Source of the DNA: Microbotryum silenes-acaulis
Taxonomy: Eukaryota > Basidiomycota > Microbotryomycetes > Microbotryales > Microbotryaceae
Reading direction: 5' to 3'
NCBI GenBank assembly: GCA_003665825.1
Contig: QPFY01000006.1
Span: 372,001-436,000 of the forward strand
Length of the DNA: 64,000 nt
Shown here: piece by piece, positions 1 through 64,000 of the stretch
How positions within the stretch are numbered: position 1 is the stretch's first letter
How the letters are laid out: each line of letters starts with the position of its first letter
Translations under genes and position numbers: made by a program
The notes under the pieces: model-generated
What the model saw: the letters and a program-made list of their open reading frames with translations, nothing else
What the model was told of the DNA's origin: nothing
The model's database searches: none

Positions 1-3000
1 ACGATGTGCCTATCCCGGGGTCCCCAGCTCGAGTACTCAAGACTGAAGACGAAGAGGAGGAGGAAGAGGAAGAGGTCGACGCTTTCACGGCCAAGTTCCT
101 TCAACAACAGAAGCGCAATGAGCTCGAGAAGAAGCAAGCTTGGGTGGCGGCGCGACTCGAAGCCGTCACGAGCTCCCAGTCGACCAGAACCGAATCCCAG
201 ACGTCGAACCATGCTGCTCCCGAAAATTCACCCAAACCTGCGGAGGTCAACGCAAGCTTTGAGGCAGAGGAAGAAGAGGCAGAGGTTGGCGAAATGTCTT
301 TACTCGAAAGTCAAAGGATCATCAAGGACCGTCGACTCGCCGCCGAAACCATGTCGCAGTCGACGACGGAGGAGAAACGCATCGTCAAAGGCTGTCGACC
401 ACGCTTCGATGCGTCGCCGCAACAGCTCGAGATTGGCGATCACATTCTCTCTCCTCGCCATAGAATTCCGGCACCCATCAACCGTTTCCTCCGCCATTAC
501 CAGCGAGAAGGGATCGAGTTCTTGTACAAGCAATACTCGGCTGGGATGGGCGGGATCCTTGGTGACGACATGGGTCTAGGCAAGACGATCCAAGTCATCG
601 GGTTCCTCAGCGCCGTGATGGGTAAATCAGGAACGAAGAAACTCGATGCCGAAGCAAGGAAGCGCAAAGTCAACGAATGGGACGGTGTAGACCCTCCCCA
701 ACCGAGCGATTTGGGTCCGACGGCGTTGATCATTTGTCCGGCGAGCGTGACGGAGAATTGGTATCGCGAGATCAAAACGTGGAGCTATCTTAAGGGTGGG
801 ATTGTAGGACAGGGAAAGAAGAGGACGGATGATTTGTTGACAATGTTCAGGTCCGGGCATCTGGATGTTTGTGAGTCCCGTCGTGCGCTGTTAGGGTAGA
901 CACAAATCACCAGATGCTGATCGTGCCCTTCATTTTGGTAGTGATTAGTGGGTATGAGCATGTCAAGAGACAAATCGACGTCTATCGGGCCCTCGACTTT
1001 TCCGTGAGTCCATTTCCAAGCCTCTAGCTGAGCGAGGTGTTCCTAACCAAGGCAATTTTCTGAATCTGGTACAGATCATCATTGCGGATGAAGTGCATCG
1101 CGCCAAATCTCGCTCAGCGGATACGACGGCCAGTCTGCACGCCTTCCCCACCAAGCTCCGTTATGGTCTGACGGGGACGGCGGTGCAGAATCGGCTTGGC
1201 GAGTTCCACACCATCCTTGATTGGGCTTGTCCAGGCAAATTGGGGACGTGGCAGCAGTGGTGAGTTGATCCTGATGCAGTGGCGAAGCGAGCTGTCGTTC
1301 CGGGTACGGCTGCTGAACTCGAATAAACACTTCTTATCTGTATGCAGGCGAGACCTGGTCGAGAAACCCCTCAAGTTCGCTCAATCGTCCGAAGCCGACC
1401 AGACAACGCTTGGCCGAGGTCGTATCAGAGCCTGGGCCCTCGTCACTGGTGTGCTGCCCCATTTCTTCCTCCGGCGTACGAAGCACCAACCGTCGGTCAA
1501 GTTGCAACTGCCAAAAAAGACCGACAACCTCGTCCTTTGCCCTCTGACGCCTCTACAACGCCAAGCGTACCAGAACATCACCGCTACGGACGAGGTGCAA
1601 ATGATCCTCACCGCCGATCAGCCTTGTCCCTGCGGTCGAACGGACTCGCAAGGTCTTCACTTGAAAAGAGGTAATTGCTGCAACCAAGATTGGAGCGAAC
1701 ATATCTTTCGCTACATGCACGCGTTCGGCAAGGTTTCGAATCACCTCGCGTTGATCTATCCGAATAAGGACGATTCGCAAAAGAATCCGACCAAGTACGA
1801 GTTGGATGTCCGGATTTTGAAGGCTGCTTTTCCGGAAGATTGGAAGGGGAGGTCGTTGGGCCCTGGAACGGCGTTGGATGAGAGCCTTTGTGGGAAATGG
1901 AAGGTGAGTGTTCTGCGTCGTGTACGTTGATGCTTCGAAGCGCTGTTGCTGAGACTCGTAGATGCACCCCCCACTAATAGGTACTCGAGGAGCTACTGGA
2001 CGTGTGGTACGAAGCGCGGGACAAGGTGTTGATCTTTTCAAATTCGTTGAGGGGTGCGTGGAGGCAGCGTTTCCGGCCAAGTGCGCGTGCGCGTATTCCG
2101 ACGTTCGAGATGGAGGCTGAACTGAAAGATTGGCTCGCACAGTACTCAAACTCCTCGAGGACCTTTTTCAGTTCTCAAAGTTCCCTTCCCTAACGCTTAC
2201 GGGGGAGACGAAGCAAGAAGAACGTGAGTCGAATCAAAATCAGTACTCTAACCTTTTGGAAAATTGGAACTGACTGAACTGCTCTCCTCTCTCGTTTCCA
2301 AAAAACAGGCATGGCCCGCGTCGACCAATTCAACGACCCCAACGGCGAAGCGTTCTGCTTCCTCATCTCGACCAAAGCCGGTGGCGTGGGCTTGAACCTC
2401 ACCGCGGCGAACAAGGTCGTCATCTTTGATCCCAACTTCAACCCATCGCACGACTTGCAGGCCATGGATCGATCGTACAGGTTCGGGCAAACGAGGGAGG
2501 TGAGCGTTTATCGGTTGATTGGGGCGGGGACGTGAGTAATTTTTTATTTTTTTGGGGGGAGGGGGGGGGGGGGGGCTACGGTGACTTGAATGGTCGAGAC
2601 CGACTGACTCGTCTTCTTTTCTCGCGTTCAATCCTGCAGTATCGAAGAGATTATGATCAATCGTCAACAAATGAAACGCGGACTCGCGAACGTCGCCTAC
2701 GACGCAGCGCCTCAACCCCGCCTCTACACCGGAATCGAGGGTAGTAAAGCCCATGAGGGGGAATTGTTCGGCGTGAGGAATTTGTTGACGCTCAAAACTT
2801 CGTCGTTGACGCATCGGGTCGTCGAGAATGCGGCGATGGAAGATGCGAATTTCGCTACGGAGGAGGCGGAGGAGGAGGCGGCGGAGGGGAAGGGGGAGGA
2901 GGCGGAGGTGAGTTGTGAGGTTGAGGCCAAGGGATGTTGGGATGGTGGCTGACGTTTGTTTGCTTTTTGTTGGTTTCAGCCATGGCAAGGTGCAGACGAA

Positions 3001-3516
3001 GTGGTCAATGAAATCATGAGCAAAACGACTGGTGAAGGTGAGTTCCCACCCTTTTCAGGGCTTGCCACGTTATGCCCAAGCAACAGCTAATTTCTCCTCT
3101 GGTTCCGGATCTCCACAGGTCCCAAATTTAAAGCCAAAACTGAAGCCGAACTCGAAATCGACCGGATCCTCTCGGGTCTAACCACCGTCAACGCCGACAG
3201 CACGCTCGCACCTTCCAAACTCGAAGCTCAGAGAGGAGCGAAAGCGATGGCAGTGAGCACGAGCGAATCCTCGTTTCGTGTCGCACTTGGGTTACGAGTG
3301 TGAAGATTTGACCCGTGATGGGTGATGTGTTGTTCACAGAAAGAGATTGAAGAGAGGGATCGAGCCGCGGCGCAGAATCGCAGAGCGGGGAAAAGGTCGC
3401 TTGGTGCTGAGGTGGTGGCTTTCGATGATGCGGGGAGGAATGGGTTGTCGATGGGGAGAGGGCCACCTCCTAAGACGTTCGATCCGTTTGCTAGGGCGAA
3501 GAAGAAGAAGACTTGA
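1..3516 (+). CDS. SNF2-family DNA-dependent ATPase, Rad26/ERCC6L2-like (5' partial)
   Basis: This is a chromatin or DNA-repair translocase of the Snf2 superfamily. Visible exons are <1-870, 942-1003, 1075-1259, 1348-1903, 1981-2053, 2143-2223, 2309-2531, 2640-2907, 2980-3037, 3119-3252 and 3340-3516; all junctions are GT-AG and phase-consistent, giving about 893 visible residues. Motif I is GDDMGLGKT (about 540-600) and motif II is DEVH (about 1087-1098). The C-terminal helicase lobe carries [12 protein letters not shown] (2369-2404) and a Q-T/R-x-G-type motif VI ([10 protein letters not shown]). Downstream, [10 protein letters not shown] resembles the post-helicase segment of ERCC6L2/Rad26-like proteins. 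The N-terminus is acidic and charged. The reading frame is open to the window edge, so the true start lies upstream. Assignment within the Rad26/ERCC6L2 subgroup is by recall of motifs, not by alignment. Confidence 0.88.
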
Positions 3517-3910
3517 TGGGCTAGGGTGCGGGGAATGGAGGTGGTAGGGGTGAGGTTCTTGGGTCGACAAGCTTGGGGCCATAACATTTGAGAGGTTTGT
3601 AGATGCGTGTGCGTGTGTCGGAGTTTCTCTGTCGTGTAGAATTGAGCTCGGCCCATCCCGGTCTGATTGTTGTGACACTACTTTGAGCATCCGCGTATCC
3701 GTTCGCACGCTCAATCGCTCAAAAGACAGGGGGTGTCGGAACATTTTTGTGTTCCGACGAGACGAGGCGCGTGCCAGCGTGTAAGCCGCCCCCTCGCCGG
3801 CGGGTTCTTTGACCGTGGCCTCCCCTTTGCGAGCCCGCGGTTTTTCTGCGCCTCGCCCCCCCGACCCGCACGCCATCACATACCCGTCTTCACACACACA
3901 CCTCAACTAC
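3517..3910. other. intergenic: 3' end of SNF2 gene, promoter and 5' leader of eL28
   Basis: No supported gene. It should hold the SNF2 3'UTR and the promoter and first untranslated exon of the ribosomal protein gene. A pyrimidine-rich stretch and CACACACA-type sequence precede the splice donor at 3911. No clear TATA box was identified. Confidence 0.6.
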
Positions 3911-4305
3911 GTAAGCACCCACAGCTTTGGTTCAGTTCGTCGTGGTCGGGACGCAGGCGTGGACGCTGGAGTCGGCTGTCCGGGCTGGTGCAGTCGTGCG
4001 TGGCAGTAATTTGCATGCTGGGGGGCCAGGGGGGCGGCGAAGCTCGTGTGCCTCCCGGGGCTCGTGTAGCGTTTTGATGTAGCCGTTGAGGAAACGAGGG
4101 TGAAGATGATGGCTTACGTACTAGTGAGGGTGATGGTGGGCTTTTTTGGTAGTGCGGTGGGGGTGAGCTGGCTGGCTGCTCAGTCGGACCCGGACGTGAC
4201 GCAGCCAGCTCAGGGGAGAGAGCACGTCGACGATCCACACGCATGCACCCACCGACGAAACAAGCGCCGTTCACTAACATTCCTTTACCGCCACCCCCAA
4301 CACAG
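3911..4305 (+). other. probable 395-nt intron in the eL28 5'UTR
   Basis: A consensus donor GTAAGC at 3911 follows a pyrimidine-rich leader. A branch-site CTAAC at 4274-4278 lies 27 nt before the acceptor CACAG ending at 4305, with a pyrimidine-rich tract between. The eL28 start codon follows 18 nt later. Long first introns are common in fungal ribosomal protein genes. The spacing of branch site and acceptor makes this more convincing than chance. Confidence 0.7.
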
Positions 4306-4323
4306 TCTATACTTAAAAAAATC

Positions 4324-4785
4324 ATGGCCTCCGGAACGATCGCCTCGCCCGACTTGTTGTGGTTGTTGACCAAGAAGCACACCTCGTTCCAACACAAGCG
4401 AGTGGGTACTCCTCTCGTCTTTTCCAACGAAAAGGGTAACCTCAAGAACGTCAACGCCTTCAAATACTCCGGTCTCGCCAACCCCAAAACTCTCCATATC
4501 GAATCGCACGTTCAAGGCGCCGGCGTTCGTCTCGTTTCTCGTGACCCCAAAGCTTCCCCTTTCGCCAACGCTTCGGCCTACACCCAAAAGGGCGTCAAGA
4601 CTAACTCGGGTCGTAAAGTTGCCGGACGAGTGGCCAAGCATTCCGGATCGGAGGCAGGTCGTTTGGATTTGAGGTCCGAGGCTCAGTCCAGGGCTTCGGC
4701 CGTATTGCAGTCCCAGAACAAGGACAGGAAGGCTCAGCGCACCCGAGCGACGCGTGGGAACAAGATGGCCGTCATCGAGGCTTGA
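4324..4785 (+). CDS. RPL28: 60S ribosomal protein eL28
   Basis: The 153-residue basic protein belongs to the eL28 family of the large ribosomal subunit, which includes vertebrate RPL28 and is absent from S. cerevisiae. The N-terminal DLLWLLTKK and the C-terminal segment DLRSEAQSRASAVLQSQ match family motifs, and the tail is Lys/Arg-rich. The start at 4324 (ATCATGGCC) is preferred to an in-frame ATG at 4243, because the latter lies inside the putative 5'UTR intron and would add a non-conserved extension. The coding part is a single exon. It is probably expressed strongly and co-regulated with other ribosomal proteins. The name follows mammalian nomenclature; budding-yeast RPL28 is a different protein (uL15). 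Confidence 0.9.
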   Translation: MASGTIASPDLLWLLTKKHTSFQHKRVGTPLVFSNEKGNLKNVNAFKYSGLANPKTLHIESHVQGAGVRLVSRDPKASPFANASAYTQKGVKTNSGRKVAGRVAKHSGSEAGRLDLRSEAQSRASAVLQSQNKDRKAQRTRATRGNKMAVIEA

Positions 4786-5326
4786 ACAAAAGGGGCAAGA
4801 AGTCTTCTTTGATTTGAATCGAACTGCGTTGGTGAACTGGAGGAGGGGAAGGCAAGCTCGTTTGGTAGGCGAACGTGCGTATCTTGGGGCTTTCGTTAAT
4901 CGAGGGAGTCTTTCCTCTGTCGATGCAATCTACCCCACAATTCTCCGGCAGTACAGTCGTCCTTTGAACGAGTAGCTTACGAGATAGAGTTGCTTGCCCA
5001 TCGTCACAAACCTCCCCGAGTCTACTGGAGCCGAGTCTACTCAACGTCCCAGTCATCTCACTCGATTGAAACACTCGGGGGGTCTCTCAGAAACAAACGC
5101 AAACGGAATCGGTTCCCAAAAGGCAAGACTCTTTCTTTTTACACCCATTTTTTTTTTCTCCCTATACAAGCACAAGCACGAACGTCAACTTTCCTAGTTC
5201 CGAGTCTTGCGACGTCTTTTTTTTTGTGTGTGTTCTCCTGCGTCCCTTCTCTACCATTGAATCCTTTTACTTTTCCCCTACCTATCCCTCCCATTCTTTA
5301 TCAACCCTTGAACCCGGGCCATCTCT
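4786..5326. other. intergenic between convergent genes (eL28 and KH protein)
   Basis: This 541-bp stretch between two convergent 3' ends holds AT- and pyrimidine-rich sequence such as TTTTTTTTTC runs near 5150 and 5220. I see no gene, RNA gene or repeat in it; it should contain both 3'UTRs and polyadenylation sites. Confidence 0.6.
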
Positions 5327-7086
5327 TCACCACCCACCACGATCCCTCGAAGCATAAGGTGGTGGAGGAGGAGGTGGTGGAGGCGGCGGCGATGATCTCC
5401 TCCTCTCATTCCTTAAAGAACTACTCCTCGGAGGAGGTGGAGGAGGAGGTGGTGAAGGTGATCTTCTCCTCCCCTTTCCTAAAATCCCATAACTACCCCC
5501 ACCTCCGTTACCACCGTTACCATTACCATTACCATTACCAGCCCCAACTCCAACGCCACCCGCGCCGCGTCCACCATTAATTTCAAAATCGATCCTCCCC
5601 TTTTCATCCAACCAAGGCGCGCACCACAACCTATCAACTTCATTCCTCACAATATCCTGTACCATCGATAGTGCAATCCTCATTTGTTGTACGGAACCGG
5701 AGAGACAAAATGTTGGATTTCGGGTAGGTTCATCCGCGTTAACCCGACAACGAGCTTTGGATAGATCGTGGATTTCTCGCATTCTTCGACCGGCTCGACC
5801 TATCACGGCTGGGGCGGCGTCGAAAGGAAGTCTGAGGGGGGAGAGAGAGGTTCGGGGTTAAAAGGGGTGGTCGGATAGGGGGTTTCTCCATCAGGTGAAG
5901 GAGTCGGGGGGAACACTTACTCGATCACTACGTCGTATGACTCGTTGCGGACTGAATCGGGGACATGTCTTGTTGGAGGAGGAGGGGGAGCGGGGATCGC
6001 GTCCACACGTCGTTTTTTGACCGATTCCGAAAGGTCGTTCGTCGAGAATGAAGGGGATCGCGCTCGACGAGGTACAGGGTTGGGTTCGACGATGGGTTTC
6101 CAATTGATCGTATCGACGCGGTTGTTCAATTCGATTGAAAGCGGTTGATGGTTCTTGGGTAATTTGGTTCGTAGGAGATCGGACATGGAAGAACGATCTG
6201 AAGGACCGGAAAGGAGGACCAAATGACGTGGGTCGAGAACGCACCAATCGTCCAAATGCAAGGTGCCGAAAGCGATGTCGTCGGCGAGTGAGGAATTGGC
6301 GAGCGGTGGGGGACGAACGGTATCGAGTACAGCTTGACGTACGCCTTCGACGGCCTTGTGCAGTTCGGTGAGGGTGCCTCGGAACTCGAGAACGGGGACG
6401 GGACGGTCGCGACGATCGGGGAGGGGGAGATGACCGGAGGCGATGCGGGCCACACCGGAGGCATGTTGGATCTGGCGAGCGACGCGGCCGGACTTGCCGA
6501 TCAGACGGGGTACGAGTTCGTCGTCGGGGAGGGGGAGGGTGTAGCCGTACAGGCGGGGTTGGGGAGCCGAGGAGGCCGGCGGCGGCGCGAGTGGGGGCAA
6601 GGCGGAGGAAGACGAAGAAGAGGTCGTAGGAGCGAATCGACTGCGGTCATCGTCGATGTTGGACCTCGGGGGAGGAATTGCGGAGGATGAGGACGACGAC
6701 GAGGAGGCCCATCGATCATCGCGAGGAGGAGGAGGAGGAGGAGGAGGAGCGGAGGAAGTCGGTGCAGGAGCGAATCGAGGGCCACCGCGATCACTTGCTC
6801 TTTCTCGCACTCGTTCTCGTTCGCGATCACTGTCACGGGGTGGAGGGGGAGGAGGGGGAGGAGGGGGAGGAGGTGACGGAGAACGAAAAGGGGGTCTCAT
6901 AAGAGGAGTCGTCGATTCGGAGGGACGAGCCGGAGCTGGTGGGGGCGGAGGAGTGCCATCATCGTCGTCGTCCCGGAGCAGAGACAAGGAGCGTGAAGCG
7001 CGACGACGACGGTCTTGCTCTTCCTCGGCTTGTTGATCTGGGTCGGTCATGTTGGAGTCGTTCTCGATTTGGACGGCTTGCGGCAT
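5327..7086 (-). CDS. KH-domain RNA-binding protein with proline-rich arms
   Basis: Two exons, 5921-7086 and 5327-5831, joined across an 89-nt intron (donor GTAAGT, acceptor CAG), encode 556 residues. The splice itself assembles the last KH strand: the exon-1 end VVIE runs into LPFDAAPAVIGRAGRRMREI. GxxG loops are visible in two KH modules, GKSG (LIGKSGRVARQI, first exon) and GRAG (second exon). The N-terminal third and the C-terminus are low complexity: Asp, Pro and Ser runs, an RS/RE-rich stretch and poly-Pro blocks, typical of nuclear RNA-processing factors. The start at 7086 (MPQAVQ) was chosen over an upstream in-frame ATG because the extension looks non-coding. The ortholog is not identified. 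It is divergent to the gene at 7865. Confidence 0.8.
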
Positions 7087-7330
7087 CGGCGGGACTACTA
7101 CAGCCGACGAGCAGTGGCTCCCTTTTGGGCGACAGTGAGATGACAAGAGTGAGGGTGGGGGGGGGTACGACTGGCAACGTTCGTTGTGCACACCGGTCCG
7201 CGAGGGAGAGCCGAGGCAGCAAAGTATAGAGACAAAGACGAGCAGAGGAGCCCAAGACGAGGAGACGAGCGGTCTGCCTTCAAGCAGGCAATCGCCGCCC
7301 AACCAGCCGGGGCTAAAGCCAGACGGAGCC

Positions 7331-7391
7331 ACTAAGCCATATAAGCACGACTATAAGCCATAAGCCAGAACTAAGCCATAAGCCAGACTAA
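7331..7391. repeat. TAAGCCA imperfect repeat cluster
   Basis: The unit TAAGCCA, with one variant TAAGCAC, recurs at irregular 6-14 nt spacing. The cluster lies midway between the divergent KH-protein and 7865 genes. It could be a regulatory element array or simple repeat drift. Confidence 0.7.
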
Positions 7392-7461
7392 TTAGGAAAG
7401 CCTAGCCGCGACTGACCAAAACGAAAGCGCCGATGAAAAACAAAGTACTCGCCAAGCCCAA

Positions 7462-7501
7462 TCACTCGTCACTCGTCACTCGTCACTCGTCACTCGTCAC
7501 T
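7462..7501. repeat. tandem heptamer CACTCGT, about 5.5 copies
   Basis: Perfect head-to-tail copies of CACTCGT run through the stretch. The palindromic spacing expected of a terminator is absent. It sits 360 bp upstream of the 7865 start, followed by a T-rich tract. Confidence 0.9.
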
Positions 7502-7864
7502 TGGGGACTTTTTTTGTTTTGTTTTTGACTTAAAGTCCCAGACGCACTTGGCACTGTTTCACGGAAAAACAAATGCAGTCATGCGTCGAGAGCCTTGCTT
7601 GGCCAACTTGAAGTTGCCGGGCTGTTTGCCGCACCCTGTTCCCGAGCATTCTCCTTCTCTCTACGGCGCCGAGGGGTTATTGACTACCCACGCGGGTACA
7701 TCTCTGTGTGTGCATCCTCTCCTCGCTACTCGGCCCTGTTCAAGCTCGTCCTCGCCTCGGCTTTGCTTCTCTTTGCCCTTCCCTCCCCTCCTTGCCTCAG
7801 CAGCTGGGGACGATCCAACCCTCCCTCTCCACCTCGATCCCACCTCCCCCTCCCTACCCTCACC

Positions 7865-10492
7865 ATGGCCGTGCTAAGCCTCTCGACTCCCAACTCGACC
7901 TCCCCCTCGACGGACGCTTGCCCAGCAGCAGCGGACGACTCCTCCGCCTCCGCTTCCCCGTCGACCCTGACTTTGTTCCTTCGTCGGACCGCACCGTGGC
8001 CTCCCCCGATCCCTTCCACTTCGGCCTGTGATCCTGTTCCTGTTCCTGCTCAGCACGAACACACGGGAACGAGGACGGGGACAGCTCAAACACCTTTGAC
8101 TTCCAACGGCAACGGTAAAGCCGCTTTGCGATCCGGTAGATCCAAACCCACTCGACGACCCAAAACCGCTTTAAAGAGTGTGCCCTCACGAACCGAACCC
8201 ACGGGCGACCAAGTGCACGATCATTCGGCTGACCTCAATCATGGCGGTGCTGCGATCGAGCCTTACGACCCTTCTTCCGTGCATCGTACCACACCGACGA
8301 ACGCTCACGTCGTTCCCTCCGATGCGTCCATCAAGACCTGTCAGGCTATAGACAGATCGCATGAACAATGTACAGAGGTCGTCGTAGGCGGCCACAAGGG
8401 CAAGGTCCATCGCGACTGGTGCCACGTCCATGAGATCGAACACGCTCAAGTCAAGCACGAATTCATACGTGCGTGCCGTACCGTGTTGGAGCTTTTTGAT
8501 CCCCGTGCATCTGACTCTGACCCCCGGACCCCGCTCCCTGTTTTAGGATGCATCGCCGCTTTACCCGCCGCTTCGAAACAAGTCGCCTTGCCCGACGCGA
8601 GCGACATTACCAGCTGCGACGACCTCGACGACCTCGAAGCCTGGGAAAAGATCGCTCGCCAGCACGCGGCCCTCTCCGACAAGGCCTTGGCATGTCGAGA
8701 GTACTATGCCGTTCATTTCGCCGCTTCCGGCCTCGATTTGGCTGGTCTGATGGGCAGGATGAGTTTGGAGGAATTGGCTTTGAGATCGAGGGCCGCGGAC
8801 GGCGTCATTCGCTTGGTTACTAGGCGCAGTCATCTATTGATCTTGACCAGTGAGGACGCCTTGTGGCTTTTGGAACCTCAATCCCCTTCGCCGAATGCAC
8901 CGACCCCTTTACCGAATCGGGAACCCGCACCCCTCGTACCCAATTGCTTGTCCGGATCGACCCCCAACTCGACTTCGATCCCTCTGCGACCCCCTTGCGC
9001 ACCCTCCCTCCAAACCGAAGCCGAAGAACCGGACCCGATCGTCGCTCTCGAAAGGGTCAAACGAGCCGAACTACTTGAACTATTATCCCTCACCGGTTCC
9101 CACGCCTCCTTCATCAAGAACTCGACCAAGTCCGTCCAAAGGGTTCGCGTGATCGAATGCCTTTTCAGGCGATTGATCTCCCGAGACGAAGAACTCTTGG
9201 TCAAGGCCTATCGAAGCGGTCATGATCACGTTCTTCGCTTCTTTGAAGACGTCACTTGTTGTTCCCTCCCGGCCTTGACGAGGTTACACGCCGCTTTGAA
9301 ACAGACCTCTTCACTTTCACTCAAGGAAGCGATCATGGATGCCTTTCGCGCGATCGCATGGGAAGAATCAGGAGCGGGAGAAACCGAACCGGGTGAAGAA
9401 GGACTCGGTTTACAATTATTGGGTGGATGGTCTTACAAGATTCAACTTTCGAGGTCCATGTCGCCCGTCGAATGGTCCCATTTATACGACCTCTGCGGAT
9501 GCCCTGGATGCGCCTTGAGGTGTTGCCTTCGTTTTTCGGATTGGACTTACATTCGTAGATTATCGATCGTGTCCCCTTCTACGAACCCAACTTCGTCACC
9601 GCCTTTCGAACATTGGGCCGATTCGAATAACGAAACCGACGCTGCCAAGATCTTTAAAGCTTTCTCGGTCGTCAAATGCGCCGAATCGGGTCCGGGAGCT
9701 AGCGAACCTGAAATTCGTCGAGTGGCGGGTGGGTTCGTCGGTGCTAAAGGGAAGGGAATGTGGTTGGAACGAATCGAAAGGAATTGGATCATGATCAAGT
9801 TGGGTTTCGGAGATACGAGAGCCGATGCTAGACAATCCCTTCGATTAATCGATGCCTTACAAGCGAGGCATCCTTTGATCATTAGGATCTTCCCCGATGG
9901 ATTGTTTGGTGGTGAAAGGTATCCGACACCACCGTCGAATCAACTTTGGTATTCGAGGTATAGGTCCGCTAGTTCGAAAGCTTTGTTGAGGCATCAACCT
10001 TGGGCGATCGATCAAAACGCTTTCGGTAAGGATAATGCCACTCCGTTGATCACGTTCGATACGTTGGATTCACCCGAAAAGGCACAAGGGATGAGTAGTT
10101 TCAAGTATACGTTCGAAGTGGTCGTTTTGGACGGACATGGACGCGATGGACCCGGTTCGGGTAGAACGGCGAACGAGAATCAGACTCGATCTTTCGAACA
10201 GTTCGAGGCTGAATTGGGTCAATTGTTTTGTGAAGCTTTGGGAGTGGAAGATGTCAAGGGGGCTATTCGGTATGCGAGGGAAAGGGGAATCGAAAGAGGT
10301 GAATTTGTCGATTGGGGAATGAGTTCGGCTCAACTTGCCGCGATGGAAGAAATGGGGGCGGGAACGAACGCGGCGAATTTGGCGATGGTCAAGAAGAAGG
10401 CTAAGGGGGTCGGCAACGGAGGCAACGCCGCGTTGGAGAATTTGAGGGACGATGCGTTGGCGCTCAAGTTGAGTAGAAATTTGTTTAGGTGA
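7865..10492 (+). CDS. large protein of unknown function with Cys/His cluster
   Basis: The frame is open from 7595, but ATG 7865 sits in a strong CACCATGG context and the preceding sequence looks like leader, so it is preferred. The full open frame gives 875 residues. A 78-nt segment, 8469-8546, has donor GTGCGT, branch-like CTGAC and acceptor TTTTAG and is an exact multiple of three; spliced, the protein is 849 residues. A Cys/His cluster (C-x9-C then H, H, C, H, H) spans about residues 159-190 and could bind zinc. A later CPGCALRCC motif lies near 9500. The N-terminus is Ser/Pro-rich and probably disordered, while the C-terminal two thirds looks globular. I recognise no family. It may be a lineage-specific fungal protein. 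Confidence 0.7.
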   Translation: MAVLSLSTPNSTSPSTDACPAAADDSSASASPSTLTLFLRRTAPWPPPIPSTSACDPVPVPAQHEHTGTRTGTAQTPLTSNGNGKAALRSGRSKPTRRPKTALKSVPSRTEPTGDQVHDHSADLNHGGAAIEPYDPSSVHRTTPTNAHVVPSDASIKTCQAIDRSHEQCTEVVVGGHKGKVHRDWCHVHEIEHAQVKHEFIRACRTVLELFDPRASDSDPRTPLPVLGCIAALPAASKQVALPDASDITSCDDLDDLEAWEKIARQHAALSDKALACREYYAVHFAASGLDLAGLMGRMSLEELALRSRAADGVIRLVTRRSHLLILTSEDALWLLEPQSPSPNAPTPLPNREPAPLVPNCLSGSTPNSTSIPLRPPCAPSLQTEAEEPDPIVALERVKRAELLELLSLTGSHASFIKNSTKSVQRVRVIECLFRRLISRDEELLVKAYRSGHDHVLRFFEDVTCCSLPALTRLHAALKQTSSLSLKEAIMDAFRAIAWEESGAGETEPGEEGLGLQLLGGWSYKIQLSRSMSPVEWSHLYDLCGCPGCALRCCLRFSDWTYIRRLSIVSPSTNPTSSPPFEHWADSNNETDAAKIFKAFSVVKCAESGPGASEPEIRRVAGGFVGAKGKGMWLERIERNWIMIKLGFGDTRADARQSLRLIDALQARHPLIIRIFPDGLFGGERYPTPPSNQLWYSRYRSASSKALLRHQPWAIDQNAFGKDNATPLITFDTLDSPEKAQGMSSFKYTFEVVVLDGHGRDGPGSGRTANENQTRSFEQFEAELGQLFCEALGVEDVKGAIRYARERGIERGEFVDWGMSSAQLAAMEEMGAGTNAANLAMVKKKAKGVGNGGNAALENLRDDALALKLSRNLFR
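8469..8546 (+). other. candidate 78-nt frame-preserving intron
   Basis: Donor GTGCGT, CTGAC about 30 nt before the acceptor, pyrimidine-rich end and TTTTAG. Length is 26 codons without a stop, so both spliced and retained forms are translatable. Confidence 0.6.
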
Positions 10493-10763
10493 TGGTAGGG
10501 GAAGAGAAGGAGGGAAGCTTTGGTTGGAGGGGGTGTGCAATTTATCGATTGAAATTTTGTACAGAATGAAGTGGATTCGTGAAAAACGCGAGTTCTCTAC
10601 TACTGGCTGAGGAGAGAAAGGGGTATGATACATCTATGAACTGAGCCTCGACTAGCGAGCTACTTTATTTGGGAGCTGATGAAACGAGTGTCGATACCGT
10701 TGAACGATTACATTTTCCTCAAACCTCGGGCCATCCTGGGCTGGGTACATCATTTTTCCTTGC

Positions 10764-12641
10764 TCACCTGTCGCTGCGACGGGTGTGCGTACCTTGACCT
10801 CCAAAAACCTTCTCCTTTGAAGCGATCGAGTTGCGTTCGCGTATCATCCGAGAATCACGCCACGCTGCTTCAAGCAGGATCACGAACGCCTGCGCTTCGG
10901 GACTTTGTCCCGTTCGTTGGTACCAACTCAGGGGATTCTGGTAGCAAGTCGAGAAAAAGGAAGAATGAGTGAGTGCGCAGCCAAAAAAAAGAGGGGGTAT
11001 CCTCGCGTGCGCGTTTGACGTTGAAGTACTTACGACGCAACCTCTCAACCATCCTGTTTTTGGATCGATCTTGTCGTTGATCTTGGAACGGATCTTTTCG
11101 GCTTTCGCTAACGTGGTCGAGGGTTTCCTGATCATCCCGAGTTGATGGAGACGAAACACCGTCGAAGCGAGAAGAGCGCTCGAGGCAGAGTCAGAAAAGT
11201 CGTACGGATCGTCGAGGTGATTGGGCAGAAGGCCATCCTTCTGTACTCGAAGCGAAAAATGAAAAGTTGATTCAGTGAGAGAGCAGCGTTCCGAGGATTT
11301 TTGAGAGGAGCTTACCTTAACCCTCGCGAATCCGGCTTCGACAATCTCATTCGCCCAAAGAGCGAGGTCCCTTATCTCATCCGAATACATCTCCGCATGA
11401 AATGAGTTCGTCAATGTAGCAAGTACTCGAGTAATCCCCGCGGCGGCCCAAGCGTTCCCTATAAGGTATTGGACAACCGCGTCATTTAGCTCGCTTTTCA
11501 AACCTAGTTCACCGAGCAATTTGAATCAAGGAATGAAGCAATGACTCCGAACCTACCTGTGGCCCAGAGACTCGGATCTTCCCAAGATCCGTAACGAACG
11601 TGTTTCCAGAGATGGGTTGAGGGGTCTTGGAGGTGGGAGCGGTAAAGTTTGATTTGTCTGTAGGATTCGAGAAGGAGGGAGTGGTTGGACGTAGCGATGC
11701 CGCGGGCGGCGAGGAAGGGGGGTACCATGTCTGTCAGGCGCAAGAGATCGTTAGTTGTGGGATCGCGGACATCATTGGAATTCGGTCAGATGGAGATTTA
11801 CAAATGAAGTCGGACCTGCGAACGAAAGAAGACTTATGCAAAGTCAAAAAGTCGTCCCCCCTTGGCCCGGAAATTCCCTCCGCAACTGCTCATCAGATCG
11901 AACTTACCAAAGCTGCGTCACTTCCTTTCGATGACTAATCGCTCCGTCCGTCGTCCTCGGAACCTTTTCCAATAACCACTCTACCTCAACCTCGATCATC
12001 CTCTCCAATCTCTCCTGCGTCCCTTCATCCCTCGTCGTCGCCTGCGCGATCATCCAAGCATAACCCAAACTCGCCGGATCACCCGCAGCGCCACCTTTGA
12101 TCACTGCGAATTGCTTATCATCAGGACCTAACCTCTCCAACCAATTTAAAACGATACGATTTGAGGAATTCGGGAAAGATGATTCGAGTATTACCCGGTC
12201 ACGAGAGGATTTGGTATTGAAGGGGTTGAAAACGTAAGGGTTGAAGACGGTGAGTTGAGGTTGATCGAATTCGAGATAAGCTTCAGTTTGGGTACCGGAG
12301 ACCCAGCTGGGAGGAAAGAAAGAGGAATTCGAGTCGTATGCGGATGAGCAATCCAGTAGTCATGTGAAGGGGGAATTCTGCGCGGTACGCGAATTGGACT
12401 CGGACCACTTCATCATGGAGGGGAGGGGCGAGAGCCAGGCGCGAACTCACACGTCACGAGCGACCGAATCGAGCCTCTCCCTCACTTTTCCGAGCGTTCG
12501 GGAATCCAAATCAGAGTTAGTCAAGGAAGAGTGGGAAGTGGGTCTCGTAGCTGCGAGGACCAAGCCCAGAGGGTTCCACAACAAGCAGAGAAAAGCTCCC
12601 CACGAACGCAAGAACGGACGGCTTGTTGAATGAGAGACCAT
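10764..12641 (-). CDS. secreted GH105-type unsaturated glycuronyl hydrolase
   Basis: Seven exons: 12451-12641, 11908-12306, 11802-11815, 11557-11730, 11316-11458, 11034-11240, 10764-10937. They total 1302 nt (433 residues) and every junction is GT-AG. The start at 12641 gives a hydrophobic signal peptide (residues about 13-30). The rest matches the six-hairpin family of unsaturated rhamnogalacturonyl hydrolases. Motifs are WSDFIYMVPPFLAARG, WEDPSLWATG followed directly by NAWAAAGITRVLATL after splicing, and a late SPEAQAFVILLEAAWRD. Family members release the 4,5-unsaturated uronic acid left by lyases at oligosaccharide ends, outside the cell. The 14-nt exon supplies most of the WSDFIY segment. 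Substrate (pectin or other uronide) cannot be told. It is convergent with the 7865 gene. Confidence 0.85.
11802..11815 (-). other. 14-nt micro-exon of the GH105 gene
   Basis: Flanked on the minus strand by acceptor TCGCAG and donor GTAAAT. Inserting GTCCGACTTCATTT between the neighbouring exons converts a stop-generating junction into W-S-D-F-I-Y-M, the conserved GH105 segment before VPPFLA. Confidence 0.88.
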
Positions 12642-13443
12642 TTGCTCCGAGGCTGGGTATGAAGTGGGGCGCAAGAGAACAAGAGCCACGCTGGGGGGGT
12701 TTGATTACTTTGGCGACGCGATCTGTCGAATCTCCGAATAAGATTGGCAATCGGGCGTCGATCCCCCCCCCCCCCCAAATGTCTCCTGTTCGGGAAAGCG
12801 CAACCGACGCGATGTTTGCTCCTCACGGTGGCTGTTTGACCTGCTTCGAGCAGTGTTGTCGTTAGTTTTTGATATCCAACTGTATGCAAGAGATACTTTT
12901 CGAATCAAGCGTGCAATTCAGTGCACAGAGTGCAGCCCAGTTCCATCATGGACAAGCCGGCGCCCATTCGCACCCCTGAAAGCCGGGCGATCCTAATAGG
13001 AGGGATCGAGCGTACGCCTAAAATACCTTTTATTTATTTTATTTGAGTTCAGGAATCGGTAGAGATCGACAAGCGCCCCCGTAATGGAGTGAGGTTCAAG
13101 TGAAAGAAAGTATTAAAAGGGGTAATGGTTTGAACTCTATTTCATCCTTCACGAGTTTCAATAAGCTGTAGAGAGGGAACGTTTCCGTGATCCCATGTTC
13201 CGTGATCCCATGCTGCCCTCCCTTGAGCAGGATGTACGCACATCTCTCGAGACTCGTCGCGAAGCAAAGTATTCTCCCATTCATTACACAAGGAGGAAAG
13301 CCAAACAATCCAGCAGAATTAATCTCTAAACAGAGAGACAGGGAGGAGAAAGGAAACACCGAGTGGCGTAACGGGTTCGTAATGTTCTATTAGGGAAGGG
13401 GAGTATCACCATTTTTTTGGGAAAGCAGTGTTATGGATAGCAT
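12642..13443. other. intergenic: GH105 promoter and 3' region of ARMT1-like gene
   Basis: About 800 bp without a supported gene. It includes a C-homopolymer at about 12766-12776 and an A/T-rich part at 13020-13140. It should contain the GH105 promoter and the 3'UTR of the next minus-strand gene. Confidence 0.6.
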
Positions 13444-16336
13444 TCACACGAAATCGATGGGCTCGCCCTTGTGGCCTTCCGAGAGGAGGACAACGGCGTA
13501 CTGCAAGTGAGATGGAAGAACCAGTCAGTCAGTGATACTGCGACGACGGCAAAATTAAGCTAAAGTGGAACATACCTTGGCCGAGATCTTCCATCCGGGC
13601 TCCTCCTTGTCCAAACGAGCACCCTCCTCAGCGGGGATACCAACGACGACATCACTCTTGATCGTGCGGAGCGTCAGGACGGGAGGTGCGCCGGCGTCAG
13701 AGCCGAGGGGACCGATGGCGACGTCGAAGGGGGTGTCGTGAGGGGCGTGGCAATCGTAGGTCAACTTGCGGTGGTTGAGATCACCCTTGAAAATGACGAG
13801 GTCCGAGTCGGCGAGGTGGAGGAAAAGATCAGGGGCCTCGCGCTTCAAGTGCCAGTAGGTCCACTGAGAATCAACGGTGCCGGGCTCTGGTCAGCTGGCA
13901 GTTCAGGAGGCACGAGTCGGGCCATTAGAGAAGAATGCTTACGCCGGAGATCCAGAAGGGGTGCTGCTCATAGACGAAAATGCCCTCCTTGACGTACTTT
14001 TGCCAGCGCTGACCCATCAAGCGCAGCGAAGCGACTTGGTCCTCGCTGGCATCGGGGAAGAGGTGACCGTAGACCGTCTGGTTGATGAGCCAGTCGAAAT
14101 CGGGGCGAGTGACGTCCGACACGAACCAAGCGAAGCGCTGCAGATGGTACAGAGTTAGGAATCAGTCTTTGGGCTGTAGAGGATAATCCGATCAGGGTCT
14201 GCACTAACCTTGCCGTGGAATCGGACCTGCGAAGCAAGACCAGATTGGATCAAGAAGTCGGCGTAGACCATGTCGCAGTGCAACTCGAATCCACCGTTAT
14301 CGAGGACTGGGACCAGTAAGTGCAGCATTCGTCAGCCGACTGAACATCGTTTACTGCTCGCTCTCCACCTCACTTACCAATATCAATTCGGCCACCCTTC
14401 TTGCCGTTACCAAAGTTGGGCGACGAGATCAAGTCCCAGACCTTCTCGAGGTGGTTGCCGAGGATGTTCTTCTCGGTCGCGGCGAGGTGATCACCACCGG
14501 TCGACTGGAGGTTCTTGATGTCGTCCTCGGTCATCTGTTGGATTGCCGAGAAAGAATTTGCGTCAGTGCCGCTCCATCATGTCGACCTATCCAGCATTCA
14601 AGCAAACTCACGTTGATGAGGAGAGACAAATCGGTGGCGTTACCCCAGAGGGCGACTTGGGTCAACTCGTGGAAGATAAGTTTCTTGGCCTTGAGCTGGT
14701 CCTCGGCCGAGAGCTTCTCGTCGATGACGTAGGGATCGGCGAAACGGGTCGACAGCTCAAAGACGGCCTCACCGGAGCGAGAGAAGGTCTCGCACTCTGT
14801 GAACGTAGACGGTATGGTGAGCGTTCAGTCTCGACTGCATAATTGAAAGGACGAGCACTAACTTTGACGGAAGAAAACATCGTAGCTCTTCCAGAACTTG
14901 GAGAGAGAGAAGCACTCATGCAGACTAATGGAATGAGCAAAGGCGCCGTCAGCCCAATGCCAAATGTCAAAGATTTGCGTTGATGACATACCGACGGTAC
15001 TTGTAGGCCTCGGCAAACAACCAGGGGGCGTTCATGAAGTCCTTGCCTCGGAAATACTGTGGGTCCACGTCGAGCTACGTGAGCACACATAATCTTCAAG
15101 CAATGCCCCCGCATGGCGACCAAGAACATACCTTGGCGATCTCCTTGTTCCACAAAGGGATATCTCCCTCGCCGTCATCGATGATGGGTCGGAGGGTCGC
15201 GTTGCTCTGCAAATCGTCCATCAAGTCCTCCATCCTCTCCATGCACTCGACGAGATCCACGATCTTCTCCTCATCGTACTGTGGGGATACTCGATATGTG
15301 AGCAGTCGGATGATAGAATGTGCAGCTTGGGAAAAAGACTAACCTGGTCGTTGAGGGTTGTCCTGACATCATCGATGGCCTTGGCCAAGATGGTGGGGAG
15401 ACGATGGCTCATCGTGGCCTGTAGGAAGCAGAGTAAAGAGTCAGGATCCTCTGCAAACTTGCCTGATCGCGGCAAGTACTCACGTGAGCGAACGAGTACT
15501 CGTGGTACCCTCGGTACGCGGGCCATGGCGGGTTGTCAGCCGAGACCTTGGAAGGCGTTCGGGGGTACTATGAACGCGAAAGGAGTGGTCAATACGTTGT
15601 GCAAATCGGCAGCGACGAGTGAGACGCGATGGAGAGGGTGAAGCGAGCACGTGTGCGCGGAACGGAGCTCGGCCTCGGAAAAGTCGACTGAATTGCTTCA
15701 TAAACCCCAACTCTGTGCATTTCGGGTCTTCATCTGCCGCAAGAGTTGAATTGCTCCAGTTACACACGCTTCACCCATGCTTGCAGATAAAGCGGGCACT
15801 GTGGAAACCGGCGACGATAGATCCTGGGCACAGGCTCCGATGCAGCTGCGATGGAGCGCGATGGCGTCGTCTCAGAGGCGTGTGTGCGCGTGGCGCCGGG
15901 CAAAGCGATCGAGCGACGATTGAGCGAAATCTCCATCGCGGAGCAAACGATCACGATCCTACGACCCCGCAGAGCAGGTACGACAAGAGGTATGACTGGC
16001 GAATTGGATATGGAAGCCGGCTCCAGAACTTTTGGGAGATCGTTCGACCCCTTCATAGTCCTGCGGCGTAAAAGACAAGTTCGCCAACGTGCGATCTCGG
16101 ATCTCCATCTCGCTCCGATCGATCCGATTCGAGGGGGCACATGCGCCAAGCACAAACACACACCGCCCCATCAACACATACAGACGTTCAGCTTTCGGAG
16201 GACTCACCAAAGCTTTGCCGAAACCAGTCTCGTTCCTAGGTGGCAACGACTGCAAGACGAGGCCGACCTTTTTGGGAACGTTCGCTCCGGCCGAGTTGCC
16301 CGATCCAGGGTTCTCGGAAGGCACTTGGAGGGACAT
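13444..16336 (-). CDS. DUF89 damage-control phosphatase, ARMT1/Hrt2-like
   Basis: Twelve exons: 16208-16336, 15484-15567, 15344-15418, 15132-15278, 14992-15074, 14863-14924, 14612-14796, 14378-14534, 14209-14306, 13943-14137, 13576-13863, 13444-13500. They sum to 1560 nt, 519 residues, with all phases consistent. The family (YMR027W/Hrt2, human ARMT1) comprises metal-dependent phosphatases acting on sugar phosphates such as fructose-1-phosphate. Signature elements seen are the metal-site motif DNGGFEL, the WFVSD segment, HPFW and the C-terminal [13 protein letters not shown]. Introns are 57-79 nt except the first, 640 nt (15568-16207). The start MSLQVP at 16336 fits the predicted first-exon phase. 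Role in carbohydrate damage control is inferred from family. Confidence 0.9.
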
Positions 16337-17574
16337 CTTTGTTGCTGCTATGCTCGAGCCGGGTTTTTTGGTAAGGCGAGGTGTCTTTGGACTGGAAGAT
16401 TGAAGGGAGAGCGAGAGAGCCGACGTGGGGCGTTCGAGCGAGGTCGGAGGGAGGGAGAGAGTTCGGTGAGTCGTGCTGAGTGACTGGTGCCGAGTGAAAA
16501 AGAAAGGAAGAGTCTTTCTCTGAGTCAGATATTTTAATTTGACGCTGGCGGGCAAGGGCGGGCAAGGGCCTCCCGATGGGCGGGCAGCCGAGCTCAAGCG
16601 TGCGTGCCAGCGTGGCCCACCCCTCATCATCACGATCGCCTGCATGCACCAGAATGTGCCACCCAGCGCGCTTGTACCGGCTCGACTAGTCGAAATGCCG
16701 CCCGCTCATCTATCTACATCTACATAAAAGAATGCATTATTCATAGCATTTCACAACCCTCACAGGCAAAGTAATTGTCAGCTCTGTCCAAGACATAAAG
16801 AACACCCGACGCCGCTCCTCGATCGAGGTCGGTCTCATTCGACACCCCTTTGCGTTCAAATGCCCCCGACCGCCCACGGACGATGCAAGGTCCGCTCCCA
16901 AACGCGGATTCAAAGACCTCTCAGACATGATGTGAGACTTTACACCTCCCAACTTGTATAACTCCCTCCAGTTGTAAGACCTGACGGTGAAAATAAAAAC
17001 CTATCGTCCGGGGCGGACCGGGTTCTGGAAATTCCGAGATGGGTAGGTTTCAAGAGGAAAAAATCAATGCGAGTGCTCCGGGGTTTACGACATGTGAAAC
17101 ATTGGCCAGCCGATGACTGCCGACGAGAGCCGACGGAACCTCAACGCTCCAGCTCCACGGGCGCGGCGCTAATAACCGGCGCGGGCGATCGTGATCGCCT
17201 TCGAACGATCGAGCATCGAGCATTGTTCGAGCTGTGAGAATAAGAGCTTTTTTCTCGTGTATATCGATGGTGTGGTGCGATGTTTCAAAGAAGGAAAGGC
17301 AAGGTTTCACATAAAAAAAAAGGTATATTGTTCCAAAAGGATGGAGGGAAGACGTCTAGTACATCCCATGAATGATATATAATAAGTAACTACACACCGG
17401 GCCCCGAAGAGTGAGCACAGCTTCACGATCGGAGGCGAAGAAGAGGCACTGGACTGGCATCCCGAAGACAACAACAACAATGCGAATGCGACCGAGAAGA
17501 ACAGACGACCATACATAAAAAGTGGACCAAAAGGAGACAGCGAGAGCGAGAAAGTAAAGGCAAAAGCTTTGAAT
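16337..17574. other. intergenic: ARMT1-like promoter and cyclin 3' region
   Basis: About 1.2 kb with no supported gene. Open frames here on both strands are short, without motifs, and consistent with GC-rich shadows. AT-rich sequence around 17300-17400 is likely the cyclin 3'UTR. Confidence 0.55.
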
Positions 17575-19042
17575 CTAAGGGCTGATCCGGCTAGAAATCA
17601 AGACGGGGTTGCGCTTGGTGGATGTTGCGCCGGAACCAGGACTTGACATCCAACTCTGGACATCGAGCTTTCGTTGCAGGTGTTGCATCAGGTCATTCCC
17701 GGTGGTCATGGCCGATGGTTGTTTTGGGATGACAAAGACGTGCCGTGTCGTGGGGGGAGAGTAGGTCGGCGACGAGGAAGATTCTTCGTGGCATGAGTAG
17801 TCCAACGAGGAAGCTATTTTCGATGCGGATCCGACTGATGACCATGAGACAGGACGAGAAGCACCACCGGAGCTACCGCACAAGAGATCGTCCTCCTCAT
17901 CCGTGTGCTCGGCCTGAGGCGAGTAGGATGTTTCCGAACTGGCACTCGACGACGTGAGTTGGATCTCCTGAGTCTTGGCGACCAGTGCCGATGATGAAGG
18001 CGAGATGGTCGATGAAGGAGCAGAAGAATGAGAATCTCCTTCACTATCCGAGTCCATCTCGCATTCAGAGGCGTCGTCGCTGTCCGAATCGGAGTCCAAG
18101 TCCAAGTCGGAGGCTTCGGCGCGTTGGTGCAGAGGTCGGGATTGACGACGGAGGAGACGCTCGGCCATGCCCGCCTCGATAGGACCAAGAAAGGGAGCAA
18201 AGGTCTCGATCAACTGTAGTAGAGGAACATGAGGTAAGCACTTTGATCACAGAAGGGGCGGTGTTATCGCGGGATATGGCCTACCTCGGGCTCGTCGATG
18301 CGAAGATCAAAGTCGAGAAGGCAGAGGAGTTGGCGCTCCATGAGGTTGACCTCCTCAAGGCGGAAGTGGCCGGCATATCGGACCCAGTGCTTATTGTAAG
18401 GGGACGAGTCTGAACGAAGAAAGGTAAACAATAAGTAAAAAACGAAGGTGTTGGGGGCAAGTGTGACTCACCATTGAGATACTTTGCGGCGACGATGAGG
18501 GCAGCGACGAAAACTCGGTGTCTCGTCGACGGCGAGCCGCACGATCGTAAGGGCAAGCGATCCTTTAGTCGATCGAGGTACACGAGCGTGCACAATAGTG
18601 TCGGGACATGACACCTCGACTTGCGGCAGATGTGGCGGATGAAGTCGTCGAGCTCGGGCAAGGGAGCGGTGGAGGATTCGGCGGACGAGTTAAGGGGCTC
18701 GTCACGGCATCGGATCACACTCATGGCTTTATGGGCAACATGTTCTGTGGGTGTGAAAAGATGCTGTGATTAGTATCACGCGTTCTCAATCCACTAGTGT
18801 ACGTTGCTTGCAAGGGGTGACAGCCGAGGGATGGATAGCAACTCGGAGATTGAGGCACCGGCCGCCAGGCAGAAGTTGCCAAGCGACCGACTCGACCGGC
18901 GCCCGCCGGGCGGGACGCGTGGGCTTTGGGAAGCGCCAAATTTACCGACGATGGTATCGGTGAGGGAAGATTTCAACAACTTGAGCAAGGCAGGACTGTG
19001 TTCCTCCTTGGGCACAAGAGATGCAGCGTGTCGACCAGGCAT
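17575..19042 (-). CDS. Pho80/Pcl-family cyclin
   Basis: Four exons, 18946-19042, 18472-18744, 18285-18409 and 17575-18213, make 377 residues. The cyclin fold has Pho80-family hallmarks: DDFIRHICRKS, then PTLLCTLVYLDRLKDRLP, then FVAALIVAAKYLN, then YNKHWVRYAGHFRLEEVNL with the MERQLLCLLDFDLRI helix. Such cyclins partner with Pho85-type kinases (phosphate, glycogen, cell-cycle regulation). The C-terminal tail after the cyclin fold (about 200 residues) is Asp/Ser-rich with many SP/TP sites and is probably regulatory. Which Pcl subgroup it belongs to cannot be decided from sequence inspection. Confidence 0.88.
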
Positions 19043-21398
19043 GATGATTGCGAAGGTGTGTCAAGATGAAAAGAGAGGGTGGAATCGTGGGCGCAGTTTC
19101 AGAATTAACAGATTTAAGCCGAAGGCGCGGCGCGGGCTTGCAAGAAGGTTGCAATGGGCCTGAGCGGGCGGGCGGTCGAGCTGAACGATCGGCGGGCAGC
19201 GGCGCGGCTCGGAGGATTCTGTCGGCGATCGCGATCCAGCTAGGGGTTCGGGATAGGGTTCGAGAAGGGGTTTGTCGGAATGGAACACTGCAAACGACTC
19301 CAACGACGGGTGAGACGGAAGGGGAGGACGTTATCCAGGTGGTTGTTGTGGGTAGATGTAGGTGGAAGAGAGGGGCAGGATAGAAGGCACGATGAGATGG
19401 ATAGCAGCTTCGAGAAAGTTCCCGGCCTTTGACATGCATTAGAGAGCGCCGGATGGACTCCCTGATGCCCGAGACCGATCAAAAAGCGCCATCTTGGAAT
19501 TACACTTGCTTTTTCGCAAACCCACAATCGGGACCGGCCTCGAACATTGATCCGCCCCGGGTTCCGATCGGCTCTGATCGCTGTTAGCGGGAGCATTAGA
19601 CGCCCCCGGCTCGAAACAGTCTCAGGAGCAGCCTCAGGCCAAACTCGGAAGGCGCGCGCCAAGGGAGCGGAAGCCCTGCCTGCCGCATTGAGCAAGCCGC
19701 GCCTCAGCGCCTGCAGGCTGAGGCTGGAAGCACGCCCAGTCTTGAGTTTCATCGCCAGCCGGCCAGCCGTGGCCCGTGGCGCAGGCGCGGCGGCGCCTCC
19801 CCCCTCCCCCCACGGCTAAACGATCTACTTAACCTTTCCATCGAGACGAGCCCTGATGGCGCTGACCATCATCAGCCGGCCAGTGAGAGCTAGGGCTAGT
19901 CGCACAAAGTCTCACTAGCGGTCATAGCGGCCTGTTGAGCTGGCTAGCAGTTTGCCTTTGACTGGGTTAGAATAACCCGAAAGCCACTCGCAACCACTCG
20001 CTTTTCACAGACTAAGAGCCGAGCCCATTTTTTAAAGGCGCCGGATGGGTTTCATTCTACCTAGAGAGTAATTTCCTTGATGTGCAAAATGACCATTATT
20101 TCTCGACATTTTCAAAAACAAGCCGAAGCCTCGGCTCGACAATGCTCGTCGGCCGGCGGAACATTTGTTCGCCAGGGTTGTCTTCTCTGTAAACTGGGTC
20201 GAACCGATAATGTCGGCATCACCGCCGTTCCAAGAACCCGGGTACATGTCTGTCTGCGGGGCCTGGCGGCTTCGATGTACCTCGTCAAAGTAGGTACCGC
20301 CGGCCAGGAACTCTGTCATCTGGCGAATGTAATTTCTTCGTTCGAGGTTACACAGGCGCAGCCGTGCGCCTTTCCCGGCAGCCGCCTCGAGCGAATGAGT
20401 CTGGCCTTTCTTTCCTTCGGCGGGCTCGCCTCCGTCCCTTGATTTTTGTTCGCCCATATCAGTTCCTTGCCGATAACTACTCATTTCAAGCTTCATAATG
20501 GCTGATTTATGGTTGACGGAAATGAATTTGATGGGCAATGACTCGGAGAAGCGATATTCGCATGGCCCGTGGCTATTGAAGAGGGACCAACTTTAAACAA
20601 GGTTGGCTGGACATAATCGCCCCGAATTCATAGCCTAGATGCACGTGGCAAAGCGCTCTTGTAAGTGCTAGCACTTGGAATTGTGTGCACGCTACCTAGG
20701 ATAATCACATGACTGGAACTTCCGCGGCCGACTTAGTCGCCCGCAGCCCTCACTCGAACCGGAGAGGGCAATCGAATGAAAAGGGGCTCTTGGAACTCGG
20801 GGCGAGAGAAGAGCACGTGCCACCCACCCAAGCGCCTCTGCGCGCCTGCACCCGCCGCACCTGGGTCGCCCAATTCTTCGAGCCTCCCCGAAGAGCCATG
20901 AGGTTGCTCGTCTGAGAACTCGAGAGCACATGGTACCATGGATCGAATCACCTGTAGATCCCACGGACACTGAAGATCGACAAGAAATCTCCGAGTGAGG
21001 GTGTTGATGTACAACGTGAAGCTGCATGGATCGGAGAGGGGCGCAGATTCTGTCGAGGTCGCCGGTCGGGCCGGTGCACGTGCGCTCGGAAGCGAATGAC
21101 TGGGCGTACCGATGCGAACGAAGACTCTCAAAGTGGCTTTTGAAGGACCTGCTGTTGTGAACGCAATACTATCGTCAGTGGGTGGGTGCCCTTGTCGGGC
21201 TTCGGAAGCGAGGGGTGCGTGCGCGGTGTGACAGCGATAGTCGCGCCAACCTTTCCGAGCGGTGCCAGTTCGCGGCGTCTGTTCGGCAAGCTGGTGCAGA
21301 CCACAGACCGCGGTGAAGGCGCGACACGTGAAGCACGCAACCTCAATCGTAGGAAGGAGAACGCCTATCTGGCTGACGACGACGACGACGAGGGCAGT
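19043..21398. other. 2.4-kb divergent intergenic region, GC-rich, no gene supported
   Basis: This is the longest gene-free stretch outside the retroelements. It separates the cyclin start (-) from the acyltransferase (+). Open frames such as 20032-20538 (-) and 20733-21758 (-) lack recognisable motifs and splice logic. The segment 19560-19820 is unusually G+C-rich. It may hold old repeat remnants, upstream untranslated exons of the acyltransferase gene or non-coding RNA, none of which I can demonstrate. Confidence 0.5.
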
Positions 21399-23825
21399 AT
21401 GCCTTTCGGTGTAGCGCACCCACTGCTGCGTTACATCGCTCAGTTCGCGACCACGTCCTTCTATTCGCGCATCGAGGTGATCAACGGCGACCAGGTGCCC
21501 GAACATGGGCCGGTGATCGTTCTCAGCAACCACCACAACAGTGCCGTCGATGTGAGTCGGCCAATCTGGATGCGAAGAGGCGCTGGATGTGATTGGCTTT
21601 TGAGCGCGGACCCAAGTAGGACCCGCGATGGTGTAGTGTCCCCAATGCACCCCGGCGTCGCGCTGGCCTACTAGTTGGTCGAGGTGGGGGTCACCGCGCA
21701 GCCCGCGTCCGCAGTACACCGAACATGGCTCAAGCACATCCCAGGATCGCATGGGCATGCCCTAGATAGTACCTTCAATCCACCAAGCCATGTCCGGTGT
21801 ATGCTTCGTTGATCGGGATCTTCGGACCTCGCGGTGGGACCGGGTATGACGCGATCCGACCGAGACGACGACGACGACATCTCCGCGGGGCCACGTGCAT
21901 CGACCCCGCTTCGACCCCGCTTCGACACATATCCGCGTGTGCACATTCATCCTTGATCTCACGCTTTATCTCACTTTTGTACTCACAGCCTTCAGTTCTG
22001 AGCATCAAATTCGTAAGCCGAGCACGCGGCCAGATCGCGAGCCGAGCGATGCTGAATTTGTTCTTTTGGTTCATCATTTTGCAGCCCCATGGTCGTATGC
22101 TACACTATTGGGCCAAGTCTACCTTGTTCACCAACAAGATTGCAGGATCGATCCTCCGATCAGCTGGCAACTTGGCCGTAGACCGCAAGACGAGGGTCAG
22201 TCCATTCACTTGCGAAGCCTGAAGCCCCACCTCGCTTCGTATCACATTCGCTGATTCTGATCGCCCACCAGGACAACTCGTTGCTCTTTGCGTCGACATT
22301 CGACGTGCTCAAACAAGGCGAATGCGTCGCCCTCTTCCCGGAAGGCACAAGTACGACCCTCCCTGGTCTCTTGCCTCAACTCAAAGACGGCGCCAGTTGG
22401 GCCGCACTCGAATACCACAAGAACGTTCGCGAAAAGAGTCGCTTGCTCAGCAACGGCATCGATAGCGTCGATGAAGATCCTCAAGAGCTGACGATCTGCC
22501 TCGCCGGCATCAGCTACACCGACAAGAGCAAGTACCGGTCCGCGGTCGTGATGGAATTCGGGCCGAGTTTCAACGTCGGACCTTTCCTCGACGAGTTCGA
22601 AGTGGACCCCAAAGCTGCGGCCAAGAGGATGACGAAGCATATTGCAGAAGCGTTGACCAAGTTGACAGTCAATGCACCTGATTGGGACTCGCTCAACGCC
22701 GCGACGATGGCGCGCAAGATGCTCTGGGTCGACGATCGCTCGATCCCGCTTCGCCATCTCGTGCAGATTGGCCAAACGCTCGTTGACCTCTTTGCGACTC
22801 GAACACCTTCACCCGAACTACGTCAGTTGACGAACCTCTTGCTGGCCTACCACAAAGCATTAAAGGATACGAGCTTCACGCATTACTCGCTCTCGGGTGT
22901 GCCCTTGCCGGAGAAGCTCGACCCCAACCACAAGCATGACTTGCCGACGCGCATGAGGGTCCTGGGGCATCTCTTGTTATCGACGGGCAAAGCGATGCTG
23001 CGGCTACCGTTCTTTGCTGCACCTTTGATCGTGCACATGCCGATCTACTTGATGGGCAAGTACTCGTTGAGGTTCAGCGATTTACAGGAGGATCATGCAC
23101 AAAACAAGGTGGGTTGTCGAATCGGAGGTGTGTCACGAAGATGCGACGAGCTGACCGTGAGCCGGTTCCGACGAAACTTCCGCAGATCGCCGTTTGCCTG
23201 ATTTTGTCCATGGCGACCTACGTGACCTTGTTCTTCCTCGCGTGGGCATTCTTGTTCATCGCTCCGTATGGATTCATCCTCGCTGCGATCTTTGTATGGC
23301 TTTTCGCGGTCTACCACAATAGTCTTGTCGATGACAATTGTGAGTCGGCACCTCGTCAGTTTTTTTCTCTCGCTCTCAAACAAGACTTAAGTCAATGCGC
23401 TTCGTCACACAGATCTCGGAGCCAAGAAAGTCGTCGCTTCTTGGCGCGTACTCGTCGGGATCTGGTCCGCGCATGCCAAACACGAAACCTTGCACCAAAT
23501 CCATTCCCTTCAACGTCGCTTCCCTTCCACTTCCATATCCAACGGATTCTCTTCAGAAACAACCTCAACGACTCAACAACGGACTTTGACGGAAGCCATG
23601 TCCATGCCTTTGTTGCATGAGGATAACGTCTCGGATGAATCGAATCCCATTCGAAGGGTCTTGAGTTTAAGAGTCGAAGCCTCGGCTGCGTTGGGGGAGT
23701 TTTTATTGGGTGATGAGGAGGGTAAAAGGGTTGCTAGGAGGTTGGAGGAATGGGGGGCCAAGGTTAGGAAGGTGAGGAAGGAAGTGCCCGCGGGTCAGGG
23801 CGCGGGAAGTGTAAGGTTGGAGTAG
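21399..23825 (+). CDS. glycerol-3-phosphate/DHAP acyltransferase, Gpt2/Sct1-like
   Basis: Six exons, 21399-21551, 21989-22012, 22085-22195, 22272-23108, 23186-23339 and 23413-23825, give 563 residues. The PlsC-type acyltransferase core shows motif I NHHNSAVD (HX4D), the PHGRMLHYWAKSTLF stretch, GNLAVDR, and motif III FPEGTST. Two hydrophobic blocks near the C-terminus (residues about 350-440) are the probable membrane segments; fungal Gpt2/Sct1 enzymes are ER or lipid-droplet proteins catalysing the first step of glycerolipid synthesis. The 24-nt exon bridges motif I to PHGRM. The start at 21399 is the first ATG adjacent to conserved sequence; an upstream coding exon cannot be excluded because budding-yeast homologs are longer. 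Confidence 0.87.
21989..22012 (+). other. 24-nt micro-exon of the acyltransferase gene
   Basis: Acceptor CTCACAG and donor GTAAGC flank eight in-phase codons, P-S-V-L-S-I-K-F. They join NSAVD to PHGRM with the spacing expected of this family. Flanking introns are 437 and 72 nt. Confidence 0.85.
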
Positions 23826-24148
23826 AGGTAGGATTGGGAGTGTATCTTTTTGGGGGGGGGGGGGCGGGCGTCTTTTTTATGCTTTGTTTGTATTCTTCGC
23901 TTAAGTTTGGGAGGTTGATGATGAATCGCATAAGCATGTATGTCGTTTTCTTGCTTGTATTCGAGAAATCTAGCCGTAAAAACAGGTGAGGAGCAAGCTC
24001 TTCTTGTACGAAAAGGCAAAAAATGCAGAGATTATAAATCAGCGATCCATCGATATGTATGCGAAAGGATCGATGTGATTAAAAGAGGCTATGTCTATGT
24101 TATATCGGAACACGCCGGAAAGCATTGCCTCTCACTTTTGTCCACTGA
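23826..24148. other. intergenic between convergent genes
   Basis: Holds two 3'UTRs and a run of 12 G at about 23851-23862. No gene seen. Confidence 0.6.
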
Positions 24149-25987
24149 TCATGTTGTGGATGTCGATGGTCGAATCGCCTGTGGGTACTTGAACACCTCC
24201 GTCGGGTCATACTTCGCACGTAGAGTAGAAAGACGTTCGTATTGCGAGCCCCAGTAGAGTGTTTTGACTTGATCGGGAGTTAGGGAGGGATCGACTGGAA
24301 CAGGGGAGGGAAGTGGTGGGGGTTGATTAGGAGTACGAAAGGGGGTTTGCAGAGGTAGTTAGGAGCGACTCGACGACTTACCATAGTTGACGTAAGCCCC
24401 ATAGGAGGTGCCCCAGATTTCCTTCATTGGATTCAATAGGGCGTCGTACATGCTGGAATATGAGAGAAAGACCAAGAGTCAGACAATCGAACCATGGGAA
24501 TCAGCGGGTACTCGAACCCTCGACTGACCCAGAAACGAAGTCGAAACCATCTTCAGGATACGGATTCCCATACGTCTTCGACGAAGCGTACATTTGGAAC
24601 GTTAACAACGACGAACGATGTGCGAATGAAGATTGATTAAGAGGGACAGCATTGATTGCTGATCCTGCACCACCGTAGAGATCGATCTCGACGAACCAGT
24701 TTGTCGTTGTGGCGGTTTTTTGGAGGTAAGTGAAGAAGGCGAGAGCGGCGTCGGTGGTGATGAGTTGATTCGGAGAGTCGGGGGTCATGAGTGATTTGGT
24801 GTAGAAACAGTCTCGCTGGAGGAAAAGCATAAGTTGATTTGATAATCAGACCAGCGCTCGAACCCAAACTCCACGGGGCCAGAGTCACGAAAACTTACGA
24901 AACCAGTCTTTCCCTTCGTCGACAAAGGCTGCGAATGCGATAGAGCTTGTAACGACTCGATCCACGGCATAGCTTGATCCACCTCGGTTGAAAAACCTTC
25001 CGGTAACTTGTCCTCAAACGGCGCCATAAGCTTCTTGCAAGCGTCTCCTGTATCATAGTAGATGCCTGTAATCTCGAATGACCCTCCACCTCCGATGACG
25101 GCGGCCAGACCCAGGTTGGGCGATGATGACTCCTGTCCCCATGTTTGGAACGCTAGGAAAGCCCGTGTCATCATATCGGGTGAAGCATTGGAGTAAGAGT
25201 ACATGAATCGAACGACGTTGTTGGGTTTCTCATGGGCTCGGAAGTGATAAGCTGTTTGGATTCCGAAATTCGGAGCGGCACCGCACAATGCCCAAAAGAG
25301 ATCGGGATCCTGTTCCCTCGTCAGACCTTGAAGGTATGTCCCATCCGCCAAGACGACGTCCAAAGCGAAGATATGATCAAGAGTAAGTCCCCAAGCTCTT
25401 GAAGCATATCCGAACCCACCAAAAGCGGCATATCCCCCCACGCCAACGAACGGACAAACACCATGAGCGATTGCTAAACCCCATTCATCCAATTGAAGTG
25501 CCATATCACCAAGTCGAACACCACCACCTACGACGACGGTCCGGTTATCGTCTTTCAATTCAATGTTGGAAAAGTGACTGAGATCGATGACGAGGCCTTG
25601 GGCGTTGCCATTGCCGACGCCGTAGGCGGCATAGGAGTGCCCTCCCCCGAAAGTGACTGCCGAGGAGATGGCCTGTGCGTCTGTTGGGGTCACGATGGCC
25701 ATGGCGGAGGTGTAGAGACGTTGATTGAATGCTCCTGTGAAGACGACAAGAACATGGGTATCAGCCAATGTTTACACGTCCTACAACAGCTTCACAAAAG
25801 GGGCCGCCGGTGCATTCCCCAACTCCGTGACCTCGTCTAACTGACCGGTCAAACTGTCGAACTGCTCTTTGTCTTGCGATGAACTGACGAGATTTATCTT
25901 TGGGTTCGATGCGAGACACGCCAAAAAGTCGTCCCCATCATTGTGACCTTGAACCGGGGTCGCTGAGATGGGTATAGCAGTGGCCAT
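24149..25987 (-). CDS. berberine-bridge-type FAD-linked oxidase
   Basis: Five exons, 25846-25987, 24899-25734, 24529-24815, 24382-24452 and 24149-24294, give 493 residues. The FAD-binding (PCMH) half has VTPTDAQ, the histidine motif GGGHSYAAYG and the cysteine site GVCPFVGVGGYAAFGGFG, the pair used for bicovalent FAD in this family; GYASRAWGLTLDHI follows. The substrate half ends with a canonical berberine-bridge C-terminus (YWGSQYERL, then KYDPTEVFKYPQAI). Members oxidise sugars, oligosaccharides or alkaloid-like compounds with O2. No signal peptide is visible. Just before GGGHSY the protein lacks roughly 13-15 residues usually present. The substrate is unknown. Confidence 0.88.
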
Positions 25988-26150
25988 GCACTGCGCCGGC
26001 CGTTGCACACGAGTGCACCCGGGTGCATGTGCTCGGGAATCGGACCCCCTGAGTATGACGCGCTTGATCCACGGGCGCCCGAGACGCCGAGATTGCCCGG
26101 CGGTGCATTCGGGTGCATCGCTGTGCATCAATGTGCACACGTGTGGCTCG
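25980..26150. promoter_or_regulatory. cluster of eight TGCA motifs upstream of the FAD oxidase start
   Basis: Eight TGCA tetramers, several inside CGGGTGCAT or GTGCAC contexts, occur within about 165 bp spanning the start codon and immediate upstream region. The spacing is irregular. The position suggests a promoter element array. Confidence 0.45.
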
Positions 26151-27252
26151 GACCTCGGCTGCTAACGGTGCGGCGGTCGCACGACTCGCTGCGGCGGCGA
26201 GTTGCTCGAGGTTGGAGCCTGAGCTACCGGGTCTTGAGCCGTAGGTGTAGCAGCTGTCGGTTGTGCAGTAGAGACGAATGAGACCCCTTCACTTCGGGGG
26301 TTACGAAAAAAGTCGGAAATTGAAAGCTCGCCGGCCGTTCGCGTGCTCAGGTAGGTTATCGACGTCTGCCTTCGCCCCACTATTTGGAACGTCTCACAAG
26401 TCGCCGAGCGTCGTGACACCACCGCGCAGAGCGTCGGCGCGACTTGGCTCCTTCGATCCACACGCTCGACTTGCCGAGCCTCACGACTCAGTACCAACTC
26501 TGATCGTACCGCGTCGTCCGAATAAGCCAGCAGTGCGACGGGACTTGGCCATTCAAGTCAAATAGGAGAGCTTGGCTGTCTACTCTCGCACGCACCACAT
26601 TCGAGGTCCATCCCGGACGCTGGCCGACGCGCGGCGGTGGACGTGAGCGTGTGAGCCCGTCCGTCGTTTCCACGCCGAGTTTCCACGCCGAGCAGCGCCG
26701 AGCGCCGACACATCGTCATCGGCCTTCTGCGACGGCTAAACGGGTTGCTCTCTCGCCCTCGCCCTCGCCCTCGCCCTTGCCGAATTCCGACGTCGACCAA
26801 CACATCTCTAGTTTGTTGCGCGTCTTCTCATCAAAGTCGATTTTGGGAGTACGGGGACTTACGGGGAGGACTGGGCGTTAGCGTGAGTACTGCTGGCACC
26901 TCGAGGAAGCCGCTCGTCCTTGGAATCGATTCGAGGAACGAGACCGCCGGTCGCTGGTTCTGCACGCCCCACGACGCATTGCAGCGAGTGCACCTGCCCC
27001 ATCCGAAAGCACAGTGTTCACACAGCCAATGAGCTAACTACCATAGCCCAACCTTACTCAGATACCACACCGGTGGCCGGTTCCAGTTGACGAACTTTCG
27101 TCTAGAGCGCGCATCGAGAGGCCGACCAGGGAACTGAGTTCGATATCGCGGGTACGTCGGCTGTTGACATATTCATGGCACTTTTTGACCCTGCTAATTT
27201 TCTTGATCCGTGCTATACAGTTCATCCCGCGAGGCCGCACACGGTCACCACC
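25988..27252. other. 1.27-kb divergent intergenic region
   Basis: Shared upstream region of the FAD oxidase (-) and the Sec2-like gene (+). It contains the TGCA cluster and a (GCCCTC)n array. Just upstream of the Sec2-like ATG, CTATACAG at about 27220 could be the acceptor of a 5'UTR intron. No gene is supported. Confidence 0.5.
26752..26779. repeat. hexamer (GCCCTC)n array, about 4.5 copies
   Basis: Perfect tandem GCCCTC units in the divergent promoter region, followed by a degenerate copy. Confidence 0.85.
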
Positions 27253-30107
27253 ATGTCGACTCGATCACCGGCAATGCCCCCGCCGCCCGTGCCTGGCCCG
27301 TATCCGAAACCTTACAACCTCAACGGACCGTCCGCAGCCTCCTCCCCGGGGTCCAGTCCCACCTCTTCGAGTCCGAATCGACCCAACTACCCTTCGACGT
27401 TCAACGGACCGTCCAACCCCGCTGGCCCTTCAAGACCAAGCGGAGCTCGATCCTCGCTCTCGCAGCATACCCGACGGCCTTCCAGAGCCGAGCGGTACGA
27501 AACACTCGTCGAGAATGCGAGAGCACTCTACAAAACTGCCTCAAGTGGGACCGAAGCACCTATTGCGGAAGGGAGTGTTGGTTTGGGATTCGAAGATTCG
27601 CTTCGCCAGCAGGATCGGTTCACGATCGAAGAATGGAGGGATACCGTCGGCGATTTGCTCAAGGTCGTGGATGGGATGGTACGTTTTGGCATTGGAGAGG
27701 AAAAGTTGAACATCCGAATGCGAAACCGATATCGTTCCTCACTTTGACCCCCCCAACACAGAGTCGGCAGTTGGCGACCCATGACGAACTCGCAGCACAA
27801 CTCAAGATCGCTCAATCGAACCTGACGCTCGCCGAGACGCATTCCGAATACCTCGAAGAAGAACTACGACGGAAGGAATCGCGTCACTCGGCTTCGTCGA
27901 CTGTTGGGTCGACGGTCGGGTCCACCAGCCAGGTTTCGATGGTCGGTGGGGTCCTACCGCATCGAGCAAATACCATCTCCTCTTATGAAGGGCGACACGA
28001 GAGCAACGGAGCTTCATCATTATTTGGTGGCTTTGTCAACAACCTGCCCGGGAGCGTGTCGAGGGCTCGAAAGCAGACGCCGAGCGTGAGCAGCAACGCG
28101 AGTGCTCAATCGAATGTCCGAACCAACTCGCTCTTTGCTGGGCATTATCGATCCTCATCGGCGTCACCCCAACCGGGTGACCTGACCAACGGCGACTCGC
28201 GCTCTTCGGAAGAGCGCATCGATCGCAATCACCTCCCCACCGACGTTTACGCGCTCCAGAACCAAGTCGCTTCGCTCGACCAAGCTCTCGCTTCCTTGCG
28301 CAACTCCAACACCGGTCTTCGGAAAGCCCACGACCAACTCGCGCTCAAATGCGCCGAATTAGAAAAGACCAAGGAGGATTTGATGGGCGAACTCGAGTCG
28401 TTGAGCGTAGAATTGTTCCAAGAGGCGAATACGATGGTCGCTTCTGAGCGCAAGCTTAGGGCCGCGGCGGAGGACGAGGTCACGAGGGTCAAGGGGGAAC
28501 TTGCAAGGTTGACGAATGAGATTAACGAGTTGAGAAGAGGGGCAATGATGAGGTCCGGAAGTGGGACTGGTTTGTCAAGTGCGGCTGTTGGGGCTCGACC
28601 GGGTTTGCCTGTACGAGCTGTGACGGACGAGGGCTATACCGGCCGGGCGACACTTAGTCCCATCCTCACCGACACACCTGCGGGTCTCAGTCCCGAACTT
28701 AATTCGCCCCAACTCGATTCAACAACGTCCAAATCAAAATGGTACAGCTTTGGTCGCCCCTCTTCCGCAGCGGGCAAGACGGCCACCACCCATCGAAGTA
28801 CGGCATGCGATTCAGAGAACGAGGCGCAGTACGCGGTTGTATCGCCCCCAGGAGCACTTGTGCACCCTGGTCCGGCGCCTGGGATGCTAAGAGCTGCATC
28901 AAGTAACAGTGTCGTCTCCTTCCCGAGTCCCCAGTCGAACTACACTTCGGCAAACGAATCATCACCTCTCGTAGGGTCGTCCGAGGCGCAGTTCTCTCGA
29001 CGTGGAGATGAAAAGGGGGCGAGTCGAGGTTCGCCTATAAATGGATCAGCTTCGACGTTCGGTGATGGAGCGGGTTCTGATCGACTGCGAGCACCGCAAT
29101 CACGAGGATCGTCTGCGACGAACTATCAGCCCCATGAGCCGAGTTTAACCGACGGGCCGAATGCACCCCCCTTTGCGCCGATCCATTCGACCTCGTCGCT
29201 TGCAACACGAGCACCCCGACCAATACCCTTGCACGAACTAGCAGCGCGAGAATTGGGTGCCGGTCGACCCGTTGCGATCTATTCCTTCGAAGGGGAGAGT
29301 ACGGCCAAGTCCCCTCGCACTCCGAACGAGATGAGGTGGAAGGACGCAGCGAAGGAGATCACTTCCCCCATCTTACCGTCTTCATCTCCCTTGGCGACGA
29401 ACGCCCCGACCTTCCCGGATGCACCGGTGAACCCGTTAGCGAACGCGCCAGAGCTGGACGAGGCGCCTAAGACTACGATGACTCGAGTTAGTCAGATCCC
29501 GCTTTCAAGTTCTGCACCCCCTCAACAGGATGAGGTTCCTATCGAATCAGGGCAAGCGGGGTTCAGGCGTTCACCGGCAATATTGAAGCTTGACACGGCA
29601 GAGGGGACCACCTCCTCGTCAACTTCCACCGCGACGTTCTCGGCTTCATCCTCCGTCGTACCAAGCCGAACCTCGAGCGGCGACTTCCGCAGCTATCCCC
29701 TTTCCGCCCGATCGAAATCCAACGACCCGCGACTCCTCGCTTCTTCCTCTTCATCCTCCCCCTCAAACCACCTCATCACCCCCACCTCAACCCGCGGTTC
29801 CAACCCCAACAAACCCGTGGGCAACACCACTCAACGTCCCGCCTTCTCCCGCTCAGCGTCCCACGGCCGCCCTTCGTCCAACGCATCGACGTCACCACTT
29901 ACGTCCTTCCGCTCCGATTTACCAACCTCAATTTCGAATTCCTCGTTAGCTTCAACGTCAACTTCGAATCGAACGGTGGAGGATTTGGATGATTTGATGA
30001 GGAATATCGCGGATATGCAACTTTGGGTCGATGAGTTGAATGGTGGTGGTGGTGGTGGTGGTGGTACAAGTGGGACGACTATGGGTGTTGGGGAGAAGAT
30101 GGGGTAA
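27253..30107 (+). CDS. Sec2-like Rab guanine-nucleotide exchange factor
   Basis: Two exons, 27253-27678 and 27762-30107 (83-nt intron), encode 923 residues. The start ACCACCATGTCG has good context. After a Pro/Ser-rich N-terminus come two coiled-coil segments. The second contains LMGELESLSVELFQEANTMV followed by ERKLRAAAEDEV, the signature helix of the Sec2/Rabin8 GEF domain that activates Sec4/Rab8-type GTPases on secretory vesicles. The remaining half is Ser/Thr/Pro-rich, probably disordered and phosphorylated, ending in a Gly run. Function in exocytosis is inferred from the family. Short in-frame introns inside the long second exon cannot be excluded. Confidence 0.82.
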
Positions 30108-30756
30108 AAACAAAAAGACACTTGATCGTTTCAGCGGAGGTACGAACACCGGCCCCTTTTTTCTTCCCGTCTCGACCTCTTTTTCTTATTTTTATCTATC
30201 TATCAGACCTGTAGTCCTTTGACGTTTGTTTCTCTTCGTCCTTTGATTATTCACGACTTTTGCAACGATGTGCCCACCGTACAATGAACTTTTGATTACC
30301 GTCCATCTACTTGCATCGCTCTCGGTGCTTCTCTGCACTAGCTCTCGTTCTCTCGATCGAGTATTCAACGGAGAAAAACGCCAGCGATAGAGCAGTTCGG
30401 ATTACGTGAACGAGAGAATGAGGTGGAGAGAAGGAGGAATCGGAAAGAAGAAAGGGTTTAAAGAAAAGAAGAAAAAAAAAACAAAAAAAACGAGGACCCC
30501 CTAGAAAATGATGACCAACCAAAGGATGAGAAGCGTATAGAAAGCGAAAGGGACAACCATGCGAGACCCTACGGGTGGGGAAGTCAAGTATATTAAAAAA
30601 GCAAGGAGAAGGGTGCGTGGAGATAGAGAGGCCGTGAGGGAGGAAAGAGTGATTTCAATAAGTGAGGTGAGGTGGGGAGTGCAAAGACAGTGGTGGTCTT
30701 CCAAAGGAGACAAGGATGGATTTTAAGTTTTGTTCATCGTCACGTGTGGGTTCTCC
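30108..30756. other. intergenic between convergent genes
   Basis: About 650 bp, AT-richer than coding DNA, with an A-rich tract near 30465-30490. Holds two 3'UTRs; no gene or structured RNA seen. Confidence 0.6.
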
Positions 30757-33700
30757 TCACGAAGGCCCCAACTCCAGCGCACCGAGCAATTGATCATAAA
30801 CGTGCTTATACGACCACGGAGAACCCTTGACGCGCTTCAAATCGACGCAGTACAATCGTTCGAGGTGTTTGACGCGCGTGATCTCGACGTGGAAACGGAC
30901 CTCATCGCCTGAATCGCTCGAACCTTCCCCGTAGATAGGTGCCGGCTGTTGGGATTGTGTACCGAGCATACCACCGATTGGACCTGATGACAAGAACGGG
31001 GTCACGGCGGGTGAGAGTAGCGGGTCAGGGGAATTGAGCGCGCTCGAGGCGGCGCCGATGGTCGTACCCGAGTTTTTGCGAGCAAAGAACCCACGGAACG
31101 TCATCGAGGGGCTTTGCGCGAGGTTCGATGACATCGAAGGTGAGGCCGACATGCGACTCGACATGCTCGAATTCAACAACTCGCGATGATCGCCGTCGGT
31201 GCTGGTTGCGGCAGGAGGGTCGAATCCCAGGCCGGCGAGTTGGAGTTGCTGCGCCTTTTTGCGACTCTTGCGAACGCACTTGACTCTGAAGTCGGTCTCC
31301 ATAACCATCTCGACGCCCATCTTCCACAAGGCGTTGCGGATGTCGACCATGACCTCGGGAGGGGAACGGTACGTCAAAGCGTGCTTGTCCAAGGCTCCCT
31401 GGTGCACCCTGAGACGGCCTGGCACGAACTGGGGTTCCACGACGGCGGGAGCAGGCTTGGCAACGGCCATCATCGTTGTGTTGGAAGACACCGTCGTCGC
31501 CTTGGTCGAAGTCGTCGTGCTGCTCACGAGGCTTTGTGTGCCACCGGAAACCGATCTCGACGATTGCGGCGAGCTTTGCTGCTTCGGCGGAGCAGTCAAA
31601 GGCGTGAGCACGACAGCGGGGGGTGGTTCGATCGTAGGTGTCGCGAGCGGCGTCACGGAAGGACTGGCCATCGACGTCGTCTGACTGCTCGCGCGACTCG
31701 GCAGGGAAGGCATCATCGACATCGGTCGTGCGCGACGAGACGAAGTTGACCTCGATTCGCCATCCTGCGCGCCATTTGAGGTCGTCGAAACGGAGTTGAA
31801 CGTTCCAGCATCGGAAGGTCCGGGTGCACGAGTCGAACGACGACGGAACCAATCCATGACGGACTTGGCTTTGCTTCCGGGAGCGGAGGAGGATCCCGGA
31901 GTATTAGAGGACGCCCACGCGGCTTCGAGGTCGCGAGAACGACCGCTCGGTGTAGCCGGAGCGGCGGCGGACGAGCGGGTGGACGGACGACTCGTATTCG
32001 ACGAAGCAGGGACCGGTGGTGGGCCCATCGAACCCCTTCTCGTCGACGACGATGTCGCAGCTGGCTTCGGAGTGGTAATTTCAGGTCGACGTATGTTTTC
32101 GCTGATCGTAGCCGAACTGCTCGGTGCCTTGAACGCCTTGCTCGAACTGCTCTTGAAGGGCTGCAGACTCATCGCCTTCTGTCGCCGACTCTTGCGTCTT
32201 TCAGATTTGGCCGCTTCGTCGACCGCGTTCGAGGATTCCGATCGCTCAGACGTCGTGGATTTGCGAGGAGACGGCACGGGTGATCCGGGTGTCGAACCGG
32301 GCAGAAGGCCGCGCAAGGAGAAACGACCACTACCGGATCTCGAACGATTCGTCTCGGCAAACTCGGTGAGAGGTGTCGGCGCAGACGTCTTTTTGGCCCG
32401 AGGCGTCGTATCTGCATCAGATTTCGAGCGTGTCGGAGTCGAGGGGACCGCAGGAAGTGTGTCGGGTTTGCTTGCCGCGAGTGCAGGGACGGACGGTAGT
32501 GACTTGAGTTGATCGACTTCTGAAGCATCGGCAGAGTTCTTTCGCTTCTTGGGCGTGCTGACACGCGAAGGCGCATCCTTCGTAGGCGTCGAGGGTGTCG
32601 TAGATGGTGGGGGCAGAGGAACAAGTGGCGGTGTCGTGGGCCGAGTGACCTCCTTGGGCTCTTTAACCAGGGGAGCCGAGGGGGTGGGGGGAACTGAGGG
32701 GGCATGTAAAAGACCTTATCGTCAGAAAACCCCGGGAAAAAAATAAGGCGGCAGCAGCACTCACGTTCCGCCGTCTTGGCCTCTGGCGCAGATACCATAT
32801 CCACATCTTCAGCCGGCGTCGCCGGAACCGACGCTTCAACTCGCTTCGTCGCGTTCCGGGCAGCAGCTTCGGAATCGTATTCGACCTGGACTGTAGCGCG
32901 ATGCGATGCCTTGCGTCGTTGCGAAGCCGCTTCCGCCGCACTCGAGCTCGTAGCTGCACCGGCGGACGGGACCCGCGGAGTCGAAGCGGTGCTCGGCGTC
33001 GCCCTTTCTGTCGTTGAAGATCGCCGACTGGCGCGACTTGAAGTTGAAGGTTGCCTAGAGGTCGACGGTCGAGGCATGTCAACGACCATGAGATCGTCTT
33101 GGGTAGGGATCGAAGGTGGATCCGGAGGAGCCGAGAACGAAGGTGTCATCGCTACCGAAGCCGGTGCAGTTCCACTCGCGCTCGAGCTGGAGTTCGACCC
33201 CTTGGCTCCACTTCGAGGTTCGAAGGTGAAGTGATCGGCATCGACAGTGATGCGCTGCGTTTGTGTTGTCGGCGGCGAGGAGGCGCCGAACGAGTTGTTG
33301 CCTGCTCGACGACCGACCGCACCAGGGAGGACGATCGAAGTTCGGGTTTCTCGAATGGACACGGGAGCGCTAGTGGGTGTCTCCTCCTCCTGAACCGAAG
33401 TCGTGGGGAAGGCATGCGTGTCGAGGCCCGTCTGCTGCGACGCTGATTGAGCCATCGCGGTCTTGTACCGAGTCCCACTCGAAGGTGGTCCCGTTGAAGT
33501 ATGGCTCCTCGTCATGCCAGTCGCCATGATCCCCAACCCACTCGTTTGCTGCTGCGCCGATTGTTGCTGCTGCTGTTGCGCCTGTTGCTGAGCGTACTGC
33601 TGGACAAGGAACTGCCGCTGCGCCTCCAGCGCCTGTCGCTTCCACAACTCCTGCTCTTGCGCCTGCTTCTCCAATTCGGCGACGGTCCGTTCGAAGTGTG

Positions 33701-35248
33701 CTGCGAACTTGCGCAACCACGAATGCCGCATCACGTCTTCGATCGTGCATCGCTTGATCGGGTCGGGCACGAGCATCAACAACAACAACTCGCGCGGCTC
33801 GGCCGTAATCCACTCGGGAAACGTCAAGGGCGTGTTGATGATGTACTTGTAGAGCAAGTTGATGTTGTCGCCCTCGGGGTTGGTCGGATCGTCATCATAT
33901 GGCAAGTAGCCAGCGAGCATGGCGTACAGAATCACACCGCATGACCAAACGTCCACCGCCGTACCGACGTATTTCCCTTCCTGCACGACGAGTTCCGGGG
34001 CAGCGTAGCAAGGCGATCCGCACGACGTCGCCATCAGATCTCGACCCGCATCCTCGAAGCGATTTGCAAAGCCGAAATCGGTGATCTGAACGTTGCGATT
34101 TCGATCAAGGAGCAAGTTCTCGAGTTTGAGATCCCGATGAACGATACCCTTAGCGTGCAAGTACCCGACACCGGAGATGAGTTGTGCGAACAATCGCGAC
34201 GCGTCGCGTTCTTTGAGGTATCGATGCGCGAGGATGTGGTCGAACAATTCTCCACCTGATGCGTATTCGAGAACAATACCAATGTACTTGTCCGTTTCGA
34301 TGACGTCGTACAAGCGCACAATGTTGGGATGTCGCACAGCCTGAAGCGGATAGCAAGAAGAGAAAAGAAATGGGTTTGTCAGTCAACCTCACGTGGCCTT
34401 CGTTCGCCCCACCTCAAAAAGTGATGACCCACCTTGAGCACCTCAATCTCCCTCCTGACTTTCTCACCTCGCTGCGCCGTGTCGACATTCCCCCTTTTGA
34501 TCAACTTGATCGCGACGTCCTCACCCCATCGCTCAGAATGCACGCCAAGCTTGACTTTACCGAACTCGCCCTCGCCAAGCGTCTGGAGGAGGATGTAAGG
34601 CCCAAAAAAGATCTTTTGTCTTGGCATTGGGTGAGGGGTGTACAGTTGTGGGTAAGGGCCGAGGGAAGCGGCGGTGTTGGTCGTCGAGGTTGGCAGGTAG
34701 CCGACCGATTGGCGAACACGTTGCGCACTCGCGGGCGGTGGCGCGGCCCCGCCCGACGTGCCAGACGAGTTCGCACCACCGCCGATGAAAGGTGCACTCG
34801 GGGAGGATACGGGAGCGGCAACGGACATGGGGCGTTGTCCATGGTATTGGTGGTGCGAAGGCTGAGGGGGAGGGAGCAATTCTTGCACTTGCGAGTTGCG
34901 CCGGGAGGAAGACGAGGTGGTATCCGACGACGGGACCGTCGGTGAAGGCGAGGGACTACTACCGGGCTGCCGCCGGTTATTAGGATTGAAAGGCGGAATG
35001 ACGAGACTCGCATCAATCGAGACCGGCCGTCGGGCAGCAGCAGACCCGCCATTGCCCGGCGGGGGCGACGGGTAGCGTGTCGCGGCCTCCTCTCGTTGTC
35101 GCGTCGCATTCGCGGTTGATTCTCGCTTGCTCCGTCGACGCTCCTCGTTCGGGTGACCCGAGGGATCGGGCGACGATTGGGCATCCGAATAGATCTCGGG
35201 AGAGGAAGGCGAAGGCGAGAAGGGGTACGCGGCCGAGGGGGTCGTCAT
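30757..35248 (-). CDS. Kin4/Ppk1-like CAMKL protein kinase with C-terminal KA1-like domain
   Basis: Three exons, 34433-35248, 32765-34340 and 30757-32693 (introns 92 and 71 nt), encode 1442 residues. A disordered N-terminus precedes the kinase domain, which begins [21 protein letters not shown]. It has the VAIKLIKR lysine, catalytic loop [17 protein letters not shown] in place of DFG-L, and the activation segment [15 protein letters not shown] typical of Kin4/Frk1/Ppk1-9. A Gln-rich coiled stretch (QQQ runs near 33550) follows, then a long Ser/Thr/Pro region, then a KA1-like module with [17 protein letters not shown] and [19 protein letters not shown] at the end. Kin4 acts in the yeast spindle-position checkpoint; this role is inferred. 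Confidence 0.88.
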
Positions 35249-36796
35249 CGCGACAAGTTACACGTTTTGGGCAGAGGGAGGGGAGGGATCGAGAATCTGA
35301 CCGGAAATGGAACCACGAGAGTGCACAAGATGGCCAAAGTAGGAACGGGGTCAGCGGAATGAACTCGATCCGCGATGTTCCATCGTCCGTATCAATTTGG
35401 GGATCGGCTGTCTCTTCTTCTTGCAGATCCGTCGTCGCGTGCGGCTTAGGAGGTGGTGCGCCATCGCGCCCCCCTGATCGTTTCAAGCGAGGCGACAAAG
35501 ACAAAGCGATCGCCTGACTTGGCAAGGCGTTCCTGTCTCGCTGACGATCCAGATTGGATCGAAACCCAAACCACAGTCGGGGGTAGGATGTTCCTACTGT
35601 GTGGCTCCTCTGGGTAGAACCACGTCGCCAATCGCAACAGCCAGGAGGCTCCCACGGCACCGCGAGATGAGGATGCCCAGTCCGCCCCACGCGCGAAATG
35701 AAAGCGATGAAGCGAACCCAGCTCACCTGTATCTGAGCTCGTTTATAACTTGGTCGCAAGTACCGTAGTCGGATAGATGGGGTGAATGCAATCTAAAGTA
35801 GTCTATGTATCGAATGAGAGTGTCGAGTCGGGCCAAGACGCGTTGTAGTCGATGGCAGCGACGTGTTTGCGTCGGGCTGGAGGGTTACCGCGAAACGAGT
35901 CTGAGACACACGAAGCGTGAGCGGTGCGGAGGTCGACGAGGGTTTGAGGTTGTGGAAACGAGTGACGAAACGCGTGGGTGTGGGATCCAAGATCGTCCGA
36001 TTTGGATGGACAGGACGCGGGGGAAAGGGGACAATGGCCGTCGACAAGGTGCGAAGCGGGAGGGGGTTTGTTTTAATTAGGGACGACGACGACGACGAGT
36101 AGTTGACGACGCGCACGTTTGCGAGCAGTGTTCCACAGCGAGAGAGAGAGGCGTAGCAGAATAGACAAGGGTCAGCAAAGGATAGGAGCACCAAGTGTCG
36201 AGTCTTTTGCTTTTGACTGACCGTTGCCTAGTGCGACTGTGTGTTGCGCGTCGCAAGTCACGCAGACCAGCAGAGACGACGTATGCCGAAACACACACGC
36301 GGGAGAGCCGGTGGTCGGTGCAGCGAGAGCGCGCGCAGGCAAAGGCAGGCTGCAGACGCTCGTGGCGCTGTGGTGGTGGTGGGACGACGGCGGGCTCAGA
36401 AATTGACGCGACGCGATGCGCTCGCTCGGTCCAGCACGAGACAGTCGAGGTGTTGGCACAGCGCGAGTTCGTCCACCAACAAGCGGGCTGGTCGATCCAA
36501 GAGTCACTCTAACGCGTCACCGAATCCAAGTTGGTGCAGCACGACGCGACGGCCAAAGGGGGAACGTGTGGCTGCCAACTCGATCGAGACAAAAGCAAAG
36601 AGCGCTTTCATTTTAGGCGTACACCGCCCGCAGGCTGCGATGGGTGGGCCGCCCCCCTGGGGGTGGCGCGCATGCGCTTAGAGTGGAGTAGGCGAGAGAA
36701 ATGCCTGTTCGCTTCTGCACCTTATTCGTTTCGTTCGAACGGCAGTGCTTATTGCCTCTACACTCGCGAAACTTTTCGACCCTATTGTTACCGGCA
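35249..36796. other. upstream region of the kinase gene, left flank of the retroelement
   Basis: About 1.5 kb with no supported gene. Open frames are GC-rich shadows. A (GAC)n run lies at about 36082-36098. The left boundary of the tyrosine-recombinase element is somewhere in the last few hundred bases, but I could not find a terminal repeat. Confidence 0.5.
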
Positions 36797-38401
36797 ATGA
36801 CGACTGTTTGGACCTCAACCAACGACCATGCCGCGCTCTCGTCTACAGAGTCGCCGGCGGCGACTATCGGTGGCGCCGCGGGCGTGCACGTGGCCCCGCT
36901 ATTGCCCCCGATGCAACTTTCCGGCGCCCTAGACACGACGGCGGGTACCACTTACGATGGCGCCTTGTTCGGCATCTCTGCCGAAACGATCAAGTGGGCG
37001 AAGGATCGCAAGGATCCTCCGATGTCGTGTCTGTCACGACACCAAAAAGTCAAGTGAGTCTGCATTATGGTGTGGGTTTCAAGGCGCGGATGGAGGCGGG
37101 TCTGGTCTTCGACGGCTGCCTGCCGCGCACGCAAAGGCAGGACGCGCGCTACTCTTACGTGCTCCTCATAAAGGAGGCGGTCGACCCGATGACGGCCTCG
37201 ATCATCGTCGGAGGCGCACTGTCGCCTTCGGAGATGTTTGACCGCCACTTCGAGTCCGTTGCGATGCGGACCTGTGACTCGAACTGGTACATGCGGACTT
37301 GACGGTTCGTTCTTTGTGGTGGTCGGCATTCAAGGTCTCGAAGACAAAGGTTTTCGGACCCTTCGACCAGTCGATCATGGCTCAGGTCTCGGCTGCCCTC
37401 AACGTGCCCGCCATGAAGTGGGCTGAGCTCGCGGCCGAGCACCAGTCATCGTGGGCCCGGGCGATGGAGCGCCCGGTGGACGATCTCATCGAGGCGCGTG
37501 GCCGCATTCAAGCCATGGAGGAGGCAACGCTGGGGGGCGAGGATAGGAAGCCGATTTTTCCTCTCCCCAAACCTGTAGTGGTTGCGCCTGCAGTGGTAGT
37601 CGTAACTTCGGTGGTTCCGCTCAGCGCTGTGCCGCGGGCGGTTTCTGAGGTCGTTACCTCTCAGGCATCACGTCGAGTGCCTCCGTTCTCTGGTTCAGGG
37701 GTCGAATCCCCCACCGTTCGCGCTTCCTCATGTACGCACCCTACGATTCGAACCGCTTTCTGTGGCCCTTTCTGAGGTCGCTACCTCTCAGGCATCGCGT
37801 CGCGGGCCTCCGTTTTCTGGTTCAGGGGTCGAATCCCCCACCGCTCGCGCTTTCTCACGTCCGCGTACGTGTAGATGCCCGGTCCCGATGGACCGGCTGG
37901 GCGTTGCCCCTTCCTGCGCAGCCGAGGGCTGACGTGCTGGATTTCACTTTCCAGACCCTACGATTCGAATCGCGTTCTGTGGCCCTTTCTGAGGTCGTTA
38001 CCTCTCAGGCATCGCGTCGCGCGCCTTCGTTCTCTGGTTCAGAGGTCGAATCCCCCACCGTTCGCGCTTCCTCACGTCCGCACCCGCTAAGCGCTGCTCC
38101 GGCGGACCCTCCGAGCATTACCGAACTGCCCATCCACGGGGTGGGCAGGGCTCCACTCGAACCTGTCGCGGCCGGCAGCAAAGGAGACGTCCCGTTCGTG
38201 TCTTCAATGCCCGCGCCGGGCTCGTCGCCAGCGCCCGAAACTTCCGCTCGCATGCGAATCATGGCTCGCGAAGTCGACTCGTTCCGTAATGCGATGTACA
38301 AGATTCTTACGCCGCTCGATGCTGGTGCGTTCGAAGCCAACATTAAGGCACTCGCAAAGGTCGCGCACGTCGCGCCGTATCTGGCCGCTATACCGAAGTA
38401 G
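36797..38401 (+). pseudogene. gag-like region of the retroelement, frameshifted
   Basis: Coding potential moves between frames: 36797-37057, then a segment to 37302 with SLHYGVGFKARMEAG and MFDRHFESVAMRTCDSNWYM, then 37299-37775 with FGPFDQSIMAQVSAALNV, then 37730-38401, which runs into the reverse transcriptase frame. A possible intron donor GTGAGT sits at 37054. Three copies of a segment of about 100 bp at 37644, 37771 and 37988 fall in three different frames. The gag identity is by position only. Confidence 0.55.
37644..38085 (+). repeat. three imperfect direct repeats, about 100 bp each
   Basis: Copies begin with TCTGAGGTCG at 37644, 37771 and 37988 and extend through TCGAATCCCCCACCG. 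Spacings are 127 and 217 bp, so successive copies are out of frame with each other. Copies 2 and 3 share further upstream sequence (ACCCTACGATTCGAA). Confidence 0.9.
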
Positions 38402-40067
38402 ATCCGAGAGGGCTTTGATTTCGGCATCAAGGACCCTCCGTCGGAGCGTCACATCGCGAAGAACGCACCGCTCACCGAGAAGCAACAACTGGTCATGGAC
38501 GGCGAGATGGAGCGCTTGCTCGATCTCGGGTACATCGCGGGGCCGTACGACAAGGACGAGCTCGAGGCCGCGGTCGGTCCTTTCCGCACGAATCCGATCA
38601 GCTATGTGCCGAAGTCAGTAGCGCCCGGAATGCCGCCGAAGTGGAGATAGATCGAAAATCTGTCTTACCCCACGGCGAAGCCGATCGATCGAACCACAGA
38701 CCCTGACGAAGCGAATCATCCGTCGACGAGCGGGCATGGACCGTCGCAACGGAGTGGTTCGTCTAGCCGTCCGAAACTCGTTTCCATAAACGACGACCTG
38801 AAGTCTGCGGATTCTCCTTGCCGTTGGATGACCTTGCCCATGTTGTACCGCAAGTTTCGCGAGCTTCCCTCGACGGCGGAAGTCTGCGGTTGGGATTTCG
38901 CCGATGCGTTCTACCAACTCCCTTTGCGATGGGACCAGCGATCGAGCATGTGCATCTTGTGGCGCGGCCTCATCTTCGTACGACGAGTCCCATGCTTCGG
39001 TGGCAGGACCACTCCCGGTGTCTTTGGGAACGTCGCGGACCTGACCCAAGACTTGGTCGAATGGAAGTTCCCCGGCGTGTCAATCTTCAAGATGGTTGAC
39101 GATGTTTGCGGGGTCCCAACGTCGGATGCCATATCGCAAGAAGCCATTCTTCATTTCGTACGATCCCTCGGCTGGCGCCTCGCGGAGCAGAAAGGCTTCA
39201 CGTGGACGCGTCAATTTGTCCACGTCGAGATTGACTGGAATTTGGATCTAATGACTGCGACGGTCACCGATCAGAAGCGGATGCGCTACATTGACAGGAT
39301 CGACGCCTTGCTGAAAGGTAGCCACGCCGATCAGAAGGAATGCTCGGAAGTCGAGTCGGTCACTGGGTCGTTGGGGTATGTCGCCTACATCCTCCCTGCA
39401 TTACGGACCCATCTCAACTGTCTATACAGGCAGTGTATCGCATACGGGGACCGGAAGGCGGTTTCGCGGGCGCGTCTGGACCGTCGCACGTACGATCAAC
39501 TCGAATACTGGAGAAGGTTCCTCTCGTCGGAAGGCCCATTCTCCACGTCGTTCGAGGCCCTCCCGATCCCATCGAAGCTTGCGTTAGCGTTGGATGCCTG
39601 TATGCACGGACTAGGCATCGTCATCAACGGATACTCCGCGTACTTCGCTCTCCCCGAGGGGTGGACGGATCTGCCACCGCCTCGACACTCGGTCTCTATC
39701 ACGAACGCGGAGGCGTGGGCGGTCGAGGCGCTGGCCGAGGCAGCGTTATGAATGTGACGATAAACATTTCGTTCTCCAATGTGACAACACCGGGGTTGTG
39801 CTTGGATGGAGGAAAGGGCATTCGATGAATCCCTTGTTGAACTTGTCGCTTTCAAACCTGCGCAGCCTTGAGGAAACTCGAGGTGTGAAGTGGTCGATTG
39901 AATACATCAACACGAAGGTGAACCCCGCGGAAGTCGTGTCCCGGCAGCCAGACCGCCCGCGGCAGTACGAACCGTTCCCGTTGATGATCGCGCACCCACT
40001 GTCGAAGTTTCCGGCGGGGCGCGAGTTGCTGCGGGCGGCGGGAGAGCCCCTGTGGGCGATAGGCTGA
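38402..40067 (+). pseudogene. reverse transcriptase-RNase H of the retroelement, interrupted
   Basis: The RT frame continues from the gag-like frame through TAG at 38399-38401 and TAG at 38648-38650, both inside conserved sequence (IREGFDFG; KWR before IENLSYP). RT motifs include WDFADAFYQLPL and the active site MVDDV. The RNase H part starts LALALDACMHGLG. A one-base shift at about 39750 moves the frame; then LQCDNTGVVLGWRKG and VNPAEVVSRQ complete the RNase H. Stop at 40067. Confidence 0.82.
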
Positions 40068-40354
40068 GATATCTGACTCCCTTCGTGGAAGGTGGAGCTT
40101 TGTTCGCACAGAGTTGCGTATCCCTGTGTCTGCGAGGTCGTGTACCTTTTGTTTGTTGGTGAGGTCGAACCCTCTTGCGTCCTGTTTTGTCAATGTCACG
40201 CTGTCATGACTCAGAGCCGCGCTCTTGTGCCTCGGTTGCGACTTTGCGGTTGTCCGGTACTGTCCCGTCTCCGCCGCGAGAGCGTGATCGCGGGCGCGTG
40301 CTTGGCACGTTCGGCCTCCCCCCACCCGCGTCGCACGCCGTCTCGAAAATACAG

Positions 40355-41811
40355 ATGTCTTTCGAGGATTCACGAGCCGCGTGGAGGCTTCGTCAACGAG
40401 CCGTTCCGTACCCGACGATGCCGACGATGGCTGTGAGGGAGCGCGCCTTCAAGTCAGGAAGAGCGCTTACTGGTCGGGCCGACGCGTCGAGTTCGGCGCT
40501 GCGCGATGGAGCACCGGCTGCGGCGCCACCTCCGACTGTGAAACTGGATCGTAGCCCAGGGGCTTGTTGGGATTCACGTCGACGTCAAATCCAAGATTGC
40601 CAATGTTGCGCAGTTCCCATTCGGGGGACATCGTCGTTTACCTACCTGAGGCAGACGGGAACGAGATGGCCCCGATGGCTTCATCCACGAATTGCACGCC
40701 GGAGGAGCGGCTGTGCGCCGCGTTCGCCAAGACGTATCGAGGTATCAACCGAATTTTCGTTCTCACACCGACGACTCCGGTCCAACGTCCGCTCCATGCG
40801 TGTGCATTGGCTGCGACGGAGCACGCGGTGATGGTTGCGGCAGGGCGAACGGCGGAGTTGAACGAGATGTACGCGATGTGCATTCTACGATACCTCGAGT
40901 ACTGTGACGACGAGTTGGTCGACCGGAGGGATCGATTCCCCGCACATCCTGACGTCGTCAGGCGATTTCTCACTCGAATCGCGTTGTCGGGAAATGGCGT
41001 CGGAGCCTATAGCGTCAGCCACTTTCGCCGATTCCGTACCGCCCTAGAATTTTGGCACACGACGCATGGGCTGCGTATGAACTACGATCCGAAGATGTGG
41101 ACGATGCAACTGGCTGCGGCTGCGGCCACAGCTCCAGCCCCCAAACCAGAGCGATTGGCAGCGACTTTGGACGACCTCAGGTGCCTGGCCGCGGGGATCG
41201 ATAAGTGCAGTCCGTTCGATACGGCCGTGTTTGCTGCAGCGTGTGCGGCGTTCTTCGCGATGGCGAGATTGGGCGAGTTTACGGCGGATTCGGCGGACGA
41301 AGAGTTCATAGCCGAACGGCATCTAGCGGTGGCCAATGCACGTCGAATCGATGCGACGAGCGAAGCTCCTCTCCGATACGAGTTGGACCTCCCGTTTGAC
41401 AAGGTGCGTCGGCGCGTCGGCCGCATGCTGATAGTCTCGGCGCGAGACGGCGAGCCCTTCTGCCCGGTCGGAGGCATCGATAAACATTTCCGCCTAAACG
41501 ACCCTCCACCAGGGCGGTTGTTCTCATATCGGGCGCGCGAAGGATGTCATCGACAACTGACCTCCTCGGCGTTCTCGCGACGAATCAAACACATTCTCGA
41601 GGCGAGCGGGAGGGCGGTCTTGAACAACCACTCCTTTAGGTCCGGTGGGGCCACGTTTTACCTTTGAGAAGGTGTACACACGGATCACATCCGAAACCTT
41701 GGCCGTTGGTCATCGAATGCCTTCGACAGGTATTGGCGGCAGCACAAGGAGATTGCGATCCAAGTGCTGAGCAAGGCTGGCAAGCTTGCACTCGATTCGG
41801 GTAGAGCCTGA
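40355..41811 (+). pseudogene. tyrosine recombinase of the retroelement, nonsense-interrupted
   Basis: An N-terminal stretch in one frame (ATG 40355, SFEDSRAAWRLRQ) shifts near 40560 to the main frame, which runs to TGA at 41665-41667 and then continues, still in frame, to a natural stop at 41809-41811. Catalytic elements: first arginine in MARLGEF, H-x-x-R in NNHSFRSGG, and after the TGA the GRWSS segment and nucleophile tyrosine in FDRYWR. The nonsense codon therefore removes the nucleophile. It is homologous to recombinases of DIRS/Crypton type; the neighbouring RT places it in a retroelement. Confidence 0.82.
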
Positions 41812-41861
41812 ATGCGTTGTAACGTAGGCATCTTTCGCTGCGTTTTGTTTGTTGTAAGTGT

Positions 41862-41937
41862 GGGGGGCGTGACCTATGGTACGCGTCCGGCGCCAGGGCG
41901 GGGGGCGTGACCTATGGTACGCATCCGGCGCCAGGGC
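41862..41937 (+). repeat. 38-bp direct tandem repeat, two copies
   Basis: Copies at 41862-41899 and 41900-41937 differ at one base (GCG versus GCA). Each contains the palindrome GGCGCC. It begins 50 bp after the recombinase stop, where split direct repeats of Ngaro-like elements would be expected. Confidence 0.9.
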
Positions 41938-41943
41938 GCCTGT

Positions 41944-42017
41944 CCGAACCGGGGGTTCGGGAATTGGGGTGTACGCATCATCCCAGGGTCTCGTCCAGGA
42001 AGATTAATCATCTTCCT
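41944..42017. other. two perfect inverted repeats at the retroelement right end
   Basis: CCGAACC (41944-41950) pairs with GGTTCGG (41954-41960) across three bases. AGGAAGAT (41997-42004) pairs with ATCTTCCT (42010-42017) across five bases. They could be terminal structures or chance. Confidence 0.6.
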
Positions 42018-43044
42018 CATCCCAACACAACCAAACACACCGAAAGATACACAAGGAAGGTCGCAAGGTCGCAATTCCCTTCCCGCGCTCGAGAACCCCA
42101 TTGGCATCCGATCGAGACATCGGAGGGGAAAAGCGTGAATGCTGTTTGGCGCGCGCTCAATGCCGAATTAGGATGGTTGGATGAATGCGCCGCCCAGAAT
42201 GCTTAATCTGCGTTCGGGTAGATTACCACTCCACCATACCTTTCCAGTCGAGGCACCAGCGGCCGGCCGGGGCCCCCACATGACCGATCGGTGGTCGGCA
42301 TTCGGCATGGACAAGTCACAGTCTCCCCTAAACAAAGCGCAAAGAGATATCATGGGCTCGGCACAGGAGCTCTTTGGGTCGGGCATCGGCACCGGCAGCG
42401 CCTGGCCTTGACTGCACCCCCTGTCTCGCTTCATGCGCCAAATCGTCTCAGACTCATCGGTCTATCGGATCGGAGAACGGCCATCGCGGAGGAGAGATGA
42501 AGACGGCTTGGATATTCTCGAGGCGTCTTTTTTGATCGAAACAATGATACGAGAAGTGAGTGTAAATAACCCATCGGGTATTGTCATGCGCGGGAAGATA
42601 TCGGGCAGCTGTTTTGGACTCGCACTCGGAGAACGTCGACCGTCCTTGACCACCCGCCGACGAGGAGGTGAGATCTCCGCGTGACCCCAACTTCGCTGTG
42701 TTCGATGGCATCGACAGTCAACTGAAAATAGCTCCACCCTAATCTTTCTCTTAAAGACAGCCCTTCCACCTATCTACACAAGCTTCGATGTACTACTAGC
42801 TGCTCCAAACGGACGGACGCCGCTGGGCTCGCTCCGATTGGGACCTGTGCGCCGGGTGTGTGCTGTGCTCGAGCCTTGGCGCTCCGTCCTCTTTCTTTCC
42901 TTTCTCTTCCCTGCACTCCCCTTCTCTTCCGCGATCGTGAATAAGCCGACGTCCAGATCTGGTCACTTTGTTGTACAGCCCAACTGTAGCCATTTCCCGG
43001 AACTCCGACCCCAGTTCCTCCTTGCTCCAGACTTCACAACGACG
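42018..43044. other. intergenic between retroelement and secreted-protein gene
   Basis: About 1 kb. No coding sequence is supported. It holds the right flank of the element and the promoter of the gene at 43045. Confidence 0.55.
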
Positions 43045-44625
43045 ATGGCGCCCCCACATGATGGCGCCACTTCGAGTTCGCGACGACGTCCCCATACTAG
43101 TCGAAACCTCCGCTCTTCCGCAGTTCATACCAAGACCTTGATGACGTTATTGGCGATCTCTTCAACCTTGATGGTGCAAGCTCAGAACGCTGTCTACCCT
43201 CAACCTACGGATATCGCGGGCAGTGAGTACTAGTGCAGCCCGTACGATTTGAGAACCCGCCGCTCGGGGTTTCGTTCGCGATGCTCGGAATGCACTCTGG
43301 GAGCTGAGCTTCATCGAATCAGCTCGGCATCGTAGAGGGCGCTGTTCATAGGCATCCCACACATAAGTAGCGAATGAACAGACAAATAACTGACCTTTAC
43401 TTGTGTTCAATCCTCTACAGCTGGCCCCAAACCACCTGCCGTGAAAAGTCCGGCGAGTGGCACCTGGGCCACTCCAAGCGCGCCCGTGACGGATGGCAAT
43501 GGTGTTCATGTACCACCGGCTTCGGAAACCGGTCTCGGAAGACAAGCACACGTTCGAAGTGCAACGGATTTCTGCGTAAGTCGTGCCTCGCGGCTTTCCC
43601 TAGAGGGACCTGGAGATGAGACTCGGCAAGATTTTCTCCTGCTATTTGAACTGACGTTTGCTCGCTTGCCCTACGTGACCACAGCTGTTCATGCCCCCAG
43701 ACCCAGTCACCGAGAACCTCGTCGACGCCGAAGCAGATGCCGTAGCCTACTGTTTCAACGCCGTCAACGGTACGCGCCCCATGCCCGACGGCTTCGTGCA
43801 AACGGCCCATTTCCGAAAAACGGCCGACTATGTCCAAGTCAGCGGCACGTACGATTGGCGCAAGATGAATCTCAACCCTTACGACTGTGGAGGTGAATAC
43901 GACAACCACGGTCCATCAGGCACAGGGAACCCCGTTGGAGCAGCGATCGATGGCGGACAGGACTTCTTCCAGTTCCTCGGATCGTGCGATACGGTCGGGG
44001 TAGGACAGTTCGTCATTCGGTCTTGCTTCGGATCAAGGTCGTATCCATATTGTAGGAATACGTTTGATCTGATGGGGTCGCTGTGGGTCGCTCCCGGGGA
44101 TTATCGAGAACCTGGGTTCACGTCGTGTTCGGCCGATTCGGATCTACCCGTTGGGGTTTACAATTCGTCGTACACGTTTGCGCAAGGTGATCCGTACACT
44201 CCTCCGGCCGTGACCGCGCCTTCTTCATCTATGGTGAGTAACACGGAAACCACCTCCTAGGGCGCGAAGGTGCGAGCTGACATATCTTGCGCGCCACTCC
44301 GAAAACCCATCAGTGCTCAACCACCGCCTCCCCCTCCGCCTCAGGAGTGACCTACCCTTGGGCCCAATTCGGCTACCAACAAGCCATTTCTGGCGGTGCA
44401 GCATCGCCAACCGCCACTGGATCCGCTTCTGCTACGACAGAAAGTGTTGCGGTGGCTTCATCGACGATCACTTCCGCACCGACCGTGTCCGCAGCGGCTT
44501 CGACTACGACCCGACCTGCGGTTGCTACGACGACGAGCAGTACGAGCGGTGCGAGGCATCTAGTAGCTGCTGGATCAGCACTGGGAATGGTGTTCTTATC
44601 GATTGTGATGGCGTTCTTGGCTTGA
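43045..44625 (+). CDS. secreted GPI-type protein, macrofage-activating-glycoprotein-like family
   Basis: Exons 43045-43226, 43421-43575, 43701-44233 and 44314-44625 give 393 residues. An N-terminal signal (TLMTLLAISSTLMVQAQ) may be used from ATG 43045 or 43141. The body is Cys-rich with WPQTTCREK, then GGEYDNHGPSGTGNPVG, then FLGSCDTVGVGQFVIRSCF, resembling a fungal secreted family annotated as macrofage activating glycoprotein; function is not established. The C-terminus is Ser/Thr/Ala-rich and ends in a hydrophobic GPI-attachment signal. The first junction is uncertain: phase requires donor GTACTA at 43227 rather than the better GTGAGT at 43223. The exon 2/3 junction (acceptor CCCCCAG at 43700) is phase-consistent. 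Confidence 0.7.
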
Positions 44626-45408
44626 CTTGTTTGTGTACTTTGAATCGGCGGACTCGTCTTCTTAACTTGGAGGCCCTGTTTGTCAATCTCGAGTCGAAGA
44701 TCGACAGCACACACATGCAATCTATGTTTCTGTATGCAGCCTGAGATATCACAACATCACCAATAATTCGCACCCGGGATTTATCAGATGGATCCTCTGC
44801 GGTGCTGATGCCCGTGTCTGCTCCCACTCGATACCGCCAATGTGAAGGCGGATCCTACCATGGGGGTAAGCGAGTTGGCTGCGACCCAGAGCTGAACGAG
44901 AACCCAGAGCCCTGCTCGCTCGTGGCCTCGGTCGGTATGGCAAACTGGTCCTCACTTTTTGTGACTGGCGCATCATGGTCTATGCCAAGGAAATTCGAAG
45001 CCGCTCGGGCCTTCTCGTCGGCGCCGGCAGGAGCCCCTTGCTGAAGATCGGACCACTTCTGAACGGTTTCTCGACTTGTCGGGTTCCGAAGAACGGGTCG
45101 GGGCCCCACCGGTGGTCCCATGCTTCATTTCAAGCCCGAGCAATGAATTGTTCCCGTCACAAGAGCTCATGTCCCTCTTTCCTTCATACCTCCACATCAA
45201 CTCAATAACATATCTTGTCGTTTTTCTCTCCCCTCAATCTCGCTGGTTACGAGATCCTCTTCCCTTTTTCATTCGGTGTCCTCCATCGTCGTCTGGACGC
45301 GGGCCGGTCACGCGGCCACTTGAACGGAAATTCGAAGCTGGCCTTTGTTCATCACCTTAAAGACGACCCGTGCACGACTTCGAGTTTCCGTGTTTTTACA
45401 TACAGAAT
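44626..45408. other. intergenic region
   Basis: About 780 bp between two plus-strand genes. No gene supported. The last part (45200-45400) should contain the promoter of the AA14-like gene. Confidence 0.55.
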
Positions 45409-47546
45409 ATGCGAGGCTTAATTATGTTTGAGCTTTTGGCATTGATGATGGTGTTGGAGAAGGTACAAGGCCACATGGTGAGTACCTCCGTGGGTTCAGG
45501 GGGTGATGACTCCCCGCTAGAACGTCGTCGTCGGACCTGCGCGTAGTTTGCGCCGTGTGACAGGATGCTGACTGTGCATTACTCCTACTCTTCAATTGCT
45601 CACATTGGTATATTGTACCTTCCAGACTATCTGGTAAGTCCCTCAACCACCCCATTCCTTCATTTCCTTGCCACTCGTCAGGCAGAACCTACAGCCCCTG
45701 TCCCATGGGATCCACGAGTTCTGACCGACGTCACCTAGGAGTAAATCCATGTACGGCGTCGGCAAAGACTTCAAATTCGTCGTACCCGGTCAACCTTGTG
45801 ACCCCATCGGCCCGGATTTGGAAACTCGAGATGAGTGGTGGTTCAGGTGAGCATCTCTGATCATGCCGTCCCGCTTTCCCCAACAAAGCGCACTGAACAA
45901 CCCCCTCTCCCCTCTCATTCGTGCATAAAGAGGCCCCGCATATCGAGCCCTCCCCCCTCCTGGAGGCGAAGTGACTGAACTGATCGCCGGCGAATCCGTA
46001 ACGTTTGAAATCTCTTGCCACGTCGCTTGGACCTCTTTCGGGTGGAGTACGACCAAACCTGGTAGTCATTTGGATGCTTGTCCCGGTAATCCTGGTACGT
46101 CGTACTTTTTTTCATCGCAACAAGTTCAAGTTGAGATTATTGAGTTGACGAAGGGTGTTCCCTTTCGCAGGGGCCTACCATTCAGGAGACCCTTTGAAAG
46201 ACTCTATCGACGAAAGCCTCCTATCAGGTTGCGCATTAGCCATCGCGGACGTGGACGATATTGAAAAGGTTACACCTGATAACCTCGTCATTTTTAGTGT
46301 TCAGTCTCAGTGTATAAAACAGAAGATCACGTCTTTTGAGGTAAGTCAAAGAGTGTTGAGGCAAGGCGTCGACGCGAATTGAGGCCCCTTCGCTGATTTT
46401 AAAATTTGCGACGGGATGTATACGCGGTAGGTCCCTGCGGCGATGCCTCCTTGCAAGGGGAAGAAATGTATTTGTGGTTGGTAAGTACCTTTCGTATCAA
46501 CCCGTAAGATAATTCGCCGCGTATATCGTATAATGGGATCGCTAAAATCATTCGTTTCACCACGCCGCCCGTGACAGGTTCTGGTAAGTGCTCAGCAACC
46601 AAAGGAGCTCAGCCGAGCAAATGACCGTAATCAACACTGACTTGATTCGCACCGCCCTCTCTCCACCAGGCTCGCCAACACCGGCGCCGTAAATTTCTAC
46701 ATGAGTGAGTTTCACATAAAACATAATCCAAGCACCTCCGATCAGCACCCAACCCTGAATAAAAACACCTACTCAACCGAACCTTTCGCTCCTCTCCTCT
46801 CCTAAGCCGCCTTCGACTGCGCCGTCACCAATCCTTCCCCCACCTCCATCCGACCAATCCAATTTCCCCTTTTGGATCCTTACATATGCGAAAATTATCC
46901 TCATAACCAATCTTGTATTCAAGTTCAACAGAAATACGCTAAAAGGCCTATTTACGCTTATAATGAACCGCAGAACGTGAAGTGGGTTTCGAATGAGGAT
47001 CGGGCGGGGTATCATGAGAAATGGGGGTGGGTGGATGGGGCGCAGGAGGGGATTTTTGGGGAAGGGAATGTGGTTGGGATGGGGACTAGTGAGAGGGGTA
47101 GGGGTGTGGCGATCAAAGGTGATGCGCGGACTGCGACGACGATGGCTGCGACTGGGAAGGCGACGATTACGTCGACGAAATTGGAGAAGACTACACCGAA
47201 GCCGACAGCGACGAGGGTGACGACTACAATTCAAGTCCAATATCGAAAGGCACCGTCAGCTCATCGTACTCCCGAGCCTCAGGGCGTCAAGTGCAAGAAG
47301 AACAAGCCGAAGCACGCTGCCGCCGTTTCAAAGCTGAAATTGATGTTGATGATGACCGACTCGGCCAGGGCCAAGCCAAGAATCAAGCCCAAGCACAAGT
47401 CCAAGCACCACAACCACAACCACACCAAGCAAAAACATCACCGACACACCAAACAAGCCCAGCCTAAGAGGAGCAGCAAGACGCAGGGACGTCGTCAATC
47501 GAGCAAGACTGGTCGACCCAAGCTACGAATGACCTCCTGTCTTTGA
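45409..47546 (+). CDS. AA14-like lytic polysaccharide monooxygenase with basic His-rich tail
   Basis: Nine exons: 45409-45477, 45626-45633, 45739-45846, 45931-46094, 46171-46340, 46431-46480, 46578-46583, 46670-46704, 46807-47546. They total 1350 nt (449 residues). A 21-residue signal peptide would leave His at the mature N-terminus (GHM), as needed for a copper histidine brace. Exon joining gives HMTIWSKSMYGVG, WWFRG, CPGNPGAYHSGD (candidate second His), CALAIADVDD, CKGKKCICGWFWLANTG and NFYMTAFDC (candidate axial Tyr), the order seen in AA14 copper oxygenases that cleave polysaccharides such as xylan. After about residue 300 comes a Thr-rich linker and a Lys/His-rich tail. Two micro-exons (8 and 6 nt) are required. 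AA14 assignment is from motif recall. Confidence 0.8.
45626..45633 (+). other. 8-nt micro-exon of the AA14-like gene
   Basis: Acceptor TTCCAG, exon ACTATCTG, donor GTAAGT. It adds T-I and two bases of the W codon, giving H-M-T-I-W-S-K-S-M-Y at the mature N-terminus and correcting phase between exons 1 and 3. Confidence 0.88.
46578..46583 (+). other. 6-nt micro-exon of the AA14-like gene
   Basis: Acceptor GTGACAG, exon GTTCTG, donor GTAAGT. It is bounded by introns of 97 and 86 nt and forms the centre of the conserved W-F-W-L-A-N motif. Skipping it keeps the frame but deletes two residues (F and W) of that motif. Confidence 0.85.
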
Positions 47547-48112
47547 AGAGCATCCTCACCTGGGGTTGAGTGAGCTCTCTTATTGCAGTCGTATGCACTG
47601 CCCGATCATCCTGTGCAACACGAGCTGGCTTTTGTGCTTCCGCGTCCAGTCAACCATCCTTTTGCCAAGAACCTCAGCACCTTGAATCTGTCGCCTCGAG
47701 CATGAGCCTAAACGCCATCGGGCTCAAAAGTTCGACACCAATTGCTTCTCCTTGATCTCTCTCACACTCAAATACACGACCAGCGTATCCGAAAACCAAG
47801 GATACCCGTTTCAGTCATCCGCAACACAAGCAAACAAAGCGCCCGTCCGCTCCCATCATCCTTTAAACTCGTCGGCGCGCGCTTCCCACCATATTTTTTT
47901 TGTACCATCATCACCCTACTTGACCTCCATCCATCCGTTCCGAGCAAAGTCTTCAAAGCCGGGCGAAGAAAAGAGTCGAGGAGTCGGAAGGGCACGTGGC
48001 GAAATGACGTAAAAGTGGGCCGGGTTGATGTTGAGAATGGAGAAGAGAACAGACGCTCCTTTTGCGAGCGGTACGAACGAACCCCAACAAAAAAAGATCG
48101 GGGGCGAATCGT
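47547..48112. other. intergenic between convergent genes
   Basis: About 570 bp, no gene seen. Holds the 3'UTRs of the AA14-like gene and the ubiquitin-eL40 gene. Confidence 0.6.
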
Positions 48113-49009
<897 letters not shown>

Positions 49010-49764
49010 TTTGGCGAATCTGTAGTCGTAGAGATGACGAAGGGGCACAGGACCAACGTACGGGTCAGGTCGAGGTGGGGCGGTCGAAAGAGAGGGCAGA
49101 GAGGCGGTAGAGCGCAGGGTCAAAAATCGTCGGGGCGCGGGCGGGCGGGCGTGGGAGGGCGTGGAAGGGCGACCGCGGGCGTGAGTGGTGGTGAGTGGTG
49201 GGCAGCGAGAGGTCGCACGAACACGGTCCAACAGTCGAGCAGGGTGTACAGAGCGCAGTAGAGAGGTTCAACGGGGTCAGTGTTCAGTTCAGAGCGATGC
49301 AGCACCTCAATCCATACCCGAATGTCGCGGTCGTACCTGGTTTCAATGTGACGAGAAAGCACGAAGCAGGACGGACCCAAAGCCATGCCCAGATCTTGGG
49401 CCCGCGACAATTCGGCTCGCGGCGGACGGCGGCTGGCTGGCCCAGGCTTCGGCCGGCGCTGGGCAGGCCCCAAAATATGCAAGCCGCCCCCTTGCAGCGC
49501 TCGGACCCTCTACTGCTTGGGCCCACCAGCTAATATGCGGCAACATGGCAACAGCATGCATCACTATCACTTGGTGACAACAAATTGTTTGTCTCTACTT
49601 GAACTGATGCCTCTTTCCACGTGCTGGGTGCTGCTCTCAGGGGTCAGGATTCGGACCACCACCACCACCCGAAGTTTTGTTTTTTCATTGGGCACGACCA
49701 AGAGCTACAACTGAGCCTTCTTTACTGCACAATCACCATTCACCCTCACCAATTCCATGACACC
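49010..49764. other. intergenic: promoter of ubiquitin-eL40, 3' end of amidohydrolase
   Basis: About 750 bp without a supported gene. GC-rich and G-rich in the first part; no TATA-like sequence recognised. Confidence 0.55.
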
Positions 49765-52541
49765 CTACACCTTCCCCGCGAACAACCTCCCCCCCACAAT
49801 CGTCGCGACGACTTTGACTTCGGGGATTTCAAAGTCTTCCACCTCGAACAGATCCCGATCTAGGATGGTGAAATCCGCCTCTTTTCCTTTCTCCACCGAC
49901 CCGATTTGGTTCTCTTGGAAGGCAGCGTATGCGGCCCCTGTGGTGAAGCCACGGAGGGTGTCGAGCATCGACAGACGTTCGGAAGGATACCTGAAGGCGG
50001 AAAGAAGCGCGAAAGAGTCAGCTCGGGGAGATCGAACTATTACTCGCTCGAGGTCACACTATATTCAACTGACTGACCATCCATCAGTTCCATGAGGTGA
50101 ATCCCCATTGCTCCATTTCCTCGTCGTCGCCGCGTAGATACCCAGCATCGGATTCACTTTCTCTACAGGGAAATCCGAGCCGAGTGCGATTGGACTCCCG
50201 GCGCTAAAACGAAAGGGGACTCGCTTGGTCAGCACCGAGCAGTCAGGAATGAGTGCAAAGATACTCACGCTTTCAGGGAAGCCCATGCGTAAGCACCCTT
50301 GATCCTTTCGGCTCCGATTCGTTTTTCGGCGTACGACATATCACTCGTCGCTGAGCGCAAACGTTAATTCAACCGGATCCTGGCGCTTGATATCGTTATT
50401 CTCACTTACCGTGCGTAGGTTGCACACTCGAGATGATACCCAACCGACCCGTCCGCGCGATATCATCTTGACTCTATAGAGTAACACCTATCAGTCAAAC
50501 TTCCTCCTCGAACCTCCTCGCACCTCCTCTTTCGACCACTCACCAAAATTTGCGCATGCTCCAACCTCAGCCTCAAGTCCCTCGGCGAAATACCTGCGGG
50601 CGCATACTTCTCATATGCGTCTAATATGATCTCCGCTGCGTGGTCACCGATGACGTGCGAATTGACTTGGAAACCCTGTCGGGGATCATTCGTGATGCGG
50701 AAACAAGGTCAATTCACGCAAGCCTCCGTAGGTAAAAAATGAACTTGGACGGGACCTTGTCGATCCACTGTAAAGACAAGAGGGTGGCAAAAGTCAGCAC
50801 CACCCCCCCACCCCCACCCGGTATTTCTAGGGATACACACTTCGCCATTGCTATCTACCCCCACCTTCTTAATCAAAGGCCCGATTTTTTCTTCAGGCGA
50901 GATTAAAATCCCCTTCTCGCCCTTCCGATCCGAATAATCCTCCTTCATCGCCGCGCCCCAACTTCCCAACGCCCCATCCGTAAAAATCTTGACGGCCCTC
51001 ACTTCGAACCTCTCCCCTTTATACTTGGTCAATTTTTCCCCACAATAAGAGTTCAAAGGTTCGCAAGAGACCATTCCGTAAATTCGGATGGGTAGACGAC
51101 CTTCTTGGTCGATCTTACGCAGGAAGTTGATGTCCGAGAGGGAGAGGGAAGCGTCGTGTACACTGGTGAGACCGAGATCGAGCATCTCGCGCGCGGTCGA
51201 GGTTAGGAATCGAAGACGGTCTTTGTCGGTCCAGGGTGGAATGACTGCAGCTAGATGGGTAAAGGTAGACGTCCGTGATGAATTTGCTTTAGTTCGAGTC
51301 CTGACGAGGGCAGCTCAGTCTGACTCGACTCACCAACGAGTGCCATCGCATTGTCGAGGAAGATACCCGTCGGTGACCCATCCGATGCGCGAACAACAAG
51401 ACCACCCGTGACATGCTCAGGAAGTGAACCCATCCGGTCCAAGATCGTTTGAGAAACCCAAAGGGCGTGCACATCAACTGCGAAAGAAGGTTTGGTACGC
51501 GTCAGATTGTGACGATCGAGAAGCTGCAAACTCAGGACCGGAGCGGGAAGACGGACTTCGCTTGAGATGAATGGGTCTTCCAGCCAGTCGAGGGTCGCGT
51601 TCCAAGTCGTCCTGACCGATTTTCACAAAGGCCCATTCAATCAGTGTCTTCAAATGCATAACGCCGCGTGAACAGATTCCACTCTTGACCACTCACCGAA
51701 GTAGGAAACTCGCCTCCGAACCACTTGGTCTGATCCCACCCCAATCCCAAGATGAACCTCGAGTGATCGTTGCGCAAGTCGTCGTCTTTTTCGATGAAAC
51801 TTGCGATTCTATCGATCACATCTTCTCGCCAGCAAGACAAATATTATCCGTCAGCTAAACTTCGCTCTGCCCCGAGCGCGAGTCGGTCAAGGTTTTTGCC
51901 TCCTTACCTTGAACCGAAGTCGACCCTACCAGATCGACGGCAGTTGCGGCTTCTCCATTTTGTAGCACATGTGCATGGGCATCTGTTCTAACGTATGAAC
52001 GCATTCCCGATCAGCATGATCTTCACTGCTTCGTAAAAACTCAACCGACCTCACGACCCGTCACGTGTTCAAAAAGGTCATCTAGAAAGCAAAGAACCTC
52101 GACTCACAATCCGGGCAAGAGCATTTGCCCTTTTCTCAACCTATACACCTTACTTCCACTATCCTTTCCTACCATCTGTTCATCCCCATACACCTCTCTG
52201 ACATGAGCCAAATCGCCCGTATCGACGATCTTGCCATTCCTCACGACAACGCAACCTTTCTTGGACTCGTTCGCATCAAAGGTATAGACCTGCGACGAGT
52301 TGCGGTAAGAACAAATCGCGTAGGTTTTAGGGAGATGTTGGGTCGGTGAGGATCTGCGTTGGAGAAGAATGATCCAACCTAGGATGAGGGGGGCGAAGAG
52401 GAGCGCGAGACGAGGTCGGGACATGGTCATTCCCCGCGGTACACGGCGGTCTTTGGAGGAACCTGACCCCGAGGATGCGGATGTGGGATGATTTGAAGAC
52501 GCGGAGGAAGAGGTTACGGGCTTGCGTTGACGTAGAGTCAT
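49765..52541 (-). CDS. membrane-anchored amidohydrolase, YtcJ-like (amidohydrolase family 3)
   Basis: Twelve exons: 52108-52541, 51908-51987, 51697-51824, 51557-51611, 51334-51477, 50865-51250, 50756-50767, 50544-50675, 50410-50473, 50269-50350, 50078-50203, 49765-49990. They total 1869 nt (622 residues). Residues about 45-60 form one N-terminal transmembrane anchor, so the enzyme likely faces the secretory lumen or outside. Metal-site motifs are LTDAHAHV (HxH), HVIGDHA, LEHAQIL and GSDFPVE. Family-typical joins appear only after splicing: HLKR to IDVHALWVSQ, and PLIKK to WIDKGFQVNSH. Several donors are weak (GTCCGT, GTCCCG, GTGGGG), but phases and motifs support them. Substrate unknown. Confidence 0.85.
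50756..50767 (-). other. 12-nt micro-exon of the amidohydrolase gene
   Basis: Exon TGGATCGACAAG (W-I-D-K) lies between acceptor TTACAG and donor GTCCCG. It joins LIKK to GFQVNSHVIGD. The donor is non-consensus after GT, so support rests on family spacing and phase. Confidence 0.7.
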
Positions 52542-53230
52542 GGTTCGGTCGCTTGTTCCTCTGCGCGAAGAGCCGCTCGATCAAGGGTGCGCGAGGGGGA
52601 TTCGGCGGTCGCGCAGCTCGTATCCTATCCAACGTGGACTCGACTGAAGTCGACGTACGACCAGGTAAAGGATGATACGTCCGTCCGTGGCGAGCAAAGA
52701 GTAGGAGGTGTTGAGCGTAGGGCGTGCACGGACGAGACCACTGCAGTCGTTGTGCGACGTCACCTTCAGAAGTGAGGCCCACGCAATGTGGGGCGCCGTC
52801 GCGCCAACTCCCGCCGTCACCGAAGGGATCAATATTTGCCAAGGCTCATCGAAGTTGAAGCACATAGCTCAAAGCTGACACATAATTGTGTGTGAACTCA
52901 GACTCTCAAAAAGCAGGGTAGGCTTGGGAAAATCAAGGTGTATTATCAGTTCATGCTCGTCTCTCGTTTCATGCAAACCGATAACCCATATCGGCGGGTC
53001 TGGTGGGTATTCTGAGCTGACGCGACGATGCATGCCATCGTCTTTGTGATCGTAATCTCAAGCTCAAGCTCACGCACCCCGATCCTCTTCCTCATTATTC
53101 TGTCCATTACGACCATTTATCTCGTCTAAAGCTACACGGAAACAAACTCAACAACGAGCACAACAAATCGAGAAACTCCATCACCTGAGTTGGCTCCTCT
53201 TCAAGTGACCACCCTTCTACCCCGCAGTCT
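52542..53230. other. intergenic: amidohydrolase promoter
   Basis: About 690 bp without a supported gene; upstream region of the amidohydrolase and 3' flank of the next gene. Confidence 0.55.
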
Positions 53231-53520
53231 ACGATTCATACTTTGGTGGCTTGGGCGTCGCGACCTGATTCGGCGTCACATTGCTCTGTCCCGTCGTAGT
53301 CAAATCATTCGTATGCCCATCCGTCGTCGTCGGTGTAGTATACGCTGGCAAACCCATACCCATCCCACTTCTCTTACGATTCATACTTTGGTGGCTTGGG
53401 CGTCGCGACCTGATTCGGCGTCACATTGCTCTGTCCCGTCGTAGTCAAATCATTCGTATGCCCATCCGTCGTCGTCGGTGTAGTATACGCTGGCAAACCC
53501 ATACCCATCCCACTTCTCTC
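53231..53520. repeat. 145-bp direct tandem duplication, two copies
   Basis: 53231-53375 is repeated at 53376-53520 with no difference that I can see by eye. The duplicated unit includes the last codons and stop of the PPxY protein gene. The second copy is coding; the first lies beyond the stop. Confidence 0.92.
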
Positions 53521-54519
53521 GACGCCACCTTCGTTTCTCGTGAATGCTCCTACGGGGATCGCGGGACCTGCGTACATCGGATGATCGGCGGGTACGGCGC
53601 GGGATGCGTCAACGGGATTGGTCGAGTTCGCTGCAGCTGAGCCGACGGGTAGTCCAGAGGTGTAGGAATAGGTTGCTGGGGTCGCTGAGGAGGAGGAAGT
53701 TGAAGATCGGAGAGGGGTCAGCTTTCCCATACCTCGATCGATCGAGCTGACGACGGTTCTCTTCCAGCCGACCACGATTCCAGATTATCAGAACTCACTC
53801 GTCTCGCAATACGTGGGCAACCCCGATTCAAGTTCCCCGTTATCCGGTCGATACGTCGGAATCCCCCCCGAACGTCGCCCCGATCCGGTCGTAGTGGCGC
53901 CGCCGCCGGTGCCTGGGGCTCGGGGGAGACTGTACCGAGCGTCGGGGCCGTAGAGTCGTCGTCGACGTCGCATGAAGAAGACGCGCTGTGGAGATGGGGC
54001 AATGGGATTTGGTTAGTGAAGGATCTTTGGAGGCGTTGAGGTGTGGACCGCCGAGAATGGGTGGGGCGGCATGCGCATCGCCGATGACGAATAGCCTCGC
54101 TCTTTCTATAGGGCCCACGGCCAGTGCTACTTACGGAACCGACCGTACTGAGCAACAGTGTGACGATGGCCAAAGCGACAACGTAGTACCATCTATTCAC
54201 GAGTAAAATTAGACCCGAAGTCAGCGACCATACAACTCAGCCCTCTGTAGTGGCCCGCATCGTCGGAATTCAGCGGAACCCGAAGTGCCCACGTGAAAGC
54301 GGCGTCATGCGCTCATCGTTAGACCCATCGCCTGCCGCTCGGCTTCCTACGGGGGGAGGAGGGAGGGAGAACTCACATTGTCGGACCAAGTCCGGTCGAC
54401 CCACTATTGTTGTTGTTGTTGTTGTTACTGTTGTTCACGCTCGTAGTAGAAGAAGGAAGGAACCCCGAGCTGAACGGTGATGTCGTTCGTGGTATGGAGG
54501 TCAACACAGCGGACGACAT
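53374..54519 (-). CDS. single-pass membrane protein with PPxY-type cytosolic tail
   Basis: Four exons, 54377-54519, 54135-54192, 53799-53985 and 53374-53684, give 232 residues. An N-terminal Ser/Thr/Asn-rich segment of about 47 residues precedes one transmembrane helix (WYYVVALAIVTLLLSTVGS, encoded by the 58-nt exon 2), then a strongly basic RVFFMRRRRRLYG. This predicts the N-terminus outside and the tail in the cytosol. The tail contains PTYRP, LPTYC and LPAYT, and ends with PPKYES, a PY motif of the kind bound by WW domains of Rsp5/Nedd4 ubiquitin ligases. A role as a ligase adaptor or a ubiquitinated cargo is inference. No family recognised. A 145-bp duplication covers its 3' end. Confidence 0.75.
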
Positions 54520-54726
54520 GGCTGTGACTTGAGGTCTTTAAGCAGGGTTCGGGATGACGAGGGAGGAGAGGGATGAAAGAGCATCCCCGCGCGCGCGTCT
54601 TTCAAGCACCTCTTGCGTTGCTTTCATTTTCGACTTCCCAAAATGACAATTCAATTATCATTCGAGGCGCCCAAGTCCTTCCGGGAAAAAGGAACCTCAC
54701 CAGATTGCTCGTGACGGACACAAAAC

Positions 54727-56160
54727 ATGGACAACATCACGAACACCAACAACGCCAGCCCTGCTGCTATACCACCTCTTCGCCCTGACCCTCCCGATCC
54801 TCCCGGCCAAGCCCCCGCCACCACCACCAAATCTTACTCCGCCGCGGTCGGCGCCCGCTCCGCTGCGAAGCACGGCAACGCCACCGCCAACGCCTCGACT
54901 GCCGTCGCCGCCCATCCCCTGATGCACAACATCGAGAACTGTGTCATCATCAACACCCCACCCTCAACCTCGGTCGAGCAAGTCCTCCTCGCGCTCGACA
55001 AACACTACCCTGCCCTTACCGGCGCAATGCCATGCGTCATCAAGGGTCAGCGCGGCCTCCGCTTTCCCAAGGCTGCCGATCTCAACACCCTGGTTGCCAA
55101 CGGCCTTACTGTTGGCAAGACTCTGTGCAAAGTCGAGAAGCTGTACAGCTCTACTAAAGGAGGTGTTGTACAATGCACCCTTACGGGCTTTTTCTCCGAC
55201 CCCGAGGGCCTCCGCCTATTCGATGAGCAGATCGCTGCCTATGGCACGGTCCTCCGCCGTCGCATCCAATACATTGGAAAGACGAAACACATCTCTGGGG
55301 TGTACGACTTTATCCTTGCCCTCAAGGATGTAGATGTTTTGCCCCCTGCCTCACTTTCTATTGCTCGTGACGGTGTCACTGAGCGAATCCCACTGAGGAT
55401 CACCGGTGGCATGCGCCACTGCGTCTTCTGCCGTTCCGCGGCTCACGTCCGTAAGGATTGCCCCGTCGCCTCGGCGTGCAAGTCCTGCGCGAGCACCTCG
55501 CACGCCACCCAGCACTGCCCGGGCCGTCACGCGTCGAGCCCCCAGGGTCCCCCCACGTCACGTGCCCTGCAAGCCTCCGCCGTTACCACCGCCGCTCCCG
55601 CCGCCGGGTCCAAGTCGATCCCCGCGGCCTCCGCCCCCGACCGCACGACCAAAAAACGTCGAGTGGAACAAGATCTGGCTGCCCAGACTGAAGATCTGTC
55701 CAACAGGGCTCAGCCCGAATCTCTGTCGAAGACTGCCCGCCCCGAGTTCTCCTTCAATTTCCCTTCCAATACTGCCACTCAAACTGCCCCCCAGCCTGCC
55801 TCCAACCAAGGAACTGCCTCTTCCCTCGTTGAAAAATCCTCCGAGTCCCCCAGCTCAGAGACCACCTCTCCATCCCCAAGTCCTCCTCCGGCCACGCCAA
55901 AGTCGATCATAACTCGATCCAAGTCGATTGCCGCCCTCTCCACGCCAGCCACTCGTGAAGCGCCTCCCACTGCGCCTGCCCTCGAAGCCTCCGAGCCGAC
56001 CCCCGAGCCCTCTTCGCCCACGCCGTTGCCCTCAGCCGCGCCCAAAGCCCGACCCGATGACGCCGACGCCGACGACGAGGCCGACGAAGAAGCCAAAGAC
56101 CAAGAAGCACCTCCCAAGGACGTGGAAGACGCTATGGACCAAGATGATGAGCACAACTAA
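54727..56160 (+). CDS. LINE ORF1 (Gag-like, zinc knuckles)
   Basis: An intact 477-codon frame. Two CCHC knuckles, CVFCRSAAHVRKDC and CKSCASTSHATQHC (both CX2CX4HX4C), lie at residues about 230-265. The region before them resembles the nucleic-acid-binding Gag of Tad/I-like elements. The C-terminal half is Pro/Ser-rich, ending in an acidic Asp/Glu-rich tail. It packages element RNA in known relatives. It overlaps ORF2 by 17 bases. The frame is intact although ORF2 is not. Confidence 0.85.
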   Translation: MDNITNTNNASPAAIPPLRPDPPDPPGQAPATTTKSYSAAVGARSAAKHGNATANASTAVAAHPLMHNIENCVIINTPPSTSVEQVLLALDKHYPALTGAMPCVIKGQRGLRFPKAADLNTLVANGLTVGKTLCKVEKLYSSTKGGVVQCTLTGFFSDPEGLRLFDEQIAAYGTVLRRRIQYIGKTKHISGVYDFILALKDVDVLPPASLSIARDGVTERIPLRITGGMRHCVFCRSAAHVRKDCPVASACKSCASTSHATQHCPGRHASSPQGPPTSRALQASAVTTAAPAAGSKSIPAASAPDRTTKKRRVEQDLAAQTEDLSNRAQPESLSKTARPEFSFNFPSNTATQTAPQPASNQGTASSLVEKSSESPSSETTSPSPSPPPATPKSIITRSKSIAALSTPATREAPPTAPALEASEPTPEPSSPTPLPSAAPKARPDDADADDEADEEAKDQEAPPKDVEDAMDQDDEHN

Positions 56161-59100
56161 GATCCCAAACGTGTCTTTTGTTGCTGCCAACGTGCAGTCA
56201 ATCAATGAAGACCGTAAGCGTGCCTCTCTTTTCTCCAATCTCCGCTCCCATAACGCCGACGTCTTTCTCCTGAGCGAAACTGGCCGACCTTCCCCCGAAA
56301 GGGTGGCCCAGTGGACTCAGGAGTGCCAAGACTTAAAGCTCTCCGCTCTCTTCACTCCTTTCAACAACACTGCCATACTCTGGAAGAGCGACTCCGTGGT
56401 CATTACTATTGATCCCGAGTCGCCTCCCAACACTCTTCGTGCCTCTTTTTCTTTCCCGGACCGAGTCACCGACGCCACCTTTCGTGTGGGTGATTCAAAG
56501 GTCCGGGTTGTATCAATATACGCGCCTTCCTCCGACAAGCCAGACAAAAAGCGCTTCCTCTCACATCTCAGCACCGCCCTCCGACAAGTCGTGCGTGACG
56601 AACCCTCGCCGCCTGCGCTCCTAGTCGGGGGGGACTGGAATTGTGTTGAGTCCCAACCCCTCGATTCGGAGAACCAAAACGGAACGAATTATGGGGGTCA
56701 GGAGATGCGCGACCTTGCCACGGCCAACAATCTTTTCGACGCCTATCGGCTCCACCATCCCAAAGGACGAGCCACGACGAATCGCTCAGCGCCCGGCACA
56801 TGCCGTCGCCTCGACCGCATCTATGTCTCGCCTGATTGGGTCGACCTCTTCCATGATCACAAAATTTGGGCTCCTGTCCTCAAATCGACGCACTCAATGG
56901 TTGTGGCACGGTTCCAAGTGCTGGGCGCAATCGACATCGGTCCGGGCAAATTCAAGCTGGGTTTGCACGTGATCGAGGGCGACGCGACCTGCGAGTACCT
57001 CACTTCCATTGTCCGCACCCTGTACAACGAAGCCCTCCTACAGACGCCCAACGATCCACCAGCAGCTTGGACGTCCACCAAACACCGCCTGCTGCCCGAG
57101 CTGCAGGCTCTGGCCCGGACGTTCGCTCGGTTCCGACGTGGAGGGTCGGAGCAACGGCGCGGCCCTGCGGTCCCGCCTCGACCCCTCTCTGGCGGGTCCC
57201 TCTTCCATCTTCATCCGCCTGCGCAAAGTGCGAGCATCCGACCTCATCCCTTCGCTCACGGTCAACGATGTTGTTCATTCCGACCCGGATTCGATGCTTG
57301 GAGCGGCCAGCGACTACTTCGAGCGGGTCTATGAGGACCGTCCCATCGATGACGCGGCCCTGAAGGCGATCATCGACGGCCTCGCTTCAACTCGCCTCTC
57401 CCCCGCGGACTCACTCATGCTCGAGGAAGCGTACCCGTTGGAGGAGATGACAAAGGCTCAAGAGGCGTGTAAGTCGAACTCTTCGCCAGGGCCTGACGGC
57501 CTCCCGGTTGAGTTTGCGGGAACAGGAATTCGGATTCGGCACCGGACGGTGCGGAAACAAGAATCTGGTTTCGGCACCGGCCTATCGCGCTACGTGGCCG
57601 GCCACTGGCCCGATTCTTCGAAACGTCATAAACTCGATCCCCACCGAGGCCCGTCAGCCTGGACCTCTTCCCCGCAACACCGCCCACATCCATCTCATCC
57701 ACAAACGCGGCGAGAGGGATCAGCTCTCGAACAAACGCCCCACATCGCTCATCAATGCGGACGAGCGCATCATCTCCCAAGCCCACAACCAGCGCCTCGC
57801 TCCCTTGCTCGAGTCCCTGATCGGCCCAACCCAACGTGGCTTTGTTCCGAACCGTTGGATCGGCACGAACATCGCTGAGGTCCAGTGTCTCATGGACCCT
57901 GGACTTCCGGGCTCAACACCCGTGTCCGGCATGCTAGCGGTGATGGACTTTGAAAAGGCTTACGATCGTCTTTCCCACGCGTACCTTGATGCAGTCCTCT
58001 GCGCCGTTGGCCTCGGCCCCAAAGCCCGCCAATGGTACCGAGCGACCTACACCAACCAATCCGCCTCGATCTTCCTCAACGGTTGGCTCTCTGCCGCTTT
58101 CGACATCCTGTCGGGCGTTCGGCAAGGTGATCCTCTGGCTCCGTCTCTCTTCGTTCTGGCGATCGAGGGTTTTGCCTGTCAGATTCGATTGAGAGTCAAG
58201 GGCATCGAGATTGCGGGCCTCCAAAACATTCGAGAACTCCTCTTTGCCGACGACGCTTGCTGCGCACTCCACAACCTCTCGGACCTCGACCACCTCAATC
58301 GGGCGACCGAGCTTTACGAACGGGCAAGTGCCAGCAAGCTCAGCAACGCCAAATCTTTCCTCTACCCCCTTGGAGCTTTTCGGGATCGGCCGATCGCCCC
58401 AGATCTCGGGACCTAGCGTCTCAGCGATTCGCAGTTTCGCTACCTTGGTATTCAGGTCGGGGTGGAGATCGCCGAGGATGCGGGCTGGGAAGATGTCAAG
58501 GCCTCGACCATCGCTCGGATACGCTCAATTCCGATGTACGATCTTACATATGCAGCCAAGTGTTCGATCATCAACATCTTCTGCTACACAGAGATCCTGT
58601 ACTACAGCCGATTCCTCCCCGCCCCCAAGAGCGTTGTCAAGGAGATCGAGGAGGCCGCCATGCTCGCCATTCACGGTCGAACTTCGGATGGTACTCAGCG
58701 ACGTCCGAAGGTCTCCCGGTCGCGCCTCTGCACCCCTCTCGATCACGGCGGCTTCGGCTTGATTGATCTGCCTCGGCGTCTAGCGATCGATCACGCGAAG
58801 TGGGTCTTCCAGCTCCGGGCCCCGGACGGCTGCTTCACACGCCACCTCTTCGACATCCGCATTCGCCTCCAGGCACCGAACCAACCAACCCCTTTTACCT
58901 TGTCCAGACCGGCCCCCAACCAGCATCGTCGCCCTTGGATCTGGATCTGGTGGGCATACTTTTGCCATCCTCCCCCTAAGTGGGACCATGCGGTGAGAAA
59001 GACGAGAAAACTTCTTCTTGCACGTTGGGTCCGATACTTCGAAGCCTGGGCGTCGGTGACCACGCTCAATCCCCCGGAACTCTCCAAGAGCCAGAACCTC

Positions 59101-59763
59101 GAGCAATGGGCGACGCACGTACTCTACTTCCCAGCGGGCCACGGAATACAACTCTCGGTAAACCCGACGCTTTTTCGAGGGCCCGATGGCGAGGTGATGA
59201 CGCCGTCTTCGTCCGTGAACGCGTCCAAACGCCACCAAGTCTTCATCTTCCCTCCTATCTTCCCCAAGGGACACCAGAAGGTATTCGATCTGCCTGAGCA
59301 ACGTTGGAACGCTTGGTGGAAGGCTTTGCGCAAGGTTCGCCGGGTTCACTCGGACGCCGAGGATACCGGCCACCTTCTCTCCCTGGGGTCCCTCCATCCG
59401 GGCAGCCAAGTCGCCTCCCCAACCAGCCCGCACCCCAACAATCGATCTGCCTCCTGTGTGATGTGCCTCTCGGAAGCACCCGAGTGCCTGGCCCAGCTCG
59501 CGGTCGGCTGCCCATTTGCCCGGCGTCTCTGGTCTGCTCTGTCCCCGACCCCCCACCCAGTCTTTGTGGACTTTGTATGTCCGGTCGTGTCTCGCTCGGA
59601 ACGTCGACTTGTCGAACTACGAGTCCTCTTCTTTCACTCGATCTGGAAGCTCTGTCGCCGTCGCCGATTCTCGTCGGATCTTTTGGAACCGATCGCCGAA
59701 ACGGACTTCGAGGGGCTTCGAGCCTCTATTCAGGAGTCCAAGGGTCGCCTAGTGTCTCTGTAA
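56144..59763 (+). pseudogene. LINE ORF2 (endonuclease-reverse transcriptase), disrupted
   Basis: Starts ATGATGAG at 56144 inside the end of ORF1. The APE-type endonuclease shows LSETG, VSIYAPSSD, GGDWN and RRLDRIYVS. A frameshift at about 57150 leaves the endonuclease frame. RT continues with NSSPGPDGLPVEF, a 67-bp insertion (57517-57583) shifts frame again, then HLIHKRG, MDFEKAYDRLSHAYL, GVRQGDPLAPSLF and the active site FADDA. TAG at 58414-58416 interrupts the thumb, and the frame then runs on to TAA at 59763. A late CVMCLSEAPE with nearby Cys resembles the C-terminal Cys motif of such elements. Confidence 0.85.
57517..57583 (+). repeat. 67-bp insertion in LINE RT made of two 30-bp imperfect copies
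   Basis: Copies at 57517-57546 and 57552-57581 both end TTCGGCACCGG and are separated by five bases. Removing the insertion would bring GLPVEF next to YRATWPATGPIL in one frame. Confidence 0.75.
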
Positions 59764-59935
59764 GCCACCAAAGGGGGTTTTAGTGGGTATGGTTGATCCT
59801 GGTTCAGGGTCAATGAGTCCTACACTACTGGCTTCTGCCAGTGTGCGTAACAGCATTCCCTCCGACTTTTCCGAAGATTTCTAGGTATTAATATAATTAT
59901 GCTGTTAATGAAGTCTATCAAATAATAAAAAAGAG

Positions 59936-60656
59936 TCCAAAGGTCGGGCGATGCCCTTCCGCTTCCCCTTATCAGTAAATTGGGAGTTCGCACAGCTCCG
60001 GCTTTCGTTGCCCAAGCTCGACGGAGTCCGAAGGCACAGCCGCACAGCCGTCGTTCGAGTGAGCGCTGTACAGCATTGTCTATTGACCTCTATTGACGAT
60101 CCAACCCGAACAAGAAAGTGTGAATTGATGAATTCATTTCGACCACGCGTGGCGTGATATCAGGATTCGGTTGGCGGATACGGTCGAGTCCTACGAGATT
60201 GAAATGCCTCACAGTGGATGCGGTGCCAAAGCTGGTCCGGATCCGACCGTGCTCCGGAGGCGGAAGAGGTTCGGCGTGATACCTGATGGCTTTCGGTAGC
60301 AAACGATGAATGAAGATGCTGTGATAGATATGGTCGAGAAACTTCGAGAAAGTTTCCTTGAAACCTATGTTCTCCATTTATGGAAGAAATGCTCGCGCAC
60401 AGCAACAAGTGGAAACGCCGACATCGAATTCACAAACGCCGCGGAGAATCATCGCTCCGACAGACCCGACAATCCATGCATGTTGAGAGCAGGATGCACA
60501 CAGGCTGACAAATGCAACTAATGCATAGAGTGATATTACAACAGTACTAACTTGAGACCTGCATACGAAACAACCTCGAGCACCCCATGTTACGTCTCAC
60601 GCTCCCCCACATGAACCCGGACCCACACTGTCCAACCTCTCCCACTTATACTCCTC
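59936..60656. other. intergenic: LINE right flank and MED7 3' region
   Basis: About 720 bp, no gene seen. Confidence 0.55.
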
Positions 60657-61952
60657 TCAAAGCCCATCAACTTTCTCCTTCAACCTGCTCAAAGCAGTCT
60701 CCATTGGATCCTCTTTTTTCCCGACCCCGACTCCGACTGCTCGTGCGGGATTCAAATCCCCCTCTTCTTTCCCCATCGTGGGTCCGCCATCGACGATGAC
60801 GGCACGTTCGAGCTTTGTCGATAGTGAAGCGAGCGCTTGGTTCATTTCTTGGCATTTCCTAGATACAATAAAGTCGATTCAGCATATTAGACTCAGTAGT
60901 CTGAGTCGTATGATGCCCTCCGAGCTCCGGCACCCCAAAGATCCAAATCTTCCTTGCTTCATCCCATTTCTTCCCCCCCCCCCCCCCCCGAAGCGACTCC
61001 GATCCTCGCCCAGAATGTAGAACTCACTGCTGTATCGCATTCGTCCTCGCCTTCCTCTGCTCTATCTGTGTCCTCATCATCGCCTTCAAACTCTCCTTTG
61101 CCTGCGCGTATCACCAAAAAAAACACAAAAAAAACACAGATCAGCGCCCCCTTCTCCCCACCCTCTCTCTCTTCACCCGTTTCACATGCACATACCTGCA
61201 CGGGCCTCAACTCGTTAATCAAATGATGCAAATTGATCCCAATCAACTTGATCCTCTCTACGAATCTCTCCGGATCGGAAGGCAATCTCTTTGCGTCCTC
61301 TTTGATCGAGCGAGGTGGAGCGAGTAAAGAAGTGACGAGTTGATGATACGTCACGAGGAGAGCTTGGAGGAGCGTTTGCAGGGACTGTGTGCGATCTGTT
61401 GAAAGTGGGGTTGGGGGAAATCAGGCTCTCTAACACTTGGGATGGATCGTATGTATGCCTGAGGTTTGTGCAAGTTCGATCTATCTCACCTGTCTGATTG
61501 GGATCCCATAATTCCTCAACGCCCATTTCCCGCAAGCTGGGTAGTTGATCATTCACTGGCCATACTTCACCGAAAACGGTATAACTACCCCTCTCCAACA
61601 CCCAATCCAATCGTGGAGGTTCGAGATCCATTCTCGTAAATCGCTCAGTGTTGTTCGTACTCATTGAGGCCTTGGCTTCGTCCGGAGAGTTGTGTAAGAT
61701 ATCAGGATGGTCCACAGGGAGAGATAGGTTGTGGGAAGTGTAGCGCTTGTAGTAATGTGAAGGGGAGGGGAAGAAGGAAGATTCTAGCGCGTTGGAGTCG
61801 TTGGAGTCGTTTGGGGTAGGATACATGTCCTCGTCTTGGTTGTGGTCCTGGTTTGGGTCGGAGACGGGGGGGCGCGGCGGCTCGTCTGAGTCGTCGACGG
61901 GGGCTGTAGGGAACCCACTCTGCAGTGCTGCTGCTGGTGGAGAGGATGTCAT
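60657..61952 (-). CDS. MED7: Mediator complex subunit 7
   Basis: Four exons, 61490-61952, 61196-61395, 61028-61101 and 60657-60858, encode 312 residues. Family hallmarks in order: SHYYKRYTSHNL, ERGSYTVFGEVWPV, LPSLREMGVEELW, the splice-assembled start of the helical part QTDRTQSLQTLLQALL, and INLHHLINELRPVQ; the helix continues with KESLKAMMRTQIEQRK. MED7 is a middle-module Mediator subunit bridging activators to RNA polymerase II. The third intron (169 nt) contains a long C/G homopolymer at about 60970-60986. An N-terminal acidic, disordered stretch of about 40 residues precedes the conserved core; ATG 61952 (MTSSPP) was preferred to an upstream in-frame ATG. Confidence 0.92.
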
Positions 61953-62441
61953 CCCTTTATTCAATCCCAAGGCTCTTGCAGTGCGGCAAGGCGAGAATGA
62001 ACACGGTCGAGGTTCGGCGAGATGGGAACGCGGAGGAAGCGAAGAGCGTCCGACCCCCACCTCGTCTGTCCTCTGCCGAGCTCTTCAAAAAAATACGATG
62101 CCATTTGAACCCGAAGATAATTCGGCACATAGGGAATCACAAAACCTCATGCTCTTTCATATTCGGTCGAAACATCAACACTACCAAAACATCCTCCTAC
62201 CCCATCAACCCAACCTGAAAACCACACTGCCAACAAACACACGCGACGACCACCCCTCCGGTACGACCTCATTTCCCAACACCCGACGCCGAAACGTCTT
62301 TGCACGTTTTTCCGTTCAAGGTTGATACGCACCGCTCCGAGGACCCTGTGCCTGTACGTCCCCCAGCGAATCGCAAACAAACAATCAGCAATCTTTCCCT
62401 CTTTTCACCACGAAAGCCGAATCAAGCAGACATAGTAACCC
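61953..62441. other. intergenic: MED7 promoter and 3' end of RRM gene
   Basis: About 490 bp, no gene supported. Confidence 0.55.
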
Positions 62442-64000
62442 TCAACTCACCAACAATGCCAACAAACTATTCAAATCACCCTGACCTGGCGCCTGACCCG
62501 ACGTCACAGCAGATCCGATCTTCCCACCTGCTCCCGAATTCGAACCCGAATTCGTATTCGAGTTCGAATTCGTCTGCGCGTTACCATTCGTGTTGAGTAA
62601 AGCCGCCAAGGTAGGAGGGAGGGAAGAGTTACCGTTCGGCTGTGCGTGCGCCGACGAACTCGTCGTAGCCTGTTGTTGGGAGGGAGGGTAGGAAACTCTC
62701 CCTGCTTGACCCTGGCCTTGACTCTGAGGAGGTGGAGGGGACGAATGATGAACCCCCGCCGTGGCCAAAGGACCATTCCCATATTGCCCCGTCGAGATCG
62801 ACGTGGGACCTACTTGAGGTGGTGGTGCGATCGAACCAGGGCCGTACGAGTTCCCGTACCCTGGGTAAGCCGGTGTTGGACCAGCGTTATAAGGGTTCGG
62901 AGTTATTGTTGATCCCGGAGGTGGGGGGAGATAAAACCCTGCTGGTGGGGGAAGAGCACCCTGAGGTGACAGCGCTGGTACACCTGCACCACCCGTAGCA
63001 GCGGCAGCGGCATTGTTCGCGGCGGTGAGAGTGGCCAACAAAGCTTGCATCTTCCTCGCCTGTGCCAATTGATCCGGTAGAGCCGTTGTCGCCGAAGCTG
63101 AAGGCGTACCCCTTCCATAACCTTGATGAACCGTCCCTCCAGAAGGGTACGACCCTTCCGAGCCGTAATTCCTTCGAGCAGGGGGTGAGTATTCCCGAGA
63201 GCTTTTTCGATGATCCCTCTGTGGTCTACCATCGCGGGTGTAAGGATCTTGATCTGAGCGGTCGGTTCGGGAGCGGGATGGGGTTGGGTTCGGGCGCAGC
63301 GTGTGAATTTCGGTAGGGGGCGCGGGATGCCTGTGTTCAGGAGGGTGAAGCGGTTCAGTGGGAGGACGTGGAGAGGGTAAGGTTTGGGGGAGGACTGACA
63401 TGGTCGTGAGATCCCATTCGTAACGGAGCTCGATCGTGCCTCCTGCCATAGGTTGGCCATTCATTTCGTGGGACGCACGCTCCATAGCCTGCAGTCGATC
63501 GCAGTCGAATCAGCGCCATTTCGAGTGCAAGAGATTTCTCCTGAAAACTGACCCGCGAATCAAAGAACTCAATCAAAGTCGAACCCTGTCTTCCCCCTCC
63601 TCTAGCAGCTGAAGCCACGACATGCTTGATCTCGCCAAACACTCCAAACCTCGCATGGATCTCTCTCTCCTCCACAGGTCCCCTAGCACCAACGACGTGA
63701 AGGGATAAAGAGCCTTGGTTCTTGTCCGAATCGCAGGTTTTCTCTAGGTCGGAATCTTTGAGAAGGCTATAGTGTACATCGATGGGACGGCCGGAGAGAC
63801 GGTTTTCGTGCAATTTGTCTTTGGCCATCATCGCTGCTCGGAGGTCGAACTGTCTCGAAAGGGAGCCAGAGTCAGAACTGAGGAAAGAAGAAAGTCCTCT
63901 TCGTCGTCAAAGCCAACTCACATAAGTCAAAAACACCATCCCCCTCTTGTCCAACATATCAAATAGGGTCTTGATATGTCCAATAGGCTCGAACAAGTCC
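62442..64000 (-). CDS. RRM RNA-binding protein, Mei2-like (5' partial)
   Basis: Visible exons are 63922->64000, 63553-63849 and 62442-63488 (introns 72 and 64 nt). The first visible exon, GHIKTLFDMLDKRGMVFLTY, continues after splicing into FDLRAAMMAKDKL and RPIDVHYS, forming one RRM. A second RRM-like unit begins LSLHVVGARGPVEEREIHARFG and continues across the next junction into AMERASHEMNGQ and GGTIELRYEWD. The last 300 residues are Pro/Gly/Ser/Asn-rich with RS-like and NSNSN repeats. Arrangement of tandem RRMs resembles fungal Mei2-like or related RNA-binding proteins; the ortholog is not certain. The start lies beyond the window. Confidence 0.8.

What the first reader, a model, noticed from the sequence alone, without database searches (positions are those of the whole stretch)
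45409..46806. Two micro-exons (8 nt and 6 nt) in one AA14-like monooxygenase gene
Exons ACTATCTG (45626-45633) and GTTCTG (46578-46583) each have good acceptors and GTAAGT donors. Without the first, exon 1 cannot join exon 3 in phase. With both, the mature N-terminus reads H-M-T-I-W-S-K-S-M-Y and the core motif reads C-I-C-G-W-F-W-L-A-N, both conserved in AA14-like proteins. The nine-exon model sums to 450 codons. Exons this small are near the limit for exon recognition and imply splicing by intron definition. Skipping the 6-nt exon would keep frame while deleting F-W from the core.
Basis: partly seen in the sequence, partly recalled or inferred. Interest (0 to 1): 0.88.

Follow-up and report, generated by a model that had tools for sequence, protein, structure and literature searches.

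The report
Two tiny exons in LPMO gene
A fungal gene for a copper enzyme of a family that attacks plant cell walls very probably has two real, extremely short coding exons (8 and 6 bases); exons this small are already known in other fungi, so this is a sound gene model and an annotation warning rather than a new kind of thing.

Summary
In this Microbotryum-like genome the nine-exon AA14 LPMO gene (45409-47546, 449 aa) needs both microexons, ACTATCTG (45626-45633) and GTTCTG (46578-46583). All eight introns are GT-AG and the ORF is intact. Pfam LPMO_AA14 matches at 2.4e-55. Among the open GT-AG paths enumerated, the microexon path scored best at both sites (66 and 6 paths). Shuffled introns equalled it in 0 of 2000 (6-nt) and 3 of 2000 (8-nt; 0 of 2000 with a strong donor). 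Deposited proteins agree: M. silenes-dioicae (92%) has both segments, and 66 of 74 homologues keep W-[FLM]-W. The eight exceptions read most easily as gene-model errors around this site; M. intermedium lacks exactly F-W. Skipping the 8-nt exon gives a stop one codon after exon 1's sequence; skipping the 6-nt exon removes F191-W192 in frame. It is not novel in kind: 5-6-bp exons checked against cDNA in basidiomycete yeasts, a 6-bp exon in Phanerochaete P450s and a 1-nt Fusarium exon are published. The own-genome paralogue has its own 12-nt exon. No RNA evidence was available here.

The parts
45409..45477 (+). exon 1: signal peptide, ends ...G21-H22-M23; H22 is the predicted mature N-terminal copper ligand (His1)
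   Evidence: H22 aligns to residue 1 of 5NO7
45478..45625 (+). intron 1, 148 nt, GTGAGT...CAG
   Evidence: with intron 2 no second copy found in the genome
45626..45633 (+). microexon 2, 8 nt ACTATCTG (T24, I25 and first two bases of W26)
   Evidence: same residues in P0001 and P0002
45634..45738 (+). intron 2, 105 nt, GTAAGT...TAG, branch-like CTGAC 14 nt from the 3' end
45739..45846 (+). exon 3, 108 nt
45931..46094 (+). exon 4, 164 nt; intron 3 before it (45847-45930) is the only intron position of the LPMO domain shared with the paralogue
46171..46340 (+). exon 5, 170 nt; begins inside codon G117, then A118-Y119-H120; H120 = second His of the brace
46431..46480 (+). exon 6, 50 nt, ends C186-I-C-G189 + TG of W190
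46481..46577 (+). intron 6, 97 nt, GTAAGT...CAG; no strict CTRAY branch site, YTNAY-like TTCAC 18 nt from the 3' end
   Evidence: with intron 7 no second copy found in the genome
46578..46583 (+). microexon 7, 6 nt GTTCTG (third base of W190, F191, first two bases of W192)
46584..46669 (+). intron 7, 86 nt, GTAAGT...CAG, branch-like CTGAC 29 nt from the 3' end
46670..46704 (+). exon 8, 35 nt, contains Y202 (Tyr of the brace)
46807..47546 (+). exon 9, 740 nt with stop; end of the LPMO domain and a Lys/His-rich tail
   Evidence: the tail of P0001 has pLDDT under 50

Best explanation
A functional, secreted AA14 lytic polysaccharide monooxygenase gene of a Microbotryum-type basidiomycete. Its two coding microexons (8 and 6 nt) exist because introns lie only 8 and 6 nt apart in the coding sequence, and both are constitutively included. 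Inferred mechanism: each short flanking intron is paired across itself (intron definition) and the two are removed one after the other, because a 6-nt exon can hardly carry a 3' and a 5' splice-site complex at once. Removing intron 7 first would rebuild an ordinary 41-nt exon with acceptor CAG|GTTCTGGCTC. Skipping exon 2 gives a stop one codon after the exon 1 sequence; skipping exon 7 removes F191-W192. Shown: sequence, frame, splice consensus, homology. Inferred: inclusion in mRNA, constitutive use, splicing order, enzyme function.
For: Intact 449-aa ORF with eight GT-AG introns. PF22810 at 2.4e-55; 5NO7 at 5.1e-30, with H22, H120 and Y202 falling on H1, H99 and Y176. Best of 66 and of 6 open paths; shuffle controls. 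P0001 (M. silenes-dioicae, 453 aa) carries both segments, P0002 (M. intermedium) the first. 66 of 74 homologues have W-[FLM]-W. Short flanking introns, 86-148 nt. Other basidiomycete yeasts have 5-6-bp exons determined against cDNA. The paralogue has a 12-nt exon whose residues are present in the deposited P0022 and P0027.
Confidence: 0.9

Rival explanations
1. The 6-nt exon is a cassette: a real minor or regulated isoform skips it and makes an LPMO lacking F-W, perhaps by re-splicing at the AG|GT junction in front of the exon.
For: 6 nt keeps the frame (447 aa). The exon starts with GT directly after CAG, so a weak donor GTTCTG forms when intron 6 is removed. The deposited M. intermedium protein has CICS-W-LAN. 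That protein still models as AA14.
Against: GTTCTG is a poor donor beside the GTAAGT 6 nt downstream. W192 is invariant in the 45-row alignment and W190 nearly so. The other seven deposited proteins that break here do so by read-through, frame loss or loss of larger pieces, which points to annotation error, and automated annotation is reported to miss microexons often (PMC12940212).
Confidence: 0.1
2. One or both microexons are coincidental: the gene is a pseudogene or is spliced otherwise.
For: No RNA evidence here. 3 of 2000 shuffles of the 8-nt region could equal its score with some GT donor.
Against: Intact ORF, family-wide conservation, a 92% identical intact protein in a second species; 0 of 2000 shuffles with a strong donor at either site.
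Confidence: 0.02
3. The introns flanking the microexons are recently inserted mobile introns (introners) or parts of spliceosomal twin introns.
For: Introns 2, 6 and 7 each split a Trp codon as TG|G and have GTAAGT donors, as repeated insertion at similar targets might do. The paralogue lacks introns at these places.
Against: Whole-genome DNA searches returned only the regions themselves at E <= 1 (the tool warns that it skips very common words). Against the 64-kb window and against each other the eight introns give only short matches of 8-30 bases. Treating intron 6 as internal to a twin intron would lose the conserved F-W. Deposited relatives suggest that the intron 6 position is old.
Confidence: 0.03

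Closest known systems
bglA genes of basidiomycete yeasts (Hamamotoa singularis, Rhodotorula minuta, Sirobasidium magnum; PMC9142197, passages read)
   Same: Intron-rich carbohydrate-active enzyme genes with exons determined against cDNA; shortest exons 18, 6 and 5 bp; 3, 10 and 2 exons under 30 bp; the authors call such features putatively common in basidiomycetous yeast genes
   Different: GH1 beta-glycosidase, not an LPMO; mean introns 59-81 bp
Phanerochaete chrysosporium P450 genes (PMC1184071, passages read)
   Same: Oxidase gene family of a basidiomycete with microexons; shortest exon 6 bp
   Different: Different enzyme family; exon sizes given for assembled genes, with cDNA for some families
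Fusarium CYP621A 1-nt exon (PMC12940212, first of three parts read)
   Same: Microexon inferred from frame and a conserved motif, checked against an intronless relative
   Different: 1 nt; confirmed by RNA reads; ascomycete
Trichoderma virens Xlr2 microexon switch (PMC11121469, passages read)
   Same: Fungal microexon linked to plant cell-wall-degrading enzymes; intron definition cited
   Different: A regulated microexon in a transcription factor; its abstract says functional microexons had not been described in filamentous fungi before
Arabidopsis APC11 1-nt exon (PMC4674806, passages read)
   Same: Intron definition combined with recursive, stepwise removal proposed
   Different: Plant; tested with reporter constructs
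PcAA14B of Pycnoporus coccineus (PDB 5NO7)
   Same: Fold, His brace positions, C-x-C-A-W-F-W strand
   Different: 31% identity over the aligned domain; no Lys/His-rich tail in the solved chain

Membership tests
AA14 LPMO (PF22810) | Score above the curated Pfam cut-off | tested here: met
   188.7 bits against cut-off 27
AA14 LPMO (PF22810) | N-terminal His after the signal peptide, second His and Tyr (copper brace) | tested here: met
   H22, H120 and Y202 align with H1, H99 and Y176 of 5NO7; brace composition from passages of PMC10885436. Signal peptide judged by eye and by a predicted N-terminal helix of P0001 only
AA14 LPMO (PF22810) | AA14 fold | tested here: met
AA14 LPMO (PF22810) | Copper-dependent oxidative cleavage of polysaccharide | not testable with these tools
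   needs enzyme
Microexon (internal exon under about 30 nt, spliced on both sides) | Short internal coding segment with splice consensus on both sides, needed for the frame or the motif | tested here: met
Microexon (internal exon under about 30 nt, spliced on both sides) | Inclusion in mature mRNA | not testable with these tools
   no reads of this species available; the 92% identical deposited protein P0001 includes both segments
Spliceosomal twin intron (stwintron) | Internal intron splits a splice signal of an external intron, leaving no coding piece | tested here: inconclusive
   the piece between the introns codes conserved residues, which speaks against it; RNA would decide
Introner element | Introns are copies of a repeated sequence family | tested here: inconclusive
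   no second copy found at E <= 1 in the genome and only short matches in the window; the genome search skips very common words

The most novel reading that the evidence does not exclude
The 6-nt exon is an old feature of AA14 genes across Microbotryomycetes, present wherever both tryptophan-codon introns are kept (Microbotryum, probably Sporobolomyces), and its in-frame skipping makes a second, functionally different LPMO. Deposited proteins that break exactly here (M. intermedium, S. blumeae, R. toruloides) would then mix real isoforms with annotation errors.
Probability: 0.07. Interest if true: 0.5.

Novelty: new member of a known kind. Interest (0 to 1): 0.27.

Why it matters
It is a clean, checkable case of microexons at the catalytic heart of an enzyme: one begins one codon after the codon of the copper-binding N-terminal histidine, the other encodes part of a core strand. 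Of 74 deposited relatives, 16 begin at or near M23 or at M30 and so lack that histidine, and 8 are broken or incomplete at the W-F-W site. Gene models of this family therefore deserve manual review before enzymes are cloned. As splicing biology it adds one gene to a known phenomenon.

Tried and rejected
DNA of relatives: viral contigs (92 pattern matches) and genome contigs (29) held no confirmed relative; no metagenome scan was allowed. Intron positions in other species are therefore inferred only from errors in deposited proteins.

Introner idea: not supported, but not excluded, because the genome search skips very common words. Literature search for Microbotryum plus introner found 0 papers. 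Search for how the M. intermedium models were made found 0 papers.

AA14 plus microexon: 0 papers in the held library; microexon plus Rhodotorula: 2 papers. Papers of subscription journals are mostly not held, so this is no proof of absence from print.

My first two exon models had boundary slips of one to three bases, corrected.

Selections: alignments A1, A2 and A3 each used 44 of the 74 homologues (sets differ); the scoring matrix used 42 rows of A1 (this protein, P0001 and P0002 left out). The strong-donor list, the path limits (GT-AG, introns of 40 nt or more, one middle exon of 1-30 nt) and the pyrimidine threshold were set by me. The class 'starts at M23' is a text pattern: P0067, which begins MTVF, fell into 'other', and some class members come from short contigs that may be cut.

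Full report
What is there. The window lies in a 29.85-Mb, 88-contig genome. The best protein match is a Microbotryum silenes-dioicae protein at 92% identity over the whole length, so the source is a Microbotryum or a close relative (inference). The gene has nine exons, 45409-47546 on the + strand, of 69, 8, 108, 164, 170, 50, 6, 35 and 740 nt. They sum to 1350 nt, 449 aa plus stop; all eight introns are GT-AG and 76-148 nt long.

Are the microexons real? I enumerated every open path with GT-AG introns of at least 40 nt and at most one middle exon of 1-30 nt. Between the start codon and M30 there are 66 such paths, 7 with a single intron. The model's path scores 19.5 against a matrix from 42 relatives. 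The next three (14.8, 9.6, 9.6) also use the 8-nt exon but another donor in or after exon 1; the best path without the 8-nt exon scores 9.1, and no single-intron path exceeds 3.5. At the second site there are 6 open paths: the 6-nt path scores 37.7, the next 21.6 (two weak donors), plain skipping 18.3. With dinucleotide-preserving shuffles of the introns, outer ends kept, 0 of 2000 reached the observed score at the 6-nt site. At the 8-nt site 3 of 2000 did with any GT donor and 0 of 2000 with a strong donor. Skipping exon 2 gives a 24-residue product ending in GHME; skipping exon 7 gives 447 residues with CICGW-LAN.

Support from deposited proteins. P0001 has GHMTIWSKSMY and CICGWFWLAN; P0002 of M. 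intermedium has the first but reads CICS-W-LAN, exactly the residues of the 6-nt exon missing. Of 74 homologues, 66 have W-[FLM]-W. The other eight (P0002, P0047, P0053, P0059, P0060, P0062, P0067, P0068) lack it or are disturbed around the site. Several read like missed or retained introns. P0053 of Rhodotorula toruloides continues from CICGW through 20 extra residues ending in R into FWLAN, as a read-through AG|G would give. P0068, also R. toruloides, holds the downstream block in a shifted frame, consistent with CA[A/G]G in front of FWLANNGTA codons (one of eight offsets tested). P0047 of Sporobolomyces blumeae reads CICA-C...LLR-LAN. P0059 joins ...TGTK to LAE, P0067 joins ...KC to MTAF, and P0060 and P0062 lose larger pieces. 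I infer that the intron 6 position is shared with R. toruloides, where F-W-L-A-N then lies in one exon, and that S. blumeae has both introns. These are inferences from protein sequence only, as no DNA of these species was available. At the N-terminus 46 of 74 have a His in the His1 column, 11 start at or near M23, 5 start at M30, and 12 are otherwise cut or different. Starting at M30 is what a gene finder would do if it missed a small exon 2.

Own-genome comparison. The only other AA14 locus found (C10, L003; the search gives lower bounds) keeps HMSIWTTSM and CICGWFWLANN each in one exon and shares only the intron 3 position within the LPMO domain. It has its own 12-nt exon, TCTCTTACGACA, needed for the F-S-Y-D-T that is present in deposited P0022 and P0027. 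Microexons are thus not special to this one gene, and the two discussed here are not ancestral to both paralogues or were lost in the other. The introns around the microexons gave no second copy in the genome at E <= 1 and only short matches in the window.

Mechanism. The introns are short, three of the four donors next to the microexons are GTAAGT (the fourth GTGAGT), and they match the U1 consensus in 6-8 of 9 positions. Intron definition with one-by-one removal is the natural reading; PMC4674806 proposes intron definition combined with recursive splicing for a 1-nt exon (passages read). Removing intron 7 first would recreate a 41-nt exon. The order is inferred.

Novelty. Exons of 5 and 6 bp determined against cDNA, and ten exons under 30 bp in one gene, are reported for basidiomycete yeast bglA genes (PMC9142197, passages read); one of these species, R. 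minuta, is in the same subphylum. The shortest exon in P. chrysosporium P450s is 6 bp (PMC1184071, passages read). Fusarium has a 1-nt exon (PMC12940212, first part read). M. lychnidis-dioicae genes average 5.6 exons, and internal exons of 6 nt or less were flagged for manual review in its annotation (PMC4469406, passages read). Against this, the abstract of PMC11121469 states in 2024 that functional microexons had not been described in filamentous fungi; that concerns regulated function. The finding is a well-supported new member of a known kind. No AA14-plus-microexon paper was found in the held library.

Noticed in passing
L003:2595-2606 (- strand of the locus; G000 contig C10): The own-genome AA14 paralogue has a 12-nt microexon (TCTCTTACGACA) at a different place, with residues matching deposited P0022 and P0027.
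   Followed up: yes
46807-47546 (tail of exon 9): Lys/His-rich C-terminal tail (HNHNHTKQKHHRH); the HN repeat is longer in P0001, and P0001's tail has pLDDT under 50. Metal or wall binding is a guess.
   Followed up: partly
38651-41667 (+): Two long ORFs that look by eye like a reverse transcriptase and a tyrosine recombinase, so perhaps a DIRS-like retrotransposon (no family search).
   Followed up: no
homologue set: 16 of 74 deposited relatives begin at or near M23 or at M30 and lack the catalytic N-terminal His, probably through missed 5' exons or cut contigs.
   Followed up: partly
50709-52580 (-): Pieces that look by eye like an amidohydrolase gene.
   Followed up: no
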